Source of the DNA: an uncultured Gammaproteobacteria bacterium
GTDB taxonomy: Bacteria > Pseudomonadota > Gammaproteobacteria > Eutrophobiales > Eutrophobiaceae
Reading direction: 5' to 3'
DNA: 64,000 nucleotides
Assembly (NCBI GenBank): GCA_958295485.1
Contig: OY282354.1
Coordinates: 744,001-808,000 of the forward strand
Shown here one piece after another: positions 1 to 64,000 of this stretch (the stretch's first letter is position 1; every line of letters starts with the position of its first letter). The notes below the pieces were generated by a model. The model was not told the origin of the DNA. It made no database searches and saw only the letters and a list, made by a program, of their open reading frames with translations. Made by a program: the position numbers and the translations under genes.

Positions 1-2
1 TC

Positions 3-3000
3 GCGGTAACCCTGAGCAGCGCGACAAACGCGACGATCGCGACGGCCACCGGCACAGGCACGATCACGAACGACGACACGCCGTCGCTGTCGATCGACTC
101 GCCGAGCGTGACCGAGGGCGACAGCGGCTCGAAGAACCTGACGTTCACGGTAACGTTAAGCGCGGCGAGCAGCCAGCAGGTGATGGTGGACTACACCGAC
201 GCCGTGGATGACCCGGACGTCACGAACGGCACGGCCACGTCCGGGACCGACTACACGGCCATCACCGCCGGGACGCTGACCTTCCCGGCAGGGACAACCC
301 GCCAGACCTTCAACGTAGCGGTGACGGGCGACACCGAATTCGAGGGGAACGAGACGGTGGTGGTGGGACTGAGCAACCCGACGAATGCGACCATATCAGC
401 TACGGCAGGTACCGGCACGGGGACGATCACGGACAACGACGGCGCGCGGTCGCTGTCGATCAACTCACCGAGCGTGACCGAGGGCGACACCGGCGAGAAG
501 GACCTGACGTTCACGGTGACGTTAAGCGCGCCCAGCGCCCAGGAGGTGACGGTGGACTACGCCGACGCCGGGACCGGCACGGCCACGTCCGGTACCGACT
601 ACACGGCCATCACCGCCGGGACGCTGACCTTCCCGGCGGGCGCCACCAGCCAGACCTTCGACGTAGCGGTGACCGGCGACACGACCAACGAGGTGAACGA
701 GACCGTCGTGGTAACCCTGAGCAACCCGACGATCTCAGGGCCATCGGGAACGCCAACCCCGACGATCGCGACGGGTACCGGCACGGGGACGATCACGAAC
801 GACGACGACCTCACGCCGACGCTGTCGATCAACTCACCGAGCGTGACGGAGGGCGACAGCGGCTCGAAGAACCTGAGGTTCAAGGTGACGTTGAGCGCGG
901 TCAGCGCCCAGGATGTGACGGTGGCCTACGCCGACGCCACGACCGGCACGGCCACGCCCGGCACGGCCACGTCGCCGGCCGACTACGAGACGATCGCGGG
1001 CGGGACGCTGACCTTCCCGGCGGGGGAAACCAGCCAGACCTTCGACGTAGCGGTAACGGGCGACACGCTGGACGAAGCGAACGAGACTGTCGTGATAACC
1101 CTGAGCAACGCGACGAACGCAACGCTCGCGACGACGACCGCCACGGGCACGATCACGGACGACGACGCGACGACGGCCACGCTGTCGATCGACTCGCCGC
1201 GCGTGAGGGAGGGCGACAGCGGCTCAAAGAACCTGACGTTCACGGTAACGTTAAGCGAGGCGAGCGGCCGGCAGGTGACGGTGGCCTACAAGGACGCCAC
1301 GACCGGCACGGCCACGCCGGGGACCGGAGCCGGGACCGACTACACGACCATCACCGCCGACACGCTGACCTTCCCGGCGGGGACGACCACCCAGACCATC
1401 ACCGTGCCGGTGACCGGCGATACGACCGACGAGGCGAACGAAACCATCGTGGTGACCCTGAGCAATGCCACGAACGCGACGATCGCGACGGGTACCGGCA
1501 CGGGAACGATCACGGACAACGAAGCGACGCCGACGCTGTCGATCGACTCGCCGCCGCCCGTGACCGAGGGGAACAGCAGCTCGACGACCCTGACGTTCAC
1601 GGTAACGTTGAGCGAGGCAAGCGACCAGCAGGTGACGGTAAACTACGCGGACGCCGGGACCGGCACGGCCACGCCCGGCCCGGCGACCGACCCGGACAGG
1701 GACTACACGGCCATCCCCGCCGACACGCTGACCTTCCCGGCGGGGACGACCACCCAGACCATCACCGTATCGGTAACCGGCGACACGACCACCGAGTCAA
1801 ACGAGACCGTCGTGGTGACCCTGAGCAACCCGACGATCGCGGGGCCAGCGGGGACACTAACGCCGACGATCTTGAGGGGTACCGGCACGGGGACGATCAC
1901 CAACGACGACGACCCGACGCTGTCGATCAACTCACCCCGCGTGACCGAGGGCGCCGCCGGCGAAACGAAGAACCTGACGTTCACGGTGACCCTGAGCCCC
2001 GCCAATGCCGCCCAGCCGGTGACGGTAAACTACGCCGACGCCGGGACCGGCACAGCCACGCCGACGCCCGGCACGGCCACGTCGCCGCCCGACTACACGG
2101 CCATCACCGCCGGCACGCTGACCTTCCCGGCGAATACCACCACCCAGACCTTCAACGTCGCGGTGACCGGCGACGACGTCTTCGAGCCAAGCGAAACCGT
2201 CGTGGTGACCCTGAGCGACGCAACGAACGCAACGATCGCGACCGCGACCGGCACAACGACCGGCGCCGGAACGATCACCAACGACGACGCCGACACCCCC
2301 GTCGTCGTCTTCAACCCCACCCGCCTGACCCTGGCCGAGGAAGGCGCCAGCAAGTCGTTCACCGTGGCGCTGGCCTCTGACCCCGGCCGCAGCGTCCTGA
2401 TCGACGTCTTTCCGCCCAACGGGTTCAGGGTAGCGGGCATCACCGGGACAACCACCGCCACGCTCAACTATGGGGACGACCCCCTCGAGCTCACCGTCGA
2501 CGCCCTCGCGGACGCCAACACCCGGGACGAGACCAGGTACATCCGCTACCGGACGTACAACTACGGCCCCCCCGGCCGTCGGAATGGGATGACGGTCACG
2601 GCCATCGACGACGACCGGCCGACCGCGTCGCTGTTGCTGTCGAGGATATCGCCGCCCCCGACGACGCCCCCGTCGTCCGTGGACAACAAGACCAAGATCC
2701 CGGAGGACGGCGGGCGGGCCAGGGTGACGGCCACGCTGGACAAGGCGTCGCCCGTGGACACCAGGATCACGGTGTCGGCGACGGTGGCGTTCCCGGACGT
2801 GCCGGGCGACTTCAAACTGAGCTCGGCGAAAACGCTGACGATCCCGGCAGGCGCGACGACGAGTACCGGCACGGTGACGATCACCGCCATCCACAACGTC
2901 AACAGCAACCGGGACGACAAAGACCCGGGCAAGTACGTCACCGTGCACGGCAAGGTATCGCACTACGGCGTGACGCCGCCCGACTCCGTGACGCTGATGA

Positions 3001-6000
3001 TCCTGGACGACGACCGCCCGACGGTGTCGATCGACGCGCCGAGCGTGACGGAGGGCGACAGCGGCTCGACGACCCTGACGTTCACGGCGACCCTGAGCGT
3101 GGCGAGCGGCCAGCAGGTGACGGTGGACTACGCCGACGCCGGGACCGGCACGGCCACGTCGGGAACCGACTACACGGCCATCACCGGCGGGACGCTGACC
3201 TTCCCGGCGGGGACGACCACCCAGACCTTCACCGTGGCGGTGACCGGCGACACGACCGACGAGGTGAACGAGACCGTCATGGTGACCCTGGGCAACCCGA
3301 CGAACGCGACCGTGCCAGGCGGCACGATCACCGGCACGGGGACGATCATCGAGGACAGCGACGATCCGCCGTCGCTGTCCATCAACTCGCCGCCGAGCGT
3401 GGAGGAGGGGGACAGCGACACGCCGAACCTGACGTTCACGGCGACCCTGAGCGCGGCGAGCGGCAAGGAAGTGACGGTGGACTACGCCGACGCCGGGACC
3501 GGCAATGCCACGTCGGGAACCGACTACACGGCCATCACCGGCGGCACGCTGACCTTCCCGGCGGGGACGCTTACCCAGACCTTCGACGTGGCGGTGACCG
3601 ACGACACGACCGATGAGGGGAACGAGACCGTCGAGGTGACCCTGAGCAACCCGACGAACGCGACCATATCAAGTACGGATACCGGCACGGGCACGATCAC
3701 GGACAACGACGACCCGCCGACGCTGTCCATCGACTCGCCGAGCGTGGCGGAGGGGAACAGCGGCACGACGAACCTGACGTTCACGGTGACGTTGAGCGAG
3801 GCGAGCGCCAAGCAGGTGAAAGTGAATTGGGCCGAAGGGACCGGCGGCGACGCCGTGTCCGGGACCGACTACACGGCCATCACCGGCGGCGAGCTGGGCT
3901 TCAGGGCGGGGGACATCAGCAAGACCATCACCGTGGCGGTGATCGGCGATACGACCATCGAGCCGGACCGGACCGTCGTGGTGACCCTGAGCAACCCGGA
4001 GAACGCGACCATATCAAGTACGGCGGGTACCGGCACGGGCACGATCACGGACGACGATGTGCTGACACTGTCGATCAACTCACCGCCGCCCGTGGCGGAG
4101 GGGAACAGCGGCACGACAACCCTGACGTTCACGGTGACGTTGAGCGATGTGAGCGCCCAGCAGGTGACAGTGGACTACGCCGACGCCGAGACCGGCACGG
4201 CCACGTCCGGAACCGATTACACGGCCATCACCGGCGGCACGCTTACCTTCGCGGCGGGGACGACCAGCCTTAGCCAGACCTTCGACGTATCGGTGACGGG
4301 CGATACGCTGACCGAGCCGAACGAGACCATCGTGGTGACCCTGAGCAACGCGACGAACGCGGCGATCGCGCCGGCCACCGGCACGGGGACGATCAGGAAC
4401 GATGACGCGGGCGTAATCTTCACCCCCACTGCCCTGACCGTGACCGAGGAAGGCGCCAGCCAGACCTTCAAAGTGAAACTGGGCAACAGTCCCCTCTCCC
4501 CCCGCCCAGGCGTGGCTACGATCACTCTCCACCCGGGCCCCGGCCTCCGGTTGAGCACCGATGCAGGCGGTCTCATCGTTACCGTCACGAACCCTCAGAT
4601 CCTCCCGTTCGATCTCCGGTACGGGTCTCCACGCGAGATCACCGTCACGGCCCTCGCGGACAGCAACGGCAATGACGAGACCAGGAACATCAAGTACAGC
4701 ACGGTGGGCTACGGCGCCGTGGACACCACTGCCCCTGCCACTAACCCCCAGAATGCGGTGCGGGTCAACGTCATCGACGACGACCAGCCGATCGTGTCGC
4801 TGTCGCTGTCGCCGTCGTCAGTCTCGGAGAACGGCGGCGTCTCCACGGTGACCGCGACCCTGAGCGAGGCTGTGACCGCAGCCACCACGATCACGGTGTC
4901 GGCGGCGGCGGGGGCCGACACGGACGCTTCCGACTTCACCCTGAGCACGGCGAACACGCTGACGATCCCGGAGAACGAGACGACGAGTACCGGCACGGTG
5001 ACGATCACCGCCGTGGACAACGCCCTGGACGAACCGGACAAGCGCGTCACCGTGTCCGGCACGGCCTCAAGCAGCGCGCAAATTCGGCAACCCGCCGACC
5101 AGACGCTGACGATCACCGACGACGACCCCACGCCGACGCTGTCGATCGACTCGCCGAGCGTGACCGAGGGCGACAGCGGCTCGACGAACCTGACCTTCAC
5201 GGCGACCTTGAGCGCGGCGAGCGGCCAGCAGGTGACGGTGGACTACGCCGACGCCGTGGATGACTCGGACGCCACGAACGACGGCACGGCCACGTCCGGG
5301 ACGGACTACACGGCGATCACCGGCGGCACGCTGACCTTCGCGGCGGGAGAAACCAGCCAGACCTTCACCGTAGCGGTGACCGGCGACACGACCGACGAGA
5401 CGGACGAGACCATCGTGGTGACCCTGAGCAACGCGACGAACGCGACGATCCCGACGGCGACCGGCACGGGGACGATCGCGAACGACGACGAGCCGACGCT
5501 GTCGATCGACTCGCCGAGCATAACGGAGGGCAACAGCGGCAGGAAGAACCTGACGTTCACGGTGACGTTGAGCGCGGCGAGCGTCCGGCCGGTGACGGTG
5601 GACTACGCCGACGCCGGGACCGGCACGGCCACGCCGACGCCCGACATGGAGTCCGACTACGAGGCGCTCACCGCCGGCACGCTGACCTTCCCGGCGGGTA
5701 CCACCAGCCAGACCATCAACGTAGCGGTGACGGGCGACGGGGACTTCGAGTTTAATGCGAGCGAGACCGTCGTAGTGACCCTGAGCAACCCGAAGAGCGC
5801 GACGATCGCGAGGGCGACCGGCACGGGGACGATCACGAACGACGACGATGGCGTGCTCGTCAGCCCCACTACCATGACCTTGAACGAGGAAAGCGGCGTC
5901 ACGCGGTTGTTCTCCCTGTGGCCGGCCACTAATCCCGGGAGAACTGTCAGTATCACAGTTTTTCCGGACGATGGTCTCAGCTTGGGTGGCAACACCGGGC

Positions 6001-9000
6001 CAGTAGTCGACGTTCTCCGCTTTGGTACAGGGAGTGTCCTGGGATTCCTGGTCGGGGCGCTCGCGGACGACGACGACCAAGACAACACCCTGAACATCCA
6101 ATATGAGACGTCCGGCTACGGCCCCGCGGGCCGCCAGCAGGGAGTGGCGGTTAGAGTCATCGACGACGACCAGCCGACCGTGTCGCTGTCGCTGTCGTCG
6201 GCGCGGATTTCGGAGAACGGCGGCGTCTCCACGGTAACGGCGACGCTGAACAGGGCTGTGAACGACGTGGACACCACGATCACGGTGTCGGCGGTGGCGC
6301 AGGAAACCGGCACCACGCGCGCTCCCAGCTTCACCCTGAGTTCGGCGCGGACGCTGACGATCCCGGCGGGCGAGACGACGAGTACCGGCACGGTGACGAT
6401 CACCGCCTTGGACAACACCATCGACGAACGGGACAGGCGCGTCATCGTGTCCGGCTTGGCCTCGAACGGCCCGGAGCTGAAAGTCTTGCAGCCCTCCGAT
6501 CACGTGCTGGTGATTACCGACGACGATCTCCAGCCAACGTTGACGATCGACTCGCCAAGCGTGACCGAGGGGGACAGCGGCTCGACGACCCTGACGTTCA
6601 CGATGACGTTGAGCGCGGCGAGCGACCAGGATGTGACGGTGCGCCTTGAAGACGCCAGGACCGGCACGGCCACGTCCGGGACGGACTACACGGCCTTCTC
6701 CCGCGTCCTGCTGGCGGTCCCTCGGTTGACGACCAGCCAGACCTTTGACGTGTCGGTGACGGGCGACACGACCGACGAGTCGAACGAGACCATCGTGGTC
6801 AACCTTAGAAGCATCGAGGGCGTGACGATCGCGACGCCGACCGGCACGGGGACGATCATCGACGACGACGGCGACCCGACGCTGTCGATCGACTCGCCGA
6901 GCGTGACGGAGGGCGACAGCGGCTCGAAAAACCTGACGTTCACCGTGACCCTGACCCCGGCGAGCGCCCAGGAGGTGACGGTGAAGTACGCGGACGCCGG
7001 GACCGGCACGGCCACGTCCGGGACGGACTACACGGCGCTCCCCACCCCCACCGGCATGCTGACCTTCCCGGCGGGGACGACCAGCCAGACCTTCGACGTG
7101 GCGGTGACCGGCGACACGCTGAACGAGTTGAACGAAACCGTCGTCGCGACCCTGAGCGACGCGACGATCGCAACGGGGACGGCGCCGACGATCGCGACGG
7201 CGACCGGCACGGGGACGATCACGAACGACGACCCGACGCCGTCGCTGACGATCGACTCGCCGCGCGTGACGGAGGGCGACCGCGGCACGAGGAACCTGAC
7301 GTTCACGGTGACCTTGAGCGCGGCGAGCGAGAAAACGGTAACGGTGGCTTACGCCGACGCCGTGGATGACCCGGACCCCACGAACGACGGCACGGCCACG
7401 TCCGGTACCGACTACACGGCCATCACCGCCGGGACGCTGACCTTCCCGGCAGGGACAACCCGCCAGACCATCAACGTGTCGGTGACGGGCGACATCCTGA
7501 ACGAAACGGACGAGACCCTCAGGGTGACCCTGAGCAGCCCGACCAACGCGACGATCCTGGCGACCCGCGGCACGGGCACGATCATCGACGACGACGGCAA
7601 GCTGGCGCTGTCGCTGTCGCTGTCCCCGGCGTCGATCGCGGAGAACGGCGGGGTGTCCAGGGTGACGGCGGCGCTGAACCAGGCTTCGACCGCGGCCACC
7701 ACGATCACGGTGTCGGCGGCGGCGGTGGCCCCGGCAGTGGCGGGCAACTTCACCCTGAGTTCGGCGACCACGCTGACGATCCCGGCGGGCGCGACCATGA
7801 GTACCGGCACGGTGACGATCACCGCCAGGGACAACGTCATCGACGAACCGGACAAGCGCGTCACCGTGTCCGGCGCGGCGACGAACAGCGCGGGCGTGAT
7901 TCAGCCCTCCCCCCAGACGCTGACGATCACCGACGACGATCTCCCACCATCACTGTCGATCAACTCGCCAACCGTGACGGAGGGGAACCCCGCCACCGTG
8001 CCGACGCCGACCCTGACGTTCACGGCGACGTTGATCCCGGCAAGCAGCTATCCGGTGACGGTGGCATACGCCGACGCGGGGACCGGCACGGCCACGTCCG
8101 GCACGGACTACACGGCGATCACCGCCGGGACGCTGACCTTCGCGGCGGGGGAAACCAGCAAGGCCTTCAACGTGACGGTGACCGGCGACGAGACCGCCGA
8201 GCCGAACGAGACGGTGGTGGTGACCCTGAGCAACGCGACGATCGCGGGGCCAGCGGGGATAGCGCCGCCGACGATCTCGACGGCGACCGGCACGGGATTG
8301 ATCATCGACAACGACAGCGTTAGCGGGCCGACGCTGTCGATCGACTCGCCGAGCGTGACGGAGGGGGACAGCGGCACGACGATACTGGAGTTCACGGTGA
8401 CGCGGACCGGGCCGCAGCAGGCTGTGAGGGTCGACGCCAACGCCGGGACCGGCACGGCCACGCTCGGGACCGACTACACGGTGCGCGCCCTCAGCAGCAT
8501 CCGCACGACCGACTTCAGGGTGCACACCGGCGGCACGCTGACCTTTTCGCAGGGGCAGACCAAACTGAAGTTCCTCGTGTGGGTGACGGGCGACAGGACC
8601 GATGAGGCGAACGAGACCATCGTGGTGACCCTGAGCAACCCGAAGAACGAGAGTGACTCGTCGCCGGAGCCTGCGCCGACGATCGCGACGGCGATCGGCA
8701 CGGGGTTGATCTATGACAACGATCCCCAGCCGACGCTGTCGATCAACTCGCCGGCCGTGACCGAGGGGGACAGCGGCCCGAAGGACCTGCCGTTCACGGT
8801 GACCTTGAGCGCGGCGAGCGAGAAAACGGTAACGGTGGTCTATGCCGAAGGGACCGGCGGCACGGCCACGTCGGGGACCGACTACGAGGCGCTCACCGCC
8901 AGGACGCTGCCCGAAAGGACGCTGACCTTCAATCCGGGGGAGGAGCTTAGCCAGACCTTCGACGTATCGGTAACCGGCGACACGACCGACGAACTGGACG

Positions 9001-12000
9001 AGACGGTGGTGGTGACCCTGAGCAACGAGGTGAACGCGACGATCCTGACGGGAACCGGCACGGGGACGATCACGAACGACGACTCGATGGCGACGCCAAC
9101 GCTGTCGATCAACTCGCCGTCCGAGACGGAGGGGAACAGCCTGACGTTCACCGTGACGTTGAGCGAGGCGACCCAGCGGCCGGTGACAGTGTTCTACGCC
9201 GACGCCAGTACCGACAACGACCCCAACACCGACCCCGGCACGGCCACGTCCGGGACCGACTACGAGGCCCTCACCGCCGGGACGCTGACCTTCGCGGCGG
9301 GGCAAACCAGCAAGACCATCCCCCCCGTCCAGACGCTCGGCGACACGCTGCACGAGGGCACGGAGACCGTCGTGGTTACCCTGAGCGCCGCGACGAACGC
9401 GACGATCGCGACGGCGACCGGCAGGGGGTCGATCAACGACAACGACGATGCGCCGACGCTGTCGATCAACTCGCCGTCCGTGACGGAGGGGAACAGCGGC
9501 ACGACGACCCTGACGTTCACGGTGACGATGAGCGCGGCAAGCGCCCTGCCGGCGACGGTGGCGTACACCGACGCCGGGACCGGCACGGCCACGTCCGGGA
9601 CCGACTACGAGGCGATCGCGGACGGGACGCTGACCTTCCCGGCAGGGACGACCAGGCAGACCTTCAACGTGTCGGTGACGGGCGACGCGACCGGCGAGCG
9701 GAACGAGACCGTCGTCGTGACCCTGGGCAACCCGACGAACGCGGCCATATCAACGACGGCGGACACCGGCACGGGAACGATCAGGAACGACGACGTGGGC
9801 CTGATCTTCGACCCCCCTGTCCTGACCTTGACCGAGGGAGGCGACCCCCAGACCTTCACCGTCACACTGGGCACCGATCCCGGGAGCGCTGTCCCCGGGG
9901 GCATTGTCAGGTTCCAGATCTTTCAGTCCCCCGGGATCAGGGTGGGTAACAGCACCGCGACGCTGAACTTGCTTCTCGGGTTTAGGCAGTCGGTCAACAG
10001 CCCCCAAGCGTCCAGGTCGTTCAGCGTCAGGGCCCTCGCGGACGACAACAGCCGGGACGAGACCAGGTACATCCCGTATCGGGTGACCGACGACTACGGC
10101 CCCGCGGGCCTTCAGAACGGGATACAGGTCAACGTCATCGACGACGACGGGCCGGCCGTGTCGCTGTCGCTGTCGCCGGCAACGGTCCCGGAGAACGGCG
10201 GGGTGGCTACGGTGACGGCGACGCTGAACCGGGCTTCGACCGCAGCCACCACGATCACGGTGTCCGCGGCGGCGGGGACGGGCGCGGATTCTTCCGACTT
10301 CACCCTGAGCCCGGCGAACACGCTGACGATCGCGGCGGGCGCGACGACGAGTACCGGCACGGTGACGATCACCGCCGTGGACAACGTCTTCGACGAACCG
10401 GACAAGCTCGTCACCGTGTCCGGCGCGGCGACGAACAGCGTGGGCGTGATGCAGCCCGCCGCCCGGACGCTGACGATCACCGACGACGAGACCCTGCCGA
10501 CGCTGACGGTGGACTCGCCCAGCGTGACGGAGGGGGACAGCGGCGCGACCACCCTGACGTTCACGGCGACCTTGAGCGCGGCGAGCCGCCTGCCGGCGTT
10601 CGTGCGCCCTATCACCCTCGGGGGCACGGCCACCAAGGGAGTGGACTACAATGACATCGCCATCCGCCAACTGAACTTCGCGCCGGGGGAAATCAGCAAG
10701 ACCTTCGATATACAGGTGCTCGGCGACGAGCTGGACGAAGCGGACGAGACCATCGAGGTGCGCATAACAACCCCGACGGGCTTGATAGCCCTGACGCCGA
10801 GCGTGACGGGGACGATCCTCGACAACGACGCGCAGCCGACGCTGTCGGTGAACTCGCCGCGCGTGGCGGAGGGCGACAGCGGTTCGAAGAACCTGCCGTT
10901 CACGGTGATGTTGAGCGAGGCGAGCGGCCGGGAGGTGACGGTGGTTTATGCCGACGCCGGGACCGGCACGGCCACGTCCGGCACGGACTACACGGCGCTC
11001 ACCGCCAGGACGCGGCTCGAAAGGACGCTGACCTTCCCGAAGGGGACGACCCGCCGGACCTTCAACGTGGAGGTGACGGGCGACACGACCCCCGAGCCGA
11101 ACGAGACCGTCGTGGTGACCCTGAGCGACGCGACGGGCGCGACGATCGCGACGGGAACCGGCACAGGGACGATCACGAACGACGAAGGGGCGACGCTGTC
11201 GATCGACGAGCCGAACGTGGCGGAGGGTGACAGCGGTTCGAAGAACCTGACGTTCAAGGTGACGTTGAGCGAGGCGAGCACCCAGCAGGTGACGGTGCGC
11301 TACGCGGACGCCGGGACCGGCACGGCCACGTCCGGGACCGACTACAGGGCGATCGCAGGCGGCACGCTGACCTTCCCGGCGGGGACGACCCCCCAGCAGC
11401 CCAAGACCTTCAACGTGGTGGTGACGGGCGATACGACCCTCGAGCCGAGCGAGACCGTCGTCGTGACCCTGAGCAGCCCGACGAACGCGACGATTGAGAC
11501 GCCGACCGGCACGGGGACGATCGCGAACGACGACGCCGGCGTCATCTTCAGCCCCACCGACCTGACCGTGACCGAGCAAGGCCCCGCCAGGTTGTTCACC
11601 GTGGCGCTGGCCGCCAACCCCGGCAACCCCGGGGATGACGTGTCGATCGATATCTATCCGCCCGCCGGGCTCAGGGTGAACGGCAGTACCCGGAGACTCC
11701 CCGTCAACGTCGTCTTCGGGCGCAGCGTGCCGATCCTCGTCGAGGCCCTCGCGGACAGCGACAGCGAGGACGAGATCAGGTACATCCAGTATGACGCGGG
11801 CGGCTACGGCTCCACCGGCCGTCGGAATGGGGTGAGGGTCACGGTCGTAGACGACGACAAGCCGGCCGTATCCCTGTCGCTGTCACCGGCGTCGGTCACG
11901 GAGAACGGCGGGGAGGCCACGGTGAAGGCGACGCTGGACCGGGCTTCGACCGCAGCCACCACGATCACGGTGTCGGCGGCGCCGGGGACCGACGCGGACG

Positions 12001-15000
12001 CTTCCGACTTCACCCTGAGCCCGGCGAACACGCTAACGATCCCGGCGGGCGACACGACGATTACCGGCACGGTGACGCTCACCGCCGTGGACAACAACGA
12101 CGAGAACCCGCACAAGCGCGTCACCATATCCGGCACGGCGACGAACAGCGTGGGCGTGAAGCAGCCCGCCGACCGGACGCTGACGATCACTGACGACGAC
12201 GAGCCGACGGTGTCGATCGACTCGCCGAGCGTGCCGGAGGGCGACAGCGGCTCGACCAACCTGACGTTCGAGGTGACCCTGAGCGAGGCGAGCTACCAGC
12301 CGGTGACGGTGGACTGGGCAGAGGGGACGGGCGGCACGGCCACGTCCGGGACCGACTACACGGCCATCACCGGCGGTACGCTGACCTTCCCGGTCCGCCC
12401 CGCCGGGACGATGACCATCCCGCCGGAGGCGACCAGCCAGACCATCAACGTGGCGGTAACGGGCGACACGGACGACGAGGAGGACGAGACCGTCGTGGTG
12501 ACCCTGGACAACCCGACGAACGCAACCATATCAACTACGGCAGGTACCGGCACGGGGACGATCGCGAACGACGACGAAAGCGGCCCGCAGCCGACGCTGT
12601 CCCTGTCGCCGACGTCGGTCACGGAGAACGGCGGGGTGGCCACGGTGACGGCGACGCTGGACGCGGCGTCAACCGCGACCACCACGATCACGGTGACGGC
12701 GGCGGCGGGGACCGACGCGGAGGCTTCCGACTTCACCCTGGGCGCGGCGAACACGCTGACCTTCGCGCCGGGCGCGACGACGAGTACCGGCACGGTGACG
12801 ATCACCGCCGTGGACAACACCGCCGACGAACCGGACAAGCTCGTCACCGTGTCCGGCGTGGCGACAAACAGCGTGGCCGTGAGGCAGCCCGCCGACCAGA
12901 CGCTGACGATCATCGACGACGATCCGCCGCCGACGGTGTCGATCGACTCGCCGAGCGTGCCGGAGGGCGACAGCGGCTCGACGAACCTGACGTTCACGGT
13001 GACCTTGAGCGCGGCAAGCGGCAGGGAGGTCAAGGTGGACTGGGCGCAGGCGGGGGGCGGCACGGCCACGTCCGGGACCGACTACGCGGAGATCACCGGC
13101 GGGACGCTGACCTTCCCGGCGGGGACGGTTAGTCAGACCTTCGACGTGTCGGTGACGGGCGACACGGACGACGAGTCGAACGAGACCGTCCTGGTCTTCA
13201 TCAGCAACGCGGTGAACGCGACGCTCGCGACGGTCGCCGGCACGGGGACGATCATCGACGACGACGGCGCGACGTCGCTGTCGATCGACTCGCCGACCGT
13301 GACGGAGGGCAACAGCGGCTCGACGACCCTGACGTTCACGGTAACCCTGGTCCCGGCGAGCGCCCGGCAGGTGACGGTGAACTACGCGGATGGTGGGACC
13401 GGCGGGGACGGCATGGCCACGTCCGGGACGGACTACGAGGCGATCACCGCCGGGACGCTGACCTTCGCGGCGGGGGAAACCAGCAAGACCATCGACGTGT
13501 CGGTGACGGGCGATACGCTGGTCGAGACGAACGAGACCGTCGTGGTGACCCTGAGCGGCGCGACGAACGCGACGATCGCGACCGCGACCGGCAGGGGGAC
13601 GATCACGAACGACGACGGCACGCCGACGCTGTCGATCGACTCGCCGACCGTGACGGAGGGGGACAGCGGCACGACGAACATGACGTTCACGGTGACGTTG
13701 AACCCGGCGAGCGCCCAGCGGGTGACGGTGAGCTACCTTGACGGCAGGATCGCCCGCAGGGGCGGCACGGCCACGTCCGGGACGGACTACGTGGCGATCG
13801 GCGCCGCCGTCCAGCTGGTCTTCCTGGCGGGGGAAACCAGCAAGACCTTCAACGTGGTGGTGAGGGGCGACACGACCGACGAGGCGGACGAGACCGTCGT
13901 GATGCTCCTTGGCAGGCCGGGGAACGCGGTCATATCAACGACGGCGGGTGTCGGCACGGGGACGATCACGGACGACGACGGACCGGCGGTGTCGATCGAC
14001 TCGCCGCGCGTGACGGAGGGCGACAGCGGCTCGACGACCCTGACGTTCACGGTGACGTTGAGCCCGGCGAGCGCCCAGCAGGTGACCGTGGACTACGCCG
14101 ACGCCTTGACCGGCACGGCCACGTCCGGGACCGACTACGATGCGATCACCGCCGGGACGCTGACCTTCGCGGCGGGGGAAACCAGTAAGACCATCGACGT
14201 ATCGGTGACGGGCAACACGATCGACGAGGAAGACAAAACCGTCGTGGTGACCCTGAACAACCCGACTGGGAACGCGGCGATCGCGACGGCGACCGGCGAG
14301 GGGAAGATCGAGGACGACGACGGGCCGACGGTGTCGATCAACTCACCGAGCGTGACCGAGGGGGACAGCGGCACGAAGAACCTGACGTTCACGGTGACCT
14401 TGAGCGCGCCGAGCGTCCAGCTGGTGACGGTGGACTACGCCATCATCACGAGTGGCAACGGGAGCGGGACAGCCGTTTATGGGATGGAGCCGCCGGAGGA
14501 GGGGGTGGATTACACGGCGACCACCGCTGGCACGTTGTCCTTCTTTCGGGGGGAAACCAGCAAGACCATCAACGTATCGATTATTGGCGACGAGATGGAC
14601 GAACCGGACGAGACCGTTGTGGTGGTCCTGAGCAGCCCGGAGCGCGTGACGATCGCGACGGGTACCGGCACGGGGACGATCACGAACGACGACGGCGCGT
14701 CGACGCTGTCGATCGACTCGCCGAGCGTAACGGAGGGGGACAGCGGCACGACGACCCTGACGTTCACGGTGACGTTGAGCGCGGCGGTCAGCCAGCAGGT
14801 GACGGTGGAATACGAGGACGCCGGGACCGGCACGGCCACGTCCGGGACCGACTACACGGCGATTACCGGCGGCACGCTGACTTTCGAGCCGGGGACGACC
14901 AGGCAGACCATCGACGTGTCGGTAAGGGGCGACGAGGCCGTCGAGATGAGTGAGACCGTCGTCGTGACCCTGAGCGGCGCGACGAACGCGACGATCGAGA

Positions 15001-18000
15001 CGGCGACCGGCACGGGGACGATCACGGCCGACGACCAGGGCGCAATCATCAACCCCACCGCCCTGACCCTGACCGAGGAAGGCCCCGGCAAGACATTCAC
15101 CGTAGGGCTGGCCCTTCCCGGGGAGTCTCTTACGTTCATTTACTATCCGTCCGCCGGGCTCAGGGTGAATGGCAGTGTGATTGGCCCAGCTTTTAGCTTC
15201 GGCTATATCAGTGCCGACAACCCCCTGACGTTCTCCGTTGAGGCCCTCGCAGACAGCGACAGCTTGGACGAGACCGAGGCGTTCATTGACTATCGGCTCA
15301 TCCACTTTGAGGCGCCGTTGCTCCGTGCGGTGACCGTCACCGTCATCGACGACGACAAGCCGGCCGTGTCGCTGTCGCTGTCGTCGGCGTCGATCCCGGA
15401 GAACGGCGGGGTCGCCACGGTGACGGCGACGCTGAGCGAGGCTATCAACGTGCCCACCACGATCACGGTGTCGGCGACGGCGGGGACGGGCGCGGACGCT
15501 TCCGACTTCACCCTGGGTTCGGCGAACGTGCTGACGATCCCGGCGGGCGCGACGATGAGCGCCAACGCGGTGACGATCACCGCCAATGACAACCCCGACG
15601 ACTACCCGGACAAGCTCATCACCGTGTCCGGCGCGGCGTCGAACGGCTCGACGCCGCTGAGAGTCCTGGATCCCGGCCCCCAGGCGCTGACGATCACCGA
15701 CGACGATCCCCCGCCGACCCTGTCGATCGACGCACCGAGCGTGACCGAGGGCGACGACGGCGACACGTCGACCCTGACGTTCACGGTGACCTTGAGCGCA
15801 GCAAGCAGCCAGCCGGTGACGGTGCGCCTCGGCGACTCCGGGAACGGCAGCGCCACGTCGGGGACGGACTATACGCCGGTGACGACAACGACCTTGACCT
15901 TCCCGGCGGGGACGACCAGCCAGACCTTCGACGTGACGGTGACGGGCGACACGGCCGACGAGGTGAACGAGACCATCGTGCTGACCATGCGCAGCCCGAC
16001 GAACGCGACGATCGCGACGAGGGACGGCACGGGATTGATCATCGACGACGAAGGCCCGTTGCTGTCGTCGCTGTCGATCGACTCGCCGAGCGTGACCGAG
16101 GGCGACAGCGGTTTGACGCCCCTGACGTTCACGGTGACCCTGACCCCGGCCAGCGCCAACACGGTGACGGTCAACTACGCCGACGCCAGGAGAGGCACGG
16201 CCACGCCCAGTCCCGGCACGTCCGTGGCCGAGACCGACTACACGGCGATCACCAGCGGCACGCTGACCTTCGCGGCGGGGGAAACCAGCAAGACCTTCAC
16301 CGTGATGGTGACGGGCGATACGCTCGACGAGCGCACGGAAGACGCGCTTGAACGGATAGTGTCGAATGAGAACATCACGGTGACCCTGAGCGGCGCGACG
16401 AACGCGACGATCACGACAAACCGCGGCACGGGAACGATCGTCGACGACGACGTGGCGTCGCTGTCGATCGACTCGCCGAGCGTGACCGAGGGGGACAGCG
16501 GCTCGACGGACCTGACGTTCACGGTGAGGTTGGCGGGAGCGGGGAGCGTCCGGCCGGTGACGGTGGCATGGGCCGACGCCGGGACCGGCACGGCCACGTC
16601 CGGGACCGACTACGATGCGCTCGCGGGCGGGACGCTGACCTTCCCGGCGACCTTCCCGGCGAGGACGACCAGCCAGACCTTCACCGTGGCGGTGACCGGC
16701 GACACGACCGACGAAGTGGACGAAACCGTCGTGGTGTCCCTGAGCAACCCGACGAACGCGACGATCGCGACAGGAACCGGCACGGGGACGATCACGGACG
16801 ACGACTCGATGCCGACGCCGACGCTGTCGATCAGCGCGACGGATGTGGTGGAGGAGGTTGACGGAGTTCAGCAGCCGATCATGACGTTCACGGTGACGTT
16901 GAGCGCGGCGAGTGGCCGGCCGGTGACGGTGTTCTACGCCGACGCCGGCGCCGGCACGGCCACGTCCGGGGTGGACTACACGGCCATCCCCGCCGGCCGG
17001 CTGACCTTCCCGCCGGGGACGACCAGCCGTACCATCAGCGTCCCGGCGCTCAGCGACACGCTGTACGAGGTGGGTGGTGAGACCGTCGCGGTGACCCTGA
17101 GCGGCGCGACGAACGCGACGATCGCGACGCCGACCGCCAGGGCGTCGATCCTCGACAACGACGTGCAGCCGTCGCTGTCGATCGACTCGGCGAGCGTGAC
17201 GGAGGGGAACAGCGGCACGACGACCCTGACGTTCACGGTGACGTTGAACACGGTGAGCGGCTCGCCGGCGACGGTGATCTGGGCCGACGCGGGGACCGGC
17301 ACGGCCACGTCCGGGACGGACTACGAGGCGCTCGCGGGCGGGATGCTGACCTTCCCGCCGGGGACGACCAGCCAGACCATCGACGTCGCGGTGAAGGGCG
17401 ACGCGGACGTCGAGCCGAACGAGACCGTCGTGGTGACCCTGACCACGCTCGGCACGCGGTCCGACGTGGCGATCGCGACGGGCGCCGGCACGGGCACGGG
17501 CACGATCAACAACGACGACGTGGGCCTGATCTTCAACCCCCCTGTCCTGACCGTGGCCGAGGCAGGCGCCAGCCAGACCTTCACCGTCACACCGGGCACT
17601 GATCCCGGATTTGAAGTGTCGTTCGACGTCTTTGTGCCCGAAGGGCTCAGGGTGAACGGCCAAACTACCGGGATGATCACCAGCGATCTCGCCTTTGGGC
17701 GAAGCGCGTCGTTTACCGTCGAGGCCCTCGCGGACGCCGACAGCCGGAACGAGACCAGGATCATCCAATATCAGACGTTTACCTACGATCCCCAACCCCC
17801 GGGCCGTCGGACTGCGGTGACGGTCAACGTCATCGACGACGCCGCGCCGGCCGTATCGCTGTCGCTGTCGCCGACGTCAGTCCTGGAGAACGGCGGGGTG
17901 GCTACAGTGACCGCGACGCTGGACGCGGCCTCGACCGCGGCCACCACGATCACGGTGGCGGCCGCGGCGGGGACCGGCGCAGCGGCTTCCGACTTCACCC

Positions 18001-21000
18001 TGGGCACGCCGAACACGATCACGATCGCGGCGAACGAGACGACGAGCGACGACACGGTGACGATCACCGCCAATGACAACATCCTCGACGAACCTGACCG
18101 GCGCGTCACCGTGTCCGGCGTGGCCTCGAACAGCGTGGGCGTGATGCCGCCGTCCGCCCAGACGCTGACGATCACCGACGACGATCCCCCGCCGACGCTG
18201 TCGGTGGACTCGCCGAGCGTGACGGAGGGGGACCGCGGCGCGACGAACCTGACGTTCACGGCGACGTTGAGCGCGCCGAGCCGGCGGCGGTTGTCCGTAC
18301 GCTATTTCACCGCCGGGGACACGGCCACTCGTGGGGTGGACTACACGGACATCAACGGCCAACTGGACTTCGCGCCGGGGGAAACCAGCAAGACCTTCGA
18401 TATATCGGTGCTCGGCGACGAGCTGGACGAAGCGGACGAAGACGTCGGGGTGCGCATGACAAGGACAGGCAGAGCTAACGTGATACTCCTGACGCAGAGC
18501 GTGACCGGGACGATCCTCGACGACGATCCCCTGCCGACGCTGTCGGTGGACTCGCCGCGCGTGACGGAGGGTAACAGCGGATCGAAGAACCTGACGTTCA
18601 CCGCGACGTTGAGCGCGCCGAGCGGCCGGCCGGTGACGGTGGCTTACGCCGACGCCGGGACCGGCACGGCCACGTCCGGGGCCGACGGGACGGACTACAC
18701 GGCGATCACCGGCGGGGTGTTGACCTTCCTGGCGGGGACGACGCGCCAGACCTTCACCGTGGCGGTAACGGGCGAGACGACCCCCGAGGCGAACGAGACC
18801 ATCGAGGTGACCCTGAGCAACCCGACGAACGCGACGCTCGCGACGGCAACCGGCACGGGGACGATCACGAACGACGACGGGCCGACGCTGTCGATCAACT
18901 CGCCGAACGTGAACGAGGGCGACCGCGGCACGACGAACCTGACGTTCACGGCGACGTTGAGCGCGGCGAGCCTCCTGCCGGTGACGGTGAAATACGCCGA
19001 CGCCGGGACCGACGACGACCCCAACACCGACCCCGGCACGGCCACGTCCGGGACCGACTACACGGCGATCGCGGGCGGGACGCTGACCTTCCCGGCGGGA
19101 ACGAGGCGGCAGACCTTCAACGTGGCGGTGAGGGGCGACACGACCGCCGAGCCGCACGAGACCGTCCGGGTGACCCTGAGCAGCCCGACGAACGCGACCA
19201 TTTCGACGGCAACCGGCACGGGGACGATCACGAACGACGACGCCGGCGTCGTCTTCAGCCCCGCCAACCTGACCATGACCGAGCAAGGCCCCGCCGGGGT
19301 GTTCACCGCGACGCTGGGCTCTAATCCCGGGGATCCCGTGTCGATCGACATCTATCCGCCCGCCGGGCTCAGGGTGAACAACAGCGTTGAGAAATTCACC
19401 GTCCCCAATCTCGTCTTTGGGGCCAGCGCGCCGTTTATCGTCGAAGCCCTCGCGGACGACGACAGCCGGAACGAGACCAGGTACATCCAATATGAAGCGC
19501 CCGGCTACGGCGCCACCGGCCGGCGGAATGGGGTGACGGTCGAGGTTATCGACGACGACCTGCCGGAGGTGTCGCTGTCGCTGTCGCCGACGTCGGTCCC
19601 GGAGAACGGCGGGGTGGCCACGGTGACCGCGACCCTGAGCGAGGCTTTGGACGCGGCCGACGGGGCCATCACGATCACGGTGGCGGCGGCGCCGGGCGCG
19701 GGCGCGACCGTTGGCGACTTCACCCTGAGCCCGGCGCGGACGCTGACGATCCCGGCGGGCGCGACGACGAGTACCGGCACGGTGACGGTCACCGCCAATG
19801 ACAACGCCCTGGACGAACCGAACAAGAGCGTCACCGTGTCCGGCACGGCAGCGGGCAGCGTGGGCGTTCTGCAACCCGCCGGCAAGACGCTGACGATCAC
19901 CGACGACGACGGGCCGACGCTGTCGATCAGCCCGACGGCGAGCGTGACGGAGGGTGACCGCGGCACGAGGAACCTGGGGTTCACGGTGACCATGAGCGCG
20001 GCGAGCTTCCAGCCGGTGACGGTGAGCTGGGAGACGGTGGCGGGCGGCACGGCCACGGCCGGGACGGACTACCCCGCCGCCAGCGGCGCCCTGACTTTCG
20101 ACGTGGGGACGACCCGCCGCACCTTCAACGTGCCGGTGACGGGCGACACGCTGCACGAGCCGGACGAGACGCTGGTGGTGACCCTGCTCGGCGCGTCGAA
20201 CGCGACGATCGCGAGGGCGCGCGGCACGGGGACGATCATGGACGACGACGTCGCGACGGCGATGCTGTCCATCGACTCGCTGACCGTGACCGAGGGCAAC
20301 AGCGGCACGACGAACATGACGTTCACGGTAACCTTGAGCGCGGCGAGCGGCCTGCCGGTGACGGTGGACTACGTCGACGCCGGCACCGGCACGGCCACGT
20401 CCGGGACCGACTACACGGCGATCGCGGGCGGGACGCTGACCTTCCCGCCGGGGACGACCAGCCGGACCTTCACCGTGGCGGTGACGGGCGACGCCGCGGC
20501 CGAGCCGAGCGAGACCGTCGTGGTGACCCTGGGGAACCCGACGAACGCGAGCATATCAAGTACGGCGGGGACCGGCACGGGGACGATCACGAACGACGAC
20601 GCGGGCGTGCTCTTCACCCCCGCGACGGTGACCGTGACCGAGGAAGGCGCCAGCCAACTGGTCATCATGTCACTGGCCACTGATCCCGGGGGTCAGGTTT
20701 CGATCCGGGTCACTCCACCCCCCGGGCTCTCGGTGAATGGCAACACTGGGAACACCGACGCCTTCGTAATCTTCGGGAACCGCTTCCAGCTCTCCGTCGA
20801 GGCCCGCGCGGACAGCAACCTCCGGGACGAGACCAGCGTCATCCGATATCAGACGGGCGGCTACGGCCTCGCGGGCGTTCGGGATGGGGTGACGGTCAAC
20901 GTCATCGACGACGACCTGCCGGAGGTGTCGCTGTCGCTGTCGTCGGCGTCGATCGCGGAGAACGGCGGGGCGGCAACGGTGACCGCGACGCTGGACCAGG

Positions 21001-24000
21001 TTTCGACTGCGGACACCACGATCACGGTGTCGGTGGCGGCGGGGACCGACGCGAAGGATTCCGACTTCACCCTGAGCGCGACGACGCTGACGATCGCGGC
21101 GGGCGCGACGACGAGTACCGGCACGGTGACGATCACCGCCGTGAACAACACCCTCGACGAACCTGACCGCACCTTCACCGTGTCCGGCATGGCCGCGAAT
21201 AGCGTGGGCGTGAGGCAATCCCCCGCCCGGACGCTGACGATCACCGATGACGACGCGACGCCATCGATCACGTTGACGGTGGACGAGAGCAGCGTGGGCG
21301 AGGGCGACGGGGCGACGACGATCGCGGTGACCGCCACGGTAAACGGCGCGACGCAGTTCGGCGCGCCGACGACGGTGCGCGTGAGCGTGGCCGGCAGCGG
21401 CACGGCGACGGCGGTGGACTTCGCCGCAGTGCCGGACTTCGACATCGAGCTCGCGGCGGGGGTGCAGAGCAACGCCGTGACCTTCACGCTGACGCCGACG
21501 GACGATGCGCTGGACGAGGCGGACGAGACGGTGACGGTGAGCGGCGTCTCAGGCAGCCTGACGGTGACCCCGACCACGTTCAGCCTGACGGACGACGACG
21601 ACCCGCCGACGCTGTCGGTCGACTCCCCGAGCCTGACGGAGGGCGACAGCCTCGGGGTGATCATGAATTTCACGGCGACGTTGAGCGCGGTGAGTGGCCA
21701 GCAGGTGACCGTGAACTGGGCGGAAGGGACCGGCGGCACGGCCACGTCGGGGACGGATTACAGGGCGATCACCGGCGGCTCCTTTAGCCTGCTGCCGGGG
21801 ACGACCAGCAACACCTTCCAGGTACTGGCGCTGGGCGACACGATCGACGAGGTGAACGAGACCATCGTGGTGACCCTGACCAGCGCGACGAACGCGACGA
21901 TCGCGACCGCGACCGGCACGGGGACGATCATCGACGACGACGGCGACCCGACGCTGGAGATCAACTCCCCGAGCGCGAGGGAGGGCAGCGGGACCCTGAC
22001 GTTCACGGTGACCCTGAGCCCGGCGAGCAACCAGCAGGTGACGGTGGACTACGCGGACGCCAGTACCGACAACGACCCCGACACCGTCCCCGGCACGGCC
22101 ACGTCGGGGACGGACTACACGGCGATCATCGGCGGCGCCCTGACCTTCGCGGCGGGGGAAACCAGCCATATCTTCGACGTGTCGTTGACGGACGACACGA
22201 TCGACGAGGCGAACGAGACGATCGCGATGACCCTGAGCGGCGCGACGAACGCGACGATCGCGACGGCGACCGGCACGGGGACGATCGCCGACGACGACGC
22301 CCCGCCGATCCTGTCGATCGACTCGCCACCGCTCGTGACCGAGGGCGACGACGGCGACACGACGACCCTGACGTTCACGGTGACGTTGAGCGAGGCGAGC
22401 CAGAGGGAGGCGACGGTGGCCTGGGCTGACGCCGGGACCGGCACAGCCACGTCGGGGACGGACTACACGGCCATCACGGGCGGGACACTGACCTTCCCGG
22501 CGGGGACGACCAGCCTGACCCAGACCTTCGACGTAGAGGTGACCGGCGACACGCTGTACGAGGCGAACGAGACGGTGGTGGTGACGTTGAGCAGCCCGAC
22601 GAACGCGACGATATCAAGTACGGCGGGTACCGGCACGGTGACGATCACGGACGACGAGGCGCCGCCGACGCTGTCGATCGACTCGCCGAGCGTGACCGAG
22701 GGTGACAGCGGTTCGACGACCATGACGTTCACGGTGACCCTGAGCCCGGCGAGCGGCCAGCAGGTGACGGTGGCTTTCATCGACGCCATGACCGGCACGG
22801 CCACGTCCGGGACGGACTACGAGGCCATCACGAACAGGACACTGACCTTCGCGGCGGGGACGACCAGCCAGACCTTCGACGTGTCGGTGACCGGCGATAC
22901 GACCTTCGAGCCGAACGAGACCATCGTGGTGGGCCTGCTCATCGAGTCTGGAGCGACGGTCGCGACCAGGACCAGCACGGGGACGATCACGAACGACGAC
23001 GGGACGACGGTATCGATTGACTCACCGAGCGTGACCGAGGGGAACAGCGGCACGACGAACCTGACGTTCACGGTGACGTTGAGCGAGGCGAGCGCCCAGC
23101 AGGTGACGGTGGCCTACGCGGACGCTGAGACCGGCACGGCCACGTCCGGCACGGACTACACGGCGATCACCGGCGGAACGCTGACCTTCGCGGCGGGGAC
23201 GACCAGCCAGACCTTCGACGTGTCGGTGATGGGTGACACCGACGTCGAGTCGGACGAGACCGTCGTGGTGACCCTGAGCAACCCGACGAACGCGACGATC
23301 GCGACGGCAACCGGCACGGGGACGATCACAGACGACGACGACGTCCCCCCCGGCCTGATCTTCACCCCCACTACCCTGACCATGACCGAGGAAGGCGCCC
23401 GCCAGTCCTTCAACGTAAAACTGGCCACTCGTCCCAGCGTCGGCAGTATTGTATACCAAATCCATTCGGGCCCCGGCCTCACGGTGTTTGACGACATATC
23501 TAGAGACGTTAATGATCCGAGCCTACAATTAGCCTCTGTAATAGCCTATGGGGACGAAGATACGTTCACCGTCGAAGCCGATGCGGACAGCAACAGCTTG
23601 GACGAGACCAGGGTCATCCAATATACGGCGTTCAGCTACGGCCCCTCGCGCCGCCAGGATGGAGTGACGGTCAACGTCATCGACGACGACGGGCCGGCCG
23701 TGTCGCTGTCGCTGTCGCCGTCGTCGGTTTCGGAGAACGGCGGGGAGGCCACGGTGACGGCGACGCTGGACCGGGCTTCGACCGCAGCCACCACGATCAC
23801 GGTGTCGGCGGCGGCGGGGACGGGCGCGGACGCTTCCGACTTCACCCTGAGCGCGGCGACGACGCTGACGATCGCGGCAGGCGAGACGACGAGTACCGGC
23901 GCCGTGACGATCACCGCCGTGGACAACGCCATCGACGACTCGGACAAGCGCGTCACCGTGTCCGGCGCGGCGACGAACAGCGTGGGCGTGATGCAGCCCG

Positions 24001-27000
24001 CCGACCAGACGCTGACGATCGAAGACGACGATCCTGAGCCGACACTGTCGGTGAACTCGCCAAGCGTGACCGAGGGGGACAGCGGCGCGACGACCCTGAC
24101 GTTCACGGCGACCTTGAGCGAGACGAGCGTCCGGCAGGTGACGGTGGACTGGGCCGACGCCGGGACCGGCAGCGCCACGTCCGGAACCGACTACACGGCG
24201 ATCACGGGCGGCACGCTGACCTTCCCGGTGGGGAGCCTCAGCCAGACCTTCGACGTAGCGGTGACGGGCGACACGACCGCCGAGGTGGACGAGACCGTCG
24301 TGGTGGCCCTGAGCAACCCGACGGGCGCGACCGTGCCAGACACGGCAGGCACCGGCACGGGGACGATCACGGACGACGACGGCGCGCCGACGCTGTCGAT
24401 TCGACTCGCGCCGAGCGTGACGGAAGGGAACGCCGGCGACGCGCCGACCCTGAGGTTCACGGTGATATTGAACCCGGCGAGCGACCAGCAGGTGACGGTG
24501 GACTACGCCGACGCCGGGACCGGCACGGCCACGTCCGGGACGGACTACGAGGCGATCACGGCCGGCACACTGACCTTCCCGGCGGGGGCCACCAGCCGGA
24601 ACATCGACGTGACGGTGACCGGCGACGTCCTGCACGAGGAGGACGAGACCGTCATAATGGCCCTGAGCAACCCGACGAACGCGCTCATATCAAGTACGAG
24701 GGGGACCAGGACGGGGACGATCACGGACGACGACACCGTCGCGTCGTCGCTGTCGGTCGACTCGCCGAGCGTGACGGAGGGCGACAGCGGCGCGACGGAC
24801 CTGACGTTTACGGCGACGCTGAGCAAAGCGAGCGGGCGGCAGGTGACGGTGGACTGGGGGGCAGGGACCGGCGGCACGGCCACGCCGCCGCCCGGCACGG
24901 CCACGTCGCCGGCCGACTACGAGACGATCGCCGGCGGGACGCTGACCTTCCCGGCGGGGAGCCTCAGCCAGACCTTCACCGTGAAGGTGACGGGCGACAC
25001 GACCGACGAGGTGAACGAGACCGTCGTGGTGACCCTGGGCAACGCGACCAACGCGACGATCGCAACGGGTACCGGCACGGGGACGATCACGGACGACGAC
25101 GGGCCGACGGTGTCAATCGACTCGCCCCGCGTGGCGGAGGGGAACGACGGCGACAGGCCGACCCTGAGGTTCACGGCGACCTTGAGCGCGCCGAGCGTCC
25201 AGCCGGTGACGGTGGCCTACGCGGACGCCACGACCGGCACGGCCACGCCGTCGCCCGGCACGCCCACGTCGCCGACCGACTACACGGCGATCACCGGCGG
25301 CACGCTGACCTTCCCGCCGGGGACGACCAGCCAGACCATCGACGTGACGGTGACGGGCGATACGGACGCCGAGCCGAACGAGACCGTCGTGGTGACCCTG
25401 AGCAACGCGACGAACGCGACGATCGCGACGGGCGCCGGCACGGGGACGATCGCGAACGACGAAGGGCCGACGCTGTCGATCGACTCGCCGACCGTGATCG
25501 AGGGCAACCGCGGTTCGACGACCCTGAGGTTCATGGTAACGTTGACCGGGGCGAGCGAGCTGCAAAGCGGCCAGCAGGTGACGGTGAGATACGCCGACGC
25601 CGGGACCGGCACGGCCACGTCGGAGAGGGACTACGTGGCGATCGCGGGCGGCGCGCTGACCTTCCCGGCGGGAGCAACGCGCCTGCCCATCAACGTGGCG
25701 GTGAGGGGCGACCGGGTCGCCGAGCCGGATGAGACCGTCCTGGTGAGACTGAGCAACCCGACGAACGCGACGCTCGCGACGCCAATCGGCACGGCGACGA
25801 TCAGGAACGACGACGCCGGCGTCATTTTCACCCCCGCTGCCCTGACCGTGACCGAGGGAGGCCCCGTCGAGACGTTCACCATGGCGCTGGCCACTAATCC
25901 CGGGGATGAAGAAGTGTCGATCGACGTCTATCCGCCCGCCGGACTCAAGGTGAATGACAACACCCGGCGATTCAGGGTCACCCTCCCAGATGACACAGAT
26001 GACAGCCCCATGCCGCTCACCGCCGAGCTCACCGTCGAGGCCCTCGCGGACGCGGACGAAAACTTCCGGGACGAGGTCAAGTACATCCAATATCGGACGC
26101 CCGGCTACGGCCCCAGTTCCAGGCTCCGGCGGAATGGGGTGAGGGTCACGGTCGAAGACCCCGACAGGCCGGCCGTGTCGCTGTCGCTGTCACCGGCGTC
26201 GGTCTCGGAGAACGGCGGCGTCGCCACGGTGACGGCAACGCTGGAAGCGGCCTCGACCGAGACCACCACGATCGAGATAGCGGCGGCGGCGGGGGCAGAC
26301 ACGGACGCTTCCGACTTCACCCTGAGCCCGACGCGGACACTGACGATCCCGGCCGGCGCGACGACGAGTACCGGCACGGTAACGATCACCGCCGTGGACA
26401 ACGACGTCGACGCACCGGACAAGCGCGTCACCGTGTCCGGCACGGCGACGAACAGCGCGGAAGCTCAGCAACCCGACCCCCTGACGCCCAGCGCGGCAGT
26501 TCGGCAACCCGACCCCGTGACGCTGACGATCACCGACGACGACGATACGCCGACGCTCTCCATCGACTCGCCAAGCGTGACGGAGGGGGACAGCGGCACG
26601 ACGAACCTGACGTTCACGGTGACGTTGAGCCGGGCGAGCAGCCAGCCGGTGCTGGTGGCTGTAGGCGACTTGCGGACCGGCACGGCCACGTCGGGGACGG
26701 ACTATACGGCGGTGACGACAACGACCTTGACCTTCCCGGCGGGGACGACCAGCCAGACCTTCGACGTGGCGGTGACGGGCGACACGCTGGACGAAGCGAA
26801 CGAGACCGTCATGGTGACCCTGGCCGGCGAGTTTAGAGCGACGGTCGCGACCAGGATCGGCACGGGGACGATCATCGACAACGACGGCGACCCGACGCTG
26901 GCGATCGACTCGCCGACCGTGACGGAGGGCGACGACGGCGACACGACGATCCTGACGTTCACGGTGACCCTGAGTCAGGCCAGTACCGAGCAGGTGACGG

Positions 27001-30000
27001 TGGACTACGCCGACGCCGGGACCGGCACGGCCACGTCCGGCACGGGGCCGGGGACCGACTACACGGCGATCACCGGCGGCAAGCTGACCTTTGATGGGGG
27101 GATAACCAGATCGGCCTTCGCGGTAGAAGTGACAGGCGACGTCCTGGACGAGTTGAACGAGACCATCGTGGTGACCCTGAGCAGCCCGACGAACGCGACG
27201 ATCGCGACGGGTACCGGCACGGGGACGATCATCGACGACGACGGCGACCCGACGCTGTCGATCGACTCGCCGACCGTGACGGAGGGCGACAGCGGTTCGA
27301 CGAACCTGACTTTCACGGTGACCCTGAGCCCGGCGAGCAGCCAGCAGGTGACGGTGGCCTACGCCGACGCCGTGGACGACACGAACGTGACGAACGGCAC
27401 GGCCACGTCCGGGACCGACTACGAGGCGATCAGGGGCGGCACGCTGACCTTCCCGGCGGGGATGACCAGCCAGACCTTCAACGTCGCGGTGACGGGCGAT
27501 GCGCTGGACGAGCCGGACGAGACGGTGGTGGTGAACCTGCACAGCGCGGTGGGCGTGACGATCCCGGCGGCGGCGGCGACCGGCACGGGGACGATCACGG
27601 ACGACGACGATCCGCCGTCGCTGTCGATCAACTCCCCGAGCGTGACGGAGGGGAACAGCGGCGACACGACGAACCTGACGTTCACGGTGACCCTGAGCCC
27701 GGCGAGCAGCCAGCAGGTGACGGTGGATTACGCCGATGCCACGACCGGCACGGCCACGTCGGGGACGGACTACACGGCGATCACCGGCGGGACGCTGACC
27801 TTCCCGGCGGGGACGACCAGCCAGACCTTCGATGTGGCGGTGACGGGCGACACGCTGAACGAGGTGAACGAAACCATCGTCGCGACCCTGAGCAACGCGA
27901 CGAGCGCGGGGACGCTGCTGCCGCCGACGATCGCGACCGCGACCGGCACGGGGACGATCACGGACGACGACGACACGCTGACCCTGTCAATCGACTCGCC
28001 GACCGTGGCCGAGGGCGACAGCGGCGACACGCCGACCCTGACGTTCACGGTAACGTTGAGTCCGGCGAGCAGCCAGCCGGTAACGGTGGACTACGCCGAC
28101 GCCGTGGACGACCCGAACGTTACGGACGGCACGGCCACGTCCGGGACCGACTACGTGGCGCTCCCCGCCGGTACGCTGACCTTCCCGGCGGGGACGACCA
28201 CCCAGACCATCAACGTAACGGTGACGGGCGACGATGACGGCGAGTTGAACGAAACCGTCAAGGTGACCCTGGGCAACCCGACGATCACGGGGTCACCGGG
28301 GACGCCTGCGCCGACGATCGCGACCGCGACCGGCACAGGGACGATCAGGAACGACGACGACCAGACGCTGTCGATCGACTCCCCGACCGTGACCGAGGGC
28401 GACAGCGGCATGAAGAACCTGACGTTCGAGGTGACGTTGAACAAAGGGAGCAGCCGGACGGTAACAGTGGACTACGCCGACACCACGACCGACCCGGACG
28501 CCACGTCCGGCATGGCCACCTCCGTCATGGCCACGCCGTCGCCCGGCACGGCCACGTCGCCGGCCGACTACATGGCGATCCCCGCCGGCACGCTCACCTT
28601 CCCGCCGTGGACGACGAGCCAGACCATCGACGTGCCGGTGATCGGCGACGCGCTGGACGAAGCGGAGACCGAAACCGTCGAGTTGACCCTGAGCAACGCA
28701 CTACGCGCGACGATCCTGACGCCGACCGGCGCCGGAACGATCACCGACAACGACGACCCCCCGGAGCTATCGATCGACTCCCCGACCGTGAGGGAGGGCG
28801 ACAGCAGCCCGGCGACCCTGACGTTCACGGTGACCTTGGACGCGGTGAGCGGCCAGGAAGTGACGGTGGACTACGCCGACGCCGGGACCGGCACGGCCAC
28901 GCCGACGTCCGGCACGCCCACCCCGCCGCCTGACTACACGGCCATCACCCCCGGCACGCTGACCTTCCCGGCGGGCACCACCACCCAGACCTTTGACGTA
29001 GCGGTGATCGGCGACGTCCTGTACGAGGGCAACCAAACCATCGAGGTGACCCTGAGCAACCCGACGAACGCGGACATATCAAGTACGGCGGCGACCGGCA
29101 CGGGGACGATCGAAGACAACGAAACCGCGCCCGAGATCGAGTTGGAGGTGGATAAGAGCAACGTGGGCGAGGGCGCCGGGGCGACGACGATCAGGGTGAC
29201 GGCGTCGGTGGACGGCGTGAAGTTCGGCGATGCCAAGACGGTGACCGTGAGCGTGGGGGCTAGTGGCGACACGGCCACGTCTGGGACGGACTACACGGCG
29301 GTGGCGAACTTCGACATCGAGATTGCGGTGGGGGCGGAGAGCGGCGCCGGGACGTTCACGCTGACGCCGACGGACGACACGCTGGACGAGGCGCCCGAGA
29401 CGATCACGGTGAGCGGCGAGTCGGGCAGCCTGACGGTGAACTCAACCACGATCACGTTGACGGACAACGACGGCGCGCCGTCGCTGACGGTGGACTCGCC
29501 GCGCGTGACGGAGGGTGACAGCGGCACGAAGAGCCTGACGTTCAAGGCGACGGTGAGTCCGGTGAGCGGCCAGCCGGTGAGTGTCGTCTACACGGACACC
29601 GAGACCGGCACGGCCACGGCGGGGCCGGACTACAATGCGCCCACCGGCGATGCGTTAAGCGGTACGTTGCGCCTGCCCGCGGGGACGTCTAGTCAGAATT
29701 TCGCGTTCCTAATCAAGGGCGACGTCCTGGACGAGGACGACGAGACCATCATATTCAAGCTGACCAACGCGGAGAACGCGACGATCGGGACGGCGACCTT
29801 CACGGGAACGATCACCGACGACGACGATCTGCCGTCGCTGTCGATCAGCTCGCCGACCGTGACCGAGGGCGACGACGGCGACACGACGAACCTGACGTTC
29901 GAGGTGACCTTGAGCGAGGAGAGCGGCCGGGAAGTGACGGTGGAATACGCCGACGCCGTGGATGACACGAACGTGACGAACGGCACGGCCACGTCGGGAA

Positions 30001-33000
30001 CGGACTACACGGCGCTCCCCACCCCCACCGGGACGCTGACCTTCCCGGCGGGGACGACCACCCAGGAGATCGTGGTAACGGTGACGGGCGACACGCTGGA
30101 CGAGCCGAACGAAACCGTGATCGTGACCCTGAGCAACGCGACGAACGCGACCATCTCAACGGATACCGGCACGGGAACGATCACCGACAACGACGACGCC
30201 CCGACGCTGTCGATCAACTCGCCGACCGTGACCGAGGGCGACGACGGCGACACGCCGAACCTGACGTTCACGGTGACCTTGAGCGAGGAGAGCGGCCAGG
30301 AAGTGACGGTGGCCTACGCCGACGCCGTGGATGACTCGGACAACACGAACGACGGCACGGCCACGTCGGGGACGGACTACACGGCGATCACCGCCAGGAC
30401 GCTGACCTTCCCGGCGGGGACGACCACCCAGACCTTCGACGTAGCGGTGACCGGCGACACACTGGACGAGTCGAACGAGACCGTCGTGGTGACGTTGAGA
30501 TCCCCGACGAACGCAGCCATATCAAGTACGGCGGGTACCGGCACGGGGACGATCACGGACGACGACGCGGCGACGCTGTCGATCAACTCGCTGAGCGTGA
30601 CGGAGGGGAACGCCGGCGACACGCCGAACCTGACGTTCACGGTGACGTTGCGCCCGGCAAGCGACCAGCAGGTGACGGTGGCCTACGCCGACGCCAGTAC
30701 CGACAACGACCCCAACACCGTCTCCGGCACAGCCACGTCCGGGACCGACTACACGGCGATCACCGCCAAGACGCTGACCTTCCCGGCGGGGACGACCAGC
30801 CAGACCTTCGACGTAGCGGTGACCGGCGATACGACCGACGAGGCGAACGAGACGGTGGTGGTGACGTTGAGCAACCCGACGAACGCGGCCATATCAAGTA
30901 CGGAGGGTACCGGCACGGGAACGATCACGGACGACGACGCGCTGCCGACGCTGTCGATCGACTCGCCGAGCGAGACGGAGGGCGACGACGGCGACACGCC
31001 GAACCTGAAGTTCACGGTAACGTTGCGCCCGGCGAGCGGCAAGACGGTGACGGTGGCCTACGCGGACAACGCGACCGGCACAGCCACGTCCGGCGTCGAC
31101 TACGAGACCAACACTGGCGGGACGCTGACCTTCCCGGCGGGGACGACCAGCCAGACCTTCACGACCACCCGGACCTTCCCCGTGGTGGTGAAGGGCGACA
31201 CGACCGACGAGGACAACGAGACCGTCGTGATGACGTTGATCAGCCCGACGAACGCGACGATCGCGACGGGTATCGGCACGGGGACGATCATAGACGACGA
31301 CGGGCCGACGATATCGATCAACTCACCAAGCGTGAAGGAGGGCGACAGCGGCACGACGAACCTGATCTTCACGGTGACGTTGAGCGAGGCGAGCGTCCAG
31401 CAGGTGACGGTGGAATACGAGGACGCCGGGACCGGCACGGCCACGTCCGGCGACGACTACGAGGCGATCATCCCCGCCACGCTGACCTTCCCGGTGGGGA
31501 CGACCACCCGGACCTTCCCCGTGGTGGTGAAGGGCGATACGACCCTCGAGCCGGACGAGACCGTCGTGGTGACCCTGAGCAACCCGACGAACGGGACGAT
31601 CGCGACGGGTACCGGCACGGGGACGATCGAGGACGACGACAGGCCGGCCGTGTCGCTATCGCTGTCGCCGTCGTCGGTCTCGGAGAACGGCGGGGCGGCC
31701 ACAGTGACGGCGACGCTAAGCGAGGCTTCGACCGCGGCCACCACAATCACGGTGTCGGCGGCGGCGGGGCCGGACACGGACTCTTCCGACTTCACCCTGA
31801 GTTCGCCGAACACGCTAACGATCGCGGCGGGCGATACGACAAGTACCGGCACGGTGACGGTCACCGCCGTGGACAACGCCCTCGACGAACCGGACAAGAG
31901 CGTCACCGTGTCCGGTTCGGCGACGAACAGCGCGGGAGTGATGCAGCCCGCCGACCAGACGCTGACGATCACCGACGACGACGCCGCCCCGGAGCTATCG
32001 ATCAACTCGCCGACCGTGACCGAGGGGGACAGCGGCACGACGAACCTGACGTTCACGGTGACGTTGAGCGAGGAGAGCGGCCAGGAAGTGACGGTAAACT
32101 ACGCCGACGCCGTGAATGTCCAGGGCGTCACGAACGGCACGGCCACGTCGGGGACGGACTACGAGGCGATCACCCCCCGCACGCTGACCTTCGCGGCGGA
32201 GACGACCACCCCCCAGACCATCACCGTGGTAGTGACCGGCGACACGACCGAAGAGCCGAACGAGACCGTAATTGTGACCCTGAGCAACGCGACGAATGCG
32301 ACCATCTCAACGGCGAGCGGCACGGGGACGATCACGGACGACGACAGGCCGGCCGTGTCGCTATCGCTGTCGCCGTCGTCGGTCTCGGAGAACGCGGGCG
32401 TCTCTACGGTGACGGCAACGCTGGACCGGGCTTCGACCGCGCCCACCACGATCACGGTGTCGGCGGCTGCGGGGACGGACACGGACTCTTCCGACTTCAC
32501 CCTGAGCGCGGCGCGGACACTGACGATCGCGGCAGGCGCGACGACGAGTACCGGCACGGTGACGGTCACCGCCGTGAACAACACCCTCGACGAACCAGAC
32601 AAGAGCGTCATCGTGTCCGGCACGGTATCGCACAACGGAGTGGCGCCGCCCGCCGACGAGACACTGACAATCACCGACGACGACGCCACCCCGGAGCTAT
32701 CGATCGACTCGCCGAGCGTGACGGAAGGCGACAGCGGCACGACAAACCTGACGTTCACGGTGACGTTGAGCGCGGCGAGCAGCCAGGATGTGACGGTGGA
32801 CTACGCCGACGCCACGACCGGCACGGCCACGTCGGGGACGGACTACGAGGCGATCACCGGCAGGATGCTGACCTTCGCGGCGGGGACGACCACCCCCCAG
32901 ACCATCAACGTGCCGGTGACGGGTGACACCGACGTCGAGTCGGATGAGACCGTCGTAGTGACCCTGAGCGACGCGACGAACGCGACCATCTCGACGGCCA

Positions 33001-36000
33001 CCGGCACGGGGACGATCACGGACGACGACAGGCCGGCCGTGTCGCTGTCGCTGTCGTCGTCGTCGGTCTCGGAGAACGGCGGGGCGGCCACAGTGACGGC
33101 GACGCTGGACAAGGCTTCGACCGCGCCCACCACGATCACGGTGTCGGCGGCGGCGGGGACGGACACGGACTCTTCCGACTTCACCCTGAGTTCGCCGAAC
33201 ACGCTGACGATCGCGGCAGGCGCGACGACGAGTACCGGCACGGTGACGGTCACCGCCGTGGACAACGCCCTCGACGAACCGGACAAGAGCGTCACCGTGT
33301 CCGGCTCGGCCTCGAACAGCGCGGGAGTGATGCAGCCCTCCGATCAGACGCTGACGATCACCGACGACGACGCCGCCCCGGAGCTATCGATCAACTCGCC
33401 AAGCGTGACGGAGGGGAACGCCGGCGACACGCCGAACCTGACGTTCACGGTGACGTTGAGCGCGGAGAGCGGCCAACAGGTGACAGTGGACTGGGCGGAG
33501 GGGACCGGCGGCACCGCCACGTCCGGGACGGATTACACGGCCATCACCGGCGGGACGCTGACCTTCGCGGCGGGGACGACCACCCCCCAGACCATCAACG
33601 TGGCGGTGACGGGTGACACCGACGTCGAGTCGGATGAGACCGTCGTAGTGACCCTGAGCGACGCGGCGAATGCAACCATCTCGACCGCGACCGGCACGGG
33701 GACGATCACGGACGACGACAGGCCGGCCGTGTCGCTATCGCTGTCGTCGTCGTCGGTCTCGGAGAACGGCGGGGCGGCCACAGTGACGGCGACGCTGAAC
33801 AAGGTTTCGACCGCGGCCACCACGATCACGGTGACGGCGGCGGCGGGGACGGACACGGACTCTTCCGACTTCACCCTGAGTTCGCCGAACACGCTAACGA
33901 TCGCGGCGGGCGATACGACAAGTACCGGCACGGTGACGGTCACCGCCGTGGACAACGCCCTCGACGAACCGGACAAGAGCGTCACCGTGTCCGGCTCGGC
34001 CTCGAACAGCGCGGGAGTGATGCAGCCCTCCGATCAGACACTGACGATCACCGATGACGACGCCGCCCCGGAGCTATCGATCAACTCGCCAAGCGTGACA
34101 GAGGGGAACGCCGGCGACACGCCGAACCTGACGTTCACGGTGACGTTGAGCGCGGAGAGCGGCCAGCAGGTGACAGTGGACTGGGCGGAGGGGACCGGCG
34201 GCACCGCCACGTCCGGGACGGATTACACGGCCATCACCGGCGGGACGCTGACCTTCGCGGCGGGGACGACCACCCCCCAGACCATCAACGTGCCGGTGAC
34301 CGGCGACACGGACGTCGAGTCGGATGAGACCGTCGTAGTGACCCTGAGCGACGCGACGAACGCGACCATCTCGACGGCCACCGGCACGGGGACGATCACG
34401 GACGACGACAGGCCGGCCGTGTCGCTATCGCTGTCGTCGTCGTCGGTCTCGGAGAACGGCGGGGCGGCCACAGTGACGGCGACGCTGAACAAGGTTTCGA
34501 CCGCGGCCACCACGATCACGGTGACGGCGGCGGCGGGGACGGACACGGACTCTTCCGACTTCACCCTGAGCGCGGCGAACACGCTGACGATCGCGGCAGG
34601 CGCGACGACGAGTACCGGCACGGTGACGGTCACCGCCGTGGACAACGCCCTCGACGAACCGGACAAGAGCGTCACCGTGTCCGGCTCGGCCTCGAACAGC
34701 GCGGGAGTGATGCAGCCCTCCGATCAGACACTGACGATCACCGATGACGACGCCGCCCCGGAGCTATCGATCAACTCGCCAAGCGTGACGGAGGGGAACG
34801 CCGGCGACACGCCGAACCTGACGTTCACGGTGACGTTGAGCGCGGAGAGCGGCCAACAGGTGACAGTGGACTGGGCGGAGGGGACCGGCGGCACCGCCAC
34901 GTCCGGGACGGATTACACGGCCATCACCGGCGGGACGCTGACCTTCGCGGCGGGGACGACCACCCCCCAGACCATCAACGTGGCGGTGACGGGTGACACC
35001 GCCGTCGAGTCGGATGAGACCGTCGTAGTGACCCTGAGCGACGCGGCGAATGCAACCATCTCGACCGCGACCGGCACGGGGACGATCACGGACGACGACA
35101 GGCCGGCCGTGTCGCTATCGCTGTCGTCGTCGTCGGTCTCGGAGAACGGCGGGGCGGCCACAGTGACGGCGACGCTGAACAAGGTTTCGACCGCGGCCAC
35201 CACGATCACGGTGACGGCGGCGGCGGGGACGGACACGGACTCTTCCGACTTCACCCTGAGTTCGCCGAACACGATCACGATCGCGGCGGGCGATACGACA
35301 AGTACCGGCACGGTGACGGTCACCGCCGTGGACAACGCCCTCGACGAACCGGACAAGAGCGTCATCGTGTCCGGCTCGGCATCGAACAGCGCGGGAGTGA
35401 TGCAGCCCTCCGATCAGACGCTGACGATCACCGACGACGACGCCGCCCCGGAGCTATCGATCAACTCGCCAAGCGTGACGGAGGGGGACAGCGGCACGAC
35501 GAACCTGACGTTCAAGGTGACGTTGAGCGCGGCGAGCAGCCAGGAAGTGACGGTGGACTACGCCGACGCCACGACCGGCACGGCCATATCCGGCACGGAC
35601 TACGAGGCGATCACCGCCGGCACGCTGACCTTCGAGGCGGAGACGACCAACCTGACCCGGGACATCAACGTGGTGGTGACCGGCGACACGGACGACGAGG
35701 TGAACGAGACCGTGATCGTGACTCTGAGCAACGCGACGAATGCGACGATCTCAACGGCCACCGGCACGGGGACGATCACGGACGACGACGGCCCGATGCT
35801 GTCGATCAACTTGCCGACCGTGACGGAGGGCAACGACGGCGACACGACGAACCTGACGTTCACGGTGAGGTTGAGCGCGTCGAGCGGCCAGCAGGTGACG
35901 GTGGACTACGCTGACGCCGGTACCGGCACGGCCACGTCGGGGACGGACTACGAGGCGATCACCGCCGGCACGCTGACCTTCCCGGCGGGGACGACCAGCC

Positions 36001-39000
36001 AGACCTTCAGCATATCGGTGACGGGCGATACGCTGGACGAGGCGAACGAGGGGGTGATCGTGACGTGGAGCAACGCGACGAACGCGACGATCGTGACGAG
36101 CGCCGGGGACACCGGGGTCACCGTCAATAGCCTGATGCGTACGGGGAGGATCAGGGACGACGATGACGCGCCGACGCTGTCGATCAACTCGCCGAGCGTA
36201 ACGGAGGGGAACAGCGGTTCGAAGAACCTGACGTTCACGGTGACGTTGAGCGCGGCCAGCGGCCGGCAGGTGACGGTGGCCTACGCCGACGCCGGGACCG
36301 GCACGGCCACATCGGGGACGGACTACACGGCGATCACCGGCGGGACGCTGACCTTCACGGCGGGGACGACCAGCCAGACCTTTGACGTATCGGTGATGGG
36401 CGATACGAACGTCGAGCCGAATGAGACCGTCGTGGTGACCCTGAGCACGCCGACGAACGCGACGATCGCGACCGCGACCGGCACGGGGACGATCAACGAC
36501 GACGACGATGCGACGTTGTCGATCAACTCGCCGAGCGTGACGGAGGGTGACAGCGGCTCGAAGAACCTGACGTTCACGGTGACCTTGAGCGCGGCGAGCG
36601 GCCAGCAGGTGACGGTGGCCTACGCGGACGCCGGGACCGGCACGGCCACGTCCGGGACCGACTACACGGCGATCACCGGCGGCACGCTGACCTTCACGGC
36701 GGGGACGACCAGCCAGACCTTTAACGTGGCGGTGACGGGCGACGTCCTGGCCGAGGCGAACGAGACGGTGGTGGTGACTCTGAGCGCTCCGACGAACGCG
36801 ACGATCGCGACGGCGAGCGGGACGGGGACGATCATGGACAACGATGCGACGCCATCGATCACGTTGAAGTTGGATGAGAGCAGCGTGGCCGAGGGCGCCG
36901 GGGCGACCACGATCACGGTGACCGCCACGGTGGACGGCACGACCCGGTTCGCCGCGGCCACGACGGTGACCGTGAGCGTGGGGGATAGTAGCGACACGGC
37001 CACGTCGGGGACGGACTACACGGCGGTGTCGGACTTCGACATTACGATTGCGGCGGGGGCGGAGAGCAAGGACGGAACCTTCACGCTGACGCCGACAGAT
37101 GATGCGCTGGACGAGGCCGACGAGACGATCACGGTGAGCGGTGCCTCAGGCAGCCTGACGGTGAACTCGGCCACGCTCAGCCTGACGGACAACGACGGCG
37201 CGCCGACGCTGTCGATCAACTCACCGAGCGTGACCGAGGGTGACAGCGGCACGGCGACCCTGACGTTCACGGTGACGTTGAGCGCGGCGAGCGCCCAGCA
37301 GGTGACGGTGGCCTACGCCGACGCCGGGACCGGCACGGCCACGTCGGGGACGGACTACACGGCGATCACCGGCGGTACACTGACCTTCACGGCGGGGACG
37401 ACGAGCCAGACCTTCGACGTGTCAGTGACCGGCGACACGCTGGACGAAGCGAACGAGACGGTGATTGCGACGTTGAGCGGCGCGACGAACGCGACGATCT
37501 CGACGGCGAGCGGCACGGGGACGATCACGGATGACGACGATGCGCCGTCGCTGTCGATCAACTCACCGAGCGTGACGGAGGGGAACAGCGGCACGGCGAC
37601 CCTGACGTTCACGGTGACGTTGAGCGCGGCGAGCGGTCAGCAGGTGACGGTGGACTACGCCGACGCCGTGAATGACCTGAACGTCACGAACGGCACGGCC
37701 ACGTCCGGGACTGACTACACGGCGATCACCGCCGGGACGCTGACCTTCACGGCGGGGACGACGAGCCAGACCTTCGACGTGTCGGTGACGGGCGACACGA
37801 CCAATGAGGCGAATGAGACCGTGGTGGTAACCCTGAGCGGCGCGACAAACGCGACGCTCGCGACAGCGAGTGGCACGGGGACGATCACGGACGACGATGC
37901 GACGCCGACGCTGTCGATCAACTCGCCGAGCGTGACCGAGGGTGACAGCGGCACGGCGACCCTGACGTTCACAGTGACGCTGAGCGCGGCCAGCGGCCAG
38001 CAGGTGACGGTGGCTTACGCGGACGCCGGGACCGGCACCGCCACGTCCGGGACGGACTACACGGCGATCCCCGACGACCCGCCGCCGCTGACCTTCGCGG
38101 TGGGGGACACCAGCAAGACCATCACCGTGGCAGTGACGGGCGATACGTCGAACGAGTCGAACGAGACCGTGGTGGTAACCCTGAGCAACCCGACGAACGC
38201 GACGATCGCGACGGCGAGCGGCACGGGGACGATCACGGACGACGACGGCGCGCCGACGCTATCGATCAACTCACCGAGCGTGACCGAGGGTGACAGCGGC
38301 ACGACGAACCTGACGTTCACGGTGACGTTGAGCGCGGCGAGCGGCCAGCAGGTGACGGTGGCCTACGCCGACGCCGGGACCGGTACGGCCACGTCCGGCA
38401 CCGACTACACGGCGATCCCCGACGACCCGCCGCCGCTGACCTTCCCGGCGGGGACGACCAGCCAGACCTTCAACGTGGCGGTGACCGGCGATACGACCGA
38501 CGAGTTGAACGAGACCGTCGTGGTGACCCTGAGCAGCCCGACGAACGCGACGATCGCGACGGGTACCGGCACGGGGACGATCACGGACAACGACGGGCCG
38601 ACGGCATCAATCAACTCACCGAGCGTGACGGAAGGCGACAGCGGCTCGACGACTCTGACGTTCACGGTGACGTTGAGCGCGACGAGCGTCCAGCAGGTGA
38701 CGGTGGCCTACGCCGACGCCGGGACCGGCACGGCCACGTCGGGGACGGACTACACGGCCATCACGGGCGGGACGCTGACCTTCGCGGTGGGGACAACCAG
38801 CCAGACCTTCGACGTATCGGTGACGGGCGACACGACCGACGAGTTGAACGAGACCGTCGTGGTGACCCTGAGCAACCCGACGAACGCGACGATCGCGACG
38901 GGTACCGGCACGGGGACGATCACGGACGACGACGGGCCGACGCTGTCGGTTAACTCGCCGAGCGTGACGGAGGGGAATAGCGGTTCGACGAACCTGACGT

Positions 39001-42000
39001 TCACGGTGACGTTGAGCACGGCGAGCGGCCAGCAGGTGACGGTGGCCTACGCCGACGCCGGCACCGGCACGGCCACGTCCGGGACGGATTACACGGCGAT
39101 CACCGGCGGGACGCTGACCTTCACGGCGGGGACGACCAGCCAGACCTTCGACGTGTCGGTGACCGGCGATGCGCTGGACGAGTTGAACGAGACCGTCGTG
39201 GTGACCCTGAGCAACCCGACGAATGCAACCGTCTCAGCGACGGCAGGGACCGGCACGGGGACGATCACGGACGACGACGGCGCGCCGTCGCTGTCAATCA
39301 ACTCGCCGAGCGTGACCGAGGGGAACAGTGGTTCGACGACCCTGACGTTCACGGTGACGTTGAGCGCGGCGAGCGGCCAACAGGTGACGGTGGCCTACGC
39401 CGACGCCGGGACCGGCACGGCCACGTCGGGGACGGACTACACGGCGATCACCGGCGGGACGCTGACCTTCACGGCGGGGACGACCAGCCAGACCTTTGAC
39501 GTATCGGTGATGGGCGATACGAACGTCGAGCCGAATGAGACCGTCGTGGTGACCCTGAGCACGCCGACGAACGCGACGATCGCGACCGCGACCGGCACGG
39601 GGACGATCAACGACGACGACGATGCGACGGTGTCGATCGACTCGCCGAGCGTGACGGAGGGTGACAGCGGCTCGAAGAACCTGACGTTCACGGTGACCTT
39701 GAGCGCGGCGAGCGGCCAGCAGGTGACGGTGGCCTACGCGGACGCCGGGACCGGCACGGCCACGTCCGGCACGGACTACACAGCCATCACCGGCGGCACG
39801 CTGACCTTCACGGCGGGGACGACCAGCCAGACCTTTAACGTGGCGGTGACGGGCGACGTCCTGGCCGAGGCGAACGAGACGGTGGTGGTGACCCTGAGCG
39901 CTCCGACGAACGCGACGATCGCGACGGCGAGCGGGACGGGGACGATCATGGACAACGATGCGACGCCATCGATCACGTTGAAGTTGGATGAGAGCAGCGT
40001 GGCCGAGGGCGCCGGGGCGACCACGATCACGGTGACCGCCACGGTGGACGGCACGACCCGGTTCGCCGCGGCCACGACGGTGACCGTGAGCGTGGGGGAT
40101 AGTAGCGACACGGCCACGTCGGGGACGGACTACACGGCGGTGTCGGACTTCGACATTACGATTGCGGCGGGGGCGGAGAGCAAGGACGGAACCTTCACGC
40201 TGACGCCGACAGATGATGCGCTGGACGAGGCCGACGAGACGATCACGGTGAGCGGTGCCTCAGGCAGCCTGACGGTGAACTCGGCCACGCTCAGCCTGAC
40301 GGACAACGACGGCGCGCCGACGCTGTCGATCAACTCACCGAGCGTGACCGAGGGGAACAGTGGTTCGACGAACCTGACGTTCACGGTGACGCTGAGCGCG
40401 GCGAGCGCCCAGCAGGTGACGGTGGCCTACGCCGACGCCGGGACCGGCACGGCCACGTCGGGGACGGACTACACGGCGATCACCGGCGGTACACTGACCT
40501 TCACGGCGGGGACGACGAGCCAGACCTTCGACGTGTCAGTGACCGGCGACACGCTGGACGAAGCGAACGAGACGGTGATTGCGACGTTGAGCGGCGCGAC
40601 GAACGCGACGATCTCGACGGCGAGCGGCACGGGGACGATCACGGATGACGACGATGCGCCGTCGCTGTCGATCAACTCACCGAGCGTGACGGAGGGGAAC
40701 AGCGGCACGGCGACCCTGACGTTCACGGTGACGTTGAGCGCGGCAAGCGGCCGGCAGGTGACGGTGGACTACGCCGACGCCGTGAATGACCTGAACGTCA
40801 CGAACGGCACGGCCACGTCCGGGACTGACTACACGGCGATCACCGCCGGGACGCTGACCTTCACGGCGGGGACGACGAGCCAGACCTTCGACGTGTCGGT
40901 GACGGGCGACACGACCAATGAGGCGAATGAGACCGTGGTGGTAACCCTGAGCGGCGCGACAAACGCGACGCTCGCGACAGCGAGTGGCACGGGGACGATC
41001 ACGGACGACGATGCGACGCCGACGCTGTCGATCAACTCGCCGAGCGTGACCGAGGGTGACAGCGGCACGGCGACCCTGACGTTCACAGTGACGCTGAGCG
41101 CGGCCAGCGGCCAGCAGGTGACGGTGGCTTACGCGGACGCCGGGACCGGCACCGCCACGTCCGGGACCGACTACACGGCCATCACCGGCGGGACGCTGAC
41201 CTTCACGGCGGGGACGACCAGCCAGACCTTCGACGTAGCGGTGACGGGCGATACGACCGACGAGTTGAACGAGACCATCGTGGTGACCCTGAGCACGCCG
41301 ACGAACGCGGGCATATCCAGTACGGTGGGTACCGGCACGGGGACGATCACGGACGACGACGGCGCGCCGACGCTATCGATCAACTCACCGAGCGTGACCG
41401 AGGGTGACAGCGGCACGACGAACCTGACGTTCACGGTGACGTTGAGCGCGGAGAGCGGCCAGCAAGTGACGGTGGCCTACGCGGATGCCGTGGATGACCC
41501 GAACGTCACGAACGGCACGGCCACGCCCGGCACGGACTACACGGCCATCACCGGCGGGACGCTGACCTTCGCGGCGGGGACGACCAGCCTGACCCAGACC
41601 TTCACCGTAGCGGTGACGGGCGACACGACCGACGAGGTGAACGAGACCGTCGTGGTGACCCTGAGCAACCCGACGAATGCGACCATCTCAACGGCAACCG
41701 GCACGGGAACGATCACGGACGACGACGGGCCGACGCTGTCGATCAACTCACCGAGCGTGACGGAAGGCGACAGTGGCTCGAAGAACCTGACGTTCACGGC
41801 GACCTTGAGCGCGACGAGCGTCCAAGAAGTGACGGTGGACTACGCCGACGCCGGGACCGGCAACGCCACGTCCGGCACGGACTACACGGCCATCACCGGC
41901 GAGACGCTGACCTTTGCGGCGGGGACGACCAGCCAGACCTTCAACGTGGCGGTGACCGGCGACACGACCGACGAGTTGAACGAGACCGTCGTGGTGACCC

Positions 42001-45000
42001 TGAGCAACCCGACGAATGCGACCATCTCAACGGCCACCGGCACGGGGACGATCACGGACGACGACGGGCCGACGCTATCAATCAACTCACCAAGCGTGAC
42101 GGAAGGCGACAGTGGCTCGACGAACCTGACGTTCACGGTGACGTTGAGCGCGATGAGCGTCCAGGAGGTGACGGTGGACTACGCCGACGCCACGACCGGC
42201 ACGGCCATATCCGGCACGGACTACACGGCGATCACCGCCGCCACGCTGACCTTCGCGGCGGGGACGACCAGCCTGACCCAGACCTTCACCGTAGCGGTGA
42301 CGGGCGATACGACCGACGAGTTGAACGAGACCATCGTGGTGACCCTGAGCACGCCGACGAACGCGACCATCTCGACGGCGAGCGGCACGGGGACGATCAC
42401 GGACGACGACGGCGCGCCGACGCTGTCGATCAACTCACCGAGCGTGACCGAGGGGAACAGTGGTTCGACGAACCTGACGTTCACGGTGACGTTGAGCGCG
42501 GCGAGCGGCCAACAGGTGACGGTGGCCTACGCCGACGCCGGGACCGGCACGGCCACATCGGGGACGGACTACACGGCCATCACCGCCGGGACGCTGACCT
42601 TCACGGCGGGGACGACCAGCCAGACCTTCGACGTATCGGTGATGGGCGATACGAACGTCGAGCCGAATGAGACCGTCGTGGTGACCCTGAGCACGCCGAC
42701 GAACGCGACGATCGCGACCGCGACCGGCACGGGGACGATCAACGACGACGACGATGCGACGGTGTCGATCGACTCGCCGAGCGTGACGGAGGGTGACAGC
42801 GGCTCGAAGAACCTGACGTTCACGGTGACGTTGAGCGCGGCGAGCGGCCAGCAGGTGACAGTGGCCTACGCCGATGCCGGGACCGGCACGGCCACGTCGG
42901 GGACCGACTACACGGCGATCACCGCCGGGACACTGACCTTCACGGCGGGGACGACCAGTCAGACCTTCGACGTAGCAGTGACGGGCGACGTCCTGGCCGA
43001 GGCGAACGAGACGGTGGTGGTGACCCTGAGCGCTCCGACGAACGCGACGATCGCGACGGCGAGCGGGACGGGGACGATCATGGACAACGATGCGACGCCA
43101 TCGATCACGTTGAAGTTGGATGAGAGCAGCGTGGCCGAGGGCGCCGGGGCGACCACGATCACGGTGACCGCCACGGTGGACGGCACGACCCGGTTCGCCG
43201 CGGCCACGACGGTGACCGTGAGCGTGGGGGATAGTAGCGACACGGCCACGTCGGGGACGGACTACACGGCGGTGTCGGACTTCGACATTACGATTGCGGC
43301 GGGGGCGGAGAGCAAGGACGGAACCTTCACGCTGACGCCGACAGATGATGCGCTGGACGAGGCCGACGAGACAGTGACGGTGAGCGGCGTGGTGCCTGGC
43401 GTGGTGCCCAGCCTGACGGTGAATTCGGCCACGCTCAGCCTGACGGACAACGACGGCGCGCCGACGCTGTCGATCAACTCACCGAGCGTGACCGAGGGGA
43501 ACAGTGGTTCGACGAACCTGACGTTCACGGTGACGCTGAGCGCGGCGAGCGCCCAGCAGGTGACGGTGGCCTACGCCGACGCCGGGACCGGCACGGCCAC
43601 GTCGGGGACGGACTACACGGCGATCACCGGCGGTACACTGACCTTCACGGCGGGGACGACGAGCCAGACCTTCGACGTGTCAGTGACCGGCGACACGCTG
43701 GACGAAGCGAACGAGACGGTGATTGCGACGTTGAGCGGCGCGACGAACGCGACGATCTCGACGGCGAGCGGCACGGGGACGATCACGGATGACGACGATG
43801 CGCCGTCGCTGTCGATCAACTCACCGAGCGTGACGGAGGGGAACAGCGGCACGGCGACCCTGACGTTCACGGTGACGTTGAGCGCGGCGAGCGGTCAGCA
43901 GGTGACGGTGGACTACGCCGACGCCGTGAATGACCTGAACGTCACGAACGGCACGGCCACGTCCGGGACTGACTACACGGCGATCACCGCCGGGACGCTG
44001 ACCTTCACGGCGGGGACGACGAGCCAGACCTTCGACGTGTCGGTGACGGGCGACACGACCAATGAGGCGAATGAGACCGTGGTGGTAACCCTGAGCGGCG
44101 CGACAAACGCGACGCTCGCGACAGCGAGTGGCACGGGGACGATCACGGACGACGATGCGACGCCGACGCTGTCGATCAACTCGCCGAGCGTGACCGAGGG
44201 TGACAGCGGCACGGCGACCCTGACGTTCACAGTGACGCTGAGCGCGGCCAGCGGCCAGCAGGTGACGGTGGCTTACGCGGACGCCGGGACCGGCACCGCC
44301 ACGTCCGGGACGGACTACACGGCGATCCCCGACGACCCGCCGCCGCTGACCTTCGCGGTGGGGGACACCAGCAAGACCATCACCGTGGCAGTGACGGGCG
44401 ATACGTCGAACGAGTCGAACGAGACCGTGGTGGTAACCCTGAGCAACCCGACGAACGCGACGATCGCGACGGCGAGCGGCACGGGGACGATCACGGACGA
44501 CGACGGCGCGCCGACGCTATCGATCAACTCACCGAGCGTGACCGAGGGTGACAGCGGCACGACGAACCTGACGTTCACGGTGACGTTGAGCGCGGCGAGC
44601 GGCCAGCAGGTGACGGTGGCCTACGCCGACGCCGGGACCGGCACGGCCACGTCCGGCACCGACTACACGGCGATCCCCGACGACCCGCCGCCGCTGACCT
44701 TCCCGGCGGGGACGACCAGCCAGACCTTCAACGTGGCGGTGACCGGCGATACGACCGACGAGTTGAACGAGACCGTCGTGGTGACCCTGAGCAGCCCGAC
44801 GAACGCGACGATCGCGACGGGTACCGGCACGGGGACGATCACGGACAACGACGGGCCGACGGCATCAATCAACTCACCGAGCGTGACGGAGGGGAACAGC
44901 GGCTCGACGACTCTGACGTTCACGGTGACGTTGAGCGCGGCGAGCGGCCAGCAGGTGACGGTGGCCTACGCCGACGCCGGGACCGGTACGGCCATTTCCG

Positions 45001-48000
45001 GGACGGACTACGAGGCGATCACCGGCGGGACGCTGACCTTCGCGGTGGGGACAACCAGCCAGACCTTCGACGTATCGGTGACGGGCGACACGACCGACGA
45101 GTTGAACGAGACCGTCGTGGTGACCCTGAGCAGCCCGACGAACGCGACGATCGCGACGGGTACCGGCACGGGGACGATCACGGACGACGACGGGCCGACG
45201 GTGTCGGTTAACTCGCCGAGCGTGACGGAGGGGAATAGCGGTTCGACGAACCTGACGTTCACGGTGACGTTGAGCACGGCGAGCGGCCAGCAGGTGACGG
45301 TGGCCTACGCCGACGCCGGCACCGGCACGGCCACGTCCGGGACGGATTACACGGCGATCACCGGCGGCACGCTGACCTTCACGGCGGGGACGACCAGCCA
45401 GACCTTCGACGTGTCGGTGACCGGCGATGCGCTGGACGAGTTGAACGAGACCGTCGTGGTGACCCTGAGCGGCGCGACGAATGCGACCATTTCGACGGCG
45501 AGCGGGACGGGAACGATCACGGATGACGACGGCGCGCCGACGCTGTCGATCAACTCGCCGAGCGTAACGGAAGGTGACAGCGGCACGGCGACCCTGACGT
45601 TCACGGTGACGTTGAGCGCGGCGAGCGGTCAGCAGGTGACGGTGGCCTACGCGGACGCCGGGACCGGCACGGCCACGTCCGGGACGGACTACACGGCGAT
45701 CACCGGCGGGACGCTGACCTTCACGGCGGGGACGACCAGCCAGACCTTCGACGTATCAGTGACGGGCGACGTCCTGGACGAGTCGAACGAGACCGTCGTG
45801 GTAACCCTGAGCGGCGCGACGAACGCGACGATCTCGACGGCGACCGGCACGGGGACGATCACCGACAACGACGGCGAGCCGACCTCGATCACCTTGACGG
45901 TGGATGACAACAGCGTGGGCGAAGGCGACGGGGCGACCACGATCACGGTGACCGCCACAGTGGACGGCACGACCCGGTTCGGCACGGCCACGACGGTGAC
46001 GGTGAGCGTGGCGGGCAGCGAGACGGCATCGGCGGTGGACTTCGCGGCGGTGGCGGACTTCGACATTACGATTGCGGCGGGCGCGGCGAGCGAGACCGGG
46101 ACGTTCACGCTGACGCCGACAGACGACACGCTGGACGAGACGGACGAGACGGTGACGGTAAGCGGCGTCTCAGGCAGCCTGACAGTGAACTCGGCCACGA
46201 TCAGCTTGACGGACGACGATGCGACGCCGTCACTGTCGATCAACTCGCCGAGCGTGACCGAGGGTGACAGCGGCACGACCAACCTGACGTTCACGGTGAC
46301 GTTGAGCGCGGCGAGCGGCCAGCAGGTGACGGTAGACTACGCGGACGCCGGGACCGGCACGGCCACGTCGGGGACGGACTACACGGCGATCACCGCCGGC
46401 ACGCTGACCTTCACGGCGGGGACGACCAGCCAGACCTTCGACGTAGCGGTGACGGGCGACACGCTGGACGAAGCGAACGAGACCGTGATCGCGACGTTGA
46501 GCAATGCGGCGAATGCGACGATCTCGACAGCGACCGGCACGGGGACGATCACGGACAACGATGCGACGCCGACGTTGTCGATTGACTCGCCAAGCGTGAC
46601 CGAGGGGGCCAGCGGTTCGACGGCGACTCTGACGTTTACGGTGACGTTGAGCGCGGCGAGCGGCCAGCAGGTGACAGTGGACTACGCGGACGCCACCACC
46701 GGCACAGCCACGTCCGGGACGGACTACACGGCCATCACCGGCGAGACGCTGACCTTCACGGCGGGGACGACGAGCCAGACCTTTGACGTGTCGGTGACCG
46801 GCGATGCGCTGGACGAGGCGAACGAGACCGTCGTGGTGACGTTGAGCACCCCGACGAATGCGACGATCGCGACGGCGACCGGCACGGGGACGATCACGGA
46901 CGACGACGGCGCGCCGTCGCTGTCGATCAACTCGCCGAGCGTGACCGAGGGTGACAGCGGTTCGACGAACCTGACGTTTACGGTGACGTTGAGCGCGGCG
47001 AGCGGCCAGCAAGTGACGGTGGCCTACGCGGACGCCGGGACCGGCACGGCCACGTCGGGGACGGACTACACGGCGATCACCGGCGGCACGCTGACCTTCA
47101 CGGCGGGGACGACCAGCCAGACCTTCGACGTAGCGGTGACGGGCGACACGCTGGACGAGGCGGACGAGACGGTGATTGCGACGTTGAGCAATGCGGCGAA
47201 TGCGACGATCGCGACGGCGAGCGGCACGGGGACGATCACGGACAACGATGCGACGCCGTCCTTGTCGATCAACTCACCGAGCGTGACGGAAGGTGACAGC
47301 GGCACGGCGACCCTGACGTTCACGGTGACGTTGAGCGCGGCGAGCGGCCAGCAGGTGACGGTGGCCTACGCGGACGCCGGGACCGGCACAGCCACGTCCG
47401 GGACGGACTACACGGCGATCACCGGCGGGACGCTGACCTTCACGGCGGGGACGACCAGCCAGACCTTCGACGTAGCGGTGACGGGCGATGCGCTGGACGA
47501 GGCGAACGAGACGGTGATTGCGACGTTGAGCGGCGCGACGAACGCGACGATCTCGACGGCGAATGGGACGGGGACGATCACGGACAACGACGATGCGCCG
47601 TCGCTGTCAATCAACTCGCCGAGCGTGACGGAGGGTGACAGCGGTTCGACGAACCTGACGTTTACGGTGACGTTGAGCGCGGCGAGCGGCCAGCAGGTGA
47701 CGGTGGCCTACGCGGACGCCGGCACCGGCACGGCCACGTCGGGGACGGATTACACGGCGATCACCGGCGGGACGTTGACCTTCGCGGCGGGGACGACCAG
47801 CCAGACCTTTGACGTAGCGGTGACGGGCGACACGCTGGACGAGCCGAACGAGACGGTGATTGCGACGTTGAGCGGCGCGACGAACGCGACGATCTCGACG
47901 GCGAATGGGACGGGGACGATCACGGACGACGACGACGCGCCGTCGCTGTCGATCAACTCGCCGAGCGTGACGGAGGGGAACAGCGGCACGACGACCCTGA

Positions 48001-51000
48001 CGTTCACGGTGACGTTGAGCGCGGCGAGCGGCCAGCAGGTGACGGTGGCCTACGCGGACGCCGGGACCGGCACAGCCACGTCCGGGACGGATTACACGGC
48101 GATCACCGGCGGCACGCTGACCTTCCCGGCGGGGACGACCAGCCAGACCTTTGACGTAGCAGTGACGGGCGACGTCCTGGACGAGGCGAACGAGACAGTG
48201 ATTGCAACATTGAGCGGCGCGACGAATGCGACGATCGCGACGGCGACCGGCACGGGGACGATCACGGATAACGATGCGACGCCGTCGTTGTCGATCAACT
48301 CGCCGAGCGTGACGGAGGGGGACAGTGGCACAACGAACCTGACGTTCACGGTGACGTTGAGCGCGGCGAGCGGTCAGCAGGTGACGGTGGCTTACGCGGA
48401 CGCCGGGACCGGCACGGCGACGTCGGGGACGGACTACACGGCGATCACCGGCGGCACGCTGACCTTCCCGGCGGGGACGACCAGCCAGACCTTCGACGTG
48501 GCAGTGACGGGCGACGTTCTGGACGAGGCGAACGAGACGGTGATTGCGACGTTGAGCGGCGCGACGAATGCGACGATCTCGACGGGTACCGGCACGGGGA
48601 CGATCACGGACAACGATGCGACGCCGACGCTGTCGATCAACTCACCGAGCGTGACGGAGGGTGACAGCGGCTCGACGAACCTGACGTTCACGGTGACGTT
48701 GAGCGCGGCCAGCGGCCGGCAGGTGACGGTGGACTACGCCGACGCCGTGAATGACCTGAACGTCACGAACGGCACGGCCACGTCCGGGACCGACTACACG
48801 GCCATCACCGCCGGGACGCTGACCTTCACGGCGGGGACAACGAGCCAGACCTTCAACGTGGCAGTGACCGGCGACGTCCTGGACGAGGCGAACGAGACTA
48901 TCGTGGTAACCCTGAGCGGCGCGACGAACGCGACGATCTCGACGGCGAGCGGGACGGGGACGATCACGGACAACGACGCGACGCCATCGATCACGTTGAC
49001 GGTGGATGAGAGCAGTGTGGGCGAGGGCGACGGGGCGACCACGATCACGGTAACCGCCACAGTGGACGGCACGACCCGGTTCGCCGCGGCCACGACGGTG
49101 ACGGTGAGCGTGGCGGGCAGTGGCACGGCGACGGCGGTGGACTTCGCGGCGGTGACGGACTTCGACATTACGATTGGGGCGGGCGCGGCGAGCCAGACCG
49201 GGACGTTCACGCTGACGCCGACGGACGACACGGCGGACGAGACAGACGAGACGATCACGGTGAGTGGCGCTTCGCCCGGCCTGACGGTGAACTCAGCCAC
49301 GATCACGCTGAGGGACGACGATGGCGCGCCGTCGCTGTCAATCAACTCGCCGAGCGTGACGGAGGGTGACAGTGGCTCAAAGAACCTGACGTTCACGGTG
49401 ACGTTGAGTCCGGCGAGCGCCCAGCAGGTGACGGTGGATTGGGCGGAGGGGACGGGCGGCACCGCGACTTCCGGGACGGACTATACGGCGATCACCGGTG
49501 ACACGTTGACCTTCACGGCGGGGACGACCAGCCAGACCTTCAACGTAGCGGTGACGGGCGACACGCTGGACGAAGCGAACGAGACGGTGGTGGTGACCCT
49601 GAGCAGCCCGACGAACGCGACCGTATCAAGTACGGCAGCTACCGGCACGGGGACGATCACGGACGACGACGACGCGCCGTCGCTGTCGATCAACTCGCCG
49701 AGCGTGACGGAAGGGGACAGTGGTTCGACGAACCTGACGTTCACGGTGACGTTGAGCGCGGCGAGTGGCCGGCAGGTGACGGTGGACTACGCCGACGCCG
49801 TGAATGACCTGAACGTCACGAACGGCACGGCCACGTCCGGGACCGACTACACGGCGATCACCGCCGGTACGCTGACCTTCACGGCGGGGACGACCAGCCA
49901 GACCTTCAACGTGGCGGTGACGGGCGATGCGCTGAACGAAGCGAACGAGACCGTCGTGGTGACCTTGAGCAGCCCGACGAACGCGACGATCTTGACGGCG
50001 ACCGGCACGGGGACGATCACGAACGACGACGGCGCGCCGACGCTGTCGATCAACTCGCCGAGCGTGACGGAGGGTGACAGCGGCTCGAAGAACCTGACGT
50101 TCACGGTGACCTTGAGCGCGGCGAGCGGCCAGCAGGTGACGGTGGCCTACGCGGACGCCGGGACCGGCACGGCCACTTCCGGGACGGACTTCACGGCGAT
50201 CACCGGCGGCACGCTGACCTTCGCGGCGGGGACGACCAGCCAGACCTTCAACGTGGCGGTGACGGGCGACGTCCTGGCCGAGTCGAACGAGACCGTCGTG
50301 GTGACCTTGAGCAGCCCGACGATCGCGACGATCTCGACGGGTACCGGCACGGGGACGATCACCGACAATGATGCAGCGCCGACGTCGATCACGTTGACGG
50401 TGAACGACAACAGCGTGGGCGAGGGCGACGGGGCGACCCTGATTACGGTGACGGCGACGGTGGTCGGCACGACCCGGTTCGCCGCAGCCACGACCGTTGG
50501 GGTGAGCGTGACGGGGACCGGGACGGCGACGGCGGTGGACTTCGCGGCGGTGTCGGCGTTCAACATCGTTATCGGAGCCGGGGCGGCGAGCGAGACCGGG
50601 ACGTTCACGCTGACGCCGACGAACGACGTCGTGGACGAGACTAACGAGACTATTACGGTGAGCGGGACGTCGTCCGGCCTGACGGTGAGCTCGGCCACGA
50701 TCACGTTGACGGACAACGACGCCGCGCCGACGTCGATCACGCTGACGGTGGACGACAGCAGCGTGGGCGAGGGCGATGGGGCGACGACGATCACGGTGAC
50801 GGCGACGGTGGACGGCACGACCCGGTTCGTTGATGCCAGGACCGTGACCGTGAGCGTGGCGGGCAGTGGCACGGCGACGGCGGTGGACTTTGCGGCGGTG
50901 TCGGACTTCAACATCGTTATCGGGGCCGGGGCAGCGAGCCAGACCGGGACGTTCACGCTGACGCCGACGGACGATGCGACGGACGAGACCAACGAGACGG

Positions 51001-54000
51001 TGACGGTGAGTGGCGCGTCGGGCAGCCTGACGGTGAACGCGGCCACGATCGCGTTGACGGACAACGATGCGACGCCGACGGCGATCACGCTGACGGTGAA
51101 CGACGACGGCGTGGGCGAGGGCGATGGGGCGACCCTGATCACGGTGACCGCCACGGTGGACGGCACGACCCGGTTCGCCACGGCGACGACGGTGACGGTG
51201 AGCGTGGCGGGCAGCGGCACGGCGTCGGCGGTGGACTTTGCAGCGGTGTCGGATTTTGACATTACGATTGCGGCGGACGCCGCCAGTGGTACCGGGAGCT
51301 TCACACTGACGCCAACGGACGATGCGGCGGACGAGACCGACGAGACGATCACGGTAAGCGGCACGTCGGGCAGCCTGACGGTGAACTCGGATACGATCAG
51401 CCTGACGGACGACGACGGCGCGCCGACCTCGCTCACGCTGACGGTGGATGACAGCAGCGTGGCCGAGGCCGACGGGGCGACCCTGATCACGGTGACCGCG
51501 ACGGTGAACGGGGCGACACAGTTCGCCGGTGTCACGACGGTGACGGTGAGCGTGGCGGGCAGTGGCACGGCGACGGCGGTGGACTTTGCGGCGGTGTCGG
51601 ACTTCGACATTACGATTGCGGCGGGCGCGGCGAGCGGTGCCGGAACCTTCACGCTGACGCCGATGGATGACGTCGTGGACGAGACCAACGAGACGATCAC
51701 GGTAAGCGGCGCCTCAAGCGGCCTGACGGTGAATTCGGCCACGATCGCGCTGACGGACGACGACGCCGCGCCGACTGCGATCACGCTGACGGTGGACGAA
51801 GACCGCGTGGACGAGGGCGACGGGGCGACCCTGATCACGGTGACGGCGACGGTGGACGGCGCGACCCGGTTCGCCGAGGCCACGACCGTTGGGGTGAGCG
51901 TGACGGGCAGTGGCACGGTGACGGCGGTGGACTTCGCGGCGGTGTCGGCGTTCAACATCGTGATTGCGGCGGGCGCGGCGAGCGGTACCGGGACGTTCGC
52001 GCTGACGCCGACGGACGACATCGTGGACGAGATCGACGAGACGATCACGGTGCGCGGCGTCTCCAGCGGCCTGACAGTGAGCCCGGCCACGATCACGTTG
52101 ACGGATGACGATGCCGCGCCGACCTCGATCAGCTTGACGGTGGACAGGGTCAGTGTGAGCGAGCGCTCCGGGGCGACGACGATCACGGTGACGGCCACGG
52201 TAAACGGCGGCACGCGGTTTGCGGCGGCTAAGACCGTGCGGGTGAGCGTGATGGGGAGCGGTGGCACGCAGTCCTCCATGGCAAGGACGGTGCGGGTGAG
52301 CGCGGCGGGGAGCGGTGGCACGCAGTCCTCCATGGCAAGGGCGGTGCGGGTGAGCGCGGCGGAGAGGGTAGGCTTCGCCCCGGTGGCGACGTTCGACATC
52401 GAGATCCCGGCGGAAGCGGCAAGCGGTACCGGAACCTTCACGCTGACGCCGACGGACGATGGGGTGATCAACGCCGACGAGACGGTGACGGTGCGCGGCG
52501 TTGTCGCCGGCCTGACGGTGAACCCGGCCACGATCACGGTAAGGGACGACGAGAGTATGCTGCCGACGCTGTCGATCGACTCGCCGCGGGTGACGGAGGG
52601 TGATCGCGGCGCGAAGAACCTGACGTTCACGGTGAGCTTGAGCGCGGCCAGTACCGAGCCGGTGACGGTAGCCTATGCGGACGCCGGCAGCGGGACGGCG
52701 ACGCCGGGGACCGACTACACGGCGCTCACCGCCGGAACCCTGACCTTCCCGGCGGGGACGACCAGCCGGACCTTCGACGTGTCGATGACGGGGGATACGA
52801 CCGACGAGCCGGACGAGACGGTGGTGGTGTCGCTGAGCAACCCCGTCAACGCGAGGATTGGAACCGGCACGGGGACGGGGACGATTGTGAACGACGACGG
52901 CGACGGGGGCGGTGACCCGGACACGCTGCCGACGTTGTTGATCGGCGCGCCAAGCGTGGCGGAGGGTGACAGTGGTTCGGTGGATTTGACGTTCCCGGTG
53001 ACCCTGAGTCCGGCGAGTACTGAGCAGGTGACGGTGGACTACGCGGACGCCGGGACCGGCACGGCCACGTCCGGGACCGACTATGCGACGCTCCCCGGCG
53101 GCACGCTGACCTTCCCGGCGGGGACGGCGCTGCTGGAGATCACGGTAGCGGTGACGGGCGACGTCCTGGCCGAGGCGGACGAGACGGTGATAGTGACGTT
53201 GAGCAACCCCGCGAATGCGACCATCGGCACGGCGACCGGAACCGGCACAATCATCAACGATGACGTCGCCGGCGACGCGCCGACGCTGTCGATTGACTCG
53301 CCAAGCGTGACGGAAGGCGACACCGGTTCGACGAACCTGACGTTCACCGTGAGCTTGAGCGCGGCCAGTACCGGGCCAGTGACAGTAGACTACGCGGACG
53401 CCGCGACCGGCACGGCCACGTCCGGGACTGACTACACGGCGCTCACCGCCGGTACGCTGACCTTCCCGGCGGGGACGACGAGCCAGGCGATCACGGTGTC
53501 AGTGACGGGCGACGTCCTGGACGAGCCGGACGAGACCGTAGTGGTAACCCTGATCAACGTAGCGAACGCGACCATCGACACGGCAACGGGAACCGGCGTC
53601 ATCACCGATGACGACGCCCCGCCGTCGCTGTCCATCGACTCGCCGAGCGTAACAGAAGGCAACCCCGGTTCGACGACCCTGACGGAGGGCGCCGCCGGTT
53701 CGACGACCCTGACGGAAGGCGCCGCCAGTTCGACGACCCTGACGGAGGGCGCCGCCAGTTCGACGACCCTGACGGAGGGCGCCGCCGGTTCGGTAAGCCT
53801 GACCTGGACGGTGACCCTGGACGCGGCCAGCGGGCGGACGGTGACAGTAGACTACGCGGACGCCGGAACCGGCACGGCGACCCCGGGGACTGACTACACG
53901 GCGCTCACCGCCGGTACGCTGACCTTCCCCGCCGGAGTCACCAGCCAGGCGATCACGGTGTCGGTGACGGGGGACACTATCACCGAGCCGGACGAGACCG

Positions 54001-57000
54001 TAGTGGTAGCCCTGAGCAACGCGGCGAACGCGACCATCGGCGCGGCGACGAACACGACCATCGGCGCAGCGACGGGAACCGGCACAATCATCGACGATGA
54101 CTTCGACCTGACGCCGAGCTTCGATTCTATGACCATCCCGGCCCAGTCCTGGACCCAGAACCGGGCGATCCCGGTCTTGACACTGCCGGCGGCCACGGGC
54201 GGCGACGGCGCGCTGACCTACACGCTGACGCCGGCGCTACCCAACGGGCTGAGCTTCGATGCGGCCACGCGGGAATTATCGGGCACGCCGACGACGGCGC
54301 TGGCGGCGACCGAATACACCCTGACGGCCACGGACGCGGACGGGGATACGACGTCGCTGAGTTTCACTATCGAGGTAACCGGCCCGATTGTAATATCGAT
54401 TACGGACGGCCAAGCGGTGGAGGGCGAGCCCGTCGAGTTCGGGATCACGCTGTCCAGGCCCGTGCCGGAAGCCGGGACGCTGATGGTGGTTTATCGGATA
54501 ACTGACGGCACGGCCCTGGCGCATACCGACTACACGCCGCCCGCAGGTCAGCGAGGAGAGTTCACGATTGCGGCAGGACAGCGCGAGGCGGCGATCGTCA
54601 TTCAGACGACAGCCGACGACCTGGTGGAAGACGAGGAGACATTCACGGTGACGCTGGTCAGCGCCCGTAATGCGGAGTTGGGCGATGCCGAGGCGATGGG
54701 CCGGATTATCGATGACGACCTGGCGTCCCTGCGCGGCGAGACGTTGCAATGGTCTCTGGCGGCGTTCGGGCGGACGGTGGCGACGGATGCGGTGGACGTC
54801 ATCGGCCAACGCTTCCGTCCCGGCGGCCCGCCGCGCCCGCCACGCGCCGGGTTGCCGCCCCCGCCGCCGCGAAACGGCACCGGCGCGCCCGCCGCAACAC
54901 GCACCGGCGGGACGGATACGCTGTCGCGGACCGGCAACGCCGCCCCCGCCGCAGGCAACGCCCCGGCTGGCGCGCGCGGCGGCACAGACTGGACGACCGA
55001 CGCAAGCAACGTCATAGCTGGCGCGGCCCGGACGACCGGCGCGAGCAACGCCGCGCCCGGCACGGCCCGGACGACCGGCGCGGGCAACGTCACGACCGAC
55101 GCGGGCCGGGCCACCGGTGCGGTTAGCGGCGCGGCTGATGCGGGCCGGGCCACCGGCGCGGTTAGCGGCGCGGCTGATGCGGGCCGGGCCACCGGTGCGG
55201 TTAGCGGCGCGGCTGATGCGGGCCGGGCCACTGGTGCGGTTAGCGGCGCGGCTGCTACGGGCCGGGCCACTGGTGCGGTTAGCGGCGCGGCTGATGCGGG
55301 CCGGGCCACTGGTGCGGTTAGCGGCGCGGCTGATGCGGACCGGGCCACTGGTGCGGTTAGCGGCGCGGCTGATGCGGCCTGGACGACCGGCGCGGCCAAC
55401 GATGCGGCTGGTGCGGACTGGAACACCGGCGCGGCCAACGATGCGGCCTGGACGACCGGCGCAGGCAACGACGCGGCTGGTGCGGATTGGACGACCGGCG
55501 CGGCCAACGATGCGGCCTGGACGACCGGCGCGAGCAACGATGCGGCTGGCGCGGCCTGGACGACCGGCGCAGGCAACGCTACGGCTGATGCGGCTTGGAC
55601 GACCGGCGCGGGCAACGACGTGACTGGCGCGGCCCGGACGACCGGCGCGGGCAACGACGAGGCTGATGCGGCCCGGACGACCGGCGCGGGCAACGACGTG
55701 ACTGGCGCGGCCCGGACGACCGGCGCGGGCAACGACGAGGCTGATGCGGCCCGGACGACCGGCGCGGGCAACGACGAGGCTGATGCGGCCTGGGCCACCG
55801 GCGCGGGCAACGACGAGGCTGATGCGGCCCGGACGACCGGCACGGGCAACGACGTGACTGGCGCGGCCTGGGCCACCGGTGCGGGCAACGACACGACTGG
55901 TGCGGGCAACGCGGCGGCTGATGCGGCCCGGACGACCGGTGCGGGCAACGCTGCGGCTGCCGCGGCCTGGACGACCGGCGCGGGCAACGACGTGACTGGC
56001 GCGGCCCGGACGACCGGCACGGGCAACGACGAGGCTGATGCGGCCTGGACGACCGGTGCGGGCAACGACATGACTGGCGCGGCCCGGACGACCGGTGCGG
56101 GCAACGCTACGGCTGGCGCGGCCTGGACGACCGGTGCGGGCAACGCTACGGCTGGTGCGGCCTGGACGACCGGTGCGGGCAACGCTACGGCTGGTGCGGC
56201 CTGGACGACCGGCGCAAGCAACGTCACGGCTGCCGCGGCCTGGACGACCGGCGCGGGCAACGCCCCGGCTGATGCGGCCTGGACGACCGGCGTGGGCAAC
56301 GACTTGGCTGGCGCCGCCTGGACGACCGGCGCCGGCAACGATGCGGCTGACGCCGCCTGGACCACCGGTGCGAACAGTGGCGCGGCTGGTGCGAATCGGG
56401 CCACTGACGCGACCGGCGCGGGCTGGACGACGGGCGCGTGGCGGAACTTTTTCCTGGAGAGTCACGGCAGCGTGGAATTGCCCGGCGGTTTTTCCGGCCC
56501 TGAGCGTGAACCGCAGGGCGAATTCCTGTCCCAGTTTGCCTTTGAGAAGCGCCTTGACGCGCCGGACGAGGATAGCGCTGATGGTAAGGATAGCGCTGAC
56601 GGTACTGATGGCGCCGACGGTGAGAATGACGCCGATGGTGAGAATGGCGCGAAGGGTCGGGAGTGGACAGTATGGGGCCGGGGTTCGCGGAGCCAGTTCA
56701 GTGGCCAGTCCGGGGCGGGAATAACGTTGGATGGGGAGGTGAACACGGGTTACCTGGGCGCGGACGTGCGGCTGGTTGAGCATGACTTGTTGCTGGGCGT
56801 GGCGTTATCGCACAGCATAGGGAAACTGGACTATCAGGCGGCGGCGGCCGGGTTGGACGAGGGGCGGGTGGACTTGGACTTGAGCAGCGTCCTGCCCTAT
56901 GGTCACTGGCAGTTGAACGAGCGGGTGTCCCTGTGGGGATTGCTGGGCATTGGTTGGGGGAAGGCGACTTTGACGGACGAGTTCGGGCGGGTGACGACGG

Positions 57001-57806: not shown

Positions 57807-57864
57807 GGTGTGAGGGTCAAGCCCCCTGGCCCGTCAATCAAGTGTAGTGCATCGCCCTTGTCAG

Positions 57865-57881
57865 CGCTTCTTTTGGAAGCG
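57865..57881. other. Small hairpin downstream of the giant gene
   Basis: A perfect 6-bp stem (cgcttc / gaagcg) with a 5-base loop lies 59 bases after the stop codon. It lacks a following T-run, so it is not a standard intrinsic terminator. I see no better terminator between 57807 and cassette 1. Confidence 0.3.
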
Positions 57882-57961
57882 ATATTCCCATCAGCATGGC
57901 AGGCGATCTCGTCAGGTTATTACGAAAGTTATAACCAGGTATAGTGCGTGTTCCGGTGAAG

Positions 57962-57999
57962 GTGAACAGTGTTCGGTTATAACCGGAATCAGTGTTCAC
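57962..57999. repeat. 38-bp palindrome at left end of cassette 1
   Basis: Outer arms gtgaaca and tgttcac flank an inner palindrome centred on cggttataaccg. It lies about 10 bp inside the cassette's left boundary and downstream of the minus-strand gene. There is no T-run on either strand. It could be an element end, a protein-binding site or a transcript-end hairpin. Confidence 0.8.
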
Positions 58000-58123
58000 A
58001 TTCGACCGGATTTCGCATATGGCGGTGTCTGACTATGCCGCCAATTCGGGCTACCGAAAGCGGCGCGGGCGCAGTACAGGCGGTATACGCGGCTTGTAAA
58101 AAACCCTTAGTGGGAGACCGGCT

Positions 58124-58696
58124 TCAAGAGAATAAAAACTTGCCGACGCCAAGGCCGACGCCAAGAATGAAAAGCGCAGTGGCGAACAGCATGGCGCCAA
58201 GCTTGATGGTCATACTCAACTCCAATGCCTTGAGCTTGCCATCTACCGACTCGTCCAGCGCCTTGAACTTGCCCTCTACCGACTCGTCCAGCGCCTTGAA
58301 CTCGGCGCGCACTGCTTTGAACTCACCCTTTACCGACTCGTCCAGCGCCTTGATCTCGCCACGCACTGCTTTGAACTCGCCCTTTACCGACTCGTCCAGC
58401 ACATTGATCTTGCCCTGTACCGACTCGTCCAGCGCCTTGAACTTGCCCTCTATCGAATCGTCCAGCGCCTTGAACTCGGCGCGCACTGCTTTGAACTCGC
58501 CCTTTACCGACTCGTCCAGCACATTGATCTTGCCGTGTACCGACTCGTCCGACACTTTGAGGTCGGCTTTTGTCGCTACGCTTTCATTGACGGCTTTGCT
58601 GATAGTCTTCACCATTGCTTCTGCCTGTGTGTCGTCGAACCCGACCCTTTCCAGGGTTTTCGCGGCGGCGAGTGTGTCAAATGTTACTGATTCCAT
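58124..58696 (-). CDS. Coiled-coil protein with C-terminal membrane anchor, DUF1640/CCDC90-like, copy 1
   Basis: 190 residues. Residues 1-46 (MESVTFDTLAAAKTLERVGF ... DDTQAEAMVKTI ... ATKADL) match the head pattern of DUF1640/CCDC90-type proteins. Residues about 48-160 are a coiled coil built from 11-residue units (LDESVKGEFKA) mixed with 7-residue units (VRAEFKA). Residues about 164-188 form one hydrophobic segment ending GVGLGVGKFLFS, a likely tail anchor. The start is set by GAGGAAAG about 10 nt before the ATG. Compared with copies 2 and 3 it has extra hendecads and a 12-bp duplication adding GVGL in the membrane segment. Some bacterial DUF1640 genes lie in phage-like or accessory DNA; the cellular role is not established. 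Expression as a single gene is likely. Confidence 0.8.
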   Translation of the reverse strand: MESVTFDTLAAAKTLERVGFDDTQAEAMVKTISKAVNESVATKADLKVSDESVHGKINVLDESVKGEFKAVRAEFKALDDSIEGKFKALDESVQGKINVLDESVKGEFKAVRGEIKALDESVKGEFKAVRAEFKALDESVEGKFKALDESVDGKLKALELSMTIKLGAMLFATALFILGVGLGVGKFLFS

Positions 58697-59029
58697 GATG
58701 ATCTTTCCTCAAATTACTGTTGATGGTGAGAAAGCTGCCGGCGCCCATCAGGGCTCAGCCCGGCTTGCTCACTCATTTCCTATGAAATGCCGTGTCTGGC
58801 GACGCAAGCATTATTTCACCCACACTCACGACCGGCGAGACAACGGCGTATCGCACTAGGGAGTATACTACAAACCAATTGAAATTTCATAACTGCGACT
58901 TCTCAATCGGCGGCGTCCGGGTCACCCGGTACCCGGACACGTTAAGGGCGTCCCAGGGGAAGCCGGCCAACACCCTGTGACTAACGAGACCATCAACTCG
59001 GACGTATCATTGATGCCCCCTCCCTTGAA

Positions 59030-59962
59030 TTGGACTTGAGCAGCATCCTGCCCTATGCTCACTGGGCGTTGAACGAGCGGGTGTCCTTGTGGGGGTTGCT
59101 GGGCATTGGTTGGGGGAAGGCGACTTTGACGGACGAGTTCGGGCGGGTGACGACGGACACGGAGATGCAGATGGCGGCGTTGGGCAGTCGCGGGGAGTTG
59201 GCGACGTGGCGGGGCCTGGACCTGGCGTTGAAGGGCGACGCCTTTGTAGTGAACATGGCGGGGTCGGAGCAGACTCGCGGCGCGGCGGTGACGTTGCCGG
59301 AAGTGGATGCGGATGCAAGTCGTGTGCGCCTGATACTGGAAGGCCGGCGCGCCTGGCAGCCCTCGGCGCAACAACAGTTGGAGTTGAGCCTGGAGTTTGG
59401 CGGTCGCTGGGACGGGGGCGATGCGGATACGGGCTTGGGCGCGGAGTTGGGCGGAGGGTTGGCCTACCGCCATGCGGCCTGGGGTCTGGGGATTGAGACG
59501 CGGGGCCGGTACCTGCTGGGGCATACGGAGCGGGCGTTCGAGGAATGGGGCGCGAGCGTGTCGGTGGCATTGGATCCGGGCGTGGAGGGGATTGGCCCGT
59601 CGTTGACCTTGGCGCCGATTTGGGGCGAGGCCTCGAGCGGGGTGGAGAACCTGTGGCAGGAAGAGCGGTTGTTGGGCGCCAGCCTGGGCAGTCAACCGTC
59701 CCCGGATGAGCGCGGCGGCCTGCGCCCAAGCCGGTTACAGATGAAATTGGGTTACGGCTTTGAGACCCGCGCGCGACGGTTGCTGAAGCTGTACAGCACT
59801 ATGGAGGAGGACGGTCCGGGGAGCAGGAACTGGCGTCTGGGCGGCGAGGTAACGGGCGGGTGGTTCAACTGGAGCCTGGAACTGGACCGGCGGGAGAATT
59901 GGAGCGGGTCACCTGAGCATGGCATCTTGCTGCAGTTCGGCAACGGGAGAAGTGAAAGGTAA
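59030..59962 (+). pseudogene. Headless duplicate of the autotransporter barrel
   Basis: From about 59027 the sequence matches 56875-57806 of the giant gene, including the stop codon. The frame is intact for 311 residues, with 12 amino-acid differences counted by eye (for example SVLPYGHWQ versus SILPYAHWA). It lacks the first barrel strands, linker, passenger and signal peptide, and begins abruptly at the right end of cassette 1. The in-frame sequence upstream reaches a TAA within about 15 codons and has no ATG, so a functional product is unlikely. It could serve as a recombination donor for the end of the giant gene. Confidence 0.85.
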
Positions 59963-59963
59963 A

Positions 59964-60107
59964 AAGTGTGAAGGGGCAGGTCAGAAGGCAGGCAGGTGGT
60001 TCACTTGGAGTCTGGAGCTGGACCGCCAGGAGAATTGGAGTGGGTCGCCTGAGCACGGCATCTTGCTGAAGCTCGGCAAAAGCGTGAAGTGTGAAGGGGG
60101 CAGGTCA
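59964..60107. repeat. Direct repeat aagtgtgaagggg(g)caggtca bracketing a third barrel tail
   Basis: The 20-21 nt sequence occurs at 59964-59983 and 60087-60107. Between the two copies lies the third barrel-tail fragment. The right copy abuts the IS3-like remnant and on the minus strand begins TGACCTGCCCCC, which is plausible as an IS3-family end. It may be the trace of an insertion or of a barrel-tail duplication. Confidence 0.6.
59992..60090 (+). pseudogene. Third fragment: last ~30 codons of the barrel
   Basis: Encodes WFTWSLELDRQENWSGSPEH followed by GILLKLGK, clearly the final strands of the barrel (WFNWSLELDRRENWSGSPEH GILLQFGN in the giant gene). It is more diverged than the 59030-59962 copy and has lost the original stop codon. 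It is too short to function. Confidence 0.8.
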
Positions 60108-60285
60108 TACCTTGCCAGGCAACTTTCCGCATTACCAGCGCCTCGAATTCTTCGGGGGCTCAGGTACCCCAAGTACGAATGTAGCTGCTAACTGTTGTAA
60201 ACATTTCCATGTAACCAATCACGTCCTGTTCGGCCCTGTCACAGGTGTGGTACAGCCGGTGATGCGAGGCATTATGCGCTGAGCT
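60100..60285 (-). pseudogene. Degenerate IS3-family transposase (OrfB) C-terminus
   Basis: Reading the minus strand and correcting two frameshifts gives RAEQDVIGYMEMF, then YNS-stop-QLHSYLGYLSP, then EEFEALVMRKVAWQG. This is the end of the IS3-family DDE integrase domain (usual pattern: YIExFYNxxRxHSxLGYxSPxEFE). A base is missing after MEMF, an in-frame TAG follows YNS, and one extra C lies after LSP. The catalytic DDE region is absent. The fragment is cut off on its N-terminal side near the left end of cassette 2. Confidence 0.65.
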
Positions 60286-60323
60286 GGAACAAGCCATTGA
60301 ACAGCGTATTCCTCCGGTGAAGA

Positions 60324-60359
60324 TGAACACTGTTCGGTTATAACCGGGATCAGTGTTCA
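60324..60359. repeat. Palindrome at left end of cassette 2
   Basis: Arms tgaacactg and cagtgttca flank ttcggttataaccggga. The outer arms pair better here than in copy 1 (full cactg/cagtg complement), while the inner part is slightly degraded. Confidence 0.8.
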
Positions 60360-60484
60360 CATTCGACCGGATTTCGCATGTGGCGGTGTCTGACTATGCC
60401 GCCAATTCGGGCTACCGAAAGCGGCGCGGGCGCAGTACAGGCGGTATACGCGGCTTGTAAAAAACCCTTAGTGGAAGACCGGCT

Positions 60485-60925
60485 TCAAGAGAATAAAAAC
60501 TTGCCGACGCCAAGAATGAAAAGCGCAGTGGCGAACTGCATGGCGCCAAGCTTGATGGTCATACTCAACTCCAGCGCCTTGAGCTTGCCATCTACCGACT
60601 CGTCCAGCGCCTTGAGCTTGCCATCTACCGACTCGTCCAGCGCCTTGAACTCGGCACGCACTGCTTTGAACTCTCCCTTTACCGACTCGTCCAGCACCTT
60701 GATCTTGCCCTTTACCGACTCGTCCAACACTTTGAGGTCACCACGCACTGCTTTGAACTCTCCCTTTACCGACTCGTCCAATATTTTGAGGTCGGCTTTT
60801 GTCGCTACGCTTTCATTGACGGCTTTGCTGATAGTCTTCACCATTGCTTCTGCCTGTGTGTCGTCGAACCCGACTCTTTCCAGGGTTTTCGCGGCGGCGA
60901 GTGTGTCAAATGTTACTGATTCCAT
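60485..60925 (-). CDS. Coiled-coil protein with C-terminal membrane anchor, DUF1640/CCDC90-like, copy 2
   Basis: 146 residues when started at the ATG at 60925. AAGGAG lies 8 nt before that ATG. A GTG three codons earlier is also open but overlaps the ribosome-binding site, so I rejected it. The head and the membrane tail are nearly identical to copies 1 and 3. The coiled coil is the shortest of the three, with fewer LDESVxGxxKx units. The membrane segment is LGAMQFATALFILGVGKF. Length differences are whole 11- or 7-residue units, so repeat number changes without breaking the frame. Confidence 0.8.
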   Translation of the reverse strand: MESVTFDTLAAAKTLERVGFDDTQAEAMVKTISKAVNESVATKADLKILDESVKGEFKAVRGDLKVLDESVKGKIKVLDESVKGEFKAVRAEFKALDESVDGKLKALDESVDGKLKALELSMTIKLGAMQFATALFILGVGKFLFS

Positions 60926-61299
60926 GATACTCACTCCTTAAATTGCTGTTGATGGTGAAAAAGCTGCCGGCGCCCATCAGGGCTCAGCCCGGCTTGCTCA
61001 CTCATTTCCTATGAAATGCCGTATCCGGCGACGCAAGCATTATTTCACCCACACTCACGACCGGCGAGACAACGGCGTATCTCACCAAGGAGTATACTAC
61101 AAACCAATTGAAATTTCATAACTGCGGACTTCTCAATCGGTGGCGCCCAGGTCACCCAGTACCCGGACACGTTAAGGGCGTCCCAGGGGAAGCCGGCCAA
61201 CACCCTGTGACTAACGAGACCATCAACTCGGACGCATCATCAATGCCCCTCCCTGAAACAGACAATTGTTGAAGCAGCATAACAAGGTTATTTAATCCG

Positions 61300-61425
61300 A
61301 TGATTGAAAGAGATTGGGAACAATGGGAGACAGAAGTCGAGGAAGATGCGGCGTCCGGCAAGCTGGACTTCCTCATGGACGAGGCAGTTGCCGAGAAAGC
61401 CCAAGAGCGACTTCAAGAACTGTAA
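61300..61425 (+). CDS. Small acidic protein, antitoxin-like (possible partner of a RelE/ParE-type toxin)
   Basis: 41 residues: MIERDWEQWETEVEEDAASG, then KLDFLMDEAVAEKAQERLQE and a final L. The pattern 'DWExWExEVExDxxSGKLDFLxxEAxxEKxxxxLxEL' resembles short antitoxin-type proteins that I recall upstream of RelE/ParE-like toxins. That is recollection of a family, not a database result. The stop TAA is followed directly by the ATG of a toxin-like frame, as in a coupled toxin-antitoxin pair. The Shine-Dalgarno match (AAGG, about 13 nt upstream) is weak. An in-frame TGA lies ten codons before the ATG, so an N-terminal truncation cannot be excluded. Confidence 0.5.
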   Translation: MIERDWEQWETEVEEDAASGKLDFLMDEAVAEKAQERLQEL

Positions 61426-61488
61426 ATGCCTGGGGCAACAAGTCGATTTTGGGCGTGCTTCGATAATCTTTCAACTGATTCCGGCTGA
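61426..61488 (+). pseudogene. Toxin-like gene start, cut off by cassette 3
   Basis: The ATG follows the preceding TAA with no gap. The frame reads MPGATSRFWACFDNLSTDSG and stops at TGA 61486-61488. The 'RFWxCFDNLS' start resembles the N-terminus of RelE/ParE-type toxins (often xxFWxxYxxLP). The stop lies in cassette 3, whose left end is at about 61481, so the cassette appears to have truncated the gene. I see no continuation of it to the right of cassette 3. Confidence 0.4.
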
Positions 61489-61490
61489 AC

Positions 61491-61528
61491 GTGAACACTT
61501 TTCGGTTATAGCCGGAATCAGTGTTCAC
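61491..61528. repeat. Palindrome at left end of cassette 3
   Basis: Arms gtgaacac and gtgttcac are fully complementary here; the inner part has one change (ttataGccgg) relative to copy 1. Confidence 0.8.
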
Positions 61529-61652
61529 ATTCGACCGGATTTCGCATGTGGCGGTGTCTGACTATGCCGCCAATTCGGGCTACTGAAAGCGGCGCGGGCG
61601 CAGTACAGGCGTTATACGCGGCTTGTAAAAAGCCCTTAGTGGAAGACCGGCT

Positions 61653-62192
61653 TCAAGAGAATAAAAACTTGCCGACGCCAAGAATGAAAAGCGCAGTGGC
61701 GAACTGCATGGCGCCAAGCTTGATGGTCATACTCAACTCCAACGCCTTGAGCTTGCCATCTACCGACTCGTCCAGCGCCTTGAACTCGGCGCGCACTGCT
61801 TTGAACTCGCCCTTTACCGACTCGTCCAGCACATTGATCTTGCCCTGTACCGACTCGTCCAGCACATTGATCTTGCCCTGTACCGACTCGTCCAGCACCT
61901 TGAGCTTGCCCTCTATCGACTCGTCCAGCGCCTTGAACTCGGCGCGCACTGCTTTGAACTCGCCCTTTACCGACTCGTCCAGCACCTTGATCTTGCCCTG
62001 TACCGACTCGTCCAGCACCTTGATCTCGCCGTGTACCGACTCGTCCAACACTTTGAGGTCGGCTTTTGTCGCTACGCTTTCATTGACGGCTTTGCTGATA
62101 GTCTTCACCATTGCTTCTGCCTGTGTGTCGTCGAACCCGACCCTTTCCAGGGTTTTCGCGGCGGCGAGTGTGTCAAATGTTACTGATTCCAT
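61653..62192 (-). CDS. Coiled-coil protein with C-terminal membrane anchor, DUF1640/CCDC90-like, copy 3
   Basis: 179 residues from the ATG at 62192, preceded by AAGGAG 8 nt upstream as in copy 2. The head is identical in sense to the other copies (MESVTFDTLAAAKTLERVGF). The coiled coil includes two successive VLDESVQGKIN units next to units of the EFKAVRAEFKA form, and the tail is LGAMQFATALFILGVGKF. It is intermediate in length between copies 1 and 2. Its 5' region (ribosome site and leader) matches copy 2 more closely than copy 1, suggesting copies 2 and 3 are the more recent pair. Confidence 0.8.
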   Translation of the reverse strand: MESVTFDTLAAAKTLERVGFDDTQAEAMVKTISKAVNESVATKADLKVLDESVHGEIKVLDESVQGKIKVLDESVKGEFKAVRAEFKALDESIEGKLKVLDESVQGKINVLDESVQGKINVLDESVKGEFKAVRAEFKALDESVDGKLKALELSMTIKLGAMQFATALFILGVGKFLFS

Positions 62193-62538
62193 GATACTCA
62201 CTCCTTAAATTGCTGTTGATGGTGAGAAAGCTGCCGGCGCCCATCAGGGCTCAGCCCGGCTTGCTCACTCATTTCCTATGAAATGCCGTGTCCGGCGACG
62301 CAAGCATTATTTCACCCACACTCACGACCGGCGAGACAACGGCGTATCGCACCAGGGAGTATACTACAAACCAATTGAAATTTCATAACTACGGACTTCT
62401 CAATCGGCGGCGCCCAGGTCACCCGGTACCCGGACACGTTAAGGGCGTCCCAGGGGAAGCCGGCCAACACCCTGTGGCTAACGAGACCATCAACTCGGAC
62501 GTATCATTGATGCCCCCTCCCTTGAACCGGTCCCGTCG

Positions 62539-63309
62539 CTAACGCGCTTGCATTCGGATGCCGCCGTCGATACGGATGCATTCCCCGTTGATGTAGTCGT
62601 TTTCGATAATGAACATTGCGAGGCGGGCGACTTCATCGGGGTTGCCTAATCTTTTGGGGTAGAGAACGGAGGCTTCCAGTGCCCGGATGACTTTTTCTTC
62701 TAATATGTTGAAAATGGGGGTGGCAATCAAACCGGGGACGATGGTATTTACCCTTATTCCCAGGGAGGCCAGGTCCCTGGCCACGGGCACGGTCATGCCG
62801 ACTATCCCGCCTTTGCTGGCGCTGTATGCCGCCTGGCCGATTTGTCCTTCGTATGCGGCGACGGAGGCCGTGTTTATGATCGCGCCCCTGCCGCCGTATT
62901 CATCGAAGGGTTCGTTTTTCGCCATTTGTTCCGCGGCTAAACGCAGCACGTTGAACGTGCCGGCCAGGTTGACCTGGATGACCTTGTTGTATAAGTCCAG
63001 CGCGTGGGGGCCGTCCCTGCCTAAAGTCTTGGCGGCGGCCGCGATGCCGGCGAAGTTGCAGCAGATGTGGATGGCATCGAATTTTGCCATGGTGGCGCTA
63101 ATGGCGTTCGCCACTGATTCTTCATCGGGAACGTCGACGCGTTGAAATATCACCCGGTCGCCCGACTGCTCGGCCAGTTTGGCGCCCAGCTCTTCATTCA
63201 AGTCGAAGATCGCGACATTAGCGCCGGCGTCTGTCAGGCGTTTGACTGTCGCCTCGCCCAACCCGGAAGCGCCGCCGGTGACTATTGCTGTTTTACCTGA
63301 AATATCCAT
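62539..63309 (-). CDS. HSD10-type short-chain dehydrogenase (3-hydroxyacyl-CoA dehydrogenase-like)
   Basis: 256 residues from the ATG at 63309, which has GGAGG 6 nt upstream. The frame is open for 30 more codons, but that extension lacks SDR character and runs into the vapC remnant. Classical SDR features: TGGASGLG at 11-18 (NAD(P) binding), NFAG at 85-88 in place of NNAG, Asn114, Ser149, Tyr162 and Lys166 (YSASK), and PG at 192-193. The tail IDGGIRMQAR is typical of the HSD17B10 / 3-hydroxyacyl-CoA dehydrogenase type-2 group. Those enzymes oxidise 3-hydroxyacyl-CoA or 2-methyl-3-hydroxybutyryl-CoA with NAD+ in fatty-acid or branched-chain amino-acid breakdown. It is cytoplasmic and looks intact. 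It starts 34 bp downstream of the vapC remnant on the same strand and may share the vapB transcript. Confidence 0.9.
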   Translation of the reverse strand: MDISGKTAIVTGGASGLGEATVKRLTDAGANVAIFDLNEELGAKLAEQSGDRVIFQRVDVPDEESVANAISATMAKFDAIHICCNFAGIAAAAKTLGRDGPHALDLYNKVIQVNLAGTFNVLRLAAEQMAKNEPFDEYGGRGAIINTASVAAYEGQIGQAAYSASKGGIVGMTVPVARDLASLGIRVNTIVPGLIATPIFNILEEKVIRALEASVLYPKRLGNPDEVARLAMFIIENDYINGECIRIDGGIRMQAR

Positions 63310-63343
63310 ACCTGACCTCCAAAGGAAATTTTGCCGCCGAAAT

Positions 63344-63487
63344 TCAAAAATCGTCCGGCAGGTTGATTGACCGCAGACCGGGATAGGCCGAGAAGCCACG
63401 GTCCAAGGTCACCCATTCACAACCGTGTTCAATCGCCAAGGCTGCGTGATGGGCGTCAGGAGTCCAGCTGCTCCTCAAGCGCCGCAT
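63344..63487 (-). pseudogene. VapC toxin remnant (C-terminal part of a PIN domain)
   Basis: A 47-codon frame overlapping the end of the vapB-like gene. It reads WTPDAHHAALAIEHGCEW followed by VTLDRGFSAYPGLR and ends LPDDF. This is the C-terminal third of VapC-type PIN domains (pattern: DAHxAALAIExGCExVTxDxxFxxxPGLR). About two thirds of the toxin, including the first acidic residues of the active site, is missing. An ATG at 63485-63487 opens the frame, but it lies inside the repeated DNA, so this is the fusion point of a deletion and not a natural start. Confidence 0.75.
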
Positions 63488-63848
63488 TGTCCGTCAGGTT
63501 CACCCCGGGCTGAACGCCTTGACCTCGGAATACGGGAATCGGCGGTGTATCGACAACCGCTGCATTGTCCGTCAGGTTCACCCCGGGCTGAACACCTTGA
63601 CCCCGGAATACGGGAATCGGCGGCGCATCGACAACCGCCCCATTGTCCGTCAGGTTCACCCCGGGCTGAACGCCTTGACCCTGGAATACGGGAATCGACG
63701 GCGCATCGACAACCGCCGTATCATCCGGGGTCGCCAGAAATACGCGAAGGGCCTGCTCAACCGTTGTTTTCAGCGTCTTGCGCTCACTAACCGCATACGC
63801 CTTGGCCCTTTTCAGTAATTCGTCGTTGATGTCTATCGTCGTGCGCAT
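63456..63848 (-). CDS. vapB: VapB-like antitoxin with triplicated C-terminal tail
   Basis: 130 residues. Residues 1-43 (MRTTIDINDELLKRAKAYAV then TLKTTVEQALRVFLA) are the DNA-binding part usual in VapB antitoxins that pair with PIN toxins. The rest is three 26-residue repeats (45-70, 71-96, 97-122), each AVVDAPPIPVFRGQG then VQPGVNLTDN. In ordinary VapB proteins this 'LPVFxGxGLxPGVDLxD' tail occurs once and wraps the toxin; typical length is about 85 residues. The neighbouring vapC is truncated, so this antitoxin has no intact local partner. The upstream region is AT-rich; no strong ribosome-binding site precedes the ATG. The DNA-binding end would still allow regulation. Confidence 0.78.
   Translation of the reverse strand: MRTTIDINDELLKRAKAYAVSERKTLKTTVEQALRVFLATPDDTAVVDAPSIPVFQGQGVQPGVNLTDNGAVVDAPPIPVFRGQGVQPGVNLTDNAAVVDTPPIPVFRGQGVQPGVNLTDNAALEEQLDS
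63486..63719 (-). repeat. 78-bp x 3 tandem repeat in the vapB-like gene
   Basis: The sequence attgtccgtcaggttcacc recurs at 63486, 63564 and 63642, exactly 78 bp apart. Units differ at a few bases (e.g. codons for FQGQG versus FRGQG), so the expansion is not the most recent event here. Confidence 0.93.
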
Positions 63849-63957
63849 AATAAAAGCATATCAAGTATTATGGTTTTATGTAATATGAGATAGGCGGGTC
63901 AGGGGCAGGTTGCTTGATTCCGTCCCTCGGTTCGGTAGTTTTTAATCAATAGTCATT

Positions 63958-64000
63958 TATAATGTGAGCAAACACAACTCATCGAGGAAAACCCGCCATG
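63958..64000 (+). promoter_or_regulatory. Probable promoter -10 box and start codon of a gene leaving the window
   Basis: A consensus TATAAT lies at 63958-63963. No good -35 is seen at 16-18 bp spacing. An ATG occupies the last three bases (63998-64000), preceded by a GAGGAAAA purine run at a usable distance. The gene itself cannot be identified from the start codon alone. The rest of 63849-63957 is AT-rich with no gene seen and may hold the divergent vapB promoter. Confidence 0.45.

Follow-up and report, generated by a model that had tools for sequence, protein, structure and literature searches.

A truncated barrel copy downstream of a giant gene: a probable displaced 3′ end in a family of barrels that exchange short tracts

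The 3′ end of a gene of more than 63 kb is duplicated in the genome analysed here. The gene itself ends with a complete barrel domain, and a second, truncated copy of that barrel lies downstream, the two copies being followed by different sequences. Comparison with the other barrels of the genome suggests that the partial copy is probably the giant gene's own 3′ end, displaced and probably silent. Short tracts have been exchanged among the barrels of this genome, with mosaic descent between loci, and the relationship between the two copies has to be read against this background.

The giant gene, its partial copy and the barrel family

The window, a stretch of 64,000 nucleotides (C1:744001-808000; coordinates without the contig prefix are window positions), belongs to a genome of 3.74 Mb in six contigs. 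The giant open frame (C1:738387-801806, 21,139 codons) ends with a C-terminal barrel and stop codon at 56448-57806 on the plus strand, the 452-residue barrel region occupying 56448-57803. It is followed by a plus-strand sequence (57802-57943) that is ~70% identical overall to C1:723435-723622, by cassette 1 (57951-59029, minus strand), and by the partial barrel (59030-59962, plus strand), a frame of 310 codons (59030-59959, stop at 59960-59962) co-oriented with the giant gene. Cassette 1, a repeated unit, is bounded on one side by a palindromic repeat and carries a CCDC90-like gene (PF07798; ORF 58124-58696) on the minus strand. Beyond the partial barrel lie a third barrel tail fragment (59991-60079, plus strand), which spans 89 bp and is 86.5% identical to both other tails, and two more minus-strand cassettes with CCDC90-like genes, namely, cassette 2 (60313-61254, ORF 60485-60934) and cassette 3 (61479-62526, ORF 61653-62201), the latter adjoining an SDR gene (62539-63399). 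Thus, an N-terminally truncated barrel is found downstream of the full gene, in the same orientation, with CCDC90-like cassettes 1-3 interspersed.

Compared with positions 56874-57803 of the giant gene, the partial copy shows 95.7% nucleotide and 96.1% amino-acid identity, with no indel and no internal stop; the length of the match and its E-values (1504 bits for the partial versus the giant copy) exclude chance resemblance. Overall, 12 residues differ, and the final 64 aligned residues are identical. The partial copy starts at residue 143 of the giant's barrel, residues 1-142 and the passenger being absent. This point falls within strand 4 of the structural model described below, so that strands 1-3 and the beginning of strand 4 are predicted to be missing; with more than three predicted strands absent, a working barrel would not be expected from the partial copy. 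No Shine-Dalgarno-like motif was found at the nominal TTG start (59030), the first in-frame ATG is at 59165, with none across the first 45 codons, and inspection of the partial frame by eye revealed no signal peptide. The initial annotation, which described a frame-intact partial barrel of about 96% identity without a start, together with a third tail fragment, both downstream of the giant gene, was accurate as to the two copies and essentially right as to the start.

Sequence searches with the giant's barrel against Pfam, NCBIfam, and PDB gave no confident match, and the autotransporter beta-domain profile PF03797 was absent for the window's barrel up to an E-value of 5. This profile is matched by 14 of the 35 aligned homologs (best E-value, 1.5e-17), the homologs being about 23-35% identical to the window's barrel. 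An AlphaFold2 model built from these 35 diverse homologs is a beta-barrel (mean pLDDT 72.9, pTM 0.69); it replaced a first model, based on close paralogs alone, which was discarded given its pLDDT of 25.7. The best structural match of the model is the autotransporter beta domain of BrkA (Z 15.6), with other outer-membrane barrels within 1. The model resembles the beta domains of BrkA, EspP, and NalP, whereas the window's barrel sequence itself lacks a match to PF03797. The giant protein is thus predicted to consist of a long passenger followed by a C-terminal barrel with an outer-membrane fold, one that other outer-membrane barrels share.

Eleven full or nearly full barrels, including that of the giant, are present in the genome, and each ends a large passenger gene. 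The ten others, named here by kilobase position (for example, c1657 for C1:1657430), are all on C1, with passenger open frames of about 2,070 to 15,550 codons. Across the eleven, the barrels are roughly 80-98% identical in amino-acid sequence and the frames measure about 2,070-21,139 codons. The barrel at C1:2565003 (within C1:2557000-2576900) runs into a stretch of N, and its end is unreadable. The partial copy is the only long barrel copy without a passenger; a short extra tail lies at C1:3546887, downstream of another giant, and closely spaced family members lie downstream of other giants (c1583 then c1590, c1657 then c1664, c3523 then c3507). Several barrel pairs located hundreds of kilobases apart are 95-96% identical, and one pair reaches 98.5%. 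Given that distant barrels are equally alike, 96% identity alone does not identify a recent duplicate. Accordingly, of the earlier suggestion that the partial copy is a recent duplicate, the duplication of the 3′ end stands, whereas the degree of identity is not exceptional among barrel pairs.

No alternative version of the locus is present in this assembly, and no orthologous locus was detected among the genomes searched; barrels in same-genus genomes are just 31-38% identical. Scans of a genome collection for barrel relatives, and of viral contigs for the junction and for the barrel, yielded none. A genome from another family of the class (G082) contains 42 barrel matches in 3.2 Mb, with open frames as long as 10,469 codons. 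At L110:1512-3148 (G218:C11), three barrel tails without a passenger, of which one is inverted, lie amid short palindromic repeats, and similar barrel tails are found at the contig ends of G218.

The giant gene is flanked by two CCDC90-like arrays, one upstream (C1:731740-736871) and one in the window (57951-62526), which are inverted relative to each other and up to 96% identical over 347 bp. A palindromic repeat (GTGAACACTGTTCGGTTATAACCGGGATCAGTGTTCAC) marks one end of each cassette in the window (57971-58017, 60332-60378, and 61500-61546), and its relatives are scattered elsewhere in the genome on both strands. The sequences flanking cassette 2 (60250-60310 and 61304-61422) match C1:721517-721577 and C1:721736-721854, which are separated by 158 bp in that region, the layout that insertion of the cassette into a copy of the C1:721517-721854 sequence would produce. 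At its 5′ end, upstream of the window (C1:737476-738790), the giant frame lacks the signal peptide present in c1590, c1657, c1893, and others, and the region contains tandem repeats as well as homopolymer tracts (~18 G, 20 C, and 15 G). The leader upstream of the giant is in a different frame, so it might be fused to the giant frame or not depending on the length of these tracts, as in phase variation; alternatively, the homopolymers may contain long-read errors.

Exchange of tracts among the barrels

Recombination among the barrels was detected with a PHI-like test, whether the giant and partial copies were included or left out (p=0.0002-0.0003), and when the alignment is split at column 1158, each of the two barrel segments rejects the tree of the other (AU p=8.6e-8 and 8.1e-6). 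The giant and partial copies differ at 40 sites, and at 28 of these both alleles also occur in other barrels of the genome; of the remaining differences, 7 are private to the partial copy and 5 are private to the giant. We consider an assembly error unlikely, given that most of the differences are alleles of other family members. The shared-allele differences are clustered (p=0.002 for runs, p=0.009 for the longest agreeing run). The two copies are 98-99% identical in three blocks (59104-59316, 59465-59611, and 59726-59959), with divergent tracts, all on the plus strand, before and between them. In the first of these tracts (59030-59103), where 6 of 74 sites differ, the giant is nearest to c3507 and the partial copy to c1657; in the second (59317-59464; 14 of 148 sites), each of the two is nearer to c1657 than to the other; and in the third (59612-59725), the giant is nearest to c1657 and the partial copy to c1590/c3507. 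The last block, the tail tract (59726-59959, plus strand), is 98.3% identical between giant and partial, against at most 89% for all other barrels, and contains 7 of the 8 alleles that are exclusive to these two; outside the tail tract, the giant is 94.8% identical to the partial copy and 95.0% identical to c1657.

The PHI-like and run tests are our own scripts rather than published programs, and the tract borders and the split at column 1158 were chosen after the differences had been seen, the PHI-like and clustering tests being independent of these choices. A run test for the partial copy and c3507 (p=0.001) loses significance once the 55 pairs are corrected for, and we do not rely on it. 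The near-identical blocks of giant and partial, observed in one genome only, fit shared descent as well as they fit exchange.

Substitutions, flanks and the origin of the partial copy

Taken by itself, the overall dN/dS between giant and partial (0.15) suggests constraint. We rejected this value as a sign of purifying selection on the partial copy, because it derives mostly from alleles common to other barrels (28 of the 40 differences), which have already been filtered in the family. The comparison of synonymous and nonsynonymous changes, proposed at the outset as a check, was applied to the private changes. In the partial copy, 3 codons are altered, through 4 non-synonymous sites, and 3 changes are silent, a neutral-like ratio of 3:3 in codons (p=0.41) with no detectable constraint; the private changes of the giant, 0 altered and 5 silent, depart from the neutral expectation (p=0.0017). 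The direct contrast between the two sets is not significant (p=0.08), so that relaxed constraint on the partial copy is suggested rather than proven; power is low with private changes numbering 7 and 5 only. Nor is the intact frame of the partial copy a sign of selection, given that the probability of no stop arising among 7 changes is 0.74.

The sequences that follow the copies have different affinities. The match of the giant's 3′ flank to C1:723435-723622 opens at GGTAA, with the stop codon included, and attains a local score of 75, compared with at most 15 for any family member. The DNA after the stop of the partial copy (TAAAAAGTGTGAAG) resembles the flanks of c3507, c3523, and c3550, and that after the third tail (GTGAAGTGTGAAGGGGGCAGGTCA) is similar to it. 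In the tree of the tail tract, the branch of the partial copy is near zero and that of the giant is 0.017. Furthermore, the homology of cassette 1 ends exactly where the partial barrel begins, with no passenger remnant at this point, and cassettes 1 and 3 end at an equivalent point, which in cassette 3 adjoins the SDR gene. We propose that a new 3′ end of the barrel, together with an antitoxin-like fragment and cassette 1, came to lie upstream of the older one through tandem duplication or through an insertion that involved duplication; the older end would thereby have been cut off from passenger, start, and signal peptide. The partial copy would then be silent and devoid of a dedicated role while remaining, as all barrels of the genome, a substrate for short-tract homologous exchange, and could as such passively give or receive tracts.

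Outside the tail tract, however, an independent family member deprived of its passenger would look similar. The partial copy could accordingly be what is left of a second complete member, stripped of its passenger, whose tail was later homogenised to that of the giant, an origin that we regard as unlikely but retain because other giants are closely trailed by a second member (the three pairs listed above). This origin also agrees with the family-like 3′ flank of the partial copy and with its identity to the giant outside the tail tract, which is matched by that of c1657. However, the 98-99% identity of the tail tract and the two inner blocks would require three separate exchanges, and the break coincides exactly with the end of the cassette 1 homology, with no trace of a passenger. 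Expression of the partial copy as a small, independently functional outer-membrane protein, to which the 310-codon open frame and the overall dN/dS might point, appears highly improbable, considering the lack of a convincing start, Shine-Dalgarno-like motif or signal peptide, the missing strands, the neutral-like private changes, and an intact frame that is expected by chance.

The initial annotation further envisaged the copy as a donor that could, by recombination, supply the giant gene with a renewed or altered C-terminus. A dedicated donor module of this kind would be comparable to tpsC downstream of tpsA. The architecture fits such a role, the copy being N-terminally truncated, downstream, in frame, and collinear, with other ORFs interspersed; the three blocks of 98-99% identity between the divergent tracts may have arisen by exchange, a tail fragment (C1:3546887) lies downstream of another giant as well, and clustered orphan tails occur in another genome of the class. 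Moreover, because the copies are collinear and share a frame, a single crossover would yield an intact hybrid and delete cassette 1, as had been anticipated. The claim holds insofar as recombination among the barrels of the genome is evident from the PHI-like and AU tests; these do not single out the partial copy as the donor of the giant, given that the divergent tracts carry alleles of other barrels and the rest of the family would be an equally good partner. The capacity to vary the C-terminus is weak as well, as exchange would alter at most 12 residues, mostly between states already present in other barrels. The locus offers a single long spare with neutral-like private changes, and no hybrid junction was seen in the one genome of the species. 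Hence we consider a dedicated donor quite improbable. Were the spare a true donor, it would allow a gene of more than 63 kb to have its end repaired, loss of the anchor rendering the whole giant protein useless. The still broader possibility, that the giant, as an autotransporter-like adhesin, keeps a silent 3′ module that regularly recombines with it and with the other barrels, so that the anchor is repaired or varied while the CCDC90-like gene in between changes place or disappears, seems very unlikely. Displacement of the giant's own 3′ end thus remains our preferred explanation of the partial copy.

Relationship to known recombining surface-protein genes

In Neisseria meningitidis, truncated tpsC cassettes lie downstream of tpsA together with intervening ORFs, and 3′ recombination is possible and can delete the intervening DNA; such recombination has been found but is rare in isolates, and the tpsC cassettes encode entirely different C-terminal domains, with the IORFs giving immunity (PMC3848433). 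The locus described here likewise combines a large gene for a secreted protein with downstream copies that lack the N-terminal part, and small ORFs lie among them. Unlike tpsC, however, the spare is a nearly identical barrel (96.1% in amino acids) rather than a different domain; the gene in between is of the CCDC90-like kind; and the giant protein carries a built-in barrel in place of a TpsB partner. In the pilE/pilS system of Neisseria, silent partial copies support high-frequency pilin variation, helped by G4 and Sma/Cla elements (PMC4023411). Similar to pilS, the partial barrel is probably not expressed and is a potential donor for segmental exchange, but the part copied here is a membrane anchor rather than pilin.

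The bab and hom genes of Helicobacter pylori have a conserved C-terminal part, with the rest divergent, and undergo 3′ concerted evolution via gene conversion; the copies are full genes at fixed loci, and chimeras are evident in population data (PMC4552749, PMC3960876). Mosaic descent by exchange between loci is found here too, although in one genome, among eleven barrels on large passengers plus a truncated copy. Given that the barrels of these very large surface proteins swap tracts chromosome-wide, the similarity of two anchors is a poor guide to how long ago a duplicate arose. Short-tract swapping as a process has precedents in other bacteria, and the barrel family of this genome can be viewed alongside these systems.
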